From Lewinella sp. IMCC34183 (lineage in GTDB: Bacteria; Bacteroidota; Bacteroidia; Chitinophagales; Saprospiraceae), in the NCBI RefSeq assembly GCF_003390915.1, contig NZ_QMEM01000001.1, forward strand, positions 992,001 to 1,056,000: a stretch of 64,000 nt of DNA, read 5' to 3'. Below are positions 1 to 64,000 of the stretch, one piece after another; the first letter of the stretch is position 1; each line of letters opens with the position of its first letter. The position numbers and the translations under genes are program-made. Below the pieces are notes generated by a model. The model ran no database searches, was not told the DNA's origin, and saw only the letters and a list, made by a program, of their open reading frames with translations.

Positions 1-2398
1 GGACCTCAATACGCGCCGCTCCGCCAGCGGCAAAACGTACGGATAGCAGGGGGCGGCCCACCGCCTCTGTTTCCTGCTCCCATTCCACGGGCAGGCCATT
101 CATGATCACCGCGGCTACGGGGCCCCGGGGGGCAATATGCAACTCACAACTGTCCAGTCCGGGCAGTTCGGCGGAGAGTTCGTAGCGGTCGGTCCTGCCG
201 GTCCGTTCAAAAGCGAAGGTGAGGTCCGGCGTCGTCAGGGCGGCGTGGTCCCACGCCGCCGGGAATCCGGGCGCGATCACCAGCCGGCCGTGCAGGAGAT
301 CGGGGCGTATGCCGTAGAGTCCCTCGATGGTGGCTCGCGTCACCATTGCAATGGGGTCGGCGAAGTCGCGGTAGAGTTCCCCGCGAATGGCATCGTAGAA
401 GGACAGCTGCTGAAACGACCCGGGGGAAGCACCCAGGTACATGCTCTCCATCAGCGCGCTCTTCCACAGCCGGTGGGCCGCGTCCGCCCGCCCGACCCGC
501 CAGTAGGCCAGGGCGGTGTGCATTACCTCGGCCAGCGCGACGTTATTCACCGACCAGGTGTACGGCAGCCAGTTGGAAGTCGATATCGTATAGAGCGAGG
601 TGTCCGGCAACCCGCGTGCGCGGATCGGGATCCGGGGGATTTCCCGGTCCACGTACCGCGTCATCCGGTAGGCTTGGAAGGGGTCCGGCACCTCACTGTC
701 CAGGGCGTGGTACATGGTCCAGACGGCCGGCGACCGGTGCAGCATCCGCAGGCCCAGCAGGTCACGGTACTCGGCGTACATGCCGGCGTCGTCCATCCAG
801 AGTTGCTTGTTGAGGGCAACATGAATCCGGTCGGCCTCGGTGCGGTAGGGGGCGGGGTCTTCCCCCAGCAGGGTGGCCAGTTCGGCGGCGCGGCGGTTCG
901 CATAGTAGTGGTAGGCGGAAGCGTGGGTGACGCCGCCCCCGCTGTACTGCACCGCGTCGCTGGCCCAGATGCTGCAGTAGGCATCGTAGAGGGCATCGTT
1001 GTCGGCGTCGAAGTTGCGCTTCTCCCAGCTCAGGTGCCGCCGGATGACCGGCCACATTTCCCGGGCCATCTCCAGGTCACCGGTCCAGTCCAGGTGGCGC
1101 AGCAGCGCATCGATGTACACCTGGTTCATATCGTAGTGGTGGGCCCGCAGCCGCTCCCCGCCCGGGTAGCGGGAGATGTAGCCCTCGGTAAACACGGCCG
1201 TGCCGAGCTCCTCGACCTGCCGCGCGAGATTGCGGGAGGTATCCGGCACCACGGGCCCGTCCGGCGGGGCGGTCAGCTGGGATTTGGCGTAGGCCTCGAA
1301 GTGGGTACGCCCGCGATCGTGCCAGCCCAGGGGATCGGCCACGTAGGCACCCCGCCAGCCGACCAGCTGCTGCCGCCAGGCAATGGCACCGTGGTGGTAG
1401 GCGGGGTCCTCCCAGATGCCGTCGGCCGCGATGCCCAGGGCCCCGCCCAGCGTATTGAGGAAGGAGTCCGGGGTAGTAATGGTTACCCGATCCGCGACCA
1501 GCTTACGTGCCGTATCCGCCTGCGCAAAGAGGCCGGGCAGCAGGGAAGCCGGTGTCACCGCGTCCTCCGTCCCCATACGGATCACGCCGTACTGCCACTC
1601 CGCCCCCGGCCGGACGCGGGCGGCCAGGACCGGCAGGCTGTCGGACGATGATGACCACAGGGCGGCCGGGCTTTCCTGCTGCGTGGCATCCACCAGGCGG
1701 AGGATGCTGCCCGGAGGCACCGCCCCCGTCAGCGCGTTACGCGGCACCTGCGCGCCGTCGCCCCGGGCCGGATAGTGCAGGGTGAAGGTGGATTCCCGTA
1801 GCGTGAAGTCGTTGTTGCTGCAGTGTTCCGGGTCCAGGTAAAAGACCGATTCGGGGTCCGCACCGATGTCCCCCTCCCGGCTGAAGCGCTCATTGGACGC
1901 CCCGCCGAAGGCCAGGAGCAGGTCCGCCGCCGGCTGCCCGCCCTGGCTGCGGAAGCGGTAGATCAGGCCGTCCGTTTCCCGGAGGGCCAGCACTTCCAGT
2001 TCCAGGCGCGCGCCGCCCAGCAGGGGATCGGCGATCGCGTAGCGCATTATGCCCGGGTCGTAGGTAGTCCGAATGTCGTCGGTCTCGATCAGCCAGCGGC
2101 TATCCCTGCCCAGCAGACCGAAGCGCAGCGTACCGGCCAGCCGCGGGCGGTACAGGGCCACCTCGGGCAGGTCACCGGCCTCGACCCGGAAGCCGCTGGG
2201 GCCGCCGTAGAGGGCGCGGTTGAAGCGGCGATCCCCGTTGCGGATCACGATCGCGCGTCCGTCCGGCCGGTACCGCAGGCTGCGCTCGATCCCGTGCCAG
2301 TAGTCCTCCGCCGTTTCCTGGGCGCTCACCGCCGCCGCCCCGCCCGGCCAGAGCGGAAACGACAGAAGGAGTAGCAGGTAAACGGGCAACGGACGCAA
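1..2398 (-). CDS. DUF4450-type secreted glycoside hydrolase-like protein (partial, 3' end beyond window)
   Basis: Partial at the left window edge, with 799 codons visible. The N-terminus (MRPLPVYLLLLLSFPLW, then AVSAQ) is a Sec signal peptide, so the protein acts outside the cytoplasm. The middle (about residues 400-560) is rich in Trp, Tyr and His and looks like alternating helices of an (alpha/alpha)6 barrel, with HHYDMNQVYIDALLRHLDW and YSGGGVTHASAYHYYANR, as in rhamnosidase-like exo-hydrolases. I place the start at a TTG (2398) because no ATG lies between the upstream gene's stop and the signal peptide. It follows the GH106 gene by 44 bp, in the same direction, as the last visible gene of the susC-susD operon. 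The DUF4450 assignment rests on remembered family resemblance; substrate and catalytic residues are not established. Confidence 0.75.
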   Translation of the reverse strand, partial: MRPLPVYLLLLLSFPLWPGGAAAVSAQETAEDYWHGIERSLRYRPDGRAIVIRNGDRRFNRALYGGPSGFRVEAGDLPEVALYRPRLAGTLRFGLLGRDSRWLIETDDIRTTYDPGIMRYAIADPLLGGARLELEVLALRETDGLIYRFRSQGGQPAADLLLAFGGASNERFSREGDIGADPESVFYLDPEHCSNNDFTLRESTFTLHYPARGDGAQVPRNALTGAVPPGSILRLVDATQQESPAALWSSSSDSLPVLAARVRPGAEWQYGVIRMGTEDAVTPASLLPGLFAQADTARKLVADRVTITTPDSFLNTLGGALGIAADGIWEDPAYHHGAIAWRQQLVGWRGAYVADPLGWHDRGRTHFEAYAKSQLTAPPDGPVVPDTSRNLARQVEELGTAVFTEGYISRYPGGERLRAHHYDMNQVYIDALLRHLDWTGDLEMAREMWPVIRRHLSWEKRNFDADNDALYDAYCSIWASDAVQYSGGGVTHASAYHYYANRRAAELATLLGEDPAPYRTEADRIHVALNKQLWMDDAGMYAEYRDLLGLRMLHRSPAVWTMYHALDSEVPDPFQAYRMTRYVDREIPRIPIRARGLPDTSLYTISTSNWLPYTWSVNNVALAEVMHTALAYWRVGRADAAHRLWKSALMESMYLGASPGSFQQLSFYDAIRGELYRDFADPIAMVTRATIEGLYGIRPDLLHGRLVIAPGFPAAWDHAALTTPDLTFAFERTGRTDRYELSAELPGLDSCELHIAPRGPVAAVIMNGLPVEWEQETEAVGRPLLSVRFAAGGAARIEV

Positions 2399-2442
2399 GG
2401 GATACGAATTGGGAGTTGGGGGTGGAGGAGCGGCCGGAGGAA

Positions 2443-5385
2443 CTATTCCTCGCTTTCCGCCCGACTGGCGATCAGGGTGACTGGTCCGGCCAGGCCGGCG
2501 GGCACGGGCTCCCAGTGGGCCGCATCGAAAATACCCAGGGGCCCGGTGTTTTCGCGGAGGCGCGGGGGGAAGTTGGTGTTGTAGAATTTCTTCCAGAATA
2601 CCCGGTCCCGGTCCAGCTTGATGATGCGGTTGATCATCCGGTTGGACACCTCGACCCGAAGCTGATTCGATTCCCGCAGGCGGTCGGTGGGGAGGTACAC
2701 CCTGTACGTCGGCCCGATCAGGGTGGCCACCAGTTCATCGTTAAGGTAGACGCGCGCGGAGCTGTACACCTCTCCTAGGTCAAGCGTGTAGCCCGGGGCG
2801 TCCCCAACGGGACGTGCGAAGGTGGTCTGGTAGCTGCCGGTACCGGAAAAAAAGCGGTAGGCGTCCCCCTCCTGGCTGGTCCACGGTTCCGGCTGCGGGA
2901 GGGCCACGTCGCCCGGCAGCTCGGCGCCGCCGGTCACGAAGGTCAGCGACCAGGGACCCGCGAGCGCGGTTTCGGGCCCGGAGCCGTCCATATAGGGCCA
3001 GGGGGCATCGGTCAGCGCGGTGGGGGTGACCCATACCAGGGCCGTAGCTCCCCGGTCCAGTTCCATCCGTAGCTCCAGTCCGCCGTCGGCGGTGGTGCGG
3101 GTACGCGCCAGCCCGCGCCGGCCGGTCATGGGATCGTAGAGGACCGCCGCTTCGCCGGCGGCGGTAAGGGGAACCCAGCCGTCCACGTCGTCATCCGACC
3201 AGTTCGTAACCACGTACAGCCGTCCGTCGCGGTACCGCTGCCGGGCGAACGTCAGCCCGTGGGTGACCATTTTCTCCGACTGAATATCCATTTCGGCGAG
3301 GGTGGCGTGCAGGTCATCGGTCACGATCACCCGGCCCTTGCCAACGGCGGACGTTTCGGTCGCTCCGGACAGCTCGCCCAGTAATTTCTTCAGCCGCGCT
3401 TCCCGCGCCGCGCGGTCGTGCAGGCCGGGCACGGAAGCGGGCAGGCCGCCCTCCATGATCACCGTAGCGCCGCCCCGGGCGAGGTCCAGCAGCGCCTTCA
3501 GCGTAGCCTCCGGCATATATCGCGTGGCGGGCACCACGACGGTACGGTAAGTAGCGCCGCCCTCGGTGCGGATCCCGTCCGCGTACTCCGTAGCGGCCAG
3601 CTGCCGGTCGGAGATGAAGTCAAAGGTATAGCCGTCGGCCAGCAGCTCTTCCCCGATTTGGGCGACGGCGGTCGTATCCAGTGCCGCCCCGTGGCCGTCG
3701 AAGTGCTGTAGCAGTTCCCTTCCCGGCATCGCGAAGCGGTCGTAAATCGGGAAGTAGAGCAGAATATCGTTGTCGGTTTCGCTCTCCTGCAGCAGCGACT
3801 GCACGCGTCCAACGTAGGTATTCACCGCGCCCAGGTCTTCCCACATGGAGTGCCGCCGGTTGGCGTGGAAGGCGGCGTAGAACAGGCGCCCGGGGTAATC
3901 GTCTCCCGCCGGCGAGTAGGCGTTGCCGTGGTACACGAGGTGGTTCACGCCGTTGACCAGGTAGCCGTCCAGGTTACGTTTCAGGTCGGACCAGTCGGAC
4001 ACGAAGTGCTCCCCCAGCCAGGTCGCGGCCTCGGCGCTCACCAGCGGCTTGCCGGTGACGTGGGCGGCCGAGGTGGCAAATTTGATGCGCAGGGGCTCGG
4101 TCCCCTCCGTTTCGGGGATGTCGGAGGCGGCGTACAGGTCCAGGATACTGGCCGGGGAGCCGTGGGCCTGGTTGCGGATGCGCGCTCCGCGCTCCGTGGC
4201 CCAGCTGCCCCACTCGCGGGTGAAGGTTTCCAGCAGGAGCTCGGAGAAGGTTTCGCGTACGTCGGAGAGTACCCGTACGTGCTGCTCGCTCGCCGTGGTA
4301 TCGAAGAGTTCCGGCAGGTGCTGCCGTAAGTCGTAGCCGCGCTTGTCGCGGAATCCCTGAAAGAATTCCGGTGTCCAGTTGGCCTGTCCCGACGCGTCGT
4401 CTACCTCGTAGCTGTCGTTGAAATAGGCCCGCAGCCCACCCGTCACGTGACCCGCGAAGGCGGTATCGAAGCGGGCCAGGTAATGGCGGATGGCGGGGGT
4501 CGAGAAGTGATCGATCACGTTGCCCTCTCCGCCCGGGGCCGCCCGTTCCACCATCTTGCCGTGGAGCCCCTCGAAGAGCGCGTACAGCGTCCATTTGCCC
4601 GCCGGGGCGGTCCAGTCTAGCCGCCCGTCCGGGCCGACGCGGTCCGTCAATTCCTTGGGTTCCCCCTTTTCGGGATACGCCATCAGCGACACCAGCGGCA
4701 GCGCTTCCGAAAAGCGCACCTGGTCGAGCGCCAGGCCCTGCAGGTCCTGATTGGCCCCGATATCGCGGTTCAGATCGTCGAGGGTCACGCTTCGGGCATC
4801 CCGCAGTACCGCCGCCGTATCAAGTTCGGCCATCTCCCGACCGCTCGCCTCCGCGGCGCGGTAGAGGGCCAGCGCGCCGTTGGTAATCCGGCGCAAGATT
4901 GGTTCCTGGGTATAGGTGATCGGCTCGGTGAGGCGCTCCCCGCCGCTGAGTTCGTATACGGTGTGGGCAAGGTACTTGCTCGCATCCTCGGAGGTGACCC
5001 AGGGGCCACCGAAGGGCCAGCCGGTGCCGGTGGCCATATCGGCCTGCATACCCAGACGGGCTACCTCGGACAGCGTATGCTCAAGCAGAACTACCCACCG
5101 CGGGGAAAGGTACTCCACGAAGTCTTCCTCTTCCCCGATCACGCCGAAGATGGGCGTCAGTTCCACCCCACCGAAACCCGCGTCCCGCAGGGCTTCCAGC
5201 TCACTAGTGATGCCGGCTTCGTCCACGGCGCTGCCGTGCCACCACCAGCGGGTCCAGATACGGGCGTCGCTATCGGCCTCTGGCCAGTCGAACGGAGCGG
5301 GGGAGGCGCCCTGCGCGGGTGCAAGGAGGGGGAGTAAAAGCAGCGGGAGCTGGGTCAGAATAAAAAGACGTAGGTAACGCATCAT
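2443..5385 (-). CDS. GH106-family alpha-L-rhamnosidase-like glycoside hydrolase
   Basis: Large secreted enzyme of about 980 residues, the usual length for GH106. It starts with a signal peptide (MMRYLRLFILTQLPLLLLPLL), followed by the family hallmark TRWWWHGSAVD near residue 45 and the block ATGTGWPFGGPWV. The conserved SAEAATWLGEHF segment and YHGNAYSP lie mid-protein, in the catalytic barrel. The C-terminal part (GSYQTTFARPVGD, YLNDELVATLIGPTYRVYLP) resembles a GH2-type sugar-binding beta-sandwich. GH106 enzymes remove terminal alpha-L-rhamnose from complex glycans. I choose the ATG at 5385 (5382 also possible) because the longer reading frame to 5436 only adds a non-hydrophobic stretch before the signal peptide. 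It sits between an SGNH esterase and the DUF4450 gene, which supports a role in stepwise trimming of a decorated rhamnose-containing glycan. Confidence 0.88.
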   Translation of the reverse strand: MMRYLRLFILTQLPLLLLPLLAPAQGASPAPFDWPEADSDARIWTRWWWHGSAVDEAGITSELEALRDAGFGGVELTPIFGVIGEEEDFVEYLSPRWVVLLEHTLSEVARLGMQADMATGTGWPFGGPWVTSEDASKYLAHTVYELSGGERLTEPITYTQEPILRRITNGALALYRAAEASGREMAELDTAAVLRDARSVTLDDLNRDIGANQDLQGLALDQVRFSEALPLVSLMAYPEKGEPKELTDRVGPDGRLDWTAPAGKWTLYALFEGLHGKMVERAAPGGEGNVIDHFSTPAIRHYLARFDTAFAGHVTGGLRAYFNDSYEVDDASGQANWTPEFFQGFRDKRGYDLRQHLPELFDTTASEQHVRVLSDVRETFSELLLETFTREWGSWATERGARIRNQAHGSPASILDLYAASDIPETEGTEPLRIKFATSAAHVTGKPLVSAEAATWLGEHFVSDWSDLKRNLDGYLVNGVNHLVYHGNAYSPAGDDYPGRLFYAAFHANRRHSMWEDLGAVNTYVGRVQSLLQESETDNDILLYFPIYDRFAMPGRELLQHFDGHGAALDTTAVAQIGEELLADGYTFDFISDRQLAATEYADGIRTEGGATYRTVVVPATRYMPEATLKALLDLARGGATVIMEGGLPASVPGLHDRAAREARLKKLLGELSGATETSAVGKGRVIVTDDLHATLAEMDIQSEKMVTHGLTFARQRYRDGRLYVVTNWSDDDVDGWVPLTAAGEAAVLYDPMTGRRGLARTRTTADGGLELRMELDRGATALVWVTPTALTDAPWPYMDGSGPETALAGPWSLTFVTGGAELPGDVALPQPEPWTSQEGDAYRFFSGTGSYQTTFARPVGDAPGYTLDLGEVYSSARVYLNDELVATLIGPTYRVYLPTDRLRESNQLRVEVSNRMINRIIKLDRDRVFWKKFYNTNFPPRLRENTGPLGIFDAAHWEPVPAGLAGPVTLIASRAESEE

Positions 5386-5448
5386 AGGTTCTTGGTTAGC
5401 GAGAGCGGCGGGACACCCGGACGCTGCCCGCGACAAAGGCCGGACGGA

Positions 5449-7005
5449 TCAGCGCCGGCCGTGGGTGGGTCCGGGACGGTCGTCGGTGCGGAAGGGGCCG
5501 GCCGGTATGCCGGTTTCATTGGTCAGGTTGGGGTGCTCGGGGTTGTTGTTGAAGGCGTAGCGTACGGCCACCGGTTTCGGCACCTTGGGGGAACGAACGA
5601 CGATGCGGTCGCGCCCCGCGATGCGGGCCTCCGCCCAGTACCAGCGGCCATCCGCCCCCGAGACGGCGAATTCGCGGGGTGCATCGCCTTCCGTAAGGCG
5701 TAGCCCCTCCCCTACCCGGTCGAAGACGACCGTAGCCGCGCCGTCAGCGAAGGTCACGTCGCGGTAAACGGGGCCGCCGGCCGGGACCGCTTCGCCGTAG
5801 ACGTCGGTGAGGGCCCACCGGGCCAGTCGCTGGCCCACGTCGAGCTTATTGGTAGGGTGGATGTCGTTGGCCTCCCCGACGTCGATGGTCACGATGAGCC
5901 CGGCATTTTCCACGTCGTTCGCTACCCGGCGTTGCCGGTCGCGCAGGTGACTCCAGGCCAGGTCCTGCGGTTCCGGATCGGTGGCGCGGAAATTGGGCAG
6001 TTGCACGATAGCGAAGGGGAACGCCCCCTGCTCCCAGCGGTCCCGCCACGCGCGGATCATGGTAGTGAGCAGTTCCTCGTACTGTTCGGCGCGGTCCTCG
6101 TTGGATTCCCCCTGGTACCAGGCAACCCCGCGGATGGCGTAGGGAATGAGGGGCTCGATCATGTTTCCGTAGATGGAGCCCGCGATACGGTAGTCGCGCA
6201 GGGCATCCGGCGTCCGCGGGACCCGCGGCACGCGCGTCCCGGCGGCTTCCGCTGCGTCCCGTTCGGCCTGCCACGCCCGCACCGCCGCGTCGTAGTCCCG
6301 CTGCACCTGCGGGCGTTCCGCCGCCCACATCTCCTCGCGGGCGATGGTGGGGGCCAGGTCCTCGTCGGCGGCCAGGTAGGAGCGGGGCGTCCAGGCTTCG
6401 GCCTGGGAGCCGCCGTAGGAGGAGTTGATGAGTCCTACGGGAATGCCCAGCTTGCGGTAGAGTTCCAGTCCGAAGAAGTACCCCACCCCGGAGAATTCGG
6501 GGACCGTCTCCGGGGAGCAGCGCTCCCAGGTCGCTAGCTTCCCCGGTCGCCGGCCGAAACTGACCTCGCGGCTTACGTTGAACAGCCGGATCTCCGGGTA
6601 GTCCGCGGCCTCGATCGCTTCCTGCCCGCCGTCCGATTCCAGGACTCGCCACTGCATGTTCGACTGCCCGGTGAGCAGCCAGACCTCCCCGACGAGGATG
6701 TCGGTCAGCACGATGGTATTCTTGCCCGACACGGTGAGGTCGCGGGGGGTGGCGGACGCCTCCATCGGCGACAGGTGTACCCGCCACTTTCCTTCCTCGT
6801 CCGCGATAGTCCGTTGCTCCTGTCCGCCGAAACTTACCCGCACCGCTTCCCCGGGTGCGGCCATTCCCCACACCGGTACTACCTGCTCACGCTGGAGCAC
6901 CAGGTGGTCGGTAAAGATATCGGGCAGGCTGACGGCGGCGGCGAGCGCCCAACTCATCAGCAGTTGCGGAAGGGTAAGCAGTAGGAAGCGGGTGGTGGTG
7001 GGCAT
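5449..7005 (-). CDS. Sialate O-acetylesterase-family SGNH carbohydrate esterase
   Basis: Secreted esterase of 518 residues with a signal peptide (MPTTTRFLLLTLPQLLMSW). The block I motif GQSNMQW carries the nucleophilic Ser115; AWYQGESNEDR is the family's second signature and DIHPTNKLDVGQRLA near residue 385 supplies the Asp/His pair. An N-terminal beta-sandwich (LVLQREQVVPVWG to about residue 100) precedes the catalytic domain, as is normal for this family. The family name refers to sialic acid, but in polysaccharide loci such enzymes usually remove acetyl groups from plant or algal glycans; nothing here points to sialic acid. It lies 41 bp after susD and 63 bp before the GH106 gene, all in one direction, so it is probably co-transcribed. 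Confidence 0.9.
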   Translation of the reverse strand: MPTTTRFLLLTLPQLLMSWALAAAVSLPDIFTDHLVLQREQVVPVWGMAAPGEAVRVSFGGQEQRTIADEEGKWRVHLSPMEASATPRDLTVSGKNTIVLTDILVGEVWLLTGQSNMQWRVLESDGGQEAIEAADYPEIRLFNVSREVSFGRRPGKLATWERCSPETVPEFSGVGYFFGLELYRKLGIPVGLINSSYGGSQAEAWTPRSYLAADEDLAPTIAREEMWAAERPQVQRDYDAAVRAWQAERDAAEAAGTRVPRVPRTPDALRDYRIAGSIYGNMIEPLIPYAIRGVAWYQGESNEDRAEQYEELLTTMIRAWRDRWEQGAFPFAIVQLPNFRATDPEPQDLAWSHLRDRQRRVANDVENAGLIVTIDVGEANDIHPTNKLDVGQRLARWALTDVYGEAVPAGGPVYRDVTFADGAATVVFDRVGEGLRLTEGDAPREFAVSGADGRWYWAEARIAGRDRIVVRSPKVPKPVAVRYAFNNNPEHPNLTNETGIPAGPFRTDDRPGPTHGRR

Positions 7006-7046
7006 AGGTCGACAAAAATTAGGAAATCCGGCGGTGGTACGGGCGA

Positions 7047-8564
7047 TCAGTAGCCGGAATTCTGCTCGTAGAGGCCCTGCTTGACGTCAAGCTGGCTCTG
7101 GGGCACGGGGTAGACGATGTCGTCCGCGGTGACGGTCTGCATCTTGTTGCTGTCGTCCTCGCGGGCAATGAAGTCGTTCATCACCGAGACCACCCGGCCG
7201 GTACGGACCAGATCGTCCCACCGGAGGTTCTCGCCGGCGAACTCCCGCCGACGCTCTTCGAGCAGCATATCGAGGGTGACTCCGGAAACGGGGTCGAGAC
7301 CGGCACGTTCCCGCACGGCATTGACCGCGGCATCCACGTCCTCCTGCGAACCGGAGGCGCCCTGCAGGGTGCACTCGGCGCGCAGCAGCAGGACATCGGT
7401 ATAGCGCATGATCGGGTAATTGAGCGACCAGTCGAAGCGGTCGCCGCCCGCCATGGAGACGTCGGTAAACTTGTCGAAAAACTGGGCGTCGACTTCCTCT
7501 CCGTTGCCGTTGACGTAGTTGAGCAGGAAGGTCTCCGCGACGCGGAGGTCACCCTCCTCGTAGCTGTCCAGCAGGTCGTCGGAAACTCGCTTGGTCCCGT
7601 CGCCGGGATTACCGCCCGGGAAGGGCAGGTTGACGCGGGCCCAGCCTTCGTCGTAATACTCGGTCGGGTAGTAACCACCGGCCCCGACGCCGCCGGAGAT
7701 GAACTGTACGTCCCAAACGATCTCGGAGTTCCCTTCGTTGTCGTAGGCGAAGATGGCCCCGTAGTCGTCCAGGGGGGCGAATTGCCCGCTGTTGATGATC
7801 GCGTCGAGTTGGGTGGCGGCCTCGTCGTACTCCCCGGTGGCGAGGCAGGGTCCCTCCGGGTGCAGCACGGGGCCCGACCGGGTCAGGTACACCCGGGCAA
7901 GAATGCCCCGGGCGGCCAGGGAGGTGGCGCGGCCGCGGTCCGTCCCCGAGTAGCTTACCGGCAGGTTGTCCACGGCGAATTGCAGATCGGACAGGATCAG
8001 CTGGTAGACATCGGCCACCGGCGCGCGGGCAATAGTGAGCGCCTCGTCGGGGGTCACGAAGGATTCGAAGAGGGGCACCCGGCCGTACCACTTGACGAGG
8101 TCGAAGTAGTAGAACGCGCGCAGGAAGCGGGCTTCCGCCTCGAAGCGGGTGGCTAGGTCCGCGTCGCCGACCACGCCGCTGTTTTCGGCCAGCTGGTCGA
8201 GCACCGTATTGGCCCGCATGATGGCGTTGAAGTTGAGGTTCCAGGCCCGTTCCACCGATCCCAGGGTAGCCAGGGTCGGCAGGAAGTTGTTGATGGCGTT
8301 CCAGTCGCGCACCCCGGATTCCCCGGGGGCGTAGATGTTGTCGGAGCGGGATTCGTCAAGGATCACGTACATGGCCGGGTAGTCGCCCCCACCGGATACC
8401 CCGAGGCTGGCGTATACGCCGTTGATGGCCTGCTCGAAGTCGCCGGCGCTGGCGAAGAAGCCGTTGCTGCCCACTTCGGAGATCGGGGCCAGGTTGAGTT
8501 CATCCTCGCAGCCGGTCGCCAGGCTGAGGGTAAGGAGTAGCAGAATTAGCTTAGTATGTTGCAT
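7047..8564 (-). CDS. RagB/SusD-family nutrient-uptake outer-membrane lipoprotein
   Basis: Surface glycan-binding lipoprotein of 505 residues that caps the SusC transporter. The N-terminus MQHTKLILLLLTLSLATGC is a lipoprotein signal with the lipidated Cys at 19. The sequence shows the SusD pattern: NGVYASLG and RFLRAFYYFDLVKWYGRVPLF in the helical TPR-like region, and near the end NYPIMRYTDVLLLRAEC, AVNAVRERAGL and LLEERRREFAGENLRWDDLVRTG. Only 17 bp separate it from susC upstream, the usual tandem arrangement. Binding specificity cannot be read from sequence. Confidence 0.96.
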   Translation of the reverse strand: MQHTKLILLLLTLSLATGCEDELNLAPISEVGSNGFFASAGDFEQAINGVYASLGVSGGGDYPAMYVILDESRSDNIYAPGESGVRDWNAINNFLPTLATLGSVERAWNLNFNAIMRANTVLDQLAENSGVVGDADLATRFEAEARFLRAFYYFDLVKWYGRVPLFESFVTPDEALTIARAPVADVYQLILSDLQFAVDNLPVSYSGTDRGRATSLAARGILARVYLTRSGPVLHPEGPCLATGEYDEAATQLDAIINSGQFAPLDDYGAIFAYDNEGNSEIVWDVQFISGGVGAGGYYPTEYYDEGWARVNLPFPGGNPGDGTKRVSDDLLDSYEEGDLRVAETFLLNYVNGNGEEVDAQFFDKFTDVSMAGGDRFDWSLNYPIMRYTDVLLLRAECTLQGASGSQEDVDAAVNAVRERAGLDPVSGVTLDMLLEERRREFAGENLRWDDLVRTGRVVSVMNDFIAREDDSNKMQTVTADDIVYPVPQSQLDVKQGLYEQNSGY

Positions 8565-8581
8565 GTCGATCGGGGTAAGGG

Positions 8582-11500
8582 TTAAAAGGTGAGGTTCAGG
8601 CCGAAGGTGATGGTCTTCGACAGCGGGAAGGCACCGTAGTCGTCGCCACTGCTGTTGATCGCCTCCGGGTTGTACCCACCGTCGTACTTGTCTCCCCCGA
8701 AGTAGTTTTCGATGTTGGTGAAGATGCGCGCTCCGCTGACGCCGCGGACGCTGACCACCCGCCCCAGGTCGTACCCCAGAGTGATGTTGCGTACGCGCCA
8801 GTAGTCGCTGGGATAGAGCCAGTCGGTATTTTTGATGCGGCCGAAGGAGGAGTACGCCTTGCCGCGCAGTCCGGCTCCCGGATCCTCGGCGCTACGCCAG
8901 CGATCGCGGTGCAGCCCCAGGGTATTTTCCACGAATCCCATGCCGGTGCGGTCCAGGCCGCGGCCGAAGGTGGAGTAGATCTTGCCGCCCCACTGTCCCT
9001 GAATGAGCACGCTCAGGTCGAATCCCTTGAAGGAGAAGCTGTTCGTGATCCCCCATACGTAGTCCGGATTGGGGTGGCCGGAAAGCACGCGGTCGTCGGG
9101 ATCGATGACGCCGTCGCCGTTGGCATCCACGTAGCGGGGATCCCCCTCTTCTTGGTTGCCGTAGAGGGCCACGCCGGCTTCGATGTCGGAGCGGCTCAGG
9201 ATGCCGTCCTGCTGCACCACGTACAGGCTGTACATCGGCTCGCCTACCTTCAGGATGTTGTGCGCGATGTCAAAGGCACCGCCCAGGATGGGCGTATTCT
9301 CGGGACCGAGTTGCACGACCTCGTTGCGGTTGTGGCTGAAGTTCAGGTTGGTGGTCCAGCGGAAGTCGCCCGTCAGGTTGCGGGTGGTGAGCTCTACCTC
9401 CCAGCCCTTGTTGAGCACTTCGCCGATGTTGGTCAGTGCCGAAGAGAAGCCTACCGCGGTAGGGATCGGAATGCTGAGCAACAGGTCGGAGTTGCGCTTC
9501 GTGTAGTAGTCAAAGGAGGTGTAGATCCGGTTTTCGAAGAAGCCCAGGTCCAGTCCCACGTTGACGGTCTCCGATTTTTCCCAGCTGAGCGCCGAGTTGG
9601 CAAAGTTGCCGGGCACCTGCCCGGGGGCCAGGGCCCCGCCGAAGCTGTAGTTGTCAAAACCCAGAATGGCAACGTGGGAGTAGTTGCCGATGCCGTTGTT
9701 GCCTGAGATGCCCCAGCTCGCCCGGAGCTTGAGGGTATTGATGAGGGGTACGTTCTGCATGAACGCTTCCTCGGAGACGCGCCAGCCGGCGGATACCGAG
9801 GGGAAAACGCCCCATTTGGTCTCGGGACCGAATCGGGAAGAGCCGTCGCGGCGCAGCGATCCGGTAAGCAGGTAGCGGTCCATCAGGTTGTACTGTACCC
9901 GGCCGAAGAAGCTTACCAGCGTATTGCGGGTCTCGGCGGTGTACGTGCTCGAGGGGTTGATGTTGGCCGCGTTGAGGGTGGTGATCACCTCCGAGTTGAA
10001 GCCGCCGGAAGTACGGATGGCGAAGTCGTCAAACTTCGAGGTGTTGTAGGAGGTACCCAGCACGGCCGACACGTTGTGGATGCCGCTGAAGGTGCGGTCG
10101 AGCGATACCGTATTCTCGTTGACGAAGGTCTGCCGGCGGTACCCGGAGTAGCTGCCCCCGGCGGTGCGGTTGCGCGTCACAAAGGCCGGCGTGTAGCTTT
10201 TGCGGGTCTCGTCGGAGTTGTCCAGGTTGAAGGAGGTACGAAACTGGATGCCGTCCGCCAGGCGGTACTCGGCGAATAGGGTACCGATGGTGCGGAAGAT
10301 CTTGGTGTCGCCGATGGAGTTCTCGATCACGCGGACCGGGCTCGGGCGGGAGGCTCCCCAACGGTACACGTCGTAGGGGCCTACGTTGGCGTTCAGTCCG
10401 ACGGTGTCTTCCACCACCGGAGCCATACCGGCCGCAATGTGCATCTGCTGGTCCTTGCCCTCCACGCCCGGATCGCTGGCGATGGAGTACGAGGGCGCCA
10501 CGTTCACGCCGAGGGTCAGGCGGTCACTGGCGGAAACTTCCAGGTTGGCCCGCGCCGAGTACTGCTTGTAGCCGACGCCGATGGCGATGCCCTCGGAGTC
10601 GAGGTAGTCGCCGCTCACGTAGTAGCGTACGGCGTCGTTGCCCCCGCGGGCGGAGAGGCTGTGGTTCTGAATGGCGCCGGTGCGGAACATCTCGTCCTGC
10701 CAGTCCACGTAGGTGAGCCCCGGGTGCCCCGGAATGGCCCACCGCTCGTCCTTAATCAGGTTGTTGTTGAAAGCGCCCAGGATGGCCAGCCGCTCGGCGG
10801 AGGTCTGGTCGGCGGTACGCCCCTCGCCGGAAGTGACCCAGTTGTGGTCGATCACCTCGGAGGCCCGGTCCACCCACTCTTCGGCGGAGAGGACGTCGAG
10901 CTTCTTAGCCGTGTTGTTGAAGCCGTAGCTGGAATTCAGCGAGATCTGGGCCTTACCCTGCCGGCCCTGCTTGGTAGTAATGAGCACTACCCCGTTGGAC
11001 GCCCGGGAGCCATAGATCGCCGCGGCCGCCGCGTCCTTCAGGACCTCGATCGACTGGATGTCGTTGGGGCTGATGTTGTCGAGCGGGTTGCCCTGCCCGA
11101 AGCCGCCGCCGCTGTTCTGCCCGGCCACATCGAGGGGAAAGCCGTCGATTACGTAGAGCGGCTCGTTGTTGGCCCCGATCGAGCCGGTACCCCGGATCTG
11201 GATGCTGAAGCCGGCACCGGGCACCCCGCTCGTTTGCTGGACGCGCACGCCGGCCATTTGCCCCACGAGGGCCTGGTCTACCCGCGTCACCGGCCGCTCG
11301 ATGAGGTTCTCCGCGTCGTAACTGGCGATGGCGCCGGTCACGTCCGCCTTCTTCTGGGTACCGTAGCCGATCACGACCACTTCGTCCAGCAGCGCCCCGT
11401 TACTCAGGCTGACCGTGATCGCGGACTGCCCGGCGATGGAGACCCGCTGGGCGCTGTACCCGGTATAGGAGATTTCTAGTTCCTCGGCGCCGTCCGGCAC

Positions 11501-11719
11501 CTCGATCGAGAAGGTACCGTCCAGATCCGTTACCGTTCCGAGGCTGGCTTGTCCGGGAACTACCACGCTGGCTCCGATGAGCGGGTCGTCGGTTTCTTCA
11601 TCGTAGACGGTGCCGGTCACCGTTCGCTGGGCGGAAAGCCCCCCGGCGGCGGTGAGCAGGCCGAGCAAGAGGGCCGCCCACGCGAGGGACCTCGAGAGTT
11701 GGGTAAAGCGTGTTTTCAT
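8582..11719 (-). CDS. SusC/RagA-family TonB-linked outer-membrane transporter
   Basis: TonB-dependent outer-membrane channel of 1045 residues that imports oligosaccharides bound by its SusD partner. After a signal peptide ending near LSAQ come a carboxypeptidase-regulatory-like domain (about residues 31-110, VTGTVYDEETDDPLIGASV), the linker GALLDEVVVIGYGTQKKADVTGA that marks the SusC class, and the plug domain (IRGTGSIGANNEPLYVIDGFPLD; SIEVLKDAAAAAIYGSRA). The remainder is a beta-barrel ending in the aromatic TITFGLNLTF. It is the first gene of the operon susC-susD-esterase-GH106-DUF4450. A near-perfect 16-bp palindrome lies about 50 bp upstream of the start and is a candidate site for the GntR-type regulator encoded further upstream. 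Confidence 0.97.
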   Translation of the reverse strand: MKTRFTQLSRSLAWAALLLGLLTAAGGLSAQRTVTGTVYDEETDDPLIGASVVVPGQASLGTVTDLDGTFSIEVPDGAEELEISYTGYSAQRVSIAGQSAITVSLSNGALLDEVVVIGYGTQKKADVTGAIASYDAENLIERPVTRVDQALVGQMAGVRVQQTSGVPGAGFSIQIRGTGSIGANNEPLYVIDGFPLDVAGQNSGGGFGQGNPLDNISPNDIQSIEVLKDAAAAAIYGSRASNGVVLITTKQGRQGKAQISLNSSYGFNNTAKKLDVLSAEEWVDRASEVIDHNWVTSGEGRTADQTSAERLAILGAFNNNLIKDERWAIPGHPGLTYVDWQDEMFRTGAIQNHSLSARGGNDAVRYYVSGDYLDSEGIAIGVGYKQYSARANLEVSASDRLTLGVNVAPSYSIASDPGVEGKDQQMHIAAGMAPVVEDTVGLNANVGPYDVYRWGASRPSPVRVIENSIGDTKIFRTIGTLFAEYRLADGIQFRTSFNLDNSDETRKSYTPAFVTRNRTAGGSYSGYRRQTFVNENTVSLDRTFSGIHNVSAVLGTSYNTSKFDDFAIRTSGGFNSEVITTLNAANINPSSTYTAETRNTLVSFFGRVQYNLMDRYLLTGSLRRDGSSRFGPETKWGVFPSVSAGWRVSEEAFMQNVPLINTLKLRASWGISGNNGIGNYSHVAILGFDNYSFGGALAPGQVPGNFANSALSWEKSETVNVGLDLGFFENRIYTSFDYYTKRNSDLLLSIPIPTAVGFSSALTNIGEVLNKGWEVELTTRNLTGDFRWTTNLNFSHNRNEVVQLGPENTPILGGAFDIAHNILKVGEPMYSLYVVQQDGILSRSDIEAGVALYGNQEEGDPRYVDANGDGVIDPDDRVLSGHPNPDYVWGITNSFSFKGFDLSVLIQGQWGGKIYSTFGRGLDRTGMGFVENTLGLHRDRWRSAEDPGAGLRGKAYSSFGRIKNTDWLYPSDYWRVRNITLGYDLGRVVSVRGVSGARIFTNIENYFGGDKYDGGYNPEAINSSGDDYGAFPLSKTITFGLNLTF

Positions 11720-11769
11720 TGCATGTCGAATTTAATCCGGTTGCACAAACGGTGCCTATTTTCCCGGAA

Positions 11770-11785
11770 TCAAAATATAATTTGA
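11770..11785. promoter_or_regulatory. 16-bp near-palindrome upstream of susC (candidate operator)
   Basis: TCAAAATATAATTTGA matches its own reverse complement at 14 of 16 positions and sits in the only AT-rich patch between susC and the regulator gene, about 50 bp before the susC ATG. On the minus strand it contains TATATTTTG, close to the Bacteroidota -7 consensus but one base too long, so it may overlap the promoter. The gap 11720-11985 holds no other feature I can support. Binding by the GntR-type protein is inference. Confidence 0.4.
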
Positions 11786-11985
11786 ATACAAGTTACTTTG
11801 ACACCCATTAACAACTGTTCCGCACTGTTCTTGCGAATTTTGTCCTCGCCCGGCTTTCCGGTCCCTGCCAGCGGGTACGAAAGCCGGCTCCCGGGGTACC
11901 GGTATGCACCGCCCTACCCCGCATTACCGCAACTGCGGTCCCGCCGGGGCATCCACCATCGGGGGCGCGTCCGCGGGTGCGGTGG

Positions 11986-13017
11986 TCACAGGGAATTGCG
12001 CAACTTGACGTGGAAGGGATTGGCGATGTGCTCCTTGCGACCGTCGCGGATAAAGCTGGCGGCGGTCTTGCCCAGCAGGTAAAAGTCAGTGGACACCGTC
12101 GTGATACCGTCCAGGAGGATCTCCTTCATCACCGTCTCGTTGTAGGAGATGATGCCGATGTCATGCCCGACGCGTACCTCCTGCTCCTTGGCGCGCTTGA
12201 TCAGGGTGACGAGGTCATCCTCCATCAGGCATACAAAGGCCGTACCGGGCTGCAGGGCGCTTTTGGTGATGTCCGGCACGATAGTACCCGTGAAGGCGTA
12301 TTCGGCACAGAACCGCAGGAATCCGTCACGGATCGAACGCGGGTGATAGGTATGTTTTGGAAAAATAAGGGTCAGGCGGTCGTACCGGACCAGCTCATCC
12401 CGGAGTTCGGTAAGGGCCTGGAAGATATCGCGCTCAAAATCCTGGTAGATGCTGGCGTACGCTCCGCCCAAGCCTTCGACCTTCTTGTCGAGAATCACCA
12501 GCCGGTCGGGCGGAATTTGCCGGATCACGTCCAGCGCGTGCTCCCCGCCCTCTAGGAAATGGCTGATGAGCACGTAGTGGGTGTAGTCCTCCTGCAGGCA
12601 CTGTTGAATGATGCGCTTGAAGAGTTTGAAGTCGTTGTTGTAAATGTGAAAGTTGATGCTGGCCGTCTCCCCGAGGGTTTCCGAAAAGGCGTCGTAGATG
12701 ATCTTCTTGTGCGCGCTCAGCTTATTGAAGAGCAGCAGGATACGGGGTCGCTTGCCGTTCTCCTTGGCTTTGACGTAGTAGCCCTTTCCCGGTACGCTCT
12801 CGATGATCTGCTTCTTCTTCAACAGGTCGTAGGCCCGCACGATCGTAACCCGGGAAATGTCGAGCTCGACGAGGAGGCGGTTGACCGAGGGCAGGCGGTC
12901 ACCGACCTGCAGCAGGTCGTCCTCGATCGCATGGCGGATCGAATTGACGAGCTGGAGGTACTTGGGGGTCTTGGAGTAGTCATCCAGTACGATCTTCCAG
13001 TCGGTCGGGGTTGCCAT
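11986..13017 (-). CDS. GntR-family transcriptional regulator with sugar-binding-like C-terminal domain
   Basis: DNA-binding regulator of 343 residues. Residues 1-80 form a GntR winged helix-turn-helix (YLQLVNSIRHAIEDDLLQVG, LPSVNRLLVELDISRVTIVR, VPGKGYYV). From about residue 85 a LacI/periplasmic-binding-protein-like domain follows (RILLLFNKLSAHKKIIYDAF, HYVLISHFLEGGEHALDVIR, GIISYNETVMKEILLDGITT), which would sense a sugar. This GntR plus substrate-binding architecture is common next to Bacteroidota rhamnose and fucose loci. It is transcribed in the same direction as susC, which lies 266 bp downstream, and probably controls that operon. The 371 bp upstream contain no gene. Confidence 0.88.
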   Translation of the reverse strand: MATPTDWKIVLDDYSKTPKYLQLVNSIRHAIEDDLLQVGDRLPSVNRLLVELDISRVTIVRAYDLLKKKQIIESVPGKGYYVKAKENGKRPRILLLFNKLSAHKKIIYDAFSETLGETASINFHIYNNDFKLFKRIIQQCLQEDYTHYVLISHFLEGGEHALDVIRQIPPDRLVILDKKVEGLGGAYASIYQDFERDIFQALTELRDELVRYDRLTLIFPKHTYHPRSIRDGFLRFCAEYAFTGTIVPDITKSALQPGTAFVCLMEDDLVTLIKRAKEQEVRVGHDIGIISYNETVMKEILLDGITTVSTDFYLLGKTAASFIRDGRKEHIANPFHVKLRNSL

Positions 13018-13388
13018 AGGGTGCGTATATAGGCTGCTTGCCGGGGGGCGGTGTCGGCTACCCTACCGGAAGTTGTAAAGTAACGGATGGATTCGGGTTG
13101 ACACAATTTGGCCGCCAGTCGGAAGCCGCTATCGCCAGGGATACCCCTCGGACAAAGCAGGCCAACCGCACCGCTTTAAAAAATCTCCTGGGATACGTAG
13201 ATTTACGAAGACTCACTAGCTAACACCCATTCACCGACGCGTATGCGTTGCCGGCATAGTCACGCTGTTTAGCGCCTGGTCAGCCGTTGCCTTCCCCGCC
13301 TTCTCCCATCACCTTTTACTGCCACGCCCCCGTTCCCGCCGGTCCGGAGGTCATTTTCCGCCACTCACCTCATTTAACAAACTTCCTA
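13018..13388. other. 371-bp divergent intergenic region without a recognisable gene
   Basis: This gap separates the minus-strand GntR-type gene from the plus-strand lipocalin-like gene and must hold both promoters. I found no convincing TAnnTTTG element, RNA gene, repeat or coding frame in it. Short frames here have no conserved features. Confidence 0.6.
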
Positions 13389-13913
13389 ATGCGATTTTTC
13401 TTTCTTCTATTTTTCGCCCCTCTGCTACTGGGGCTGACTTCCTGCGATCCCGGCCAGGAAACCACCGTTGGTGACGACCTGCTGCTGGGGACCTGGCACC
13501 TGGAGTCCTACACGGCGACCGGTTCGACGGTATCTTCCTATCAGGGGATGGAATACCGGGCCGATTACACCCTGCAGACTATACAACCGACCGAGTATTC
13601 TTTCGTCTTCCTCTCAGCGACTGAGCTCCGTGCCGAGGGCAGCATGACCCAGAGCGTCACCACCACCTTCAATGGTCAAACGTCTACCGAGGAAGTCAGC
13701 GTGTCCGGGGCGAGTATGACCGGCCCGTACGAACGGGTCGGTTCACGGATCGAAATCAGGAATAACCAGGGGGGCACAAGCTTGCTACAGATCGTCGCCC
13801 TCGACGAAACTGACTTGGTGCTCGACTTCGTCTACACCCATGAAATCGAAGCGAACGGCGCTCCGCAACGGCAAGAACAAACCGGGACGTACATCCTTAC
13901 GCGGATAAACTAG
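13389..13913 (+). CDS. Lipocalin-like lipoprotein of unknown function
   Basis: Small predicted lipoprotein of 174 residues. The signal MRFFFLLFFAPLLLGLTSC places the lipidated Cys at residue 19. The mature part opens with DDLLLGTWHLESYTATG, the typical first strand of lipocalin-like beta-barrels in Bacteroidota, and continues as alternating strands to TGTYILTRIN. I choose the ATG at 13389 because the longer frame from 13287 merely adds a proline-rich stretch in front of the signal peptide. It is a single gene, convergent with rpoC, and shares the strong terminator that follows. No specific ligand or role can be assigned. Confidence 0.8.
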   Translation: MRFFFLLFFAPLLLGLTSCDPGQETTVGDDLLLGTWHLESYTATGSTVSSYQGMEYRADYTLQTIQPTEYSFVFLSATELRAEGSMTQSVTTTFNGQTSTEEVSVSGASMTGPYERVGSRIEIRNNQGGTSLLQIVALDETDLVLDFVYTHEIEANGAPQRQEQTGTYILTRIN

Positions 13914-13936
13914 AGCACTCCATTCGGTCAAACAAA

Positions 13937-13968
13937 AACGCCCCGCCGGAAGCTTCCGGCGGGGCGTT
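13937..13968 (-). terminator. Rho-independent terminator of the rpoBC operon
   Basis: A perfect 32-bp GC-rich palindrome lies 22 bp downstream of the rpoC stop. Read on the minus strand, the hairpin is followed by TTTTTGTTTG, a proper T-tract, so it mainly ends the rpoBC transcript. The plus-strand side (TTGATTATT) is weaker but may also end the lipocalin-like gene. Confidence 0.88.
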
Positions 13969-13989
13969 GATTATTCAGTCGGGAGTGAC

Positions 13990-18345
<4,356 letters not shown>

Positions 18346-18391
18346 AGTTTATTTTATAGAGAAGTTGCCGGCGGCGCGCGGGTGCAAGGTC

Positions 18392-18478
18392 GATTGGTGA
18401 ATTACTGAATGATTGAATTGGTGCGTTAGACCCGGCGGGCCAACGCACCAATTCGGTAATGCACCAACTCAGCAATCC
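18392..18478. repeat. Imperfect inverted repeat in the rpoB-rpoC intergenic gap
   Basis: The exact arms GAATTGGTGCGTT (18415-18427) and AACGCACCAATTC (18442-18454) enclose a 14-bp GC-rich loop. The similarity continues outward with related words (ATTGGTG, ATTACTGA on the left; GGTAATGCACCAA on the right), giving an imperfect repeat of about 35 bp per arm. It can form a hairpin in the rpoBC mRNA. Its word-like composition resembles the repeats at 25.9 kb and 49.1 kb. Confidence 0.7.
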
Positions 18479-18551
18479 GCGTACTGAGCTTTGGGCAACT
18501 TGATTTTCAACAAAGCGTCATCCGCATTTGGAAGACGGGGGTTCAGGTAGG

Positions 18552-21500
18552 CTAGTCGAACTTCACGTCCAGTGCCAGGCCGCGGAGCTCGTGCACCAGT
18601 ACGTTGAACGACTCGGGGATATTCGGCTCGGGGAGATTATCGCCCTTGACGATGGCCTCGTATGCCTTGGCCCGTCCCTGGATGTCGTCCGACTTGATCG
18701 TTAGCAGCTCCTGCAGGATATTGGAAGCGCCGAAGGCCTCGAGGGCCCACACCTCCATCTCACCGAAGCGCTGACCACCGAACTGCGCCTTACCACCCAG
18801 CGGTTGCTGCGTAATGAGGGAGTAGGGTCCGATCGAGCGGGCGTGCATCTTGTCGTCCACCATGTGGCTCAGCTTCAGCATGTAGATCACGCCTACCGTA
18901 GCCTGCTGGTGGAAGCGGTCGCCCGTTTCACCGTCGTAGAGGAAGGCCTGACCCAGGCTGGGCAACTTGGCCTTCTGGATGTACTCCTCGATCTCGTCCT
19001 GGCTGGCACCGTCGAAGATCGGCGTAGCGAACTTCATGCCAAGCTTCTCACCGGCCCATCCGAGAACCGTTTCGAATATCTGTCCGAGGTTCATCCGGCT
19101 GGGTACGCCGAGGGGGTTCAGGATGATGTCGACCGGGGTTCCGTCCTCGAGGAAGGGCATATCCTCATCGCGGACGATGCGGCTTACGATACCCTTGTTA
19201 CCGTGACGACCGGCGAGTTTGTCACCCACCTTCAGCTTGCGCTTCTTGGCCAGGTACACCTTGGCGAGCTTCAGTACGCCGGCGGGGAGTTCGTCACCCA
19301 CGCTGATGTTGAAGGTTTCGCGCTTGTAGCGACCGACTTCCTCGTTCACCTTGATGCTGAAGTTGTGCAGCAGGCGGGCAATGAGGCCGTTCAGCTCGTC
19401 GCTGGTGGTCCAGCCGCTGTAATCGATGGTCGTGTAGTCTATCTCGCGGAGCAGGCTCTGCGTGAACTTTTCGCCCTTCGGCACGACGACCTCGCCGTAG
19501 ATGGTGTTGACGCCCTGGCTGGCGCGGCCGCGGACCAGCTTGTCGAGCTTGTCGACGAGCACGGTCTTCAGGTTGTTCAGGTTCACCTTGTGCTCGTCCT
19601 CCAGCTTCTGGAGTTCCAGCTTCTCGGCGTCCTTCTGCGACTGCTCCTTCTTGGTGCGGCTGAAGAGATCCTTGCCGATCACCACGCCCTTCAGGGAGGG
19701 GCTGGCCTTCAGCGAGGCATCCTTTACGTCACCGGCCTTGTCACCGAAGATGGCGCGCAGCAGTTTCTCCTCGGGAGTAGGATCGCTTTCGCCCTTAGGC
19801 GTGATCTTACCGATGAGGATGTCACCTTCCTTGACCCAGGCACCGACGCGGATGATACCGTTCTCGTCAAGGTCCTTGGTGGCTTCTTCGCTTACGTTCG
19901 GAATGTCGTTGGTCAGTTCTTCCTCGCCGAGCTTGGTATCGCGCACGTCCAGTTCGAAGTGCTCGATGTGGAGGCTGGTGAAGATGTCTTCCCGAACGAC
20001 CCGCTGGCTGAGCACGATGGCATCCTCGAAGTTGTACCCCTTCCACGGCATGAATGCCACTTTGAGGTTCTGTCCGAGGGCCAGCTCGCCCTTTTCAGTA
20101 GCGTAGCCGTCACAGAGGATGTCTCCCTTCTTCACCTGCTGTCCGCGGCGGACGATCGGCTTTAGGTTGACGCAGGTTCCCTGGTTGGTCCGGAGGAACT
20201 TAGTGAGGCGGTAGGTCTTGGTATCGTCGTCGAAGCTGACCTGACGGTCTTCCTCGCTGCGCTCGTACCGTACGATGATCTCGTTGGCATCCACGTATTC
20301 GACGGTACCGGCGCCTTCCGCGTTGATGAGCATGCGGCTGTCGCGGGCCACCTTACCCTCGAGGCCGGTACCCACGATGGGGCTGGTCGGCTTCAGCAGG
20401 GGAACGGCCTGGCGCTGCATGTTCGAGCCCATCAGGGCGCGGTTGGCGTCATCGTTCTCCAGGAAGGGGATCATGGAGGCGGAGACACCGACGATCTGGT
20501 TCGGAGCTACGTCCATGAACTCGATCTCGGAGGGCTCGAGTACGGGGAAGTCACCGTGGTCGCGCGCCTTGACGCGGTCGCCGGTGAAGGCTCCCTTCTC
20601 GTCGATGGTGGCGTTCGCCTGGGCGATCTTCTTGAAGTCTTCACCCTCGGCGCTCAGGTAGATCGGGTCGCCGTCCATGACGACCTGGCTCTCGGCAACG
20701 GCCCGGTAGGGAGTTTCAAGGAAGCCCATCTTGTTCACCTTGGCGTGTACGCAGAGCGTGGAGATGAGGCCGATATTCGGTCCTTCCGGCGTCTCGATCG
20801 TACACAGGCGGCCGTAGTGGCTGTAGTGCACGTCACGTACCTCGAAGCCCGCGCGCTCGCGGCTCAGGCCTCCAGGTCCGAGGGCGGAAATCCGCCGCTT
20901 GTGGGTGATCTCGGAGAGCGGGTTCGTCTGGTCGAGGAACTGGCTCAGCTGGCTGGTACCGAAGAAGCTGTTGATGACGCTCGACAGAGTCCGCGCGTTG
21001 ATCAGGTCGATCGGCGTAAAGACCTCGTTGTCGCGCACGTTCATCCGCTCGCGGATCGTCCGGGCCATACGGGCCAGACCGACACCGAACTGGGCGTACA
21101 GCTGCTCGCCTACCGTACGTACACGGCGGTTGCTCAGGTGATCGATATCATCGATCTCGGCGCGCTGGTTCATCAGGCCCACGAGGTACTTGACGATGGC
21201 GATGATGTCCTCCTTGGTCAGTACAAGGGTTTCGTCATCGGCGCCGGCGTTGAGCTTGCGGTTGATCTTGTAGCGGCCTACCTCACCAAGGTTGTAGCGC
21301 TTGTCGCTGAAGAACAGCTTGTCGATAATGCCGCGGGCGGTTTCTTCGTCGGGCGGATCACTGCCACGCAGCTGGCGATAGATGTACTGTACGGCTTCGA
21401 TCTCACTGCTGGAGGGGTCCTTCTGCAGCGTATTGTAGATGATGGAGTAGTCCATCGCCACGTCCTCCTTCTGGAGGATGATGTTTTCGATGCCGTCGGC

Positions 21501-22382
21501 GGCGAGGATGTCTTCAATATTGTCCTCGGTAAGCACGGTGTCGCGCTCGAGGATGATCTCGTTACGCTCCAGGATCACCAGCTCGCCGGTGTCTTCGTCA
21601 ACGAAGTCTTCCGTCCAGGCGCGCAGTACCCGCGCGGCCAGCTTGCGGCCGATGGCGGCGGTCAGTGCCTCCCGGGTGTTGGCCACCTCGTCGGCCAGGT
21701 CGAACAGATCGAGAATGGATTTATCGGAGTCGTAACCAATAGCCCGCAGCAGGGTGGTCACGGGGAACTTCTTCTTCCGGTCGATGTAGGTGTACATCAC
21801 CGTGTTGATGTCGGTGGCAAATTCCATCCAGGCTCCCTTGAAGGGAATCACGCGGGCGGAGTAGATAGCCGTACCGTTGGGGTGGAAGTTCTGTCCGAAA
21901 AATACACCGGGACTACGGTGCAGCTGGGAGACGATGACCCGCTCCGCGCCGTTGATGACGAAGGTGCCCTTACCTGTCATGTAGGGAATGTTGCCCAGAA
22001 AGACGTCCTGCACGATGGTTTTGAAGTCCACGTGCTCCTCGTCGTTACAGGACAGGCGGAGTTTGGCCTTCAGCGGTACGCTGTAGGTCAGGCCGCGCTG
22101 CATACACTCTTCGATGGTGTACCGGGGGGGGTCAACGAAATAATCCAGAAACTCCAGATTGAAGATGCTCCTGGTATCGGAAATGGGGAAGTTCTCCTGG
22201 AACACCCGGTAGAGCCCTTCGTGGGCCCGGTTCTCGGGGGTGGTTTCCAGCTGGAAGAACTCCTGGAAAGATTTTAGTTGTATTTCAAGTAGATCGGGAG
22301 AATGATCGGTTAGCTTGATCTTGCCGAAGCTCACCCGTTGCTCTTCGGCATTAAGAATTTGGCCGTTTGACGTCATTAGCAT
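18552..22382 (-). CDS. rpoB: DNA-directed RNA polymerase subunit beta
   Basis: Second-largest RNA polymerase subunit, 1276 residues. The rifampicin-binding region reads [18 protein letters not shown], then [20 protein letters not shown], with the wild-type Asp, His and Ser residues in place. Other hallmarks are [25 protein letters not shown] near the active site and [20 protein letters not shown] near the C-terminus. The start may be at Met1 (22382) or at Met3 (MTSNGQ, 22376). It is separated from rplL by a 275-bp gap with an attenuator-like hairpin. Confidence 0.99.
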
Positions 22383-22591
22383 TCCTTGGTTTACTCCGGG
22401 CGGCGGCCTTCCGCGGTGGCGTGAGCCCGGACGATATAATTATGGATTCCGGCAATAAAATTCCCGGAGGTATGGGGTACTGCGAAGTATGTTAACAGGA
22501 CGAGCCCGTCAAAGTTGCAGCCCGCAGGCGATTTCTTATACGCGAATGGCCCAGCCGGACCGTTGTCCGCTAAGCCTAAAACAAAAGGAAG

Positions 22592-22628
22592 AAGCGGGGG
22601 GCGATACCGGAGCACCGCCCCCGCGCTT
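22592..22628 (-). terminator. Attenuator-like hairpin between rplL and rpoB
   Basis: A GC-rich inverted repeat (arms about GCGGGGGCG and CGCCCCCCGC with a 12-bp loop) lies 30 bp after rplL. On the minus strand it is followed by the pyrimidine-rich TTCTTCCTTTTGTTTT, a loose T-tract. In many bacteria a partial terminator here lowers rpoBC expression relative to the ribosomal proteins; that role is inferred. The rest of the gap 22383-22657 shows nothing else. Confidence 0.6.
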
Positions 22629-22657
22629 ATATCCTAAGAAGGGGCAAAGGCCCTGAA

Positions 22658-23038
22658 TTACTTCAGGACAACGGTAGCACCTGCCTCCTCAAGGGCGGCT
22701 TTGATGCTTTCGCCTTCTGCCTTATCGACACCGGACTTGAGCGTGGCGGGAGCGCCATCGACCATTTCCTTTGCGTCTTTCAGACCGAGACCCAGCAGGG
22801 TCTTGACCTCCTTCACGACTTTGAGCTTGCTGCCGCCGGCAGATTCCAGAATAACGTCGAACTCGGTCTGCTCGGCCGCGGCTGCGCCGGCGGCTTCGCC
22901 ACCTCCGCCACCAGCTACCGCTACTGCGGCGGCTGCGGGCTCGATGCCGTGTTCTTCTTTGAGGATCTGCAGGAGCTCGGTAACGTCCTTAATGGTAAGT
23001 TCTACGAGCTGGTCGGCAATTGCTTTTACGTCTGCCAT
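22658..23038 (-). CDS. rplL: 50S ribosomal protein L7/L12
   Basis: Stalk protein of the large ribosomal subunit, 126 residues, present in several copies and contacting elongation factors. The N-terminal dimerisation helix ([20 protein letters not shown]) is followed by an Ala/Gly-rich hinge (about residues 35-60) and the C-terminal factor-binding domain with [20 protein letters not shown] and [19 protein letters not shown]. It follows rplJ by 102 bp, as in the standard rplJL arrangement. Confidence 0.98.
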
Positions 23039-23140
23039 AATAAAAAGTATTTAATAGTGATGTACGATAGAGTATCGCGTATCAGCTTGGAAGCCTTGGT
23101 TTAGTAGTGTGGTACGGTAGGTACCGGTTGCGGTTGCGGG

Positions 23141-23674
23141 CTAGGCCTGCTCCCGCTCCTCGAGCGTCTTGAGGGCACCGGCAAGCTTGCTGCCCTGTCC
23201 CTTGAGGCCGCTGAGCAGGTTCTGCATGGGGCTCTGGAGGAGGGTCAGGATGTCGGCCAGCACTTCGTCGCGCGACTTCAGCTTAGCGAGTACGTCCAGT
23301 TGGTCGTCTCCGCTGTAGATGGAAGTCGCGATGTAGGCCGCCTTGAGGATGGGGCGCTCGCCCTTCTCATCGCGGAACTCCTTGATGGCCTTGGCCGGAG
23401 CGTTACCTACTTCGCTGAACATGAGGGCCGTGGGGCCTTTCAGGGCGTCAAACAGGGGGGCATAGTTGTTCTCCTCGGGCAGTTGCTCGAGGGCTTTCTT
23501 AGCCAGGGTGTTTTTGACGACCTGCATGCTGACACCCCGCTTGAAGCAGATGCCGCGCAGCTTGTTTACCTGTTCGACCGAAAGGGTCGAGGCGTCGGCG
23601 ATGTAGAAGTACTCGTTGTTCTGAAAGCGCTCTTTCAGAGATTCGATGGCCGTCGCTTTTTCTTGCTTATTCAT
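23141..23674 (-). CDS. rplJ: 50S ribosomal protein L10
   Basis: Ribosomal stalk base protein of 177 residues that anchors L7/L12 to 23S rRNA. Visible features are the N-terminal KATAIESLKERFQNNEYFYI, LRGICFKRGVSMQVVKNTLA and the helical C-terminus that binds L7/L12 dimers. Only 18 bp separate it from rplA, so no long L10 leader is present here and any autoregulation would act on the longer transcript. Confidence 0.98.
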   Translation of the reverse strand: MNKQEKATAIESLKERFQNNEYFYIADASTLSVEQVNKLRGICFKRGVSMQVVKNTLAKKALEQLPEENNYAPLFDALKGPTALMFSEVGNAPAKAIKEFRDEKGERPILKAAYIATSIYSGDDQLDVLAKLKSRDEVLADILTLLQSPMQNLLSGLKGQGSKLAGALKTLEEREQA

Positions 23675-23692
23675 GATTCTTAGTTTGGACGG

Positions 23693-24385
23693 TTAGGCGA
23701 TGGTCTTCGGATCGATCTTAATACCGGGGCTCATGGTAGAGGCAACAGTCACCGATTTCATGTAGATGCCCTTGGCGCTGCTGGGCTTCATGCGCACCAG
23801 CGTACCGAGGAGTTCGTTGGCGTTTTCCTTCAACTGATCGGGCGTAAACTCTACGCGACCGATGCTGCTGTGGATGATGCCGAACTTGTCTACGCGGAAG
23901 GCGATCTTACCGCCCTTGACGTCGGATACGGCCTTGCCGACATCCATCGTAACCGTTCCCGTCTTGGGGTTGGGCATCAGGCCGCGGGGGCCCAGAACGC
24001 GACCGAGGCGACCTACTTTGGCCATCGTCTGCGGCATAGCGACCACAACGTCGAAGTCCGTCCAGCCGTCGTTCACCTTGGCTACCAGATCGTCCAGACC
24101 GGCAAAGTCGGCACCGGCGTCCAGTGCTTCCTGCTCTTTGTCGGGGGTGACGAAGGCGAGTACGCGCTTGGTCTTACCGGTACCGTGGGGAAGGGTGACC
24201 GTACCGCGGAGGGCCTGGTCAGCTTTGCGGGGATCGATCCCCAGACGTACGTGTACGTCGACCGATGCATTGAACTTCGCGGTATTGACCTCCTTGACGA
24301 GGGCCAGCGCCTCCTCGAGGCTGTACTGCTTGGTAGCATCGACTTTCTCAGTGGCGGCTTTGCGCGCCTTACTAAGTTTAGCCAT
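23693..24385 (-). CDS. rplA: 50S ribosomal protein L1
   Basis: Large-subunit protein of 230 residues that forms the mobile L1 stalk near the E-site. Conserved blocks include [40 protein letters not shown] and [15 protein letters not shown], the RNA-binding signature. In other bacteria L1 also represses its own operon by binding rplK-rplA mRNA. It lies 84 bp after rplK. Confidence 0.98.
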
Positions 24386-24469
24386 GAGTAATGATTTTGA
24401 GGTTTATAGCGCAGGCGTTACGGCCTGCTCCCTACTTGATTATGAAAATTTGGATGGCGGGGGCGACGG

Positions 24470-24913
24470 TTAGGCCTCCCAGGGCGGGGTGCCCTCGATG
24501 GTGATTCCCATGGAGCGGGCGGTGCCGGCTACCATCTTCATGCCGCTCTCGACCGTGAAGGCGTTGAGGTCGGGCATTTTGTTTTCGGCAATGGTGCGTA
24601 CCTGGTCCCAGCTCACCTTGGCCACCTTGTTGCGGTTAGGCTCCTTGGATCCGCTCTTCAGTTTGGCGGCTTCGAGCAGCTGTACGGCGGCCGGGGGCGT
24701 CTTGATGACGAAGTCGAAGGACTTGTCCTTGTAGACGGTGATGACCACGGGGAGGATCTTGCCCTGGTTGTCCTGGGTAGCGGCGTTGAAGCGCTTACAG
24801 AACTCCATGATGTTGACGCCCTTGGCACCCAGTGCGGGACCGACGGGGGGCGCCGGGTTGGCCGCTCCACCGCGGACCTGTAGTTTGATGAAGGTTTCTA
24901 CTTCCTTAGACAT
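24470..24913 (-). CDS. rplK: 50S ribosomal protein L11
   Basis: Large-subunit protein of 147 residues of the GTPase-associated centre. The N-terminal proline-rich block [19 protein letters not shown] and the C-terminal rRNA-binding segment ([31 protein letters not shown]) are intact. It lies 79 bp downstream of nusG, as in the common secE-nusG-rplK-rplA order. Confidence 0.98.
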
Positions 24914-24992
24914 ACTGACTTATTTGTGTCGTACTTGCGGATGTGGCGCTTTCGCTCCCCCACCCTCCGACGTGTGGTATGATTATATACGT

Positions 24993-25538
24993 TTAAGACT
25001 GCTTCTCGACCTGCATGAAGTTCAGTTCGACTTCCGTGCCACGGCCGAAGATCTTTACGATCACTTTCAGCTTCTTCTTTTCTTCGTTCACTTCCTGAAT
25101 ATCGCCTACGAACTCGTTGAACGGTCCGTCGATGATCTTTACGGTTTCTCCCTCGATGAACGGCTCGATCATGGTATCGCCCGCTTCGAGACTTTCGTCA
25201 ACCTTCCCGAGCAACCGGTTGGCTTCGGACTCCCGCATGGGGACGGGCTCGCTCTTGCCTAGAAAGTGGATCACATTTGGCAGGCTGGTGATGGCATCGA
25301 CCACTTCGGCGTTGAGCGCGTAGGGATCGGCTTCCACAAGGATGTATCCGGGCAGAATATTACGGTCCGAGATTACCTTCTTCCCGCTACGGATCTTGTA
25401 GACCTTCTCCGTGGGCACGACGATCTTGGTGACGTGGCTGCCCCAGTCGTTACGCTCGATCTCTTTCTCGATGCGCTCCTTGATCTTCTTTTCTTTGCCG
25501 CTGATGACCCGCAGCGAATACCATTTATTATCTGCCAT
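24993..25538 (-). CDS. nusG: Transcription termination/antitermination protein NusG
   Basis: Transcription elongation factor of 181 residues. The NGN domain covers roughly residues 1-115 (WYSLRVISGKEKKIKERIEK, ILPGYILVEAD, NVIHFLGKSEPVPM) and binds RNA polymerase. The C-terminal KOW domain (GETVKIIDGPFNEFVGDIQE) contacts ribosomal protein S10 or Rho in model systems. It starts 19 bp after secE, and the two are certainly co-transcribed. Confidence 0.98.
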   Translation of the reverse strand: MADNKWYSLRVISGKEKKIKERIEKEIERNDWGSHVTKIVVPTEKVYKIRSGKKVISDRNILPGYILVEADPYALNAEVVDAITSLPNVIHFLGKSEPVPMRESEANRLLGKVDESLEAGDTMIEPFIEGETVKIIDGPFNEFVGDIQEVNEEKKKLKVIVKIFGRGTEVELNFMQVEKQS

Positions 25539-25557
25539 GCTATACTTGAGGTGTTGC

Positions 25558-25749
25558 CTACGCTGCCGAGTAGATAAAGTCCACTACGTTCTTCCAGACA
25601 AAATCCATCAGGAGGATCAGCAGCGCGAAGATTGCCGAACCGGTCAGCACCATGATCGTATTGGTCTGCAGGGTCGAATACGACGGCCAGGTAACGTTGT
25701 GTACCAGTTCGTTGTAGCTTTCCCGGAGGTAGATTGAGAATCTGTCCAT
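25558..25749 (-). CDS. secE: Preprotein translocase subunit SecE
   Basis: Single-span inner-membrane subunit of the SecYEG channel, 63 residues. The short amphipathic start (YLRESYNELVHNVTWPSYS) carries the conserved Trp-Pro, and one hydrophobic helix follows (MVLTGSAIFALLILLMDFVW). I use the ATG at 25749; the same frame runs on to 25890 but there it would read through the tRNA-Trp gene, so the longer frame is an artefact. Confidence 0.95.
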   Translation of the reverse strand: MDRFSIYLRESYNELVHNVTWPSYSTLQTNTIMVLTGSAIFALLILLMDFVWKNVVDFIYSAA

Positions 25750-25831
25750 CTCTGTAATAGGGATTGAGGGAGAAGAAGGACCGATGAACGCAAGGACAAA
25801 GTCCGAACTACCGCCGGTCCGGTAAAGTAAT

Positions 25832-25906
25832 GCACGGGTGGAGAGACTCGAACTCCCAGCCCCTGGTTTTGGAGACCAGTGCTCTGCCAATTGAGCTACA
25901 CCCGTG
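25832..25906 (-). tRNA. tRNA-Trp(CCA)
   Basis: Full cloverleaf on the minus strand: acceptor CACGGGT pairs with ACCCGTG, the D-arm reads TAGCTCAATTGGCAGAGC, the anticodon loop CTCCAAA gives CCA, and the T-loop reads AGTTCGAGT within its arm. The 3' CCA is not encoded. It sits between tuf and secE, its usual place in Bacteroidota. Confidence 0.95.
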
Positions 25907-25924
25907 GGTCAGGGATCGAAGGAT

Positions 25925-26000
25925 CGAAAATGGACGAAGGATTGAAGGGAACAGAGCCACCTTCAATCCTTCCATCCTTCAAACCTTCAGTCCCTGAAGG
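25925..26000. repeat. Inverted repeat of GGATTGAAGG-like words between tuf and tRNA-Trp
   Basis: The arms GAAGGATTGAAGG (25936-25948) and CCTTCAATCCTTC (25960-25972) are exact reverse complements around an 11-bp loop. Similar words extend on both sides (GGATCGAAGGATCG; CCATCCTTCAAACCTTCAG). Placed just after the tuf stop, it can fold into a hairpin in the tuf mRNA and could stabilise or process that end. Word content resembles the array at 49.1 kb. Confidence 0.7.
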
Positions 26001-26007
26001 TTAGTAT

Positions 26008-27204
<1,197 letters not shown>

Positions 27205-27315
27205 CTTAGGATAACCTATTTAAAAATTAAAAAATGGTGCTTATTCAGGGTGCCGACCGCAACCCCGGCCGCCCCTATCTCCGCTTCCGAAGAACACGGA
27301 GAAGTATTACCCTTG

Positions 27316-27387
<72 letters not shown>

Positions 27388-27419
27388 AACACGGTTGATG
27401 TGTAATAAAGTTGCGGACC

Positions 27420-27433
27420 ACCACCGTTGTGGT
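27420..27433 (-). other. Short hairpin ACCAC-AACG-GTGGT after the interrupted tRNA copy
   Basis: A 5-bp stem with an AACG loop lies 10 bp after the interrupted tRNA-Gly-like unit. The same element with compensating base changes follows the intact tRNA-Gly at 27610-27627, and the flanking sequence is also similar, which shows that both units arose by duplication. It may be an RNA-processing signal; that is inference. Confidence 0.6.
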
Positions 27434-27443
27434 ACTCCGTGGA

Positions 27444-27597
27444 GCGGAAGACGAGATGAGCTTCGCTGCTCTCCCTTCGGTCGGGGCGAACCCGCGACCC
27501 TCAGTTTAATGCGTTTTGTAGGTTATGCGGTTTTAGGGGCGGGGGCCCCAAAAACTAGCCCACAAATAAACCGCTCTACCAACTGAGCTACTCCGTT
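27444..27597 (-). pseudogene. Interrupted tRNA-Gly-like unit with two hairpin-forming insertions
   Basis: This region aligns with the neighbouring tRNA-Gly: GCGGAAGACGAGAT, GAACCCGCGACCCTCAG and CTCTACCAACTGAGCTA are shared on the plus strand. Two extra segments break it: 30 bp at 27458-27487 in the T-loop instead of 2 bp, and 68 bp at 27505-27572 instead of 14 bp in the anticodon arm. The second segment is an imperfect inverted repeat (27514-27540 against 27545-27567) with a four-base loop, so the anticodon arm would become a long hairpin. The D-arm is intact, but the 5' acceptor (AACGGAG) no longer pairs fully with the 3' side (CTTCCGC), and no anticodon can be assigned. I call it a pseudogene; a tRNA-like structured RNA is an alternative. 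Confidence 0.75.
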
Positions 27598-27609
27598 ATT
27601 CATTGCGAA

Positions 27610-27627
27610 AATCCACCGTTGTGGATT
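27610..27627 (-). other. Short hairpin AATCCAC-AACG-GTGGATT after tRNA-Gly
   Basis: A 7-bp stem with an AACG loop lies 6 bp after the tRNA-Gly 3' end inside the polycistronic tRNA transcript. It matches the hairpin at 27420-27433 in loop and position, with paired changes in the stem. A role in tRNA 3' processing is possible but not shown. Confidence 0.6.
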
Positions 27628-27633
27628 CCGTGG

Positions 27634-27706
27634 AGCGGAAGACGAGATTCGAACCCGCGACCCTCAGCTTGGAAGGCTGATGCTCTACCAACTGAGCTAC
27701 TTCCGC
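27634..27706 (-). tRNA. tRNA-Gly(TCC)
   Basis: Complete cloverleaf on the minus strand: acceptor GCGGAAG/CTTCCGC, D-arm TAGCTCAGTTGGTAGAGC, anticodon stem TCAGC/GCTGA around CTTCCAA (anticodon TCC), and T-arm CGCGGGTTCGAATCTCG. No CCA is encoded. It is the parent or sister of the interrupted unit directly downstream in the transcript. Confidence 0.96.
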
Positions 27707-27729
27707 AAAAAAATAAAATTTCAAAGGTG

Positions 27730-27811
27730 TGGGGGTGGTAGGATTCGAACCTACTCAGCCGAAACACTGGATTTACAGTCCAGCCCACCTCTCCAACTGT
27801 GGCGCACCCCC
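27730..27811 (-). tRNA. tRNA-Tyr(GTA)
   Basis: Class II tRNA of 82 nt on the minus strand. The acceptor GGGGGTG pairs with CACCCCC, followed by discriminator A, an identity element for Tyr. The anticodon stem CTGGA/TCCAG encloses CTGTAAA (anticodon GTA), and the variable arm is long. The T-arm reads GTAGGTTCGAATCCTAC. Confidence 0.95.
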
Positions 27812-27846
27812 CTATTCTGGTTGTCAAAGATCTCCTGGCCTGCTAG

Positions 27847-27919
27847 AGCCGATGGACGGACTCGAACCGCCGACCAGCTGATTACAAATCAGCTGCTCTA
27901 CCAACTGAGCTACACCGGC
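27847..27919 (-). tRNA. tRNA-Thr(TGT)
   Basis: Cloverleaf on the minus strand with acceptor GCCGGTG/CATCGGC, D-arm TAGCTCAGTTGGTAGAGC, anticodon stem GCTGA/TCAGC around TTTGTAA (anticodon TGT) and T-arm GGCGGTTCGAGTCCGTC. It is the first gene of the tRNA-tuf operon, about 135 nt downstream of the predicted transcription start. Confidence 0.95.
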
Positions 27920-28061
27920 TTGCTGTTCGGTAGCTTGTGCGGCTCCTGTCGCAACTCCGGCTTCCCGACCTAGGCCGGAAAGAGGAACCGCAACGGCCGC
28001 TTTGCAGGGATCTTTTGGCAATTTTTCAAGTCTGCCTCAGGACGTTTTCCCAAAGCGATTG

Positions 28062-28092
28062 CAAAGGTAAGTCGTTTGATACAATTGACAAA
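28062..28092 (-). promoter_or_regulatory. Bacteroidota-type promoter of the tRNA-tuf operon
   Basis: On the minus strand TTTG (28092-28089) is followed after exactly 19 bp by TACCTTTG (28069-28062). This matches the -33/-7 consensus TTTG-N19-TAnnTTTG of the primary sigma factor of Bacteroidota. Transcription would start near 28055 and read through the tRNAs into tuf and perhaps secE-nusG. Confidence 0.85.
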
Positions 28093-28120
28093 GCGACTAC
28101 CCACGAAATTTTAACTAAGG

Positions 28121-29005
28121 TTATTCACCGCCGCCCGGGTGGGATTTCCGGTAGACCTCCCGCAGCCGCTCCAGGTTGTTGTGGGTATACAGCTGCGTGG
28201 CGGCAAGACTGGCGTGCCCGAGCAGCTCTTTTACCGCATTCAGGTCGGCACCGGACTCGGTCAGGTGAGTGGCAAAACTGTGCCGGAGCACGTGCGGACT
28301 CTTTTTCTCTTCCCGCGTAGCTACCGTCAGGTACTTGCGCACGGTATTGTATACGTATTTGGGATACAATCGTTTACCGGAAGGCGTGATGAATACGGAA
28401 ACGGCCGGCGCGGGGCGCAGGTGCAGGGCCCGCTCCAGTAATTCGGCCAGTCGGCTCCCGAAGGGCAACAACCGCTCCTTGTCCCCCTTCCCGCGTACGC
28501 GTAGCTGACGCTTGTCCAGGTCGACGTCGTTCCAGTCCAGCCCGATCAGCTCGGCCCGCCGCAAACCGGCCTGGTAAAGCAGCGCCAGGAGCAGATGGTC
28601 CTGCAGCAACTGATAATTGTCGTTCGTCTCCGGATCCGGAAAGTCGGCGAAGAGTGCCCGCAGATCCTCCGCGGGGACGGTGGCGGGTAGCCGGCGTCCC
28701 ACCCGCGGCGTGGGTATCCGTACGGTGGGGTTGTCTTGCTGTTGCCCGCGTCGCTGCCGGTAGTGGTAAAAGGCCTTCAGCGCGGAGAGCTTCCGGCGGA
28801 TCGAAGTGGCCGCCCTACCCTCCTCTACCAACATTGCCAGCCAGCTCTTAACCATCTCGCGGGATACGTCACCGGCCCGTGTCGTTTCGTAGACCGCGGC
28901 GCAGTACGCAGCGAATTGCCGTAAATCGCTGCGGTACGCGTCTACCGTATGCGCGCTTAGCCGGCGCTGGTGGGTCAGGTGCGAAAGAAATTCCTCCGTT
29001 TGCAT
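28121..29005 (-). CDS. Tyrosine recombinase XerC/XerD-like
   Basis: Site-specific recombinase of 294 residues, normal for Xer proteins that resolve chromosome dimers at dif. The N-terminal SAM-like core-binding domain covers about residues 1-90 (HTVDAYRSDLRQFAAYC). The catalytic set is complete: Arg149 in AGLRRAEL, Lys173 in GKGDKER, His238 and Arg241 in HVLRHSFATHL, His264 in LGHASLAATQ, and Tyr273. I use the ATG at 29005; the frame extends upstream to 29638 but there it lies in antisense of a glycosyltransferase gene. A TACCTTTG promoter element ends only 5 bp before the ATG, suggesting a leaderless mRNA. XerC versus XerD cannot be decided from one copy. Confidence 0.95.
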   Translation of the reverse strand: MQTEEFLSHLTHQRRLSAHTVDAYRSDLRQFAAYCAAVYETTRAGDVSREMVKSWLAMLVEEGRAATSIRRKLSALKAFYHYRQRRGQQQDNPTVRIPTPRVGRRLPATVPAEDLRALFADFPDPETNDNYQLLQDHLLLALLYQAGLRRAELIGLDWNDVDLDKRQLRVRGKGDKERLLPFGSRLAELLERALHLRPAPAVSVFITPSGKRLYPKYVYNTVRKYLTVATREEKKSPHVLRHSFATHLTESGADLNAVKELLGHASLAATQLYTHNNLERLREVYRKSHPGGGE

Positions 29006-29010
29006 CCCTC

Positions 29011-29018
29011 CAAAGGTA
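29011..29018 (-). promoter_or_regulatory. -7 element TACCTTTG directly before the xer start codon
   Basis: A perfect TAnnTTTG word lies 5 bp upstream of the ATG at 29005. No good -33 TTTG is seen 19 bp further upstream. If it is the true -7 element, transcription starts at or next to the ATG. Confidence 0.55.
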
Positions 29019-29040
29019 AGAAGATGGCGGCGAGCCGTCC

Positions 29041-29829
29041 CTACTCCTTGATTCCCAGGTACTGTAGGAAGCGCCGTAGCCTGCGCCTTACCCGTTTCAC
29101 CAGCGGAATATCCCGCTGGCGCGTCAACTGGATAAGCTGGGCGTAAGGGGAATTGCCGTACGCGCCCTTTGCCCGGTTGCCAAACTGGCTCGGATCGCGG
29201 TGCGCCTCGATACCGGCCAGTTTGGTGATTACACTGAAGGCCGACTGATCGTGGCGGTGCTCCCGGAAGCCGGTCGCCTCCGAAGGGTCGCTTGCCGCTC
29301 CATCCAGCAGCAGGGCCGGATCGCAACAGATCTCCAGCCAGCGGCGGGCCAGGCGGCGGGCATCCGGCCCGGCGCGCCAGATACTGAATCCGCCGAGGCG
29401 TTGCCTGGTGTGCGTTATTTCCGGTCGATTGGCATCCAGGGCGTCCAGCAGCGCGCGCCGCGTATATTCTTCCTCCGGATGCTGGGTTTCGAAGCAGACT
29501 ACCTCGAGCCCCCGTCGTTCCGCATCTCGGATAAAGGGGCGAACCGTTCGCAGGAAGTAGCTCCCGGAATCGCAGTAGAATAACCATTCCCCATCCGGCA
29601 TGGCATCCAGCGTACGCGCGATGAAGTAGGGTTTCCAAAGCCAGTAGCCGCCGCCCCGCGGGTGCCGTAAAATAGAATGGCAGCGCGCGCGAAAGGTGGG
29701 CTCGATATCGCCGGGCCCGTACGAAACGACACGGTCAAAGCCCCCTACCTCGCTTCCTGAACGGGAGTTCTTGCGCTGGGCAGATCGGAAATTGTCGTCG
29801 GCGTAATTAAGCAGGGTGATCCGGGTCAT
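29041..29829 (-). CDS. Putative glycosyltransferase (uncharacterised family)
   Basis: Protein of 262 residues without signal peptide or membrane span, so probably cytoplasmic. The N-terminus ITLLNYADDNFRSAQRKNS, the block RGGGYWLWKPYFIARTL (about residue 60), LFYCDSGSYF (about residue 85) and RHDQSAFSVITK near residue 195 resemble a family of small glycosyltransferases found in polysaccharide clusters; the CDSG segment may be the nucleotide-sugar or metal site. The C-terminus is strongly basic (VKRVRRRLRRFLQYLG), as in proteins bound to the inner membrane surface. It follows the GT10 gene by 11 bp, so both may modify the same glycan. Family and donor sugar are uncertain. Confidence 0.6.
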   Translation of the reverse strand: MTRITLLNYADDNFRSAQRKNSRSGSEVGGFDRVVSYGPGDIEPTFRARCHSILRHPRGGGYWLWKPYFIARTLDAMPDGEWLFYCDSGSYFLRTVRPFIRDAERRGLEVVCFETQHPEEEYTRRALLDALDANRPEITHTRQRLGGFSIWRAGPDARRLARRWLEICCDPALLLDGAASDPSEATGFREHRHDQSAFSVITKLAGIEAHRDPSQFGNRAKGAYGNSPYAQLIQLTRQRDIPLVKRVRRRLRRFLQYLGIKE

Positions 29830-29840
29830 ACAGCACCAAA

Positions 29841-30839
29841 TTAGCTCCGGCTACCCGGCCTGCGCCGCACCTGCGGCCCCGCCGCGTCGGCCAGCGCCAG
29901 TAACCGATCCTCAAGGCGGCGGTAGTAGCCGTGAATCGCCTCGGCTGCCCCGGGGCGAAAACGTGGCTGCCGCGCGAACTCGTCCAGCGCGGACCGGCTG
30001 CTCAGCAGCGGCAGCAGTTGGTCCTTAAAATTTGCGGCATCGTAGTGAAGGATGGCCGCGGGATTCAGTATTTCCGGCTCGGGCGCACCGGCGGCACCCC
30101 AGTATATAGGGACGCAGCCGGCAGCGACGGCGTGAAAGAGCTTCTCCGTCACGTAACCGGCGCGGTCACTGTTCTCGGGACATATAGTAAAGGGATACTG
30201 CCGCAGGAAATCCAGTTTGTCCGACCACTGAGCGCCGATAACGGGAGGGCCGGTGTTGCCAAAGTGCCCCCCGTAATGAACCGTGCCGTGACGGGCGAAC
30301 ACCGCGGCAAGGCGGGCCCGGATACCGAAATCGTCGTGGCGGGCAACGAGGCTGGCCGTAGCGGGGGGGCGCCGCACCGTATCCCGGTTGGCATCCTGCC
30401 AGGCGGACAGGATTCGGCTTAGGTCCGCTACGGTGGCGTCCGGTGGAAAACAGATAAGCAGCCACAGGGGAAACCGCAGGTACTTCGGGTCGGCCAGGGC
30501 ATCAAAGCCCAGCGCGAGATCGACTTCGGGCAGCAGGTGATCGGTGTACTGCGGAAAGCGGTCGAGGTTTTCGCCGGTAAAGAAAATCCGCACGTCGCGG
30601 GGAGTGCGGTTCACCGCGTCCCGGTCACCGAATACGGAGTAGAATCCAATGCGTGCGGGCAACCGGGCCATCTGCAGGCGGGGGCGCTGAAGGAAACGGT
30701 AGAACCAGAAAGTTGCCGGGTCTTCACGGCGCCACCAGTTGTAGCAGGCGAAGCCGTGGTGCGCAAGTTGGCGGGCTTGGTGGCGAATGGTCCGCCGACG
30801 CTGCAAGCAGGTGCGGAGATCGTGCAGGACAGAAACCAT
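29841..30839 (-). CDS. GT10-family alpha-1,3-fucosyltransferase-like glycosyltransferase
   Basis: Protein of 332 residues whose C-terminal half carries the GT10 signature FTICPENSDRAGYVTEKLF followed by HAVAAGCVPIYWGA, where the Glu and Lys residues bind GDP-fucose in characterised enzymes. An earlier block (VRIFFTGENLDRFPQYTDHL, LALGFD) matches the family's acceptor half. I choose the ATG at 30839 over the TTG six bases upstream. Only a few bases separate it from the lipoprotein gene before it and 11 bp from the next glycosyltransferase, so the three form a likely operon. A role in fucosylating surface polysaccharide or lipid is inferred. Confidence 0.85.
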   Translation of the reverse strand: MVSVLHDLRTCLQRRRTIRHQARQLAHHGFACYNWWRREDPATFWFYRFLQRPRLQMARLPARIGFYSVFGDRDAVNRTPRDVRIFFTGENLDRFPQYTDHLLPEVDLALGFDALADPKYLRFPLWLLICFPPDATVADLSRILSAWQDANRDTVRRPPATASLVARHDDFGIRARLAAVFARHGTVHYGGHFGNTGPPVIGAQWSDKLDFLRQYPFTICPENSDRAGYVTEKLFHAVAAGCVPIYWGAAGAPEPEILNPAAILHYDAANFKDQLLPLLSSRSALDEFARQPRFRPGAAEAIHGYYRRLEDRLLALADAAGPQVRRRPGSRS

Positions 30840-30846
30840 GCGCAAC

Positions 30847-31347
30847 CTACTGCCCCAGGCAGGGAACCTGGATCTGCTCCGTCTGGATAGTATTGCTGAT
30901 GTGCCCCGCCTGGTCGACCATATAGATAAACAGGGAAAAGGTATCCACCGGATAGGCGGGATCGGCGATGCAGAAGCGATCGTTGAATTTGCAGCATATC
31001 TGGTTGGTATTGATCAGCGTAAAGAAGACGTCGCCGCTGATGCCGTTGCCGGTACCCTCGGAGGGTACGGTGGGCAGGGAAAGCGGCGTCGGCGGTACTT
31101 CCGGAAACCGGCTGTCGACGTAAAAGATATCGCTACTGTCCTGCACCGAAATGTCGCCGTCGCCGTCGGTGAAGGAAAACTGAATTACCACGCTGTCGGC
31201 CGGCCCGTTCGTAAACTGGTACAGGGTATTCTTGCTGATGCTCTCGTACTGGATGACGGGTTCGTCGGGATAGTCCGGCGGAGATACGCAGGAGCCCAGC
31301 ACAAAGGCGACGGCAAGCAACCAAAGGGCGAAACGGGTGTATAGCAT
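30847..31347 (-). CDS. Uncharacterised lipoprotein
   Basis: Predicted lipoprotein of 166 residues: MLYTRFALWLLAVAFVLGSC gives a lipidated Cys at 20. The mature part has FSFTDGDGDISVQDSSDIFY, an Asp-rich stretch reminiscent of a calcium-binding or cadherin-like strand, and four further Cys (CCKF, FCIA, VPCLGQ) that could form disulfides. I do not recognise a named family. Its start codon is 5 bp from that of the divergent LuxE-like gene, so the two promoters must overlap each other's coding sequence. It precedes the two glycosyltransferase genes in one direction. Confidence 0.75.
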   Translation of the reverse strand: MLYTRFALWLLAVAFVLGSCVSPPDYPDEPVIQYESISKNTLYQFTNGPADSVVIQFSFTDGDGDISVQDSSDIFYVDSRFPEVPPTPLSLPTVPSEGTGNGISGDVFFTLINTNQICCKFNDRFCIADPAYPVDTFSLFIYMVDQAGHISNTIQTEQIQVPCLGQ

Positions 31348-31352
31348 GGCAG

Positions 31353-32360
31353 ATGAACGGTTTGAAAAAAACGCGCGACCGGCTCGCGCAGCGCATCGAG
31401 GGAGTGACCCCCGCCGGCTTCGCGGCCCTGGCCCTGGAGGTGTTCCGGTACCAGGCGGCCAATAACCTAATCTACGCCCAATACCTCGAATTGTTGCGTG
31501 TGGATCCGCTAGCCGTAACCCGCCGGACCGACATTCCCCACTTGCCCATCAGTCTGTTCAAGACCCACCGCCTGCGCAGCGGCGATTGGGAACCGGCGCG
31601 CACCTTCCGCAGCAGCGGTACCACCGGTACGGCCACGAGCCGCCACGACCTGCGGCAGGACGACTGGTACCGCACCGGCACCATCCGCACCTTCGAGGCC
31701 CGGTACGGCCCCCTGCCCGGGCGGGTCGTGCTGGCGCTCCTGCCAGCCTATTTGGAGCGCGAAGGATCCAGCCTCGTATATATGGCCCGGGAATTCATCG
31801 CGCGCAGCGGTGATGAGCGCTCCGGATTCTTCCTCGATGACCTGCCCGGCCTCGCCACCCGGCTGGCGGAGCTCCACGCCGCCGGTACGCCTACCCTGTT
31901 GCTGGGGGTCAGCTTCGCGCTGCTCGACCTGGCCGAGCGGTTTCCGCAGCCCCTGGGCAAGACAATCGTTATGGAAACCGGCGGTATGAAGGGAAGGCGG
32001 CGGGAACTGACGCGCCCCGAGCTGCACGCCGTTCTGGCGACGGCCTTCGAGGTTCCCGTGATCCACAGCGAGTACGGCATGACCGAGCTCCTGTCGCAGG
32101 CCTACGCTCCCCGCGCCGGCCGCTTTCATCCCGCTGCCACGTTATCGGTGACGCCCCGCGAGGTGACGGACCCCTTTACCCCCGCTCCCCGCGGCCGTAC
32201 CGCGGCCCTGAACCTGACCGACCTGGCGAACCTCGACACCGTGAGCTTCATTGCCAGTGACGACCTGGGGCGGGTCTTTGCAGACGGTACGTTTGAGGTG
32301 CTTGGCCGGCTGGATGCTTCCGACGTGCGCGGATGCAATCTTCTGGTCGGGGACATTTGA
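31353..32360 (+). CDS. LuxE-like acyl-protein synthetase / acyltransferase
   Basis: Protein of 335 residues from the adenylate-forming superfamily branch that includes LuxE. The nucleotide-binding motif is FRSSGTTGTATSRH (about residues 87-100), preceded by PHLPISLFKTHRLRSG. HSEYGMTELLSQAY (about residue 231) corresponds to the adenylation-domain motif with the conserved Glu, and the end reads FEVLGRLDASDVRGCNLLV, the GR-D adenylation hinge. No large C-terminal subdomain follows, as in LuxE. Such proteins activate fatty acids or other carboxylates in Bacteroidota, but no luciferase genes are present, so the substrate is unknown. It may serve cell-surface or flexirubin-like chemistry; that is speculation. 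Confidence 0.82.
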   Translation: MNGLKKTRDRLAQRIEGVTPAGFAALALEVFRYQAANNLIYAQYLELLRVDPLAVTRRTDIPHLPISLFKTHRLRSGDWEPARTFRSSGTTGTATSRHDLRQDDWYRTGTIRTFEARYGPLPGRVVLALLPAYLEREGSSLVYMAREFIARSGDERSGFFLDDLPGLATRLAELHAAGTPTLLLGVSFALLDLAERFPQPLGKTIVMETGGMKGRRRELTRPELHAVLATAFEVPVIHSEYGMTELLSQAYAPRAGRFHPAATLSVTPREVTDPFTPAPRGRTAALNLTDLANLDTVSFIASDDLGRVFADGTFEVLGRLDASDVRGCNLLVGDI

Positions 32361-32564
32361 ACGAGGCGGCTGCCTACTCAGTCCGGCAAAACGACTTTAT
32401 ATTTACACAATTATCATTTGCTGGACTTGCCCCGAAGCACGCGCCGGCCCGGAGAAAGCGACTCCGGCAGGCGGCACCGCGCCGAATGCAAGTTGTGACA
32501 AATGGTCTACTTTTATCCTGCTCCCGGACCACCCGGTGTAGTATATCGATCGCGCCCCTTGAAT

Positions 32565-33599
32565 ATGAATAAGCGAAAAAAGCAAGTAACCATTTACGAC
32601 CTGGCCACCGAACTGAAGGTGGCTCCGTCGACGGTATCCCGGGCGCTGAAGGACCACAGTAGTATCGGTAAGGAAACGATCGCGGCCGTGAAAGAGTTGG
32701 CCAGAAAACGTGGATACCGCACGAACACCATGGCCAGCAACCTGCGGAAGCAGCAGACGACCACCATCGGGGTGCTGGTACCCTGGATCAACCACCCCTT
32801 CATCTCCAACCTGATCGCCGGTATCGAAGCCGAGGCCCGGGCTGCCGGATACGAGGTCATCATCTCCCAGTCCCAGGATTCCTACGAGAACGAGGTGGCT
32901 AATGCCAGGGCCCTGTTCAGCAGCCGAATCCACGCACTTATCGTGTCGCTGGCCATGGAAACCACCCACTACGACCACATCACCGAGATCATCCAGAGTG
33001 GGACCCCGGTGATCTTCGTAGACCGGATACCCTGGGAAATCGAAGGGTACCGGGTCATGATCGATAACTTCAGTACCGCCCGGGTTGCCACCCAGCACCT
33101 AATCGACCAGGGATGCCGCAGGATAGCTCTCCTCGGGGGTGCCCGGAATCAGGTAATCTACCACGAGCGGGAATCCGGTTACCGAACCGCCCTGCAGGAA
33201 AACGGGATCGAGATCGATGAGCGGCTCATCCTGGCCTCCGGGCAGCTGGGGCAGGAGGAAGGCTACCGATTTACCCGCCACCTGTTTGACGAAAACCTTG
33301 CCCCGGACGGCCTCTTCAGTACCATGGACATTGCCGCGGTGGGGGCCATGAAATACGCCCGTTCGGCCGGTATCTGCATCCCCGAGCAGCTGGCCGTAAT
33401 CGGTTTTAACGACGACCCCGTGTGCGAGATCATCGAACCGGGGCTTTCATCCATGTCCCATCCCGCAACCGAGATGGGGCGCAAGGCCCTCCAACAGGCA
33501 CTCCGTCTCGCCAATCCCAAGAAGCCGCCCCCCGCCAGCGAGGTCAATTTAGCTACCGGACTGGTGATACGCGCCTCTTCCCTGCGGACCGGCCACTAA
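32565..33599 (+). CDS. LacI-family transcriptional regulator
   Basis: Regulator of 344 residues. The N-terminal helix-turn-helix reads VTIYDLATELKVAPSTVSRA with the hinge RKRGYRTNTMASNLRK, and the ligand-binding domain starts TIGVLVPWINHPFISNLIAG. Later motifs include PVIFVDRIPWE, RRIALLGG and LAVIGFNDDPVCEIIEPGLS, all typical. I choose the ATG at 32565, since the frame from 32502 adds a sequence with no family match in front of the HTH. It lies immediately upstream of, and in the same direction as, the xylanase operon, with a LacI-type operator in between, so it most likely controls that operon. Confidence 0.93.
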   Translation: MNKRKKQVTIYDLATELKVAPSTVSRALKDHSSIGKETIAAVKELARKRGYRTNTMASNLRKQQTTTIGVLVPWINHPFISNLIAGIEAEARAAGYEVIISQSQDSYENEVANARALFSSRIHALIVSLAMETTHYDHITEIIQSGTPVIFVDRIPWEIEGYRVMIDNFSTARVATQHLIDQGCRRIALLGGARNQVIYHERESGYRTALQENGIEIDERLILASGQLGQEEGYRFTRHLFDENLAPDGLFSTMDIAAVGAMKYARSAGICIPEQLAVIGFNDDPVCEIIEPGLSSMSHPATEMGRKALQQALRLANPKKPPPASEVNLATGLVIRASSLRTGH

Positions 33600-33664
33600 A
33601 CAGCTCGGCGGGATTTGATCGCCCTGATCCGGTGGTCTCCTACACAATCGATTTCGTGAATAAA

Positions 33665-33682
33665 GATAAACGCTTACATTGT
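33665..33682 (+). promoter_or_regulatory. LacI/CRE-type operator overlapping a promoter before the GH10 gene
   Basis: GATAAACGCTTACA (33665-33678) matches the general LacI/CcpA operator pattern TGWAANCGNTNWCA at 12 of 14 positions with a central CG. TACATTGT (33675-33682), a -7-like element, overlaps its right half, so binding would block transcription. It lies between lacI and the xylanase gene, 52 bp before the xylanase ATG. Confidence 0.5.
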
Positions 33683-33733
33683 CGATTCCTTCGGCCCGCC
33701 CGGGTCGCATCCGGTTTCCTTAAAACGCTCGAC

Positions 33734-34870
33734 ATGCCAAAATTCCCCCTCCTTTCCCTGTTGTCCGCCTTACTGGTTGCCGTGCTGGCCGCCTGTGCGG
33801 GCACCAACGTCGCGTCAAACGCACCCGCCACCCCGGGCGCGCCTTCGCTCGCCGAGGTGTACGCCGATAATTTCTACATCGGTGCGGCGGTCAATGCGCG
33901 TCAGATCTCCGGTCGGGATACTGCCGGGCTGCGCCTTCTCGCCTCCGACTTCAGCTCCATTACCCCCGAGAACGTGATGAAGTGGGAGGAGATCCAGCCC
34001 GGGCCCGACACCTACACCTGGGAACTGGCCGACGGCTACGTGGAGCTCGGCGAGCGCCTGGATATGTGGATCATCGGCCACACGTTGGTCTGGCACAGCC
34101 AGTTACCGGCGTACGTCCGGGAAACCACGGACCCGGACCAGCTGCGTGCCTACATGGAGGACCACATCCGCACGGTGGCCGGCCGCTATGCGGGCCGGAT
34201 CGACGGCTGGGACGTGCTCAACGAGGCGCTCAACGAAGACGGCAGCTACCGCGAGTCGGTATTCTACAAAGTCCTCGGCGAGCAGTATATCGTAGACGCC
34301 TTCCGGTTGGCGGCCGAGGCGGCACCGAATACCCAGCTCTACTACAACGACTACAACCTTAATAATCCCCAAAAGCGGCAGGGCGTCCTGCGCCTCGTCA
34401 AGCTGCTGCAGGACAACGGCGTGCGCATCGACGGTGTCGGCATGCAGGGCCATTACAACCTCAACGGACCGCCGATCGCGGAAGTGGAGGCCAGCATCGA
34501 TGCCTACGCAGGCACCGGCGTAAATGTCATGATTACCGAGCTGGACCTCACCACCCTCCCCAATCCCTGGGACCTCGACGGGGCCGACGTGAATCAGGAC
34601 TTCGAGAACAGTCCGGAAATGAACCCCTACCCCGACGGGCTCCCCGATTCGGTCTCTACTAAGATTGCCGATCGCTACGCCGATCTGTTCGACCTTTTCC
34701 TGCGCAAGGACGAGGCGGTGACCCGGGTGACGCTCTGGGGCATCAACGACGCCCAGACCTGGCTGAACAACTGGCCCATTCGCGGACGCACCAACTATCC
34801 GTTGCTCTTCGACCGGGAATCGCGTCCCAAAGAAGCCTACGACCGTCTTCTTACCCTCAAGGATAACTGA
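33734..34870 (+). CDS. GH10 endo-1,4-beta-xylanase lipoprotein
   Basis: Endoxylanase of 378 residues. The signal MPKFPLLSLLSALLVAVLAAC predicts a lipoprotein, anchored in the outer membrane. The GH10 barrel contains TPENVMKWEEIQP, GHTLVWHSQLP, the acid/base Glu164 in WDVLNEAL and the nucleophile Glu269 in MITELDLT; YYNDYN and GIGMQGH-like GVGMQGHYN are also family marks. The frame extends upstream to 33422 inside lacI, but the lipoprotein signal fixes the start at 33734. It is the first structural gene of the operon, 8 bp before the symporter gene, and would release xylo-oligosaccharides for uptake. Confidence 0.96.
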   Translation: MPKFPLLSLLSALLVAVLAACAGTNVASNAPATPGAPSLAEVYADNFYIGAAVNARQISGRDTAGLRLLASDFSSITPENVMKWEEIQPGPDTYTWELADGYVELGERLDMWIIGHTLVWHSQLPAYVRETTDPDQLRAYMEDHIRTVAGRYAGRIDGWDVLNEALNEDGSYRESVFYKVLGEQYIVDAFRLAAEAAPNTQLYYNDYNLNNPQKRQGVLRLVKLLQDNGVRIDGVGMQGHYNLNGPPIAEVEASIDAYAGTGVNVMITELDLTTLPNPWDLDGADVNQDFENSPEMNPYPDGLPDSVSTKIADRYADLFDLFLRKDEAVTRVTLWGINDAQTWLNNWPIRGRTNYPLLFDRESRPKEAYDRLLTLKDN

Positions 34871-34878
34871 TCCCCCCA

Positions 34879-36357
34879 ATGTCGATCGAAAACCACAAGC
34901 TTTCCGTCACCGAAAAGGTGGGCTATGCCCTCGGTGACCTGGCCGCCAACCTGATCTTTCAGACGCTGGTGACCTTCATAGCCTTCTTCTATACCGACGT
35001 GTACGGTATTCCGGCCGGCTGGGCGGCCTTCATCATCTTCTGGGCCGGCATTCTGGGCGGCGCGGTCTTCACCCCCATCATGGGGGCGATCGCCGACCGT
35101 ACCCGCACCCGCTGGGGCAAATTCCGGCCGTGGGTGCTGTGGACGGCCATTCCCTTCGGCGTGATCGTGATGCTCACCTTCGCCACGCCCGACTTCGCTC
35201 CTACCGGCAAACTCATCTACGCCGGCATCACCTACCTCCTGCTGGTGATGATCTACTCGGCCAACAACCTCCCGTACAGCGCCCTCAGTGGTGTCCTCAC
35301 CGGCAGTATGTCCGAGCGTAACAGCCTTTCCAGCTACCGCTTCGTGGCGGTGATGATCGCCCAGTTCATCATCCAGGTGCTTGTACTGCCCATTGTGCTG
35401 ATCCTGGGCGACGGGGACAAGGCCGTCGGCTTCGAGCGCACCATGACCATCCTGGCCGTTGCCGGTGTCGTCATGTTCTTCATCACCTTCCTGACCACCA
35501 AGGAACGGGTGATCCCCCGCCCCGAACAGGAATCCAGCGTCAAGGCGGACCTCAAGGACCTGGTGCACAATCGCCCCTGGCTCATCATGCTGGCCCTGAC
35601 GACCCTGGTGTTCGTGGCCCTGGCCCTGAAGGGCGGCTCCTACGTCTACTACTTTTCGGAGTACATGAACGAGCCCGCCCTCGTCGCATTCCTGCAACAG
35701 ATCGGCTTCAACGGCTTCATCGACGGCCTCAACGGCATGCTGACGGGGATGGGACTCACTGAATTCCGCTGGCCGGAAGATCCCGCCACCTCGGCCTTCA
35801 GCCTCTACAATGCCACGAGCATCATCTGCCAGATCATCGGCATCTTCTTCAGCAAGGGACTGGCCGACCGCTTCGGCAAGCGCAATGTGTTCGGCATCGG
35901 ACTCTTCATTTCCACGCTCTTTTTGCTGGTCTACATCGTGCTGCCCCCCGACGCGGTAGGACTGGTGTTCCTGGCACAGATCGGCCACGGACTGGCCTAC
36001 GGCGTCACGGTACCGCTGCTCTGGGCGATGATTGCCGACGTAGCCGACTACTCGGAATGGAAAAACAACCGCCGGGCTACCGCAATTATCTTCTCCGCGA
36101 TGATCTTCGGCCTGAAGGTCGGCCTGGCGATCGGCGGCGCACTGGTGGCCATACTGTTGTCGGCCTACGGCTACCAGGCCGGAGCGGCGGAGCAGACGCC
36201 CGACACCGTGGCCGGCATCCGGCTGCTGGTGAGTCTCTTCGCCTCCCTACCCTTCCTGATCGGCTGTGGCCTGCTGTACTTCTACGAAATAGACAAGAAA
36301 ATGGAAGACCAGATCGAACAGGACCTGCTCGTCAGCCGCGCAAAGAACGTGGCCTAA
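34879..36357 (+). CDS. GPH-family (MelB-like) sugar:cation symporter
   Basis: Inner-membrane transporter of 492 residues with about 12 hydrophobic helices. The N-terminal KVGYALGDLAANLIFQTLVT and the loop IADRTRTRWGKFRPWVLW are hallmark GPH motifs, with the Asp-Arg and WGKFRP residues in the cation and conformational sites. A second half repeats the pattern (KGLADRFGKRNVFGIG) and ends with DVADYSEWKNNRRATAI. Members carry xylosides and other oligosaccharides with sodium or proton. It lies between GH10 and GH43 genes, so xylo-oligosaccharide import is the likely job. This replaces a SusCD pair, which is absent here. Confidence 0.93.
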   Translation: MSIENHKLSVTEKVGYALGDLAANLIFQTLVTFIAFFYTDVYGIPAGWAAFIIFWAGILGGAVFTPIMGAIADRTRTRWGKFRPWVLWTAIPFGVIVMLTFATPDFAPTGKLIYAGITYLLLVMIYSANNLPYSALSGVLTGSMSERNSLSSYRFVAVMIAQFIIQVLVLPIVLILGDGDKAVGFERTMTILAVAGVVMFFITFLTTKERVIPRPEQESSVKADLKDLVHNRPWLIMLALTTLVFVALALKGGSYVYYFSEYMNEPALVAFLQQIGFNGFIDGLNGMLTGMGLTEFRWPEDPATSAFSLYNATSIICQIIGIFFSKGLADRFGKRNVFGIGLFISTLFLLVYIVLPPDAVGLVFLAQIGHGLAYGVTVPLLWAMIADVADYSEWKNNRRATAIIFSAMIFGLKVGLAIGGALVAILLSAYGYQAGAAEQTPDTVAGIRLLVSLFASLPFLIGCGLLYFYEIDKKMEDQIEQDLLVSRAKNVA

Positions 36358-36370
36358 AATTATTTCTCCT

Positions 36371-37381
36371 ATGGAACAGGAACCCGATTACAACCAACTC
36401 GAGACCCGGGCGCTTTCCGCCCCGCTGGTCCGGCACATCTACACGGCCGACCCCTCGGCCCACGTCTTTGAAGGCAAGATCTACATCTACCCATCCCACG
36501 ACATCGATGCCGGCATCCCCTTCAACGACAATGGCGACCACTTCGGCATGGAGGATTACCACGTGCTGTCGATGGACGCCCCCTTCGGCGAAACCACCGA
36601 CCACGGCGTGGCACTGCACGTGGACGACGTGCCCTGGGCCTCCCGGCAGATGTGGGCCCCGGACGCCACCGAGAAGGATGGCACCTACTACTTCTACTTT
36701 CCCGCCCGCGACCAGGAGGGTCGCTTCCGCATCGGCGTAGCCACCGGCGACCGCCCCGAGGGCCCCTTTACCGCCCAGCCGGAGGCCATCCGCGGCAGCT
36801 ACTCCATCGACCCGGCCGTCTTTGCCGATGACGACGGCGCGTTTTACATGTACTTCGGCGGTCTCTGGGGCGGGCAGTTGCAGGAATACCGCGACAATAC
36901 CTTCCATCCCGACCACAAGGAACCGGAAGGCGACGCCCGTGCCCTGGGTCCCCTCGTGGCAAAGCTCACCGACGACCTACTGGAATTTGCCGAAGAGGTA
37001 CGCGAGATCAATATCGTAGACGAGAACGGCGTTCCGATGCGGGCCGGCGACAACGACCGGCGCTTCTTCGAGGCCGCCTGGATGCACAAGCACGACGGCA
37101 CCTACTACTTCTCCTACTCTACCGGCGACACCCACTACATCTGCTACGCCACGGGCGATTCACCGTACGGCCCCTTCACCTACCGCGGACGCATACTGGA
37201 CCCCGTGATCGGTTGGACCACCCACCACTCCATTTGCGCCTACGAGGACCGGTGGTTCCTTTTTTACCACGATTCCGTACTTTCCCGCGGCGTAACCCAT
37301 TTGCGCTCGGTCAAGATGGCCGAAATCACCCACCGCGCGGACGGCAGCATCGCCACCCTCGACCCCTATCCGGGGAACTAG
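36371..37381 (+). CDS. GH43 beta-xylosidase / alpha-L-arabinofuranosidase-like enzyme
   Basis: Five-bladed beta-propeller glycosidase of 336 residues with no signal peptide, so cytoplasmic. The three GH43 acidic residues are visible: the Asp base in IYTADPSAHVFEGKIYIYPS, the second Asp in SIDPAVFADDDGAFYMYFGG and the acid Glu in FFEAAWMHKHDGTYYF. It is translated 13 bp after the symporter gene and would split imported xylo-oligosaccharides into pentoses. Xylosidase versus arabinofuranosidase activity cannot be decided from sequence alone. Confidence 0.93.
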   Translation: MEQEPDYNQLETRALSAPLVRHIYTADPSAHVFEGKIYIYPSHDIDAGIPFNDNGDHFGMEDYHVLSMDAPFGETTDHGVALHVDDVPWASRQMWAPDATEKDGTYYFYFPARDQEGRFRIGVATGDRPEGPFTAQPEAIRGSYSIDPAVFADDDGAFYMYFGGLWGGQLQEYRDNTFHPDHKEPEGDARALGPLVAKLTDDLLEFAEEVREINIVDENGVPMRAGDNDRRFFEAAWMHKHDGTYYFSYSTGDTHYICYATGDSPYGPFTYRGRILDPVIGWTTHHSICAYEDRWFLFYHDSVLSRGVTHLRSVKMAEITHRADGSIATLDPYPGN

Positions 37382-37411
37382 TTATTCGAACCCTTCAGCA
37401 CTGATACCCGT

Positions 37412-38224
37412 ATGCCCGACTTATTCGACCTGACCGGCAAAAACGCTTTGCTCACCGGAGGTACCGGCGCCCTCGGTACCGCTATGGCCCAGGGGCTACT
37501 CAAAGCCGGTGCGCGCGTCGCCCTGCTGAGCCGCAACCCCGACAACCTCAAAAGCGCGGCGGAAGAATTGGACGGGGACGCAGGTGCGGTGATCCTACTC
37601 CGCGGCGATGTCACGGACCGGGCCTCGCTCGAGGCGGCCCGCGACGAGATCCGGGAAAAGTGGGGCAAGCTGGACATTCTGGTCAACGCCGCCGGCGGAA
37701 ACCGGCCGGGCGCGACCATCGGTCCGGACCAAAGCTTCTTCGACCTCAGCCTCGAGGACTTCGCCGGCGTCAGTAAGCTCAACCTCGACGGTACGGTGAT
37801 CCCCTGCCTGATCTTCGGCGAGCTACTCACCGAAAACGGCGGCACCATCGTCAACATCTCCAGTATGGCCGCCGACCGCGCCATCACCCGCGTAGTGGGT
37901 TACAGCGCCGCCAAGGCCGGAATCGACAACTTCACCAAGTGGCTGGCCGTGGAAATGGCCCGCAAGTACGATGGAAAGGTTCGGGTAAACGCTATCGCCC
38001 CGGGCTTCTTCATCGGCGAGCAGAACCGCCGCCTGCTGCTCGAGGAGGACGGCTCGCTCACCACCCGCGGCAAGACCATCATCGCCGCTACGCCCATGAA
38101 CCGGTTTGGCGAAGCGGACGAACTGATGACCACCCTCGTGTACCTCTGCGCCGACGCCAGCAGCTTCGTGACCGGCATCGTCGTACCCGTCGACGGTGGC
38201 TTCAGCGCCTTCTCGGGCGTATGA
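37412..38224 (+). CDS. SDR-family oxidoreductase, possibly D-mannonate oxidoreductase (fructuronate reductase)
   Basis: Short-chain dehydrogenase of 270 residues. The NAD(P)-binding motif is TGGTGALGTAMAQGL near residue 15, NAAGG is at about residue 92, the catalytic Ser is in NISSMAA and the Tyr-Lys pair in VGYSAAKAG (about residues 167-171). SFVTGIVVPVDGGFSAFSGV at the end is typical of the subgroup often annotated as mannonate oxidoreductase. Being last in a xylan operon, 30 bp after the GH43 gene, it may process glucuronic-acid side groups of glucuronoxylan; that assignment is inference, and no uxuA or uxaC is visible here. Confidence 0.8.
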   Translation: MPDLFDLTGKNALLTGGTGALGTAMAQGLLKAGARVALLSRNPDNLKSAAEELDGDAGAVILLRGDVTDRASLEAARDEIREKWGKLDILVNAAGGNRPGATIGPDQSFFDLSLEDFAGVSKLNLDGTVIPCLIFGELLTENGGTIVNISSMAADRAITRVVGYSAAKAGIDNFTKWLAVEMARKYDGKVRVNAIAPGFFIGEQNRRLLLEEDGSLTTRGKTIIAATPMNRFGEADELMTTLVYLCADASSFVTGIVVPVDGGFSAFSGV

Positions 38225-38299
38225 TCGCAGCCCGGGCCTGGGAGTTCTCGAACGGCAATACGTACCTTGTGGTCCCCTAACCACAAAAGCATTGCGTTC

Positions 38300-39871
38300 A
38301 TGCAACACCATAATCTGCGCGAGAACCTCAAGGTAGCCGCCCTGGTGGAAGATACCATCACCAAGGGACAGGGCCACCTGAGCGACACCGGAGCACTTAT
38401 CATCAATACCGGATCCTTCACGGGCCGCTCGCCCAAGGACCGCTACATCGTCGAGGACGACATCACCCGCGACACCGTCGACTGGGGGAATATCAACATT
38501 CCGATCACCTCCGACACCTTCGAAAAGCTCCAGGCCAAGACCCTGGAGTACGCCAAGTCGCTGGACGAGGTGTACGTACGTGATGCCTACGCCTGCGCCA
38601 GCCGCAAGTACCGGATCAACATCCGGGTATTCACCGAGTACCCCTGGCAGAATATGTTTGCCTACAACATGTTTCTCCGCCCCGACGGCGAGCGGATCAC
38701 CAACCTGCTGACCGACGAGTGGACGATCTACGCCTTTCCCGGCGTGACCGCCGACCCGGCCGTTCACGGCACCCGGCAGGAGAACTACAGCATCATCAAC
38801 TTCACCGAGAAGACCATCCTCATCGGCGGCACGGCCTACACCGGTGAGATCAAAAAGGGCATCTTCTCGGTCCTCAACTACGTACTCCCCACCCGCCGGG
38901 AGGTGCTCAGCATGCACTGCTCCGCGAACGTGGGTACCAAGGGCGACACCGCCCTCTTCTTCGGGCTTTCCGGTACCGGTAAGACGACCCTGAGCAACGA
39001 CCCCGACCGGCGCCTGATCGGCGACGACGAGCACGGCTGGAGCCAGGCCAACGTGTTCAACCTCGAGGGTGGCTGCTACGCCAAGGTCATCGACCTCAGC
39101 GAAACCAAGGAGCCGCAGATCTACCGCGCCATCAAGTTCGGCGCCCTGCTGGAGAATATCGGATTGAAGGAGGACGGGCACACCCCCGACTACGAAGACG
39201 ATAGTATCACCCAGAACACCCGCGTGAGCTACCCGATCTACCACATCGACAACATCATGTACAACAGCCGGGGGGATCTGCCCCGGAATATCTTCTTCCT
39301 CACCTGCGACGCCTTCGGTGTCCTGCCGCCCCTCAGCAAGCTCACGCCCGAGCAGGCCATGTACCACTTCATCAGCGGGTACACCGCCAAGATCGCCGGT
39401 ACGGAGGCGGGCATTACCGAACCGCAAGCTACCTTTTCCGCCTGTTTCGGCGCCCCCTTCATCCCCCTGCACCCTACCCACTACGCGGGTATGCTGGGCA
39501 ACAAGCTCAAGCAATCGGAGCAGGACGGCGAGCCCATCAACGTCTGGCTCATCAATACCGGCTGGACCGGGGGTGCCTACGGGGACGGTTCCCGGATCGA
39601 GCTGGCGTTCACCCGGTCCATGATCAAGGCCGCCCTCACCGGGGCCCTGGACGATGCGACCTACGTGACCGATCCCGTCTTCGGACTCAGCCGGCCCACC
39701 CACTGCCCGGACGTACCGAACGCTATCCTCAACCCGCGCGATACCTGGCGCAACGAGGACCAGTACGACGTGGCCGCCACCCGCCTCGCGGAACTGTTCC
39801 ACAAGAACTTCGCCAAGTACGCCAGCGAAGCCGACGAGGCCATCGTCGAGGCCGGACCCCAGGAGGTCTAG
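38300..39871 (+). CDS. pckA: Phosphoenolpyruvate carboxykinase (ATP)
   Basis: Gluconeogenic enzyme of 523 residues that converts oxaloacetate and ATP to phosphoenolpyruvate. The ATP-type fingerprint is complete: TGRSPKDRYIVED, MHCSANVG, the kinase P-loop GLSGTGKTTLS from residue 222, LIGDDEHGWS for metal binding and NTRVSYPIYHIDN. I use the ATG at 38300; the frame opens at a TTG (38267) inside the promoter-like TACCTTGT. It lies 75 bp after the SDR gene and probably has its own promoter. The C-terminus is Ala/Glu-rich and somewhat degenerate. Confidence 0.97.
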   Translation: MQHHNLRENLKVAALVEDTITKGQGHLSDTGALIINTGSFTGRSPKDRYIVEDDITRDTVDWGNINIPITSDTFEKLQAKTLEYAKSLDEVYVRDAYACASRKYRINIRVFTEYPWQNMFAYNMFLRPDGERITNLLTDEWTIYAFPGVTADPAVHGTRQENYSIINFTEKTILIGGTAYTGEIKKGIFSVLNYVLPTRREVLSMHCSANVGTKGDTALFFGLSGTGKTTLSNDPDRRLIGDDEHGWSQANVFNLEGGCYAKVIDLSETKEPQIYRAIKFGALLENIGLKEDGHTPDYEDDSITQNTRVSYPIYHIDNIMYNSRGDLPRNIFFLTCDAFGVLPPLSKLTPEQAMYHFISGYTAKIAGTEAGITEPQATFSACFGAPFIPLHPTHYAGMLGNKLKQSEQDGEPINVWLINTGWTGGAYGDGSRIELAFTRSMIKAALTGALDDATYVTDPVFGLSRPTHCPDVPNAILNPRDTWRNEDQYDVAATRLAELFHKNFAKYASEADEAIVEAGPQEV

Positions 39872-39910
39872 CCTCACCGCAGGTACAGTAAAAGTTGACG
39901 TACGATTTAT

Positions 39911-39943
39911 CGGAGCGGTCGGGCCTGTGGCCCGGCCGCTCCG
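39911..39943. terminator. Bidirectional hairpin between pckA and the lpxL-like gene
   Basis: A 15-bp GC-rich inverted repeat with a 3-base loop and one mismatch lies between the two convergent genes. T-tracts on either side are poor (CTGTTTA on plus; ATAAATCG on minus), so efficiency is uncertain. Confidence 0.65.
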
Positions 39944-39980
39944 CTGTTTAGAGGTGTCACCCAGCTAGTTACGGTGCCCT

Positions 39981-40934
39981 TTATTCGTCGGAGTCGTCGT
40001 TGCGCAAATCCCGGTCGTATACCGGGGGTACGAAGCCCGCTCCCCGGAGACGGTGTTCTACCTCCTCGGGTACCGGCCGCTTCCACCGCCGGTGACTCCA
40101 CAGCCAGGGGGCCGGGTCCCGGCGGATCTCGTGCTCTAGCCGGCGGGCGAAGGCCTCGGTAATGAAACCGGGTGGCGTGGAGCGGGGATCGTCCGTGATA
40201 CGAACCAGCTTGGCCGTGTAGTAGCCCCGGGCCTGCCGGCGCAGGGTCATATAGTACACCGGCCGGTCGTAGCGTACGGCGTAGCGTTCCGGGCCGGCGA
40301 GAAAGGCGGTCGGACGGCCCAGAAAGGTGGTATGGTGCAGTTTTTGCCAGACGGCGTTGCTGGGCGACTGGTCGGCGACGAAGAACTCCACCATGGGTTG
40401 TTCCGGGGGTGCGGCATAGTAATCGTCCACTTTGCGGCGAGGCAGCAGGTGCACCCCGAAGCGGCCGCGGTTGGCGGTGATCAGGCGGTCCATGACGGCG
40501 TCCTTGAGCGGGGCGTAAATGGCCATGAGTCCGAAGCCCGCCAGTTGGGAGGGGAAGGACAGGCCGGCCATTTCCCAGTTGGCGTAGTGGCCCCCGTAGG
40601 CGATGTAGCTCTTTCCCTGCGCGCGCAAGTGGGCCACGGCTTCCGGATTGACGACCCGGCACCTGCGCACCGCCGTCGCCTCGGTCATACTGAACTGCTT
40701 GATGGATTCGGCAATGCTGTCGAAGAAGTAGGAGAAATACCGCCGCGACTGCCGTTCTACTTCCGCCTCGCTCCAATCGGGGAAGGCCCCACGCAGGTTC
40801 TCACGGACGACCCCGAGGCGGTACTTTATGACGTGGCGGTTAAGCAGACGAAGGGCCGAGCCGAGTCCGTAGAGGGCACGCAGGGGCAGGTAACTCAGGG
40901 GCAGTAGGACCAGGTAGTACAGCAGGTACCCCAT
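39981..40934 (-). CDS. LpxL/HtrB-like lysophospholipid (lipid A) acyltransferase
   Basis: Inner-membrane acyltransferase of 317 residues. The N-terminal hydrophobic segment (YLLYYLVLLPLSYLPLRALY) anchors it, and GGHYANWEMAG (about residue 115) is the HxxxxE/D catalytic motif of the family. VEFFVADQSPSNAVWQKLHH and FLGRPTAFLAGPERYA correspond to the later acyl-binding blocks. It would add an acyl chain to lipid A or a related lipid. The ATG at 40934 overlaps the stop of the MerR gene as TGATG, so translation is probably coupled; the listed longer start is a GTG three bases earlier. Confidence 0.9.
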   Translation of the reverse strand: MGYLLYYLVLLPLSYLPLRALYGLGSALRLLNRHVIKYRLGVVRENLRGAFPDWSEAEVERQSRRYFSYFFDSIAESIKQFSMTEATAVRRCRVVNPEAVAHLRAQGKSYIAYGGHYANWEMAGLSFPSQLAGFGLMAIYAPLKDAVMDRLITANRGRFGVHLLPRRKVDDYYAAPPEQPMVEFFVADQSPSNAVWQKLHHTTFLGRPTAFLAGPERYAVRYDRPVYYMTLRRQARGYYTAKLVRITDDPRSTPPGFITEAFARRLEHEIRRDPAPWLWSHRRWKRPVPEEVEHRLRGAGFVPPVYDRDLRNDDSDE

Positions 40935-41269
40935 CACGCATCCCGCAGGGCCTTCAGCCGTCCCCGCACGGCCAGCAGCCGGTCGATCACTTCCTGTTTG
41001 CCGGCCTGCGGCTTGCCGGCGGAGGCGATCTCGCGCCGGGCACCGTCAAGGGTGAAGCCGCGCTCGCGGACCAGGTGGTACACCTCGCGGAGCTGCTGAA
41101 TATTCTCTTTTGTAAAACGGCGATCGCCGCGGCTGTTCTTGTTCGGTTTGATATGGCTGAACTCGTTCTCCCAGAAGCGGATGAGGGAGGTGTTCACGCC
41201 CAGTTTCTTGGCCACCTCACCGATCGAGTAATAGCGTTTCAGGTCGTCTTCATCGGGATCGTTGGGCAT
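40934..41269 (-). CDS. MerR-family transcriptional regulator
   Basis: Small regulator of 111 residues. YYSIGEVAKKLGVNTSLIRF is the MerR-type helix-turn-helix, WENEFSHIKPNKNSRGDRRF its wing, and the rest a helical region (REVYHLVRERGFTLDGARRE). There are no Cys residues for metal sensing. This short form, beginning MPNDPDEDDLKRYYSIGEVA, is widespread in Bacteroidota. Its stop overlaps the start of the LpxL-like gene. It is divergent from pxpB with 63 bp between starts; TACTTTTC on the minus strand could be its -7 element. Confidence 0.9.
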   Translation of the reverse strand: MPNDPDEDDLKRYYSIGEVAKKLGVNTSLIRFWENEFSHIKPNKNSRGDRRFTKENIQQLREVYHLVRERGFTLDGARREIASAGKPQAGKQEVIDRLLAVRGRLKALRDA

Positions 41270-41332
41270 GGCGGTCGGCGGGCTGGTCAGGGCGAAAAGT
41301 ACGACCTTTTGGGTAATCCGTACCTTGCCGGG

Positions 41333-42019
41333 GTGCGCCTCCCCCGTCATATCCGCCCCTTTGGTCCCGACGGGCTCCTGCTGGAATGGGAGGCCCGGAT
41401 CGACCCGGCCATCAGTCGCGGCGTACACGCCTTCGCGGCAGCCCTGCGGCAGCAGGCGGGCGTCCGGGAGTGCGTTCCCGGCTATGCCTCCCTGCTGCTC
41501 ACCTTCGATACCGGCCGCACCACCGCCGCTTCCCTGCGGGAATACGTGTACGCGCTCCGCCCGTCGGCCGCTCCCACCGCCGATGGGTACCTGCACCGGG
41601 TACCGGTAGTGTACGGGGGCGGGGCGGGGCCGGACCTGGACACGGTGGCGGAGGTTACCGGCTGCTCACCGGAGGAGGTCGTTCGCCACCACGGAGCGAC
41701 GGACTATCTCGTATACCTGCTCGGTTACCGGCCCGGCTTTGCCTTCCTCGGCCCTACGCCGCCACGGCTCGAGGTCCCCCGCCGTACGACCCCGCGGGTC
41801 AGGGTACCACCCGGATCGGTGGGAATGGCGGGACGGCAGACGGGCGTGTACCCCGCCGGCTGCGCCGGCGGATGGCAACTGATCGGTCGTTGCCCGTGGC
41901 CCCTGCTGGACCCGCAGGGGCAACCCCGCTTCCGGGCGGGCGACCGGGTACGCTTCTTCCCCATCGAGGAGGAGGCTTTCCACCACCACCAAACTTCCGC
42001 GCCGTGGCCCGCACGCTGA
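41333..42019 (+). CDS. pxpB: 5-oxoprolinase subunit PxpB (KipI-like)
   Basis: Subunit of the bacterial 5-oxoprolinase complex, which opens 5-oxoproline to glutamate using ATP; 228 residues from a GTG start. The C-terminal KipI block is clear: LGYRPGFAFLGPTPP, VPRRTTPRVRVPPGSVGMAG and GVYPAGCAGGWQLIGRCPW. The N-terminus reads IRPFGPDGLLLEWEARIDPA. I prefer the GTG at 41333 because it precisely precedes this block and a TACCTTGC element lies 5 bp upstream. Its end overlaps pxpC by 16 bp, so the two are translationally linked. The third subunit, PxpA, is not in the window. Confidence 0.88.
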   Translation: MRLPRHIRPFGPDGLLLEWEARIDPAISRGVHAFAAALRQQAGVRECVPGYASLLLTFDTGRTTAASLREYVYALRPSAAPTADGYLHRVPVVYGGGAGPDLDTVAEVTGCSPEEVVRHHGATDYLVYLLGYRPGFAFLGPTPPRLEVPRRTTPRVRVPPGSVGMAGRQTGVYPAGCAGGWQLIGRCPWPLLDPQGQPRFRAGDRVRFFPIEEEAFHHHQTSAPWPAR

Positions 42020-42864
42020 CGGTAGAGTGCGCCGGCCACGGGCGGGGTATCCGCTTCGTCGACGGGGGTCGGCCCGGTTACCGTCACCTAGGGATCGGGG
42101 GCGGCGAGGCGGCCGACCGCGGGAGCGCGGCCGCGGCAAACCGCATCCTGGGGCAGGAAGCATTCACCTGCTGTATCGAAGGGACGCTTACCGGCGGGCA
42201 CTGGCTCCTGAGCGGTCGCGGCCAGCTTGCGCTCACGGGTGCCGACGTGAACTGGCAGCTGGACGGCCGGCCCGTAGCGCGCTACCAAACCATCTTCCTC
42301 GACGGGCAGCACGAATTGCGCGGCGGTACGACCCGCGGCGGTTGCCGCGCCTACGTAGCGATCCGGGGAATGTGGGACCTGCCCCGGGTCCTGGGAAGCG
42401 TAGCGCCCGGGCTGCCCGGCGCGGTGGAGCCGGCCCGCGGGACCCGCTTCACGGTCCGGTCGGAATCGGAATCGCCCTACCGGCTTTTCTGGACGGAGGC
42501 CGGGGAATTTCCGCAACGGGTAGCCATTCCGGTAGTACCGGGTCCGGAGTGGCGCCTACTAACCGCCAGGCAAGGTGAACAGGTATTGGAAAGTGAATAC
42601 CGGGTCGGTACGGCTTCGGACCGGCAGGGCGTCCGGCTGGAATGTAACCACCTACCGGAACTGAATTTGCCCGAGCTGATCAGCTCGCCGGTGCTGCCGG
42701 GTACGGTACAGTGGACACCGACGGGGCCGGTCCTCCTCGGGCCGGACGCGCAAACGGTAGGGGGGTACCCCCGTCTGTTGCTGGCCGCGCCGCTACCCGA
42801 CGGGGTGTTTCAGCTGCTGCCGGGGGGCAGGGTGCACTTCGCGGGGCTTACAGTAAATCCCTGA
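42004..42864 (+). CDS. pxpC: 5-oxoprolinase subunit PxpC (KipA-like biotin-dependent carboxyltransferase family)
   Basis: Partner subunit of PxpB, 286 residues from a GTG start. Family blocks are visible: GRPGYRHLGIGGGEAADRGS near residue 20, ANRILGQEAFTCCIEGTLTG, and GGCRAYVAIRGMWDLPRVLG near residue 110. The C-terminal GGYPRLLLAAPLPDG matches the end of the family domain. It overlaps pxpB by 16 bp and, at its 3' end, the convergent AtpZ-like gene by 17 bp. The canonical QTVGGYP motif is retained, so it looks functional. Confidence 0.88.
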   Translation: MARTLTVECAGHGRGIRFVDGGRPGYRHLGIGGGEAADRGSAAAANRILGQEAFTCCIEGTLTGGHWLLSGRGQLALTGADVNWQLDGRPVARYQTIFLDGQHELRGGTTRGGCRAYVAIRGMWDLPRVLGSVAPGLPGAVEPARGTRFTVRSESESPYRLFWTEAGEFPQRVAIPVVPGPEWRLLTARQGEQVLESEYRVGTASDRQGVRLECNHLPELNLPELISSPVLPGTVQWTPTGPVLLGPDAQTVGGYPRLLLAAPLPDGVFQLLPGGRVHFAGLTVNP

Positions 42865-43057
42865 CGCTGATCCACAGCCCGCCGACGACGCCGACCAGGC
42901 TGAGGACGATGGTTATCCAGGGGTTGGTGCCGAGTTGGCCATCGAGCCAGAGGCCGATAAATACGCACACCCCGATCGTACCGATCAGTTGCGCGCCGAT
43001 GCCCATGTACTTGGTCCAGGCGCGGGCGTCGTTGCCCTTAGGCCCCGACGGAGACAC
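42848..43057 (-). CDS. AtpZ/AtpI-family small membrane protein
   Basis: Small inner-membrane protein of 69 residues with two predicted helices (GIGAQLIGTIGVCVFIGLWL and ITIVLSLVGVVGGLWISV) separated by a short loop DGQLGTNPW, typical of AtpZ/AtpI, which assist assembly of the F-type ATP synthase or its ion supply. It starts with GTG and overlaps the end of the bactofilin gene by 20 bp. No ATP synthase structural genes are visible; they may lie elsewhere. Its 3' end overlaps pxpC. Confidence 0.85.
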   Translation of the reverse strand: MSPSGPKGNDARAWTKYMGIGAQLIGTIGVCVFIGLWLDGQLGTNPWITIVLSLVGVVGGLWISVRDLL

Positions 43058-43505
43058 CGTTGGTGGATTTAGTCTCCTTTTCCGGCTTCGGTAGCGGTTT
43101 GGGAGGGGCAGAAGTGATTTCGGCGCTGCCGGTGATGGTGCAGCGGCCGTCGATCAGGGAACCGGAGCCCACGGCCATCTTGCTGGCGCGGATACTGCCG
43201 CTCAGGCGGGCGGTATCCTTGATGGTGAGCAATTCACGCACTACGATATTGCCGGTATAGGTGCCTTCCACGAGGGCCTGATCGCAGTCAATGTCGCCGT
43301 CTACGTGGCCGGTTTCGCCGATGATCACCTTGGCGCGGCAACTCAGGTTACCGATCAGTTTGCCGTCGATGCGGATATCCCCGCCGGCCTCGACGTCGCC
43401 CTTGATGGTCGTGTGGGCATCGATGGTATTCACGCCGCCGGACGCGGGGGCGGCACCGGTGGAGCGATTGGCAGGCTTACTATGTTCTTTTCCGTTTCCA
43501 AACAT
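43038..43505 (-). CDS. Bactofilin (polymer-forming cytoskeletal protein)
   Basis: Protein of 155 residues with a central bactofilin beta-helix (about residues 24-120): TIDAHTTIKGDVEAGGDIRI, DGKLIGNLSCRAKVIIGETG, HVDGDIDCDQALVEGTYTGN and RLSGSIRASKMAVGSGSLID. Both tails are low complexity (PPKPLPKPEKETKS at the end), as in bactofilins that polymerise without nucleotide. They shape cells or place envelope proteins. It is transcribed with the AtpZ-like gene, which overlaps its 3' end. Confidence 0.94.
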   Translation of the reverse strand: MFGNGKEHSKPANRSTGAAPASGGVNTIDAHTTIKGDVEAGGDIRIDGKLIGNLSCRAKVIIGETGHVDGDIDCDQALVEGTYTGNIVVRELLTIKDTARLSGSIRASKMAVGSGSLIDGRCTITGSAEITSAPPKPLPKPEKETKSTNGVSVGA

Positions 43506-43529
43506 GAGAGATAGTCGTAGGGTGAAAGG

Positions 43530-44576
43530 CTAAAAAGTGGGACAGTAGACACCGCGGCGCTGTGATCCGCAGATCTTGTACTGGAGCGAAAGCTCGAACC
43601 CGCCGTTACCATCCGTGGCTACTTTCAGGTCGCTGGTATTGATATCGTAGCTGAAGCCCAACGCGAAATTCTCGTAGTCAAACCGAGTGCTGAGAATAAG
43701 AGCATCCGTGAGGACGCTGCTGTCGAGCCGGTTGCTGACGCGGGTCCACAGACCTACCTGGAACGACTGGTCGGCATCGCCGCGGCCCCCGTCGAGGAGG
43801 AACTTTAGGTTGGTACCGGCGTTGACGGTGAAGCTCGGCCCCTGGTTCATGATAATGACGCCGGGTACGAGGCCGAAGCGCCGGTTGAGCATGAACTCAC
43901 CGCCGGCGTGAGTAGTAAAGCGGCTGTAGAGGAGATCTTCCCCCTCGTTGTCGAAGCTTTGGTTGGCCCGGTTGAGGTGGTGGAAGGATCCCCCGGCGTA
44001 GAGGCTGTTGTTTTCGTCGAAGACCATGAACCAGAGCAGTCCTACGGCCATGTCGGCAAAGAGAAACTGATCGCGGTCCAGACCGTTCTCCCCGCTCGGC
44101 GCGGTGGGGTCGAAGCCACCGTCACCGTCGTGCTGTGATCCCCAGCGCAGGGCCAGGAAGTCGAGGCTGCGCTGCGCGGCACCCACTTCGGCACCGGCCA
44201 CGAGGTAGTTGCCGAACTTGCGGCTGCCGCCCATCTTCTTGGAGTAGCTGGCGCTCACCTTACCCGTGGTGGTAGCGAAGTTGGCCTCCCCGGCCCGGTC
44301 GCCCCAGAAGGTGCCCCCGATACCGAAGAAATCGTTGCGCCCCACGGCGATCCGCTGATCGTAGCTCACGCTGTAGGTCTGGAAGGCATTATTGCCAAGT
44401 ACCGAAGCCCACTGGCTGCGGTAGTTGACCGCGATCCGGCTGTTACAGTTCATCACGCCCGTCATCGCCGGGTTCAGGTTGAGGGGTGACATATAGAACT
44501 GAGAAAAATGTATATCCTGCGCCTGGAGCGCGGTCGCGCAGCAGAAAAGCAGCAGCAGCGTACGGATTAACTTCAT
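43530..44576 (-). CDS. PorP/SprF-family type IX secretion system membrane protein
   Basis: Outer-membrane beta-barrel protein of 348 residues. After the signal MKLIRTLLLLFCCATALQAQ comes DIHFSQFYMSPLNLNPAMTG, the family's defining start, and NSRIAVNYRSQWASVL. The barrel strands end with FALGFSYDINTSDLK and FELSLQYKICG. Members are partners of large secreted gliding/adhesin proteins or components of the type IX system. I use the ATG at 44576, since the frame to 44705 reads through untranslated sequence. It lies 24 bp upstream of the bactofilin start, perhaps co-transcribed with it. Confidence 0.93.
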   Translation of the reverse strand: MKLIRTLLLLFCCATALQAQDIHFSQFYMSPLNLNPAMTGVMNCNSRIAVNYRSQWASVLGNNAFQTYSVSYDQRIAVGRNDFFGIGGTFWGDRAGEANFATTTGKVSASYSKKMGGSRKFGNYLVAGAEVGAAQRSLDFLALRWGSQHDGDGGFDPTAPSGENGLDRDQFLFADMAVGLLWFMVFDENNSLYAGGSFHHLNRANQSFDNEGEDLLYSRFTTHAGGEFMLNRRFGLVPGVIIMNQGPSFTVNAGTNLKFLLDGGRGDADQSFQVGLWTRVSNRLDSSVLTDALILSTRFDYENFALGFSYDINTSDLKVATDGNGGFELSLQYKICGSQRRGVYCPTF

Positions 44577-44894
44577 ATTGGCAGGCGGATTGAGCTTTTT
44601 TGAAAGACAGGGGCCGAAGGGCAACACAAAAAACGAAAGAATTCCGGGCCCGACCCCGCTTTCGCAATGTAACGCCGCCCCGTCGCGGATTAGTCTTTCG
44701 GGCAAAAAAAGACCGGTCGCGCAAGCGCAGCCGGTCCGGAAATAAACACCTAAAACCCTATTATTCTAATTTGGGCACCCGGATTCGGGTGCCCTCCGCA
44801 AGCAAGTCATGTTGGCTGGCCGACACAACTTACTCATCGAAGTTGGAACAAAGTTAGTTGGAAATTTTGAATCCGAAAAATCCCTGGAAAAAAA
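44577..44894. other. 318-bp intergenic region between porP/sprF-like and BASS transporter genes
   Basis: This divergent gap holds the candidate small RNA described separately. The remaining part next to the PorP/SprF start (44577-44703) carries TACATTGC on the minus strand, a weak -7-like word. Two direct copies of GTTGGAA (44842-44848 and 44858-44864) flank the small-RNA promoter. No coding sequence is supported. Confidence 0.55.
44704..44843 (-). ncRNA. Candidate small RNA with Bacteroidota promoter and intrinsic terminator
   Basis: On the minus strand TAACTTTG (44856-44849) is a perfect -7 element, with a T-rich stretch but no exact TTTG about 19 bp upstream. Some 110 bp further on, a GC-rich hairpin (44711-44736) is followed by seven T, a textbook terminator. 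Between them lies a second stable hairpin with a 9-bp GGGCACCCG stem (44773-44794). No coding frame fits in between. It would give an RNA of about 140 nt. Alternatively it is an attenuated leader for the porP/sprF gene that starts 128 bp further on. No known RNA family is recognised. Confidence 0.5.
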
Positions 44895-45785
44895 ATGGTC
44901 GATACATTAATTACCGCGGTATTGGCCCTGATCATGTTTTCGATCGGGCTGAGCCTGCGGTCCGCCGATTTCCGCCGGCTGTTTCGGACTTCCCGCGTTC
45001 TGAGCCTGGGCCTTTGTCTCCAGTTAGTGGCGCTTCCTACCCTCGTACTGGCCGTAACGACCGTCCTTCCCCTCCCCCCTTCCTTTGCCCTTGGCTTTAT
45101 GATTCTGGCGGCCTGTCCGGGCGGATTATCCAGCAATTTCATCTCGTACCTGCTTCGGGCAAATACCGCCTTGGCAATCAGTCTGACCATCTGCAATTCC
45201 ACCCTGGCGCTGTTTACCGTCCCCTTCATTGTCAATCTCGCCCTCGATCGCTTTTTCCCCGGAAGCGCGGCGGCTCATCTTCCCCTGGTTCCCACGGCCT
45301 TCCGAATTTTTCTCATCGTGTTGCTGCCGGTGGTAGCGGGCATGCTATTCCGGGGCTGGCTTCCCAGGTACGCGGCGCGACTGCAGCCGTACTTCCGCCG
45401 CGGAGCGCTGGTCCTGCTGGGTGTCGTATTCGTATTAAAGGTCGGGGCACCCACCGAGCACGGCGGCAGTGCTATCACCCTCCAGGAAGTAGTGGGGTTA
45501 CTGCCCGCCGCCCTCCTCATCAACGTACTGGCGCTTTCCCTGGGCCGGATCGTCGGCGGGCTCTTCGGCGTAAGCCGCGACAACCAGCTCACCCTCGGGG
45601 TGGAGATAGGCATCCAGAACACCTCCCTGGCCTTCCTGATCGCCGGCGTTTTCCTCGACAACGAGCAGGCCCTGAAACCGGCGCTGGTTTACGCCATGTT
45701 TACGTTTTGGACGGCGCTGCTGTACGGTCTCCTCGTCAAACCGGAGGGCTGGTCGCACCTGCGACGGGAGTTTACTGATTGGTGA
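44895..45785 (+). CDS. BASS-family (bile acid:sodium symporter-like) transporter
   Basis: Inner-membrane transporter of 296 residues with about nine to ten hydrophobic helices. Family marks are MFSIGLSLRSADFRRLF, FMILAACPGGLSSNFISYLL (the sodium-site region) and the second-half repeat GVEIGIQNTSLAFLIAG. In bacteria such proteins move organic anions, such as pantoate or keto acids, with sodium; the substrate is unknown here. It is a single gene whose end overlaps the convergent large secreted protein gene by 14 bp. Confidence 0.9.
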   Translation: MVDTLITAVLALIMFSIGLSLRSADFRRLFRTSRVLSLGLCLQLVALPTLVLAVTTVLPLPPSFALGFMILAACPGGLSSNFISYLLRANTALAISLTICNSTLALFTVPFIVNLALDRFFPGSAAAHLPLVPTAFRIFLIVLLPVVAGMLFRGWLPRYAARLQPYFRRGALVLLGVVFVLKVGAPTEHGGSAITLQEVVGLLPAALLINVLALSLGRIVGGLFGVSRDNQLTLGVEIGIQNTSLAFLIAGVFLDNEQALKPALVYAMFTFWTALLYGLLVKPEGWSHLRREFTDW

Positions 45786-48522
45786 TGAGCTCGATGTAGC
45801 CGCTTACGGGAGTATCACTGGGCACGATCCCATCCAGCTGCCGCTCGAATACCTTACCTACGTAGTAGTAGGTGCCCGACGGCAGGGCATCTCCGTTCAG
45901 GTTGGTGCCGTCCCACTCGATCGCCGGGTTCTCGGTTTCGAAGACCAACTGGCCCCAGCGGTTGAATATCTTGAACTCTACCTGCTCCACGAAGCACAGG
46001 CCGCGTGGCACGAATAGGTCGTTCTGATTATCGCCGTTCGGAGTGAATGCGTTGGGCAGGTCGTAGATCGGACAGTTAGTCACGCACACCTGGTTGCTGA
46101 GTTCGCTCTCGTTGCCGTTCGCGTCCACGGCCGTCATGGTGTAGCACCCCACGATGCCGGTGGGTGGGTAATGGTCGAAGGAGAGCACATCAGTGCTCTC
46201 GATCTGGGCGACGAGCGCAGGTGCGGTGCTGCTGTCGGAGCTGAAGAAAATCCGGTAGGTCACGACGTCCTCGTCCCCGCAGACGTCCAGCGAACTCGTC
46301 CACCGCACGGTATTGTACAGGTTGTCGTCGTTGGTGCAGTCGACGCCCCGGTCACAGACCGACTCCACGTCCACGATGGGCGGGCAGGGGGCCACGTTGT
46401 CGACGGCTACTACGCAGACCTCCTGGCTGCGGTTGAGCAGGGGCGACGGGATATCGTCCAGGTTATAGCTTCCGACGGACCGAATGTAGTAGCAGTATTC
46501 CAGCCCGTTCTCCAGCCCCTCATCGCGGTAGCTCATGTCCGTGACGGTGGTAAGGCTGTCGTAGGTGGTCGCGCCGGGCAGCCTGCGGAATATATCGTAC
46601 GCCTGGTTGGTCCAGGGTACGAGCTCGGTCCAGTCCAGGTCGACCGCGCGGTCGGTGGGTGCCGCTCCGAGGCGGACGCTGCTGGCGGGTTGTGCCTCCC
46701 CGATGGGTTCGTTCTCTCCGGCTACGAACAGCTCTATGCGGTAGCTGTAGGCTTGTCCGGTCGTATTCAGGTTGGCATCGGTGTAGCAGGTATCGACGGG
46801 GTCGGCAAAGTTGGTGCCGGTAAAGGTCTCGATCGGCTCGAAGGCGGCGGGGTCGGTGGTCTGTCCCGTCGCGCGGCTCAGTACGTAGCGGTAGGGTCCG
46901 GGATTTTGCAAGGTATCTAGGCTGGTGGCGTCCGGCAGGATCCAGCAGACGTCGATTTGTCCGTTGGTCGCGTCGGTACTCAGGACATCGACCCGCGTCA
47001 GGAGGGGAATGTCCCGGGCGAGCTGCACGCAGATCTCCTCGGAGGGGATGGACTCGATTTCCTCGAAGATCAGGCCGGTGGTCTGCACCCGTCGGGCCAT
47101 CACGGCGAGTACGCGGTAGCAATAGGTCCGTCCGCGCATTACGTCGGGGTCGGTGAAGGTATAGCGGCCGTCGGCGTCCACGTCGGAGATCTCGGTGGTA
47201 GTCAGTTCGGTGTAGCCCCGGCCCGCCAGCCCCGTTTCACAGGTGTCGGGTACGAATGCGTTGCTTCCCTCGCGGCGCCAGACGGTAAACCCGAGAAAAT
47301 CCGGGTCGTTACTGTCCTGGCAGGCGTAGGGGTTCTCCCAGCTTATGGTGATCTCATCCTCCCCTACCCCGGCCTGGAGATCGGTGGGCGGCGGGGCCAC
47401 GATTTTGATGGAAATGGTGCGCAGCGTGGCCAAGCCCGACGGCCGGGGGTCGCCGGTATCCACGGCCCGCAGCACGACGAAGTACTCCTGGTTACTGATG
47501 TCGGCGCAACTCGTCTGCCAGCGGAACGTCTTCCGCACGGGATCGTCCTGCGGCGTATTCGTCTGCGGCAGGAAAGTGGCCGGGTTGTCCGTGAGGTTAA
47601 AGGGGCGGCCGCTGGCCGTGAGGGTCACGCGCTGATCCTCGTCGAGTGGAGCGGTAGCCACCACGTCGAGCTCGATCAGTTCGCCGGCAACTACACAGAT
47701 CTGTTCCCGGGCGATATCGATGACCGGAGGCTGGTTGGCACAGTCGTCGACGAAGATCTGCATGTCGCGGATCACGGTATCCAGCGCGATGCCGTTGCGG
47801 AACGACTTGACCATCAGCGCCAGGTTATATTCCCCCGGTATGACGGGAGAGTCCCAGGTAATCTGCCCGGTTTGCGGGTCGATCTCCAGGCTGCCGCCGC
47901 CGCCGCTCACCATATTGGGCAGCACGTAACTGGGGATGGGCGCGCGCAGGGCGAAGGTGGGGGTGGTAAACTCGAAGGCGAGGCTGTCGCCGTCCACGTC
48001 GAAGGCCCCGGGGTTGTGGGTCCATACCGATCCGATGCAGGCGTTGTCGATCGGTTCCTGGGCCAGTTCCGGACTGCTGTTGCAGCCGTTGAGGATCGGG
48101 TTGATCAGGGCGAAGGAGGTAAAGACGCTGAAGGGAATGTTGACGGACTGCGCACCGATATTCCGCACGTTCCGCACGCGGTTCACGTCCTGAAAACTCA
48201 GCACGTAGCGTCCGAAGGCCGGATAGACGTGACAGAAAGTGTACTCGTTCCGCTGAATGCCGGGGGTAGTGGTCGGAATGATGGCGGTACGCCCGATCAT
48301 TTCCACGGTGCCGTCGCCCCAATCCAGGAGCAGACTGTCGCGGTCCACCTGCGTTTGCGCCGTCTCGGTATAGGTTATGATGGTGGCACAGGCCCGCAAC
48401 TGGTCCGCCGGATTGCCGCAGTCTCCTGCGGCGCGGACGATGATCTCGCCTGCGCGGTTGTGCGTAGCCATGGCTACGGCGGGTAAAAAGGCAAGCAAAG
48501 CAAGTAACAGGCGCGGGCGCAT
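45772..48522 (-). CDS. Type IX-secreted multi-domain protein with Fn3-like repeats and CHU_C-type sorting domain
   Basis: Secreted protein of 916 residues. After the signal MRPRLLLALLAFLPAVAMA comes an N-terminal PKD-like region (EYTFCHVYPAFGRYVLSFQD) and DNACIGSVWTHNPGAFDVDG. From about residue 380 fibronectin type III-like repeats are seen (ITISWENPYAC, IDVCWILPDATS, VDLDWTELVPW, NTVRWTSSLDVCGDE). The C-terminal 90 residues (YDLPNAFTPNGDNQNDLF, FKIFNRWGQLVFETEN, WDGTNLNGDALPSGTYYYV) are a gliding-motility-associated type B sorting domain. It is probably surface-attached and adhesive. A PorP/SprF gene lies near by, the usual partner class, though not adjacent. Confidence 0.93.
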   Translation of the reverse strand: MRPRLLLALLAFLPAVAMATHNRAGEIIVRAAGDCGNPADQLRACATIITYTETAQTQVDRDSLLLDWGDGTVEMIGRTAIIPTTTPGIQRNEYTFCHVYPAFGRYVLSFQDVNRVRNVRNIGAQSVNIPFSVFTSFALINPILNGCNSSPELAQEPIDNACIGSVWTHNPGAFDVDGDSLAFEFTTPTFALRAPIPSYVLPNMVSGGGGSLEIDPQTGQITWDSPVIPGEYNLALMVKSFRNGIALDTVIRDMQIFVDDCANQPPVIDIAREQICVVAGELIELDVVATAPLDEDQRVTLTASGRPFNLTDNPATFLPQTNTPQDDPVRKTFRWQTSCADISNQEYFVVLRAVDTGDPRPSGLATLRTISIKIVAPPPTDLQAGVGEDEITISWENPYACQDSNDPDFLGFTVWRREGSNAFVPDTCETGLAGRGYTELTTTEISDVDADGRYTFTDPDVMRGRTYCYRVLAVMARRVQTTGLIFEEIESIPSEEICVQLARDIPLLTRVDVLSTDATNGQIDVCWILPDATSLDTLQNPGPYRYVLSRATGQTTDPAAFEPIETFTGTNFADPVDTCYTDANLNTTGQAYSYRIELFVAGENEPIGEAQPASSVRLGAAPTDRAVDLDWTELVPWTNQAYDIFRRLPGATTYDSLTTVTDMSYRDEGLENGLEYCYYIRSVGSYNLDDIPSPLLNRSQEVCVVAVDNVAPCPPIVDVESVCDRGVDCTNDDNLYNTVRWTSSLDVCGDEDVVTYRIFFSSDSSTAPALVAQIESTDVLSFDHYPPTGIVGCYTMTAVDANGNESELSNQVCVTNCPIYDLPNAFTPNGDNQNDLFVPRGLCFVEQVEFKIFNRWGQLVFETENPAIEWDGTNLNGDALPSGTYYYVGKVFERQLDGIVPSDTPVSGYIELITNQ

Positions 48523-48638
48523 GGGCGGTCAGTTGATCTGGGCACGACCCCTCAGGCCGCTTACCGGAAGTAACGCATAAATCGGGAAATTGCTTGACGC
48601 CGGTACCCACCAGCGGGCCGAATTGTCTCCCCCTTGCG

Positions 48639-48935
48639 CTAACTCAGCAGAGACTGAAGTTTCATGGCGAGGCCCATGTCGCCCTTGATCTTCACTTTGC
48701 CGCTCATCATGGCCATCATCGGGTTGAGCTTGCCACTGCGCAGCTGGTCCAGGGTATCGACGCTGGTCGTCACCACGGTATCGGCCTCCTTGTCCTCGTT
48801 GCTCACCTGAGCCTGGTCCGTAGTCATATCGATGAAGATGACGCCCTCGTCCAGCTGAAGCTTCAGGCTCTTGCCGAGGTTGGGTGCGTTCTGGGCGGCT
48901 TTGGTTACGCCGTCATTGAGTTCCTGGAAGGTCAT
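48639..48935 (-). CDS. SCP2 sterol-binding-domain protein
   Basis: Small cytoplasmic protein of 98 residues consisting of one SCP2 domain: SLKLQLDEGVIFIDMTTDQA forms the beta-sheet, ADTVVTTSVDTLDQLRSGKL and NPMMAMMSGKVKIKGDMGLA the conserved lipid-pocket segments. Such proteins bind lipids or acyl-CoAs. It appears monocistronic; TACCTTGC (48951-48958 on the minus strand), 15 bp before the ATG, may be the -7 element. Confidence 0.93.
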   Translation of the reverse strand: MTFQELNDGVTKAAQNAPNLGKSLKLQLDEGVIFIDMTTDQAQVSNEDKEADTVVTTSVDTLDQLRSGKLNPMMAMMSGKVKIKGDMGLAMKLQSLLS

Positions 48936-49090
48936 GATCGTGAATTTGCGGCAAGGTAGCTGTTTTTGGGTTGCGGGTTGTGGGGTGCGGGACGTGGGAC
49001 GTGGGGACTTGGGAAAGGGGACATGGGGACTTGAGGACTAGGGGCACGGGGAGATGGGACTAGGGACGGTGAGAAATAGAGTACGGGCTA

Positions 49091-49213
49091 TCCCTAGTCC
49101 CTCAATCCCTCAATCCCTCAATCCCTCAATCCCTCAATCCCTCAATCCCTCAATCCCTCAATCCCTAGTCCCTCAATTCCCCAATCCCTCAGTCCCTCAG
49201 TCCCTACTCCCTA
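49091..49213. repeat. Tandem TCCCTCAA-type octamer array with G-quadruplex potential at the alaS 3' end
   Basis: Eight perfect copies of CCCTCAAT occupy 49099-49162, flanked by variant copies (CCCTAGTC, CCCTCAGT, CCCTACTC) that reach 49213. On the minus strand, which is the alaS message, this reads as GGG runs separated by five bases, fitting the G3-N1-7 quadruplex rule many times over. The alaS stop codon (TAG, 49204-49206) and its last codons are formed by the first variant copies. A C-rich partner stretch lies at 48990-49070 on that strand, so a long loose hairpin is also possible. There are no CRISPR-like spacers. Confidence 0.9.
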
Positions 49214-51834
49214 CCAGCCACCAGTTCACGGGCGTGGCTCAGCACCGCGGGGATGCCCCCCGGCTCCTTACCCCCCGCGGTAGCGAAGAAGGGTTGCCCG
49301 CCGCCGCCGCCACGGATGTGCTTCGCCAGGCCCCGGATCATGGCACCTGCGTTCAGCGCCCCGTCGCCGTCCGTCAGCCCCTTACTGATCGCCAGGGTCA
49401 GCAGGGCCTTGCCGTCGGACTCGCTGGCCAGCAGGACGAAGGCATTCTCGATTTCGCCGGTGAGCTGGAAGGCCAGGTTCTTAATGGCGGCCGCATCGTT
49501 CAGCGGGACCTGGGTGGCCAGGAAGTTGACGCCGCCGATGTCCTCGAAGGACTGCTGCAGGTCACTCTTCAGGTCGCCGGCCCGCTCGGCCTGCAGCTTG
49601 TCGAGTTCCTTCTTGAGCGCGCGATTGTCGTCCTGCAGGCTGCGGACGGCCTCGGAGGGGTTGGCGCCCTTGACCAGTTCCTGTACCTCACGGAGGGCAG
49701 CCAGCCGGCCACGGACGTACCATTCGGCTTTCAGGGCGGTCACGGCTTCCAGGCGTCGCACGCCGGCGGCCAGGGCGCTTTCGCTGGTGATCTTGAACAG
49801 TCCTACCTCGCCGGTATGCTTGACGTGGGTGCCCCCGCAGAGTTCGGAACTAAAGTCCTCGTCGAAGGTGATGATGCGCACCGTATCGCCGTACTTCTCG
49901 CCGAAGAGCATCATGGCCCCGGACTTGCGTGCCTCCTCGATGGGCACGTCGCGGCGCTCCAGCAGGGGGATGTTTTCGCGGATCTTGGCGTTGACCAGCA
50001 GCTCGATCCGTTCGAGTTCCTGGTCGGTGGGCCGCTCGAAATGACTGAAGTCGAAGCGCAGCTTGCCGGCCCGCACGTCCTGCCCCTTTTGGACGGCGTG
50101 CTCGCCGAGCACCTCGTGGAGGGCGGCGTGCAGCAGGTGGGCGGCAGTATGGTTGTTGCTCACGGCCTGCCGCTCCTCGGGGGTGACGGCGGTGTAGACG
50201 TCGGCCTGGGGGTCGGCCGGCAGCTTGTCTACCACATGTACCGTGAGGTCGTTCTCCTTCTGGGTGTCGATGACTTCCAGGCGCTCCTCCCCTACCCGGA
50301 TCAGTCCACGGTCGCCGGCCTGACCGCCGCTTTCCCCGTAGAAGGGCGTGCGGTCGAGGACCAGTTGGTATTGCGGCTTGTCCTTCACCTTTACGGTACG
50401 GTACTTGGTGATCCGGGCGCCGGAGTCGGAGAGTACATCGTAACCGATGAAGACGGACGGCTCGTCGGTGAGCACGTGCCAGTCGCCGACTTCCTTGGCG
50501 GCGTCCTTACGGCTGCGGGCCTTTTGCTCCTGCAGGGCGGCGGTGAAGCCGGCCTCGTCCACGGTCAGGCCCCGCTCCTCGGCCAGCAGGCGCGTGAGGT
50601 CGATGGGGAAGCCGAAGGTATCGTAGAGTTCGAAGGCATCCTGGCCGGCAATTGTATTACCGTCGGTATCGAGGGCGGCGAAGCGCTGCAGTCCGTTCTC
50701 GAGCGTCTGCAGGAACGAGCGCTCCTCGCTCTGAATGATACGGGTGATCTGTTCTTCCTGCCGCGCGAGCTCCGGAAAGGCCTGCCCCATCTCCCGGACG
50801 AGCACGGGCATCAGCTTGTGGATAAAGGGCTGCTGCTGGTCGAGGAAGGAATAGCCGTAGCGCACCGCCCGCCGCAGGATGCGGCGCACGACGTAGCCCG
50901 CCCCGCCGCTGCCGGGCAGCTGCCCGTCGGCAATGGTGAAGGCCACCGCGCGCAGGTGGTCGGCCACCACCCGCATGGCCATGTCGGACTTGGCGGCGGG
51001 GGCGTAGCTGCCACCGTAGGACTTGCCGGTGAGCCGCTCGATCTCGGCCAGAATGGGGGTGAAGATGTCGGTATCGTAGGTGGCGGACTTGTCCTGCAGC
51101 ACCATGGTGAGGCGCTCGAAGCCCATGCCGGTATCGACGTGGCGCTCGGGCAGGTTGACCAGGCTGCCGTCGGCCTTGCGGTTGAACTGGATGAAGACGT
51201 TGTTCCATATCTCCACCACGCCGCTGCCGTCGACGTTCACGCCGTCGCGGCCGGGGGATTGGGCGCGTTCTTCCGCCGAGCGGGTATCGACGTGGATCTC
51301 GGTGCAGGGGCCGCAGGGGCCGGTCTCGCCCATTTCCCAGAAGTTGTCCTTCTTATTGCCGTAGAGGATGCGGTCCTCGGGTAGGTAGCGGAGCCAGAAG
51401 TTCTTCGCTTCGTCGTCGGTCGGGATGCCCTCCTCGGGAGCCCCCTCGAAAACGGTAGCGTAGAGGCGCTCGGGGTCGATGCCGAAGCGGTCGGTGAGCA
51501 GCTCCCAGCTCCAGGCGATGGCCTCATCCTTGAAGTAGTCGCCGAAGCTCCAGTTGCCCAGCATCTCGAACATGGTGTGGTGGGTACCGTCGCGGCCCAC
51601 GTCGTCGAGGTCGTTGTGCTTGCCGCTCACCCGCATGCACTTCTGGGTATCGGCTACCCGCCGCTGCTGGGGCACCCGGTCGCCAAGGAAGTAGTCCTTG
51701 AATTGGTTCATGCCCGCGTTGGTAAACATCAGGCTGGGGTCGTCCTTATTGACGATGGGCGCGGAGGGCACGATCTTGTGTGCTTTCTCCCGGAAGAAAT
51801 CTAGAAAGGCGCTGCGGATCTCGGTTGCGGTCAT
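49204..51834 (-). CDS. alaS: Alanine--tRNA ligase
   Basis: Class II aminoacyl-tRNA synthetase of 876 residues. The N-terminal catalytic domain opens EIRSAFLDFFREKAHKIVPS and contains MFTNAGMNQFKDYFLG and GHGGDR-like motif-3 elements further on. The editing domain has HTAAHLLHAALHEVLG and the zinc-type CGGTHVKHTGEVG, where His and Cys residues clear mischarged Ser. The C-terminal domain ends GGGGGQPFFATAGG, the normal signature. I use the ATG at 51834 because upstream residues to 51912 have no family counterpart. A TACCTTTG element ends 4 bp before the ATG, suggesting a leaderless mRNA. Its stop falls inside a repeat array. Confidence 0.98.
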   Translation of the reverse strand: MTATEIRSAFLDFFREKAHKIVPSAPIVNKDDPSLMFTNAGMNQFKDYFLGDRVPQQRRVADTQKCMRVSGKHNDLDDVGRDGTHHTMFEMLGNWSFGDYFKDEAIAWSWELLTDRFGIDPERLYATVFEGAPEEGIPTDDEAKNFWLRYLPEDRILYGNKKDNFWEMGETGPCGPCTEIHVDTRSAEERAQSPGRDGVNVDGSGVVEIWNNVFIQFNRKADGSLVNLPERHVDTGMGFERLTMVLQDKSATYDTDIFTPILAEIERLTGKSYGGSYAPAAKSDMAMRVVADHLRAVAFTIADGQLPGSGGAGYVVRRILRRAVRYGYSFLDQQQPFIHKLMPVLVREMGQAFPELARQEEQITRIIQSEERSFLQTLENGLQRFAALDTDGNTIAGQDAFELYDTFGFPIDLTRLLAEERGLTVDEAGFTAALQEQKARSRKDAAKEVGDWHVLTDEPSVFIGYDVLSDSGARITKYRTVKVKDKPQYQLVLDRTPFYGESGGQAGDRGLIRVGEERLEVIDTQKENDLTVHVVDKLPADPQADVYTAVTPEERQAVSNNHTAAHLLHAALHEVLGEHAVQKGQDVRAGKLRFDFSHFERPTDQELERIELLVNAKIRENIPLLERRDVPIEEARKSGAMMLFGEKYGDTVRIITFDEDFSSELCGGTHVKHTGEVGLFKITSESALAAGVRRLEAVTALKAEWYVRGRLAALREVQELVKGANPSEAVRSLQDDNRALKKELDKLQAERAGDLKSDLQQSFEDIGGVNFLATQVPLNDAAAIKNLAFQLTGEIENAFVLLASESDGKALLTLAISKGLTDGDGALNAGAMIRGLAKHIRGGGGGQPFFATAGGKEPGGIPAVLSHARELVAGRE

Positions 51835-51838
51835 GGCG

Positions 51839-51846
51839 CAAAGGTA
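51839..51846 (-). promoter_or_regulatory. -7 element TACCTTTG directly before alaS
   Basis: A perfect TAnnTTTG word ends 4 bp upstream of the alaS ATG, at the same distance as the one before the xer gene. No good -33 TTTG is visible at the usual spacing. The rest of 51847-52125, upstream of mreB, holds two small inverted repeats (51964-51980 and 51996-52011) and GACCTTTG near 52077, a possible mreB -7 element. Confidence 0.5.
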
Positions 51847-52125
51847 TCGTTGCCGGGCTGAATGGTGGTAGGCCGGGATGGTGCAGCCTGGTCGCCCGTC
51901 CGGATGATTCATGGCCCCGTGCCGTACGGGGGGGCGTCAGTCTCTGCGGGCTTGCCGTACTAAACGGGGGCCGGCCCCGTTTGTAAACCGGAAACCACCG
52001 AAGCCGGTGGGAAACCCAAAGAAATAAGCCTGGGTAATTAGGCTTAGTTCACTACCTATCTCCCGGACTATTTTACGACCTTTGCGATTGAAACTCTGAC
52101 CCTCACGGGTCTGCAACTTAGGGGA

Positions 52126-53163
52126 ATGGCATTCTTAAACTTTTTCAAGCAGGAGCTGGCCGTCGATCTCGGCACAGCGAATACACTCATCATGCAGAAC
52201 GGGCAGGTCGTCATCGACGAGCCCTCCATTGTTGCCATCGACCGGAAATCGGAAGAAACCATCGCCGTGGGCCGTCGGGCCATGCAGATGCACGAGAAGA
52301 CCCACGAAAACATCCAGACGGTCCGCCCGCTGAAGGACGGCGTCATTGCCGACTTCCGGGCCGCCGAGCAGATGATCAAGGGCCTCATCGACATGATCGG
52401 CCGCCGCCGCGCCTTCTTTTCCCACCTCAAGATGGTGATCTGCATCCCCTCCGGTATCACCGAGGTGGAAAAACGCGCCGTCTTCGAGAGCGCCGCCCGG
52501 GTGGACGCCAAGGAGACCTACCTCATCTACGAACCCATGGCCGCCGCCCTCGGCATCGGCCTCGACGTGGAGGAGCCCGTCGGTAATATGATCATCGACA
52601 TCGGGGGCGGTACCACCGAGATCGCGGTCATCGCCCTTTCCGGCATCGTGAGCGATCAGTCGATCCGCATCGCCGGCGACGAGCTGACGGAGAACATCGT
52701 CAACTACATGCGCAAGACGCACAACATCCTGATCGGCGAGCGCACCGCCGAGCAGATCAAGATCCACGTCGGCAGTGCCCTGCCCGAGCTCGACGACCCC
52801 CCGGCCGACTTCTCCGTCAACGGCCGCGACCTGCTCAACGGCATTCCCCGGCAGATCACCGTCACCTACCAGGAGATCGCCGGTGCCCTCGACGAGGCCA
52901 TCGTACAGATAGAGGACGCGGTCATCCGGGCCCTCGAAACCATCCCGCCCGAGCTGGCCAGCGATATTTACAGCACCGGTCTCTACCTCACCGGCGGCGG
53001 CGCCATGCTGCGCGGCCTCGACCGGCGCCTCAGCAAAAAGACCCAGCTGCCCGTCCACGTCGCCGAGGACCCCCTCCTGGCGGTCGTCCGGGGCACCAGC
53101 AAGGCCCTGCAGGACACCGTACGCTACAAGGCCATTCTCGTACCCGCCAGCAGTGTCAGCTAG
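52126..53163 (+). CDS. mreB: Rod shape-determining protein MreB
   Basis: Actin-like cytoskeletal ATPase of 345 residues that guides lateral wall synthesis. Phosphate-binding motifs are intact: AVDLGTANTLI near residue 12, IIDIGGGTTEIAVI near residue 155 and GLYLTGGGAMLRGLDRRL near residue 287. The N-terminal MAFLNFFKQE is a short amphipathic membrane-binding helix. It is followed immediately (no gap) by mreC, so they are one operon. Confidence 0.98.
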   Translation: MAFLNFFKQELAVDLGTANTLIMQNGQVVIDEPSIVAIDRKSEETIAVGRRAMQMHEKTHENIQTVRPLKDGVIADFRAAEQMIKGLIDMIGRRRAFFSHLKMVICIPSGITEVEKRAVFESAARVDAKETYLIYEPMAAALGIGLDVEEPVGNMIIDIGGGTTEIAVIALSGIVSDQSIRIAGDELTENIVNYMRKTHNILIGERTAEQIKIHVGSALPELDDPPADFSVNGRDLLNGIPRQITVTYQEIAGALDEAIVQIEDAVIRALETIPPELASDIYSTGLYLTGGGAMLRGLDRRLSKKTQLPVHVAEDPLLAVVRGTSKALQDTVRYKAILVPASSVS

Positions 53164-53982
53164 ATGGGGAGACTGCTGAGAATACTGATCAACAGCAGCG
53201 GCTTATTCACCTTCGCCGTCCTACAACTCCTTTGTCTTTACCTGATCGTTAATCACAACGATTCCCAGCGCCGCATCTGGGCCGAAACGAAATCGGTCTA
53301 TGGCTCCTCCGCCTCCGAATTCATTGCAGACAAGCTGGCCTTCCTCGACGTGGCCCGCGAGAACGAGATCCTGCGCCGCGAGAACGCGGCCCTGCTGGCC
53401 CGCATTCCCGGCTCCGGCTACAATACCTCGGTCGATACGGCCTCCTTCCAGGATTCGATGCTGCAGCAACGCTTCACCTACCTGGCCAGCCGGGTGGTCA
53501 ACAAGTCGCCCTACGGTCCCTACAACACGCTGGTCATCGACCGCGGCGCCAACCTGGGCGTCGAACGGGGGCAGGGGGTGGTGGCCGACGGCGGACTGCT
53601 CGGCATCGTGAGCGAGGTGACCCCCCGCCACGCCCGCGTGCTCAGCATCCTCCACCTCGATACGCGCATCAGCGCCGGCCTCGACAACCAGGCTTTCGGC
53701 ACCCTCCGCTGGGACGGTCGCGACCCCCGCCGGGTCACCCTCACCGACGTACCGGATTACGTACCGGTGGCCCCGAACGACACCATTTTTACCACCGGTT
53801 ACTCCAACGTCTTTCCCACCGGACTGCCCATCGGTACGGTCGAGTCGAGCGAGCCGCTGCCCGGAACGGGGAGTCAGGACCTGACCGTCGTGCTGCTCAA
53901 CGATCCCCTCATGGCCGGTAACGGATACATCGTGCGGGACCTGTTCAAGGACGAACTAGATCAGCTGAATACGGTAAAATGA
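53164..53982 (+). CDS. mreC: Rod shape-determining protein MreC
   Basis: Inner-membrane protein of 272 residues with one N-terminal span (FTFAVLQLLCLYLIVN), a short coiled coil (FLDVARENEILRRENAALLA) and a periplasmic beta domain with GPYNTLVIDRGANLGVERGQ, VSEVTPRHARVLSI and VPVAPNDTIFTTGYSNVFPT, all typical. It links MreB to the wall synthesis enzymes. The ATG follows the mreB stop with no spacer, and its own stop overlaps mreD as ATGA. Confidence 0.95.
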   Translation: MGRLLRILINSSGLFTFAVLQLLCLYLIVNHNDSQRRIWAETKSVYGSSASEFIADKLAFLDVARENEILRRENAALLARIPGSGYNTSVDTASFQDSMLQQRFTYLASRVVNKSPYGPYNTLVIDRGANLGVERGQGVVADGGLLGIVSEVTPRHARVLSILHLDTRISAGLDNQAFGTLRWDGRDPRRVTLTDVPDYVPVAPNDTIFTTGYSNVFPTGLPIGTVESSEPLPGTGSQDLTVVLLNDPLMAGNGYIVRDLFKDELDQLNTVK

Positions 53983-54503
53983 CCTCTACGGCCCTGGTAA
54001 ATAGCGCCCTGCGGTTCGTCGGACTGTTGTTGTTGCAGGTATTCATTTTCAACCAGGTAGCCTGGGGCTGGGGCGGACGTGACTACCTTTTCGTTTTCGT
54101 TTACCCCCTCTTCGTGGCTATGCTGCCCCTGCGGACGCCGCGCCCCCTCGTTATCCTGCTGGGCTTTCTGCTGGGACTGTCGATCGACTTCTTCAGCGAA
54201 ACGCTCGGCCTCCACGCCGGGGCACTCACCTTCACCGCTTACTGCCGGCCGCTGGTGCTGCGGATCCTGGAGCCCCGCGACGGCTACAATATAAAGACCA
54301 CGCCGAGCGTAGCGGGATTGGGAACCGGCCGGATGTTTCGTTATCTTGGTCTCCTGCTGCTGGCCCACCTTTCAGCTTTTTTCCTGTTGCAGGCGTTCTC
54401 GTTGGTGTTTGCCGCGGATATCCTGCTCAAAACCGTATTTTCCCTACCGGCCAGCCTGGTCGTGATGGCGGTACTGGTACTCATCTTCAATCCTAAAGCT
54501 TAG
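53979..54503 (+). CDS. mreD: Rod shape-determining protein MreD
   Basis: Hydrophobic inner-membrane protein of 174 residues with about five to six helices. The Bacteroidota-type pattern is visible: VFIFNQVAWGWGGRDYLFVF, PRPLVILLGFLLGLSIDFFS and HAGALTFTAYCRPLVLRILE. Position between mreC and mrdA and the ATGA overlap with mreC support the assignment, since MreD diverges strongly in sequence. Confidence 0.92.
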   Translation: MTSTALVNSALRFVGLLLLQVFIFNQVAWGWGGRDYLFVFVYPLFVAMLPLRTPRPLVILLGFLLGLSIDFFSETLGLHAGALTFTAYCRPLVLRILEPRDGYNIKTTPSVAGLGTGRMFRYLGLLLLAHLSAFFLLQAFSLVFAADILLKTVFSLPASLVVMAVLVLIFNPKA

Positions 54504-54512
54504 CGTTTCTTC

Positions 54513-56393
54513 ATGCCTGCTTCCCCGCTAGACGTTCGCACAGTCAGTATTCGAACCATCCTGGTTGCGGCGATGCTGCTCTTGCTAGGCAAGGCTTTCC
54601 ACCTGCAGGTGGTCAGTGACGCCTGGCGCACCCGGGCCGAAAGCGTGGGGAACAGCCAGATCGACCAGTATCCCGCCCGCGGGCTGATGCTGGACCGCAA
54701 CGGGAAGTTGCTGACCATCAACGAACCGATCTACCAGATCGAGTTGACCTACAACCAGTTCTCTCCGCGTGCGGCGACCTTCGATACCACCCGCTTCTGT
54801 GAATTGCTGGGCATCACCCGCCGCTACTTCGAGGAGGCGATTCCCGACACCTGGGGCGGCAAGTATAGTCCCTCCAAACCCTTCACGTTCCTGGCGAACG
54901 TTTCCCCCTCGGTGTATGCTACCTTTCAGGAGAACCTTTTTCAGTTCCCTGGTTTCTCGGCCACCCTCCGCTCCTCCCGCAACTACCCCCACTCCGTGGC
55001 CGCCCACCTCCTTGGCTACATGGGCGAAGTGAGCCAGCGCACCATCGATGCGGGGGCCGGCCGGTACGTATCCGGCGATTACCACGGTATATCCGGACTG
55101 GAATACCAGTACGAATCCGTACTACGCGGAGACAAGGGCCGCCGCCTGGTGTACCGTGACCGACTAGGCCGGGAGGCGGGAGAAGTGCTTGACGGTGCCC
55201 TGGACGAGGACGCCACGGTCGGTACCAATCTCGTGACCACCATAGACCTGGACCTGCAGGAGTACGGCGAAAAGCTGATGGTCAACAAGATCGGAAGCAT
55301 CGTGGCCATCGAGCCCGCTACGGGAGAGATACTCAGTATGATCTCGGCCCCTACCTACGACCCGCGCTCCCTGCGCATCGGTCGCGACCGGGGGCGTTCC
55401 TTCGTGGAACTTCAGCACGATACCCTTCAGCCCCTGCTCAACCGGGCCATTAACGGCAAATACCCGCCGGGCTCTCCCTTCAAAACGCTGGTAGCGCTCA
55501 TCGCCATGGAGACGGGCACCCTTACTCCCGACCGCGGGATCGCCTGCTATGGGGGCTTCACCAGCGGTGGGCGCGTACTGCTGGGCTGTCACAACCACCC
55601 GATGTGCCGGACCGTGGAGGACGCAATCGCCCAGAGCTGCAATGGCTACTTCGTGACCGCCTGGCTGGAAAACATCAACCGCTACGGCGGCCTGACGCCC
55701 GAACGCGGGCTCGACGAGTTCAACGACTACCTGTACCAATTTGGACTGGGCAACAAGCTCGGCATCGATTTTCCCGGCGAGGTCGCCGGTAACGTGCCCA
55801 CCTCCGAATACTACACCAAGCGCTTTGCCCGCGACCAGTTCTGGCGCGCAATCTGGATCCGCTCCCTCGCCATCGGCCAGGGAGAATACGAACTTACCGC
55901 CCTCCAGACCGCCAACATGGCCGCCGCCATAGCCAACCGCGGCCACTGGTACACCCCCCACCTCGTCAAGGAAGTACAGGAGGGCAATCAGGGCCTTGCG
56001 CGGCGCCTCGATCCGGAGCGGCACGACATCGATATTTCGAGGGAGCACTTTGAAACAGTGGTCCGTGGCATGCGCAAAACCGTCACCGAAGGCACCGCAC
56101 GCATCGCCGACGTACCCGGCATCGAGGTCTGCGGCAAGACCGGTACCATCCAGAATTCCCACGGCGACCACTCCAGCTTCGTAGCCTTTGCTCCGGCCGA
56201 CGATCCCAAGATCGCCATCATGGTTTACGTCGAGAACGGAGGCTTCGGCGGTACCGTGGCCGCCCCCATCGCTAGCCTGATGATCGAGAAATACCTCCAC
56301 GGCGAGATCAGCGATAAGCGGCAATGGGTGGAGCAGCGTATGCTCGAAAAAGACATGACCCAGCGTGGCGAGAGTACCATCCGCGTGAAATAG
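54513..56393 (+). CDS. mrdA: Penicillin-binding protein 2 (peptidoglycan D,D-transpeptidase MrdA)
   Basis: Class B PBP of 626 residues for lateral wall elongation. One N-terminal span (ILVAAMLLLLGKAFHLQVV) is followed by the dimerisation domain (YPARGLMLDRNGKLLTINEP, HLLGYMGEVSQ, GISGLEYQYESVLRG). The transpeptidase motifs are complete: Ser321-x-x-Lys324 in GSPFKTL, Ser375-Cys-Asn377 and Lys542-Thr-Gly in GKTGTIQN. It is the last gene of the mre operon, 9 bp after mreD. In many relatives rodA follows; here a PA2169-type gene does. Confidence 0.96.
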   Translation: MPASPLDVRTVSIRTILVAAMLLLLGKAFHLQVVSDAWRTRAESVGNSQIDQYPARGLMLDRNGKLLTINEPIYQIELTYNQFSPRAATFDTTRFCELLGITRRYFEEAIPDTWGGKYSPSKPFTFLANVSPSVYATFQENLFQFPGFSATLRSSRNYPHSVAAHLLGYMGEVSQRTIDAGAGRYVSGDYHGISGLEYQYESVLRGDKGRRLVYRDRLGREAGEVLDGALDEDATVGTNLVTTIDLDLQEYGEKLMVNKIGSIVAIEPATGEILSMISAPTYDPRSLRIGRDRGRSFVELQHDTLQPLLNRAINGKYPPGSPFKTLVALIAMETGTLTPDRGIACYGGFTSGGRVLLGCHNHPMCRTVEDAIAQSCNGYFVTAWLENINRYGGLTPERGLDEFNDYLYQFGLGNKLGIDFPGEVAGNVPTSEYYTKRFARDQFWRAIWIRSLAIGQGEYELTALQTANMAAAIANRGHWYTPHLVKEVQEGNQGLARRLDPERHDIDISREHFETVVRGMRKTVTEGTARIADVPGIEVCGKTGTIQNSHGDHSSFVAFAPADDPKIAIMVYVENGGFGGTVAAPIASLMIEKYLHGEISDKRQWVEQRMLEKDMTQRGESTIRVK

Positions 56394-56531
56394 CCGCCGC
56401 AATTTTTTGTCTTCTCACCGAACGTCTGACGGTAATTCCCTGTTATAGAAGTACAAACCTTGTGAATACAGGGTTTTACATATTTTAATTTTCTATATAA
56501 CTGGAGTGCATTCTCCTTACAAACTATCACC

Positions 56532-56990
56532 ATGGATACCGTCAGCAACGAACAGACCAAAGGCCTCAACAAACTTATCACCACGCTTTACGACGGCGAA
56601 AAAGGCTACAAGGAAGCCGCTGAAGAAGTCGATAGCGTATCGCTCGCTACCAAGTTTCGCGAGTTGAGCCAGCAGCGCTACAACTTCGGCCACGAGATCA
56701 AGCCCTTTATCACCCAGCTCGGTGGTAAGGTCGACAAAGGAGGCAGTACCGGTGCCGCCCTGCACCGCGCCTGGATCGACATCAAGTCGGCCCTCGCCAC
56801 CCAGGACGAAGCATCCGTACTCCAGGAGTGCATCCGGGGTGACGAAAGCGCCGCCGAAACTTACCGTGACGTACTGAAGGACACCAGCTACTCCAGCGAT
56901 GCCCGTCAGGTGATCACCCGTCAGCTGGAAACGTTCGAGCGCACCGTCGCCGAACTGAAGCAGCTCAAGATGACCTACAAGAACGTATAG
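56532..56990 (+). CDS. PA2169-family four-helix-bundle protein (DUF2383)
   Basis: Helical protein of 152 residues, likely ferritin-like. LNKLITTLYDGEKGYKEAAE and FRELSQQRYNFGHEIKPFIT, with GSTGAALHRAWIDIKSALAT in the middle and the final helix ITRQLETFERTVAELKQLKM, match the family. Function is unknown; such proteins are often stress-induced. It has its own AT-rich promoter region (56455-56510, with TTTTACATATTTTAA) and a good terminator, so it looks monocistronic. Confidence 0.9.
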   Translation: MDTVSNEQTKGLNKLITTLYDGEKGYKEAAEEVDSVSLATKFRELSQQRYNFGHEIKPFITQLGGKVDKGGSTGAALHRAWIDIKSALATQDEASVLQECIRGDESAAETYRDVLKDTSYSSDARQVITRQLETFERTVAELKQLKMTYKNV

Positions 56991-57010
56991 TCTCACCAGA
57001 CGCTACTGAT

Positions 57011-57050
57011 TACAGAAGCCCCCTCACCGATCGGTGAAGGGGCTTCTGTA
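57011..57050 (+). terminator. Intrinsic terminator after the PA2169-family gene
   Basis: A long hairpin of 40 bp with arms TACAGAAGCCCC and GGGGCTTCTGTA plus an inner TCACCG/CGGTGA stem lies 20 bp after the stop, followed by GTTTAGG. The stem is strong while the T-tract is short. Confidence 0.75.
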
Positions 57051-57104
57051 GTTTAGGCCCCCGCCCACGCTGTATCTTGCGGCCCCAATGAAGCGGACTC
57101 TCCG

Positions 57105-57959
57105 ATGAACAGCGCCATTTTACTTATTCACTGTCCCGACCAACCCGGCCTGGTGGCCCAGGTTACGGAATTCGTACACCGCAACCGGGGCAACATCATC
57201 AACCTCGATCAGCACGTTGATCGTGATGCCGGACAGTTCTTCATGCGCATCGAGTGGGAGCTGGCGGAGTTTCTTATCCCGCCCGATAAGATCAACGACT
57301 ACTTCGAAACCCTCATCGGCAAAGCTTACGCCATGGAGTGGCAGTTGCACTTCACCGCCCAGCGACCGCGGATGGCCATCTTCGTGAGCAAGGCCAGTCA
57401 CTGCCTGTACGACCTCCTGCAGCGCCACGGTACCGGTGAGTTCGACTGCGAGATCACGGCGATCGTCAGCAACCACCAACAGCTGGGGTACATCGCCGAA
57501 CGCTTTGCCATTCCCTTTCACCACATTCCCATCACCCGCGAGACCAAGGCGGAGCAGGAAGCCCGCACCACTGAACTGTTGCGCGGGTTGGAGACCGACT
57601 TTATTGTGCTCGCCCGCTATATGCAGGTGCTGTCCGACGATTTTTGCCGCGCCTGGTCTCATCGGGTGATCAACATCCACCACAGCTTTCTGCCGGCCTT
57701 TAAGGGTGCCCGCCCCTACCAACGGGCGTTCGAGCGGGGCGTGAAGCTCATCGGCGCCACCGGCCACTACGTGACCGCCGACCTCGACGAGGGGCCCATC
57801 ATCGCCCAGTCAGTAGAACCGGTGTCCCACCACCATACGGTCGAGGACCTCAAGCGGATCGGCAAGGACGTGGAGAAGCGCGTGCTCAGCCAGGCCGTGT
57901 ACCTTCACCTCCGCCACCTGATTCTCCCCTTCGGAAACCGTACCATTATCTTTAACTGA
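57105..57959 (+). CDS. purU: Formyltetrahydrofolate deformylase
   Basis: Enzyme of 284 residues that hydrolyses 10-formyl-tetrahydrofolate to formate and tetrahydrofolate, balancing one-carbon pools. Residues 1-80 form an ACT domain (ILLIHCPDQPGLVAQVTEFV) and the rest a formyltransferase-like domain with MAIFVSKASHCLYDLLQRH, VLARYMQVLS, NIHHSFLPAFKGARPYQRAF and the Asp-rich TADLDEGPIIAQ. TATCTTGC 25 bp upstream may be its -7 element. The lolD-like gene begins one base after its stop. Confidence 0.96.
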   Translation: MNSAILLIHCPDQPGLVAQVTEFVHRNRGNIINLDQHVDRDAGQFFMRIEWELAEFLIPPDKINDYFETLIGKAYAMEWQLHFTAQRPRMAIFVSKASHCLYDLLQRHGTGEFDCEITAIVSNHQQLGYIAERFAIPFHHIPITRETKAEQEARTTELLRGLETDFIVLARYMQVLSDDFCRAWSHRVINIHHSFLPAFKGARPYQRAFERGVKLIGATGHYVTADLDEGPIIAQSVEPVSHHHTVEDLKRIGKDVEKRVLSQAVYLHLRHLILPFGNRTIIFN

Positions 57960-57960
57960 T

Positions 57961-58611
57961 ATGCTAGAGGCCAGCCACATTCGAAAAAGCTACGGCGACC
58001 TGGAAGTCTTGCGCGGTGTAGACCTGAGCATCAGCAGCGCCGAGGTCGTCAGTATCGTGGGCAAAAGCGGCGCCGGCAAGAGCACCCTATTGCATATCCT
58101 GGGCACGCTCGACCGGCCCGATACCGGTGAGCTGCTTATCGGGGGAGAGAATGTTTTTGCCATGCGCGACAAGCGCCTGGCAGCCTTCCGCAACGAGCGT
58201 ATCGGTTTCGTCTTCCAGTTCCACCACCTGCTCCCGGAGTTCACCGCCCTCGAGAACGTATGCATTCCCGCCTACATCGGCCGCCGCGATCCCCAGGCGG
58301 CGGAGCGCAGGGGCAAGGAATTGCTGGATTACCTTGGCTTAGCCGACCGGTTTACCCACAAACCCAATCAGATGAGCGGCGGGGAGCAACAACGCGTGGC
58401 CGTGGCGCGCGCGTTGATGAACGAGCCGGCCATCGTCTTCGCCGACGAGCCCAGCGGGAACCTCGATTCCGTCAGTTCACGGGACCTGCACGAGCTGCTC
58501 TTCCGGTTACGCGACGATTTCAATCAGAGCTTCATCATCGTCACCCACAATGAGGAACTCGCCCAGATGAGCGACCGCCGCCTGGAGATGAGTGACGGCA
58601 TCCTGATGTAA
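57961..58611 (+). CDS. LolD-like ABC transporter ATP-binding protein
   Basis: ABC ATPase of 216 residues, the LolD/MacB-like type. Walker A is GKSGAGKST (residues 37-45), the signature [17 protein letters not shown], and Walker [13 protein letters not shown]; the [16 protein letters not shown] stretch is typical of LolD. In that system it powers lipoprotein release from the inner membrane together with LolC/E, whose genes are not adjacent here. It is tightly linked to purU (1 bp) and to the DUF389 gene (4 bp). Confidence 0.9.
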
Positions 58612-58615
58612 CCGG

Positions 58616-60037
58616 ATGGAAAAAGGCAAGACATCCCCCTCCAAGGAAGAATCCACACCAGGCGAGGGCGGCATCGCCCGCTGGTTCCGCGATTTCATGG
58701 ACCTGCGTGAGGGTTCCGACCGCGAGGGGGCCGTGGAATCCATTCAGAGCGGGCGACTCATGCGCGGCAGCAACGCCTGGATGCTGGTCTGCTCGATCAT
58801 GATCGCCAGTCTCGGACTCAACCTCAATTCCGGTGCGGTGATCATCGGTGCCATGTTGATCTCGCCCCTCATGAACCCCATTCTCGGAATTGGGCTGGGG
58901 GTAGGTACCAACGACCGCCACCTGCTCTGGATCGCGGTGAAGAACTTCGGCATCGCGATTCTCATCGCCCTCGTGACCAGCTCGGTCTACTTCCTGTTCA
59001 CCCCACTCGACATTTTCACCTCCGAGATGCGTTCGCGCACCGAGCCCACCGTACTTGACGGGCTCATCGCCGTATTCGGAGGATTGGCAGGCATCATCTC
59101 CGTGACCCGCGCCGAAAAGACCAATGCCATTCCGGGCGTAGCGATCGCGACCGCCCTCATGCCCCCGTTGTGCGTGGCCGGCTATGGCCTCACGCTCGGC
59201 CTGCAGCCGGGGGGCACCTTCTCGGTGTTCTGGCGGGCGTTCTACCTGTTCTTTCTCAACTCCTTCTTCATTGCGGCTACTGCCTACCTGATCATCCGCC
59301 TGCTGCGGTTTCCCTCGCGCAAGTACATGAACAAGCAGGACAGCCGCCGCAGCCAGATCGTGATCGGGGTCATCAGCGTGCTGATGATCCTGCCCGGGTA
59401 CTTCATCCTACGCGACGTACTCGACCGGCAGCGGGCGGATCGCGCGGTCGAAAAGTTTACCGACCGCTACTTCGCGGCCAGCGCGAGCTCCTCGGTCTTC
59501 GATCGTCGCAATCCCCGCAAGCCTTTGCTTATCTTTCCCGTGACCGACCGGCAGGTGCCGCTGGATAGCCTTTCCATCTACAGCGAGATACTCCAGGCCC
59601 CACCCTACAATGTGGAGGGCGCGCGTGTCGTGGTGGACACCAGCTTCAGCCCCTCGGATATCGCCTCGATCAAGGGCGACCTGGCGTCCCTGAACGACAT
59701 CGATACGCGGCTCCGTTCGCTGGAGGAATCCAACGTCCGCGGCGAACGCGCCCTCAGCGACCTGAGCGGCTACCGCATCGACAGCGTCGACTTCGTCCGC
59801 TTCTCTCGCCAGCTAATGGTGCTGTATCCCGAACTCAGGGGTATCCGGCTCGGGCGCACGCAGAGTGTACAGCGGGAGGAGCCCGACGGCTCCCCGGCCT
59901 ACGCCGACCGCCTGCCCCTCGTAGCCCTCTCGGAGGGTACGACCCGCCTGGAAGCGGAAGCCATTCGGCGGCTGGATACCTTCATCCGCCTTCAGCTCAG
60001 CCTCGACACCCTGGTCATTCTCCGGGAGTCCCGCTAG
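58616..60037 (+). CDS. DUF389 (TIGR00341-like) membrane protein
   Basis: Membrane protein of 473 residues. An N-terminal hydrophilic part precedes helices such as WMLVCSIMIASLGLNLNSGA, VIIGAMLISPLMNPILGIGL and AIATALMPPLCVAGYGLTLG, the DUF389 core. From about residue 245 there is a further hydrophobic helix (IVIGVISVLMILPGYFILRD) and then a soluble domain of about 200 residues with no family I recognise (LDSLSIYSEILQAPPYNVEG, IRRLDTFIRLQLSLDTL). Function of the family is unknown. It is 4 bp after the ABC ATPase gene and 42 bp before the MscS gene, which suggests an envelope-related cluster. Confidence 0.9.
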   Translation: MEKGKTSPSKEESTPGEGGIARWFRDFMDLREGSDREGAVESIQSGRLMRGSNAWMLVCSIMIASLGLNLNSGAVIIGAMLISPLMNPILGIGLGVGTNDRHLLWIAVKNFGIAILIALVTSSVYFLFTPLDIFTSEMRSRTEPTVLDGLIAVFGGLAGIISVTRAEKTNAIPGVAIATALMPPLCVAGYGLTLGLQPGGTFSVFWRAFYLFFLNSFFIAATAYLIIRLLRFPSRKYMNKQDSRRSQIVIGVISVLMILPGYFILRDVLDRQRADRAVEKFTDRYFAASASSSVFDRRNPRKPLLIFPVTDRQVPLDSLSIYSEILQAPPYNVEGARVVVDTSFSPSDIASIKGDLASLNDIDTRLRSLEESNVRGERALSDLSGYRIDSVDFVRFSRQLMVLYPELRGIRLGRTQSVQREEPDGSPAYADRLPLVALSEGTTRLEAEAIRRLDTFIRLQLSLDTLVILRESR

Positions 60038-60079
60038 GGTTTCCGCAAACACCGAACGCCGGGACGGAGTTGTGGGACC

Positions 60080-61072
60080 ATGGAAGACCAGGTACGCGAC
60101 CTCAGCAGCGTCTTTATCGACGCGTGGAATCATTTTCTCGAAGCCATCCCCGGTTTGCTCCTTGGCCTGATTATCGTCATCATAGGCCTCTTTGCCGCCC
60201 GGGCCATTGCCCGCTTCTTCGGCAGCCGGATCCTCAGCCGCATGGACGATCCGCTGATGGGCCGCTTCCTGGTCACCACCCTGCGCATCCTCATCCTTAT
60301 CGGAGCTATCCTGCTGGCCCTGCGCGCCGCCGGCCTCAGCGGTATCGCTACCGCCCTCTTCAGCGCACTGGGTGCCAGCGCCGTTATTCTGGGGTTTGCG
60401 TTCCGCGACATCGGCGAAAACTTCATTTCGGGTATTATCCTGGCCTTCAACCGCCCCTTCAACGTTAACGATACCATCCAGGTAGTGGAGCACTTCGGCA
60501 AGGTGAAGAGTCTGCAGTTCCGCTACACCCACATTAAGACCTTCGACGGAAAGGACGTCTACATCCCGAACTCCGACGTCCTTACCCAACCCGTCCAGAA
60601 CTATACGGCCGACGGCTTCATCCGCTACGACTTCATTGTAGGTATCGCCTACGAAGACGATATCCAGGGTGCCAAGGACGTCATCCAGACCCTCCTCGAC
60701 ACCCACCCGCTGATCATCCGCGATCCCGACCACATAAGCTTTGTGGCCGAAGAAGAGCTCGCGGCGAGTACGGTCAACCTCAAGGTGTATTTCTGGCTGG
60801 ACACCAAGGACTTCCGCGCCGGCGCCCTGCAGGTCCGCGGTGAGATCATCCGCGACATCAAGAATACCATCGACAGCAATCACTACAACCTGCCCGCCGA
60901 CATCACCGAGATCAAGTTGTACGGTAGCGAACGGGACATTCCCATCCGGGTGGAATTCGACGATACGCCCAACTCGGAAGCCGAAAATCTACCCCCCGGG
61001 GAGCGCAGGAAAAAGAAAGCCGCTCCCGACCTGTCGGGAGCGGCTGGCGAAAAGAAAGAACCGTCCGCTTAG
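60080..61072 (+). CDS. MscS-family mechanosensitive ion channel
   Basis: Small-conductance channel protein of 330 residues. Three N-terminal helices (LEAIPGLLLGLIIVIIGLFA, FLVTTLRILILIGAILLALR and the pore helix GIATALFSALGASAVILGFA) are followed by FRDIGENFISGIILAFNRPF, the TM3b/beta-domain hallmark. The cytoplasmic domain continues with VKSLQFRYTHIKTFDGKDVY and IPNSDVLTQPVQNYT. It opens under membrane tension in hypo-osmotic shock. A charged C-terminal tail ends inside the convergent hsp20 gene (4-bp overlap). Confidence 0.95.
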   Translation: MEDQVRDLSSVFIDAWNHFLEAIPGLLLGLIIVIIGLFAARAIARFFGSRILSRMDDPLMGRFLVTTLRILILIGAILLALRAAGLSGIATALFSALGASAVILGFAFRDIGENFISGIILAFNRPFNVNDTIQVVEHFGKVKSLQFRYTHIKTFDGKDVYIPNSDVLTQPVQNYTADGFIRYDFIVGIAYEDDIQGAKDVIQTLLDTHPLIIRDPDHISFVAEEELAASTVNLKVYFWLDTKDFRAGALQVRGEIIRDIKNTIDSNHYNLPADITEIKLYGSERDIPIRVEFDDTPNSEAENLPPGERRKKKAAPDLSGAAGEKKEPSA

Positions 61073-61479
61073 GCTACGGCAATCTGCCGGACGGTCTTGA
61101 CGGCCTGCTCGCGCTTCGGAAGCGTCAAACGCAGGATACCATCGGCATAGGTGGCGTTGATAGCCTCGTCGTCGATCACGTCGTTGTTGACCTTGAACTT
61201 GCGGCTGAAGTCCTGGAGGGAGAATTCGTGCCGAACGTAGGCGTCCTTGGTTTCCTCACCGGTCTTTTCGGTGGTGTAGCTGATTTCCAGTACGCCATCG
61301 AAGAAGTCAACGGAAAAGTGCTCTTTGACACGACCGGGAGCTACCAGTTCCAGGAGAAAGTTTTCGTCCGTTTCCTTGATATTCACCGCGGGGCGCGTAC
61401 GCTGGGCGGCCTGAGTGGCCGCGTCGTCGAAGAAGCGGAAGGAAGCCGGGAAGGGACGGTTATAATTCATCAGTTGCAT
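61069..61479 (-). CDS. Hsp20/alpha-crystallin-family small heat-shock protein
   Basis: Holdase chaperone of 136 residues. The alpha-crystallin domain begins at PAVNIKETDENFLLELVAPG and ends with the conserved ADGILRLTLPKRE; the IxI-like tail VRQIAV follows for oligomer contacts. The start may be Met1 (61479) or Met4 (61470). It is monocistronic; no clear heat-shock promoter or CIRCE element is visible in 61480-61622. Confidence 0.95.
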   Translation of the reverse strand: MQLMNYNRPFPASFRFFDDAATQAAQRTRPAVNIKETDENFLLELVAPGRVKEHFSVDFFDGVLEISYTTEKTGEETKDAYVRHEFSLQDFSRKFKVNNDVIDDEAINATYADGILRLTLPKREQAVKTVRQIAVA

Positions 61480-61622
61480 GGTAAGCTAGTTTAGATTGGT
61501 GCATATCGCGCCAAGCCATAAGCAAACGGTGGACCAGCAGATGAGAATTACAGCTATCGGCCATTTTGTCGCCCTAAAACAGGTTCGAGTGCCATATTGA
61601 CACCTTCGGCTAATGCCTGATG

Positions 61623-61660
61623 ATAAAAGCCCCTCCGAAATGCTTCCGAAGGGGCTTTAT
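61623..61660 (-). terminator. Intrinsic terminator after the LysM gene
   Basis: Arms ATAAAGCCCC and GGGGCTTTTAT, with a partly paired inner stem, form a strong hairpin 21 bp after the LysM stop. On the minus strand it runs into TTTTATCATC. It ends the Ig-like/LysM transcript before the hsp20 gene. Confidence 0.78.
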
Positions 61661-61681
61661 GGATAGTCGTATTGAATCGAA

Positions 61682-62080
61682 CTAGGAAGGGGTACGGCCT
61701 TCGGGGAAGGGTATCTTCAGTTCCTGACCGGGATAGATCTTGTTCGGATCGTCCAGGACATCGGTATTTGCCTGATAGATTTGCTTGTAGGCCATCACGT
61801 CACCGAGGTACACCTTGGCGATCTTGGAGAGGCTGTCGCCCTTTTTCACGGTGTGCTTCGCGTAATAGCTCGTGTTGCTCACCTTGATATCAGCTTCAAT
61901 ATCGCGGGGATTTTCTCCACCGATACGCTTTATCTCATCCCACATAAGGTCCTTCTGCCGCTGGGTTTCCACGGTACCGCCCATCCGGAGCTTCCCGTCG
62001 GCTTCCTCGACGTAGCCGTTGCGGGCGTTGAGGTCCTCACCCATATTGAGAACGGAGCGATACTTTTCCTGAAGCGTCAT
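61682..62080 (-). CDS. LysM-domain peptidoglycan-binding protein
   Basis: Protein of 132 residues with an N-terminal BON-like region (MTLQEKYRSVLNMGEDLNAR, GGTVETQRQKDLMWDEIKRI) and a C-terminal LysM motif (HTVKKGDSLSKIAKVYLGDV, NKIYPGQELKIP) that binds peptidoglycan. There is no signal peptide, as is common in this family. I use the ATG at 62080: the upstream start at 62107 is a TTG and adds residues without family match. It follows the Ig-like lipoprotein gene by 39 bp and shares its direction. Confidence 0.92.
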   Translation of the reverse strand: MTLQEKYRSVLNMGEDLNARNGYVEEADGKLRMGGTVETQRQKDLMWDEIKRIGGENPRDIEADIKVSNTSYYAKHTVKKGDSLSKIAKVYLGDVMAYKQIYQANTDVLDDPNKIYPGQELKIPFPEGRTPS

Positions 62081-62119
62081 AGTACGTGCGTTGGTATGGC
62101 TTGCCAACGGAGGACCTAC

Positions 62120-63757
62120 CTAGTTGTTCTCGAGGTCGATCGTTTTTTCCACCGTCCAGTTGGCCCGTAGCGGCTCGATCTCGAACCGTTCCACGGCCTC
62201 GGGCTGCAACCCGAACCGCAGATCGCCCGAATCGTAGCGCTCGTTGCCGTTGCTGTCGTAAATGAGCTCCATGCGGTACGTGCCGGGTTGCAGGCTCAGG
62301 TACTCGGCGACGTAATCGAAACGCTCGTGGATGTACCGTCGCGTTCCCAGGATGACCTCCCCGCTCTCGTTCACCAGGCGGAGCAGATAGTCGATGGTGG
62401 GGTTCAGGTTTTCCAGGGTGATCGTCAGGTCACCGAACTTCTCCCGGGCGTCTACGGTCGGAGTGCGAACGATGGAATCCTGGTTGGTCTGTCCGTACCA
62501 GTCGGTTACGGCCCCCGGTAGCATCTCGAGCCGGTAGGGGGCGGCATCCCCCCAACCGGCGCGGAGGCGGATCTCCGCCGGGTACACCGTGTCCACCTCA
62601 ATGGTGTAGGGCACCGGATCCGGAAACGTATCGCGGTACAGCCGGATCAGACCGGTATCCGCCGTCTCCACCGGCCGATTGAAGACAAGGCGGATGCCCT
62701 CTCCCGGGTTCACCCGCCCGCTCGTACGATCCACGACGGTAAACGGCTCCCGGGGGGCGTCCCCGGCTTCCAGTCCATCCACGATCACCGTATCGGTCCA
62801 TTCGCCGTTGCGACCCAGCAACAGGGTATCGGCCGCGGGTTCGCGGTAGAAGAGCCGAAGGGTATCGTTGAAGTTGTCCCGGAGATAGGTGCGTCCGATC
62901 CGGAGATCGACGTTTGCGGCCGGCTGATTAAGGGCAAGCTTGATGAGGCCGTAATTCTGGATGCTTGCCTGCTGCACCTGTACGGCCCGGGCAATAGGTG
63001 AGACCCGGATAGTGCCCACGGGAGTATCACCGCCGGCCACCGTGACTATGCTGTCTAGGAAGCCTACCGCCAGCGGCGGGAAGAGTCCGCCGAAGTCCGC
63101 GTAGTACCCACGCGCCGCCGGGTTGCGCTCCAGGGCGACCACCCGGTACGCACCGGGGCGGACGTTACTCACGGTGAAGGCCCCCGACGAAGTGGTCTGT
63201 GCGAAGTAGGTCGGATTTTCGATAAAGACCGCTGAATCGGCCAGGTTATCGTACAGGGTAACGGCGATGTTTTCCAGGGGGTCGCCGGTATAGGCGTCCA
63301 CCACCTGCCCGCTTACCGAGGCGGTATCCAGCTCGGGCCCGGTAGCGAATACGAAGCGCAGGTTTTCGGTAGGATTTCCCTCGTTAAGGTCCTTCACCGC
63401 CGCACCGATGTTGACCACGTAAGTGACGCTGTCCCGCAGCGGCACCCCCTCCAGGGGGATGACCAGGGTACGGCGGCGCAGCTCGGGCCGCTGGCCTTCG
63501 GCGTAGTCCAGCGGCGGGCTGATGATGATCTGCTGCTGCGGGTCCAGCTCCACCCACTCGTCGAAGGTGAGCTCGATCCGCTCGGGCCGGAAGTTGGTCT
63601 GAAAGTTCGGTGTCGACTCCTCCAGGACCAGCACCGGGCCGAGGGAGTCCCGGGGGCCCCCGTTGGGCGGTGAAGGAGTAGCGCACCGCTGCAGGCCGAA
63701 AAACTGGGCGACAAACGCGAGCACGAAGAGCAGGGGAAAGAGTACGGTACGGTCCAA
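62120..63757 (-). CDS. Ig-like-domain lipoprotein (Big_5-type) of unknown function
   Basis: Predicted outer-membrane lipoprotein of 545 residues. The signal MDRTVLFPLLFVLAFVAQFF precedes LQRC, with lipidation likely at Cys25. Residues about 35-135 form a SbsA-like Ig domain (RPERIELTFDEWVELDPQQQ, PLRDSVTYVVNIGAAVKDLN), followed by a carboxypeptidase-regulatory-like fold (VSGQVVDAYTGDPLENIAVT) and further beta-domains. This is a common Bacteroidota family without assigned function. The start is a TTG at 63757, since an in-frame stop lies 15 bp upstream and no ATG intervenes. It precedes the LysM gene. Confidence 0.85.
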   Translation of the reverse strand: MDRTVLFPLLFVLAFVAQFFGLQRCATPSPPNGGPRDSLGPVLVLEESTPNFQTNFRPERIELTFDEWVELDPQQQIIISPPLDYAEGQRPELRRRTLVIPLEGVPLRDSVTYVVNIGAAVKDLNEGNPTENLRFVFATGPELDTASVSGQVVDAYTGDPLENIAVTLYDNLADSAVFIENPTYFAQTTSSGAFTVSNVRPGAYRVVALERNPAARGYYADFGGLFPPLAVGFLDSIVTVAGGDTPVGTIRVSPIARAVQVQQASIQNYGLIKLALNQPAANVDLRIGRTYLRDNFNDTLRLFYREPAADTLLLGRNGEWTDTVIVDGLEAGDAPREPFTVVDRTSGRVNPGEGIRLVFNRPVETADTGLIRLYRDTFPDPVPYTIEVDTVYPAEIRLRAGWGDAAPYRLEMLPGAVTDWYGQTNQDSIVRTPTVDAREKFGDLTITLENLNPTIDYLLRLVNESGEVILGTRRYIHERFDYVAEYLSLQPGTYRMELIYDSNGNERYDSGDLRFGLQPEAVERFEIEPLRANWTVEKTIDLENN

Positions 63758-63817
63758 GGGGGCGGAGCTTGAGGGCTAGCTACAATGACGCGCGGAAGCG
63801 GTGCATGGTTGGCCCCG

Positions 63818-64000
63818 TCAGCGAATGAGCACGAAGGAACCCCGTTCGGTCCGTCGGCTGCCGTCGCGGAAGTCGGCATCGAGTACCCACACGTAGGCCC
63901 CGGCCGCCGCGGGGCGGTCCCCTACCCTGCCGTCCCAGCCCAGTCCGGGGTCGTCGGCCACCCCGCCGCCGCCGTCGAAGGCCAGTCCGCCCCAGCGGTC
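63818..64000 (-). CDS. C-terminal end of a CHU_C-type (type IX-secreted) protein, partial
   Basis: Only the last 60 residues are in the window; the gene enters from the right edge. DRWGGLAFDGGGG, LGWDGRVGDRPAAAGAYVW and the end ERGSFVLIR match the tail of the gliding-motility-associated type B sorting domain (normally RWG, WDG, GxYxY, GxxxLIR). The rest of the protein cannot be judged. It lies 60 bp upstream of the Ig-like lipoprotein gene, in the same direction. Confidence 0.8.
   Translation of the reverse strand, partial: DRWGGLAFDGGGGVADDPGLGWDGRVGDRPAAAGAYVWVLDADFRDGSRRTERGSFVLIR

Follow-up and report, generated by a model that had tools for sequence, protein, structure and literature searches.

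The window, as the whole stretch of 64,000 nucleotides analysed here is called, contains five tRNA genes according to ARAGORN and to Rfam at gathering score, four of which belong to a cluster with the order Thr(TGT)-Tyr-Gly-[unit]-Thr(GGT)-tuf. The unit in question, placed between tRNA-Gly(TCC) and tRNA-Thr(GGT) and excluded from these five calls, is a segment of 154 nt (27444-27597, minus strand), which sequence comparison identifies as a second copy of tRNA-Gly(TCC) carrying two inserts; the preliminary description of a tRNA-Gly-like unit with two inserts beside an intact tRNA-Gly is therefore correct. In the direction of reading, the features of the locus are as follows.

28062-28091, minus strand: promoter-like TTG-N19-TANNTTTG, upstream of the cluster (pattern match)
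27846-27919, minus strand: tRNA-Thr(TGT), first gene of the cluster (ARAGORN)
27729-27811, minus strand: tRNA-Tyr (ARAGORN)
27631-27706, minus strand: intact tRNA-Gly(TCC), presumed parent copy (ARAGORN, Rfam)
27608-27629, minus strand: spacer hairpin with an AACG loop, after tRNA-Gly
27444-27597, minus strand: whole unit, derived from tRNA-Gly(TCC), with two inserts (comparison with tRNA-Gly; no tRNA call by ARAGORN or Rfam)
27573-27597, minus strand: degenerate 5' acceptor strand and D-arm, 25 nt; five of seven pairs with the 3' strand remain
27508-27572, minus strand: 65-nt insert at the site of the anticodon arm (unit alignments)
27511-27571, minus strand: outer copy of a palindromic element, GTTTA ... 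ACGC (read from the alignment by eye)
27527-27559, minus strand: probable inner, degenerate copy of the element, in the loop of the outer copy (17.3 bits, E 0.2)
27487-27507, minus strand: anticodon 3' strand, variable region and 5' half of the T-stem, tRNA-derived, 21 nt
27458-27486, minus strand: 29-nt T-loop insert, containing CGACCGAAGGGAG
27444-27457, minus strand: 3' half of the T-stem and acceptor 3' strand, tRNA-derived, 14 nt
27419-27434, minus strand: spacer hairpin of like kind, after the unit
27315-27387, minus strand: tRNA-Thr(GGT), next gene of the cluster (ARAGORN)
26008-27204, minus strand: downstream open frame, tuf (EF-Tu), named by eye

The open frame at 26008-27204, recognised by eye, is presumably tuf, coding for EF-Tu, and the motif read from 28091 to 28062 is a putative promoter, matching the Bacteroidota-type consensus. 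Compared with the intact gene, the unit retains the D-arm, the anticodon 3' strand with the variable region, both halves of the T-stem and the acceptor 3' strand; the insert sizes first reported, 68 and 30 bp, were close to the exact lengths of 65 and 29 nt. Since spacer hairpins of like kind follow both tRNA-Gly and the unit, the comparison suggests that the flank was probably duplicated along with the tRNA-Gly copy.

Neither ARAGORN nor Rfam at gathering score calls the unit a tRNA; a cloverleaf with a 7-nt anticodon loop is absent, the anticodon arm being replaced, and the pairs left in the acceptor stem, counted in the four genomes G000 (the window genome), G007 (Neolewinella xylanilytica DSM 29526), G001 (Lewinella sp. 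IMCC34191) and G004, are 5, 3, 4 and 7 of 7, respectively. The predicted fold of 27440-27600 is more stable than all 200 of 200 dinucleotide shuffles (z -3.47); of the single-sequence folds, those of the window unit, of G001 and of G004 are strong (z -3.0 to -3.5), and those of G007 (z -1.07), G020 (z -0.83) and G014 (z -1.90) ordinary. A permissive Rfam search of 27380-27640 gave four matches, all far under the gathering scores and none of them to tRNA, and a known RNA family was rejected for the unit, sub-threshold matches alone being found. The Y RNA-like YrlA (Rfam RF02553) has a tRNA-like module; its match to the unit lies below threshold (15.2 bits against a gathering score of 69, E 1.4), and homology is not credible. 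A phage origin was also considered and rejected, as no match was found in 50,697 phage records, nor in viral contigs by two patterns. A search for other copies of the unit in the window's genome returned two further matches, both short.

The same build recurs in relatives. A search at DNA level (E <=1e-8) through the 21 genomes analysed from the genus recovers the unit in the window genome, in N. xylanilytica and in Lewinella sp. IMCC34191, in all of which it follows tRNA-Gly; its presence at the same place in the two relatives rules out the assembly artefact against which the preliminary description had cautioned. Inspection of the gaps between cluster tRNAs adds three genomes in which the unit precedes tRNA-Gly, namely G004 (two tandem copies), G014 and G020, so that units of the same build are present in 6/21 genomes; all of those found adjoin tRNA-Gly within the tRNA-tuf cluster, and the adjoining tRNA-Gly is intact in the five clusters that lie on one contig and, across two contigs, in G001. 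The latter genome has three tandem units with a period of 160 bp, and its cluster is divided between two contigs with about 127 bp in common at their ends (by eye), so that a fourth match, found at the end of the other contig, probably represents the first copy a second time. With a covariance model built from nine units, the units score 73.5-107.3 bits and the best matches of the other genus genomes 39.8-44.7 bits, at, or consistent with, ordinary tRNA-Gly; 14 of the 21 genomes have such a tRNA-Gly-level match without a unit, and G010, which is 55% complete, has no match to the model. Among 199 genomes of the family (4 of the genus), searched with stricter filters that weak or divergent units could escape, nothing besides the window's unit exceeds 44.7 bits, the tRNA-Gly score. 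The unit is dispensable, since G018, the sister of G004, lacks it. In G014 (L029) the gap between tRNA-Gly and tRNA-Thr(GGT) contains, after the intact gene, an extra tRNA-Gly 3' half with a T-loop insert, and the same gap is also enlarged in G020 (L027); both may represent older units that have decayed.

The insert at the anticodon arm belongs to a dispersed palindrome, GCTTA-N5-RGGGYCCCNNCCCC-N5-ACGC, and positions 20-53 of the unit model match many other sites, chiefly in G006 and G012. The exact pattern is matched 49 times in 9/21 genus genomes (23 in G012, 13 in G006, three each in G009 and G001, two each in G004 and G020, and one each in G014, G013 and G000), the reversed-pattern control giving 0 matches; seven of the 49 lie in units, one of these (G001:C45) being probably a repeat of another. 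No exact match occurs in 377 other genomes of the family, which together with the 21 of the genus make up 398 genomes drawn evenly from a larger group, so that only the same nine match. The alignment of 27 distinct copies, five of them from units, describes an 11-pair hairpin with strong covariation between the arms, the copies having been chosen from pattern matches and units, so that the search pattern itself accounts in part for the constant letters; the stem of the element counts nine pairs, with 92.6% of cells paired, and its core 33 bp. A model of the element finds copies, more degenerate ones included, in 12/21 genomes at E <=0.01 (34 matches in G012 and 19 in G006), the six unit-bearing genomes having 0 to 3 non-unit copies each at this threshold; 3 of 11 extra model sites that were read carry ACTTA...ACGT, in which both sides of the closing pair have changed in concert. 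The hairpin of the G004 unit is identical to a dispersed copy of G009 at 32/33 positions. Some REPs have a dedicated Y1 transposase (RAYT), whose gene the repeats flank; in the genus Y1_Tnp is present in 20/21 genomes, in numbers that do not track those of the element (two in G012, two in G006 and seven in G005). In 40 loci no copy was found inside another tRNA gene, the one tRNA seen, a tRNA-Ala, being about 1.2 kb off, in a search by ARAGORN that would miss a badly broken tRNA.

Of the earlier proposal that small palindromic elements had hit the duplicate, the part concerning the anticodon insert thus stands, this insert being a member of a dispersed family of the genus; an origin of the T-loop insert from a repeat is only possible. 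The T-loop 13-mer CGACCGA(A/C/G)GGGAG, common to the units of G004 and of G000, G001 and G007 and absent from those of G014 and G020, is matched 45 times in 12/21 genomes (seven matches in units), and its reversed control 30 times in 15 genomes; the motif being scarcely commoner than its control, a dispersed-element origin is not established. Some of the 13-mer matches lie in short tandem repeats; in the window genome, L201 (G000:C14:11300-11444) consists of five direct 33-bp repeats carrying CGACCGAAGGGAG.

The long insert of the window unit looks like one palindrome copy nested in another, as read from the alignment: the outer copy resembles the un-nested element of G001 (GCTTATTTGTGGGGCCCCAACCCCACAAAACGC), and the inner one, GCTAG...CCGC, is weak (17.3 bits, E 0.2), although no other site of the window matches the full model better. 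In G007 there is no R2 match at E 0.1. Nesting occurs among dispersed copies too, 3 of the 23 copies of G012 (L153, L161, L167; outer halves by eye) lying within another copy. Many dispersed copies, in a set of 40 loci, stand in long open frames, though frames of such length can be due to chance as well. Of ten proteins scanned with Pfam, chosen from 15 listed frames, three (L151, L164 and L165: a type I restriction subunit, a transglutaminase/DUF2126 protein and an acetyltransferase/zinc-ribbon protein) have domains flanking the element in frame on both sides, five, including a histidine kinase, have a domain on one side, one has a domain ending at the edge of the element and one has no domain. 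The histidine kinase (L156) aligns to a solved kinase structure across the element site, with gaps at the site. Frames of a transposase (C55) and of a helicase-like protein (C52; by eye) harbour copies in the window genome. Similar transposase frames of three genomes contain the element at the same protein position (by eye): G000:C55:294969-295001, G013:C35:223396-223428 and G001:C36:322233-322265. Given this shared position, a transposon may have spread the palindrome.

Across units, the TTA of GCTTA, the C-rich loop and ACGCA are constant, and the hairpin arms vary by lineage (TTTGT/ACAAA, CGTCC/GGTCG, AATCT/AGATT), mostly remaining complementary. In eight distinct rows of the alignment, 95.5% of cells are paired under a rod fold, which has the D-arm paired to the variable region, and 94.9% under a tRNA-like fold; for either fold the pairing percentage, the number of cells with two-sided change and the covariation score are reached by 0/500 shuffles. 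Pairs with two-sided change and pair types are unexceptional, being reached by 210 and 309 of 500 shuffles in one alternative fold and by 63 and 289 of 500 in the second. Neither the rod fold nor the tRNA-like lower stem is free of exceptions: the former is broken at one pair in G014 and G020 and at one in G007, and in the latter one pair of the D-arm fails in the G004 units. As the arms of the units resemble different dispersed subfamilies, compensatory mutation may not account for all of the covariation, some of which could stem from separate insertions or from exchange.

A tree built from seven proteins (2,543 columns; 20 genomes of the genus plus one outgroup, with G019 represented by tuf only and G010 left out) groups G000 with G001 and G007 (support 96), G004 with G018 (100), and G014 with G020 (100), the last pair being far from the other two unit groups; this distribution is compatible either with a single ancient gain and repeated later losses or with as many as three gains or transfers. 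Among G000, G007 and G001, 270/591, 246/597 and 288/594 fourfold sites of rpoB differ (41-49%), against 11/94, 7/66 and 7/66 of the insert-derived positions and 4, 2 and 2 of 59 tRNA-derived positions of the unit, gapped positions being omitted from the unit counts, including the nested part missing in G001. The two spacers also change faster than the unit (18/81 versus 16/156, 20/83 versus 8/128 and 12/83 versus 7/129; P 0.018, 0.0003 and 0.029, uncorrected for three tests), although they hold a hairpin of their own and are not a neutral yardstick. Between lineages the contrast is weaker, with 9, 10 and 9 of 41 positions against 45-55% (P 0.005, 0.0011 and 6e-5), and between G020 and G014 it is strong (1/41 versus 301/576). 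Being slower than rpoB fourfold sites and spacers, the unit is unlikely to be in plain decay, and the word decayed in the preliminary description is not supported, as its arms also stay complementary; slow change together with complementary arms across units bears on the refuting condition then named, random decay lacking any conserved structure.

There is good support for the derivation of the unit from a tRNA-Gly duplicate that had its anticodon arm replaced by a dispersed palindrome, and a retained function is likely. The reading that we prefer, with a probability of roughly 0.6, is that of a pseudo-tRNA remodelled by a palindrome of REP/RPE-like type and retained within the tRNA-tuf transcript as a folded segment. 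Under this reading, a tandem tRNA-Gly(TCC) copy would have been duplicated inside the tRNA-tuf cluster along with the spacer hairpin at its 3' side; the palindrome of the genus would then have replaced the anticodon arm, with loss of the tRNA role, a second segment would have filled the T-loop, and another copy of the palindrome probably inserted into the loop of the earlier one in both the window species and N. xylanilytica. The unit would be co-transcribed with the cluster and, having no anticodon loop, would be unable to decode; its self-contained hairpins are presumed to have been kept because of a role in cis, that of a folded spacer or of a processing element within the precursor RNA, and the unit may also yield a stable RNA of about 150 nt. 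The transcription that the preliminary description took as certain, given a working promoter, and the new role that it offered as an alternative are likewise presumptive. The role in cis is preferred because the units lie in the cluster beside tRNA-Gly and because the letters of their loop are those of the element in general. A broader formulation, according to which a new structured RNA arose from a tRNA-Gly duplicate and a mobile palindrome, grew its stems by loop entry and nesting, and was maintained by selection in part of the genus as a component of the tRNA-EF-Tu transcript, is put forward tentatively and must be considered rather doubtful.

A history of independent insertions, compatible with the remodelled pseudo-tRNA, is possible, albeit somewhat against the odds. 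It supposes that the element prefers hairpin loops, such as the anticodon loop of tRNA-Gly and its own, and that it entered duplicates separately in G000/G001/G007, in G004 and in G014/G020; the three separate places of the units in the tree, their occurrence on both sides of tRNA-Gly, the match of their arms to different dispersed subfamilies and the entry into loops displayed by the nested copies of G012 all agree with it. Yet the units share their junctions, with AGAGC or AGCGC before the insert and CCAAG after ACGCA (TTAAA in the window unit), and the T-loop motif unites G004 with G000, G001 and G007, though it recurs elsewhere and is missing from G014 and G020.

The view that the unit is a plain pseudogene appears unlikely. 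A redundant tRNA-Gly copy would in this case be a harmless landing site for palindromes, its tandem copies renewed by unequal crossing-over and its tRNA parts corrected by gene conversion; varying tandem numbers (three in G001, two in G004), the patchy presence exemplified by G018 and the dispersed nature of the anticodon insert would then follow. Conversion by tRNA-Gly can explain the tRNA parts and not the inserts, at whose positions it cannot maintain the low divergence given above; moreover, the unit changes more slowly than the adjacent spacers, and renewal from dispersed copies is not obvious in genomes with so few of them outside the units.

A small RNA acting in trans, either through pairing of the C-rich loop with G-rich ribosome-binding sites or through titration of an EF-Tu-type tRNA-binding protein by the tRNA-like body, is improbable: the C-rich apical loop of 9/9 aligned units, the strong folds of three of them and the position upstream of tuf speak for it, but dispersed copies have the C-rich loop as well (demanded there by the search pattern), so that specificity for the units is not established. 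Removal of the inserts from the RNA to give a working, intron-bearing or rescued tRNA-Gly is scarcely credible, despite the conserved D-arm and T-stem halves and the complete acceptor stem of G004, as there is no match to any intron family of Rfam, the insert takes the place of the anticodon 5' strand and of part of the loop and does not just interrupt them, the acceptor pairs are reduced in G000, G007 and G001, and an intact tRNA-Gly adjoins the unit in all six genomes.

Two known classes of element invite comparison with the palindrome. The Rickettsia palindromic elements (RPE; Ogata et al. 2000, 2002), of 105-146 bp, are described in the review PMC2229807 as lying in frame in protein genes and also in tmRNA and in the M1 RNA of RNase P; the palindrome of the genus likewise occurs in frame in protein genes and inside an RNA gene, and is set apart by description, having a 33-bp core, Bacteroidota as hosts and a tRNA-Gly duplicate as host RNA. 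CGTC-tagged REPs, according to PMC3733652, are small stem-loops of several phyla including Bacteroidetes, partly in coding regions, with TGTC and CCTC variants of the tag. The opposite strand of our element reads GCGTC in many copies, and its nine pairs fit their stem of 8-9 bp; it differs, as far as that description extends, in having GCGT followed by any base, paired, rather than an unpaired CGTC tag, a YCCCNN loop of 6 nt (a length set by the search pattern) rather than 4-5 nt, a TAAGC end of the opposite strand rather than a CCA tail, and nested copies, the word "nested" being absent from PMC3733652. Since the defining features of CGTC-tagged REPs and the size of RPEs do not apply, the element is regarded as a new variant beside REPs and RPEs and not as a member of either. 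As for the unit, the tRNA-Other of Bacillus cereus is a tRNA-like element non-functional in translation (PMC3399842); it differs in its Trp anticodon and in flanking a pathogenicity island, palindromic inserts being unmentioned in what is available of that paper. A literature search by title and opening of the abstract found nothing describing the palindrome element or the unit.

The value of the locus lies in the possible intermediates that the genus displays side by side, from intact tRNA-Gly only, through the unit with one palindrome and that with probably nested palindromes, to tandem arrays. In its own right, the dispersed family offers a compact example of palindromes entering proteins in frame as well as the loops of other copies, and so makes the choice of hairpin loops by such elements a testable question.

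Two further observations concern neighbouring sequences. In G006 (L135, L140, L144, L146, L150 and L152) the palindrome forms part of a longer repeat, itself dispersed, whose outer arms read CCTCTCC/GGAGAGG and whose flanks are shared; this repeat is perhaps a larger miniature element. Across the genus, a hairpin with a loop of AACG type (AACG, GATG or AATG) and variable, complementary arms occurs 3' of tRNA-Gly; possibly a processing signal, it is the best stem in 15/16 sequences of the Gly-Thr gap, hand-picked from 14 genomes with the gaps of six other genus genomes left out.
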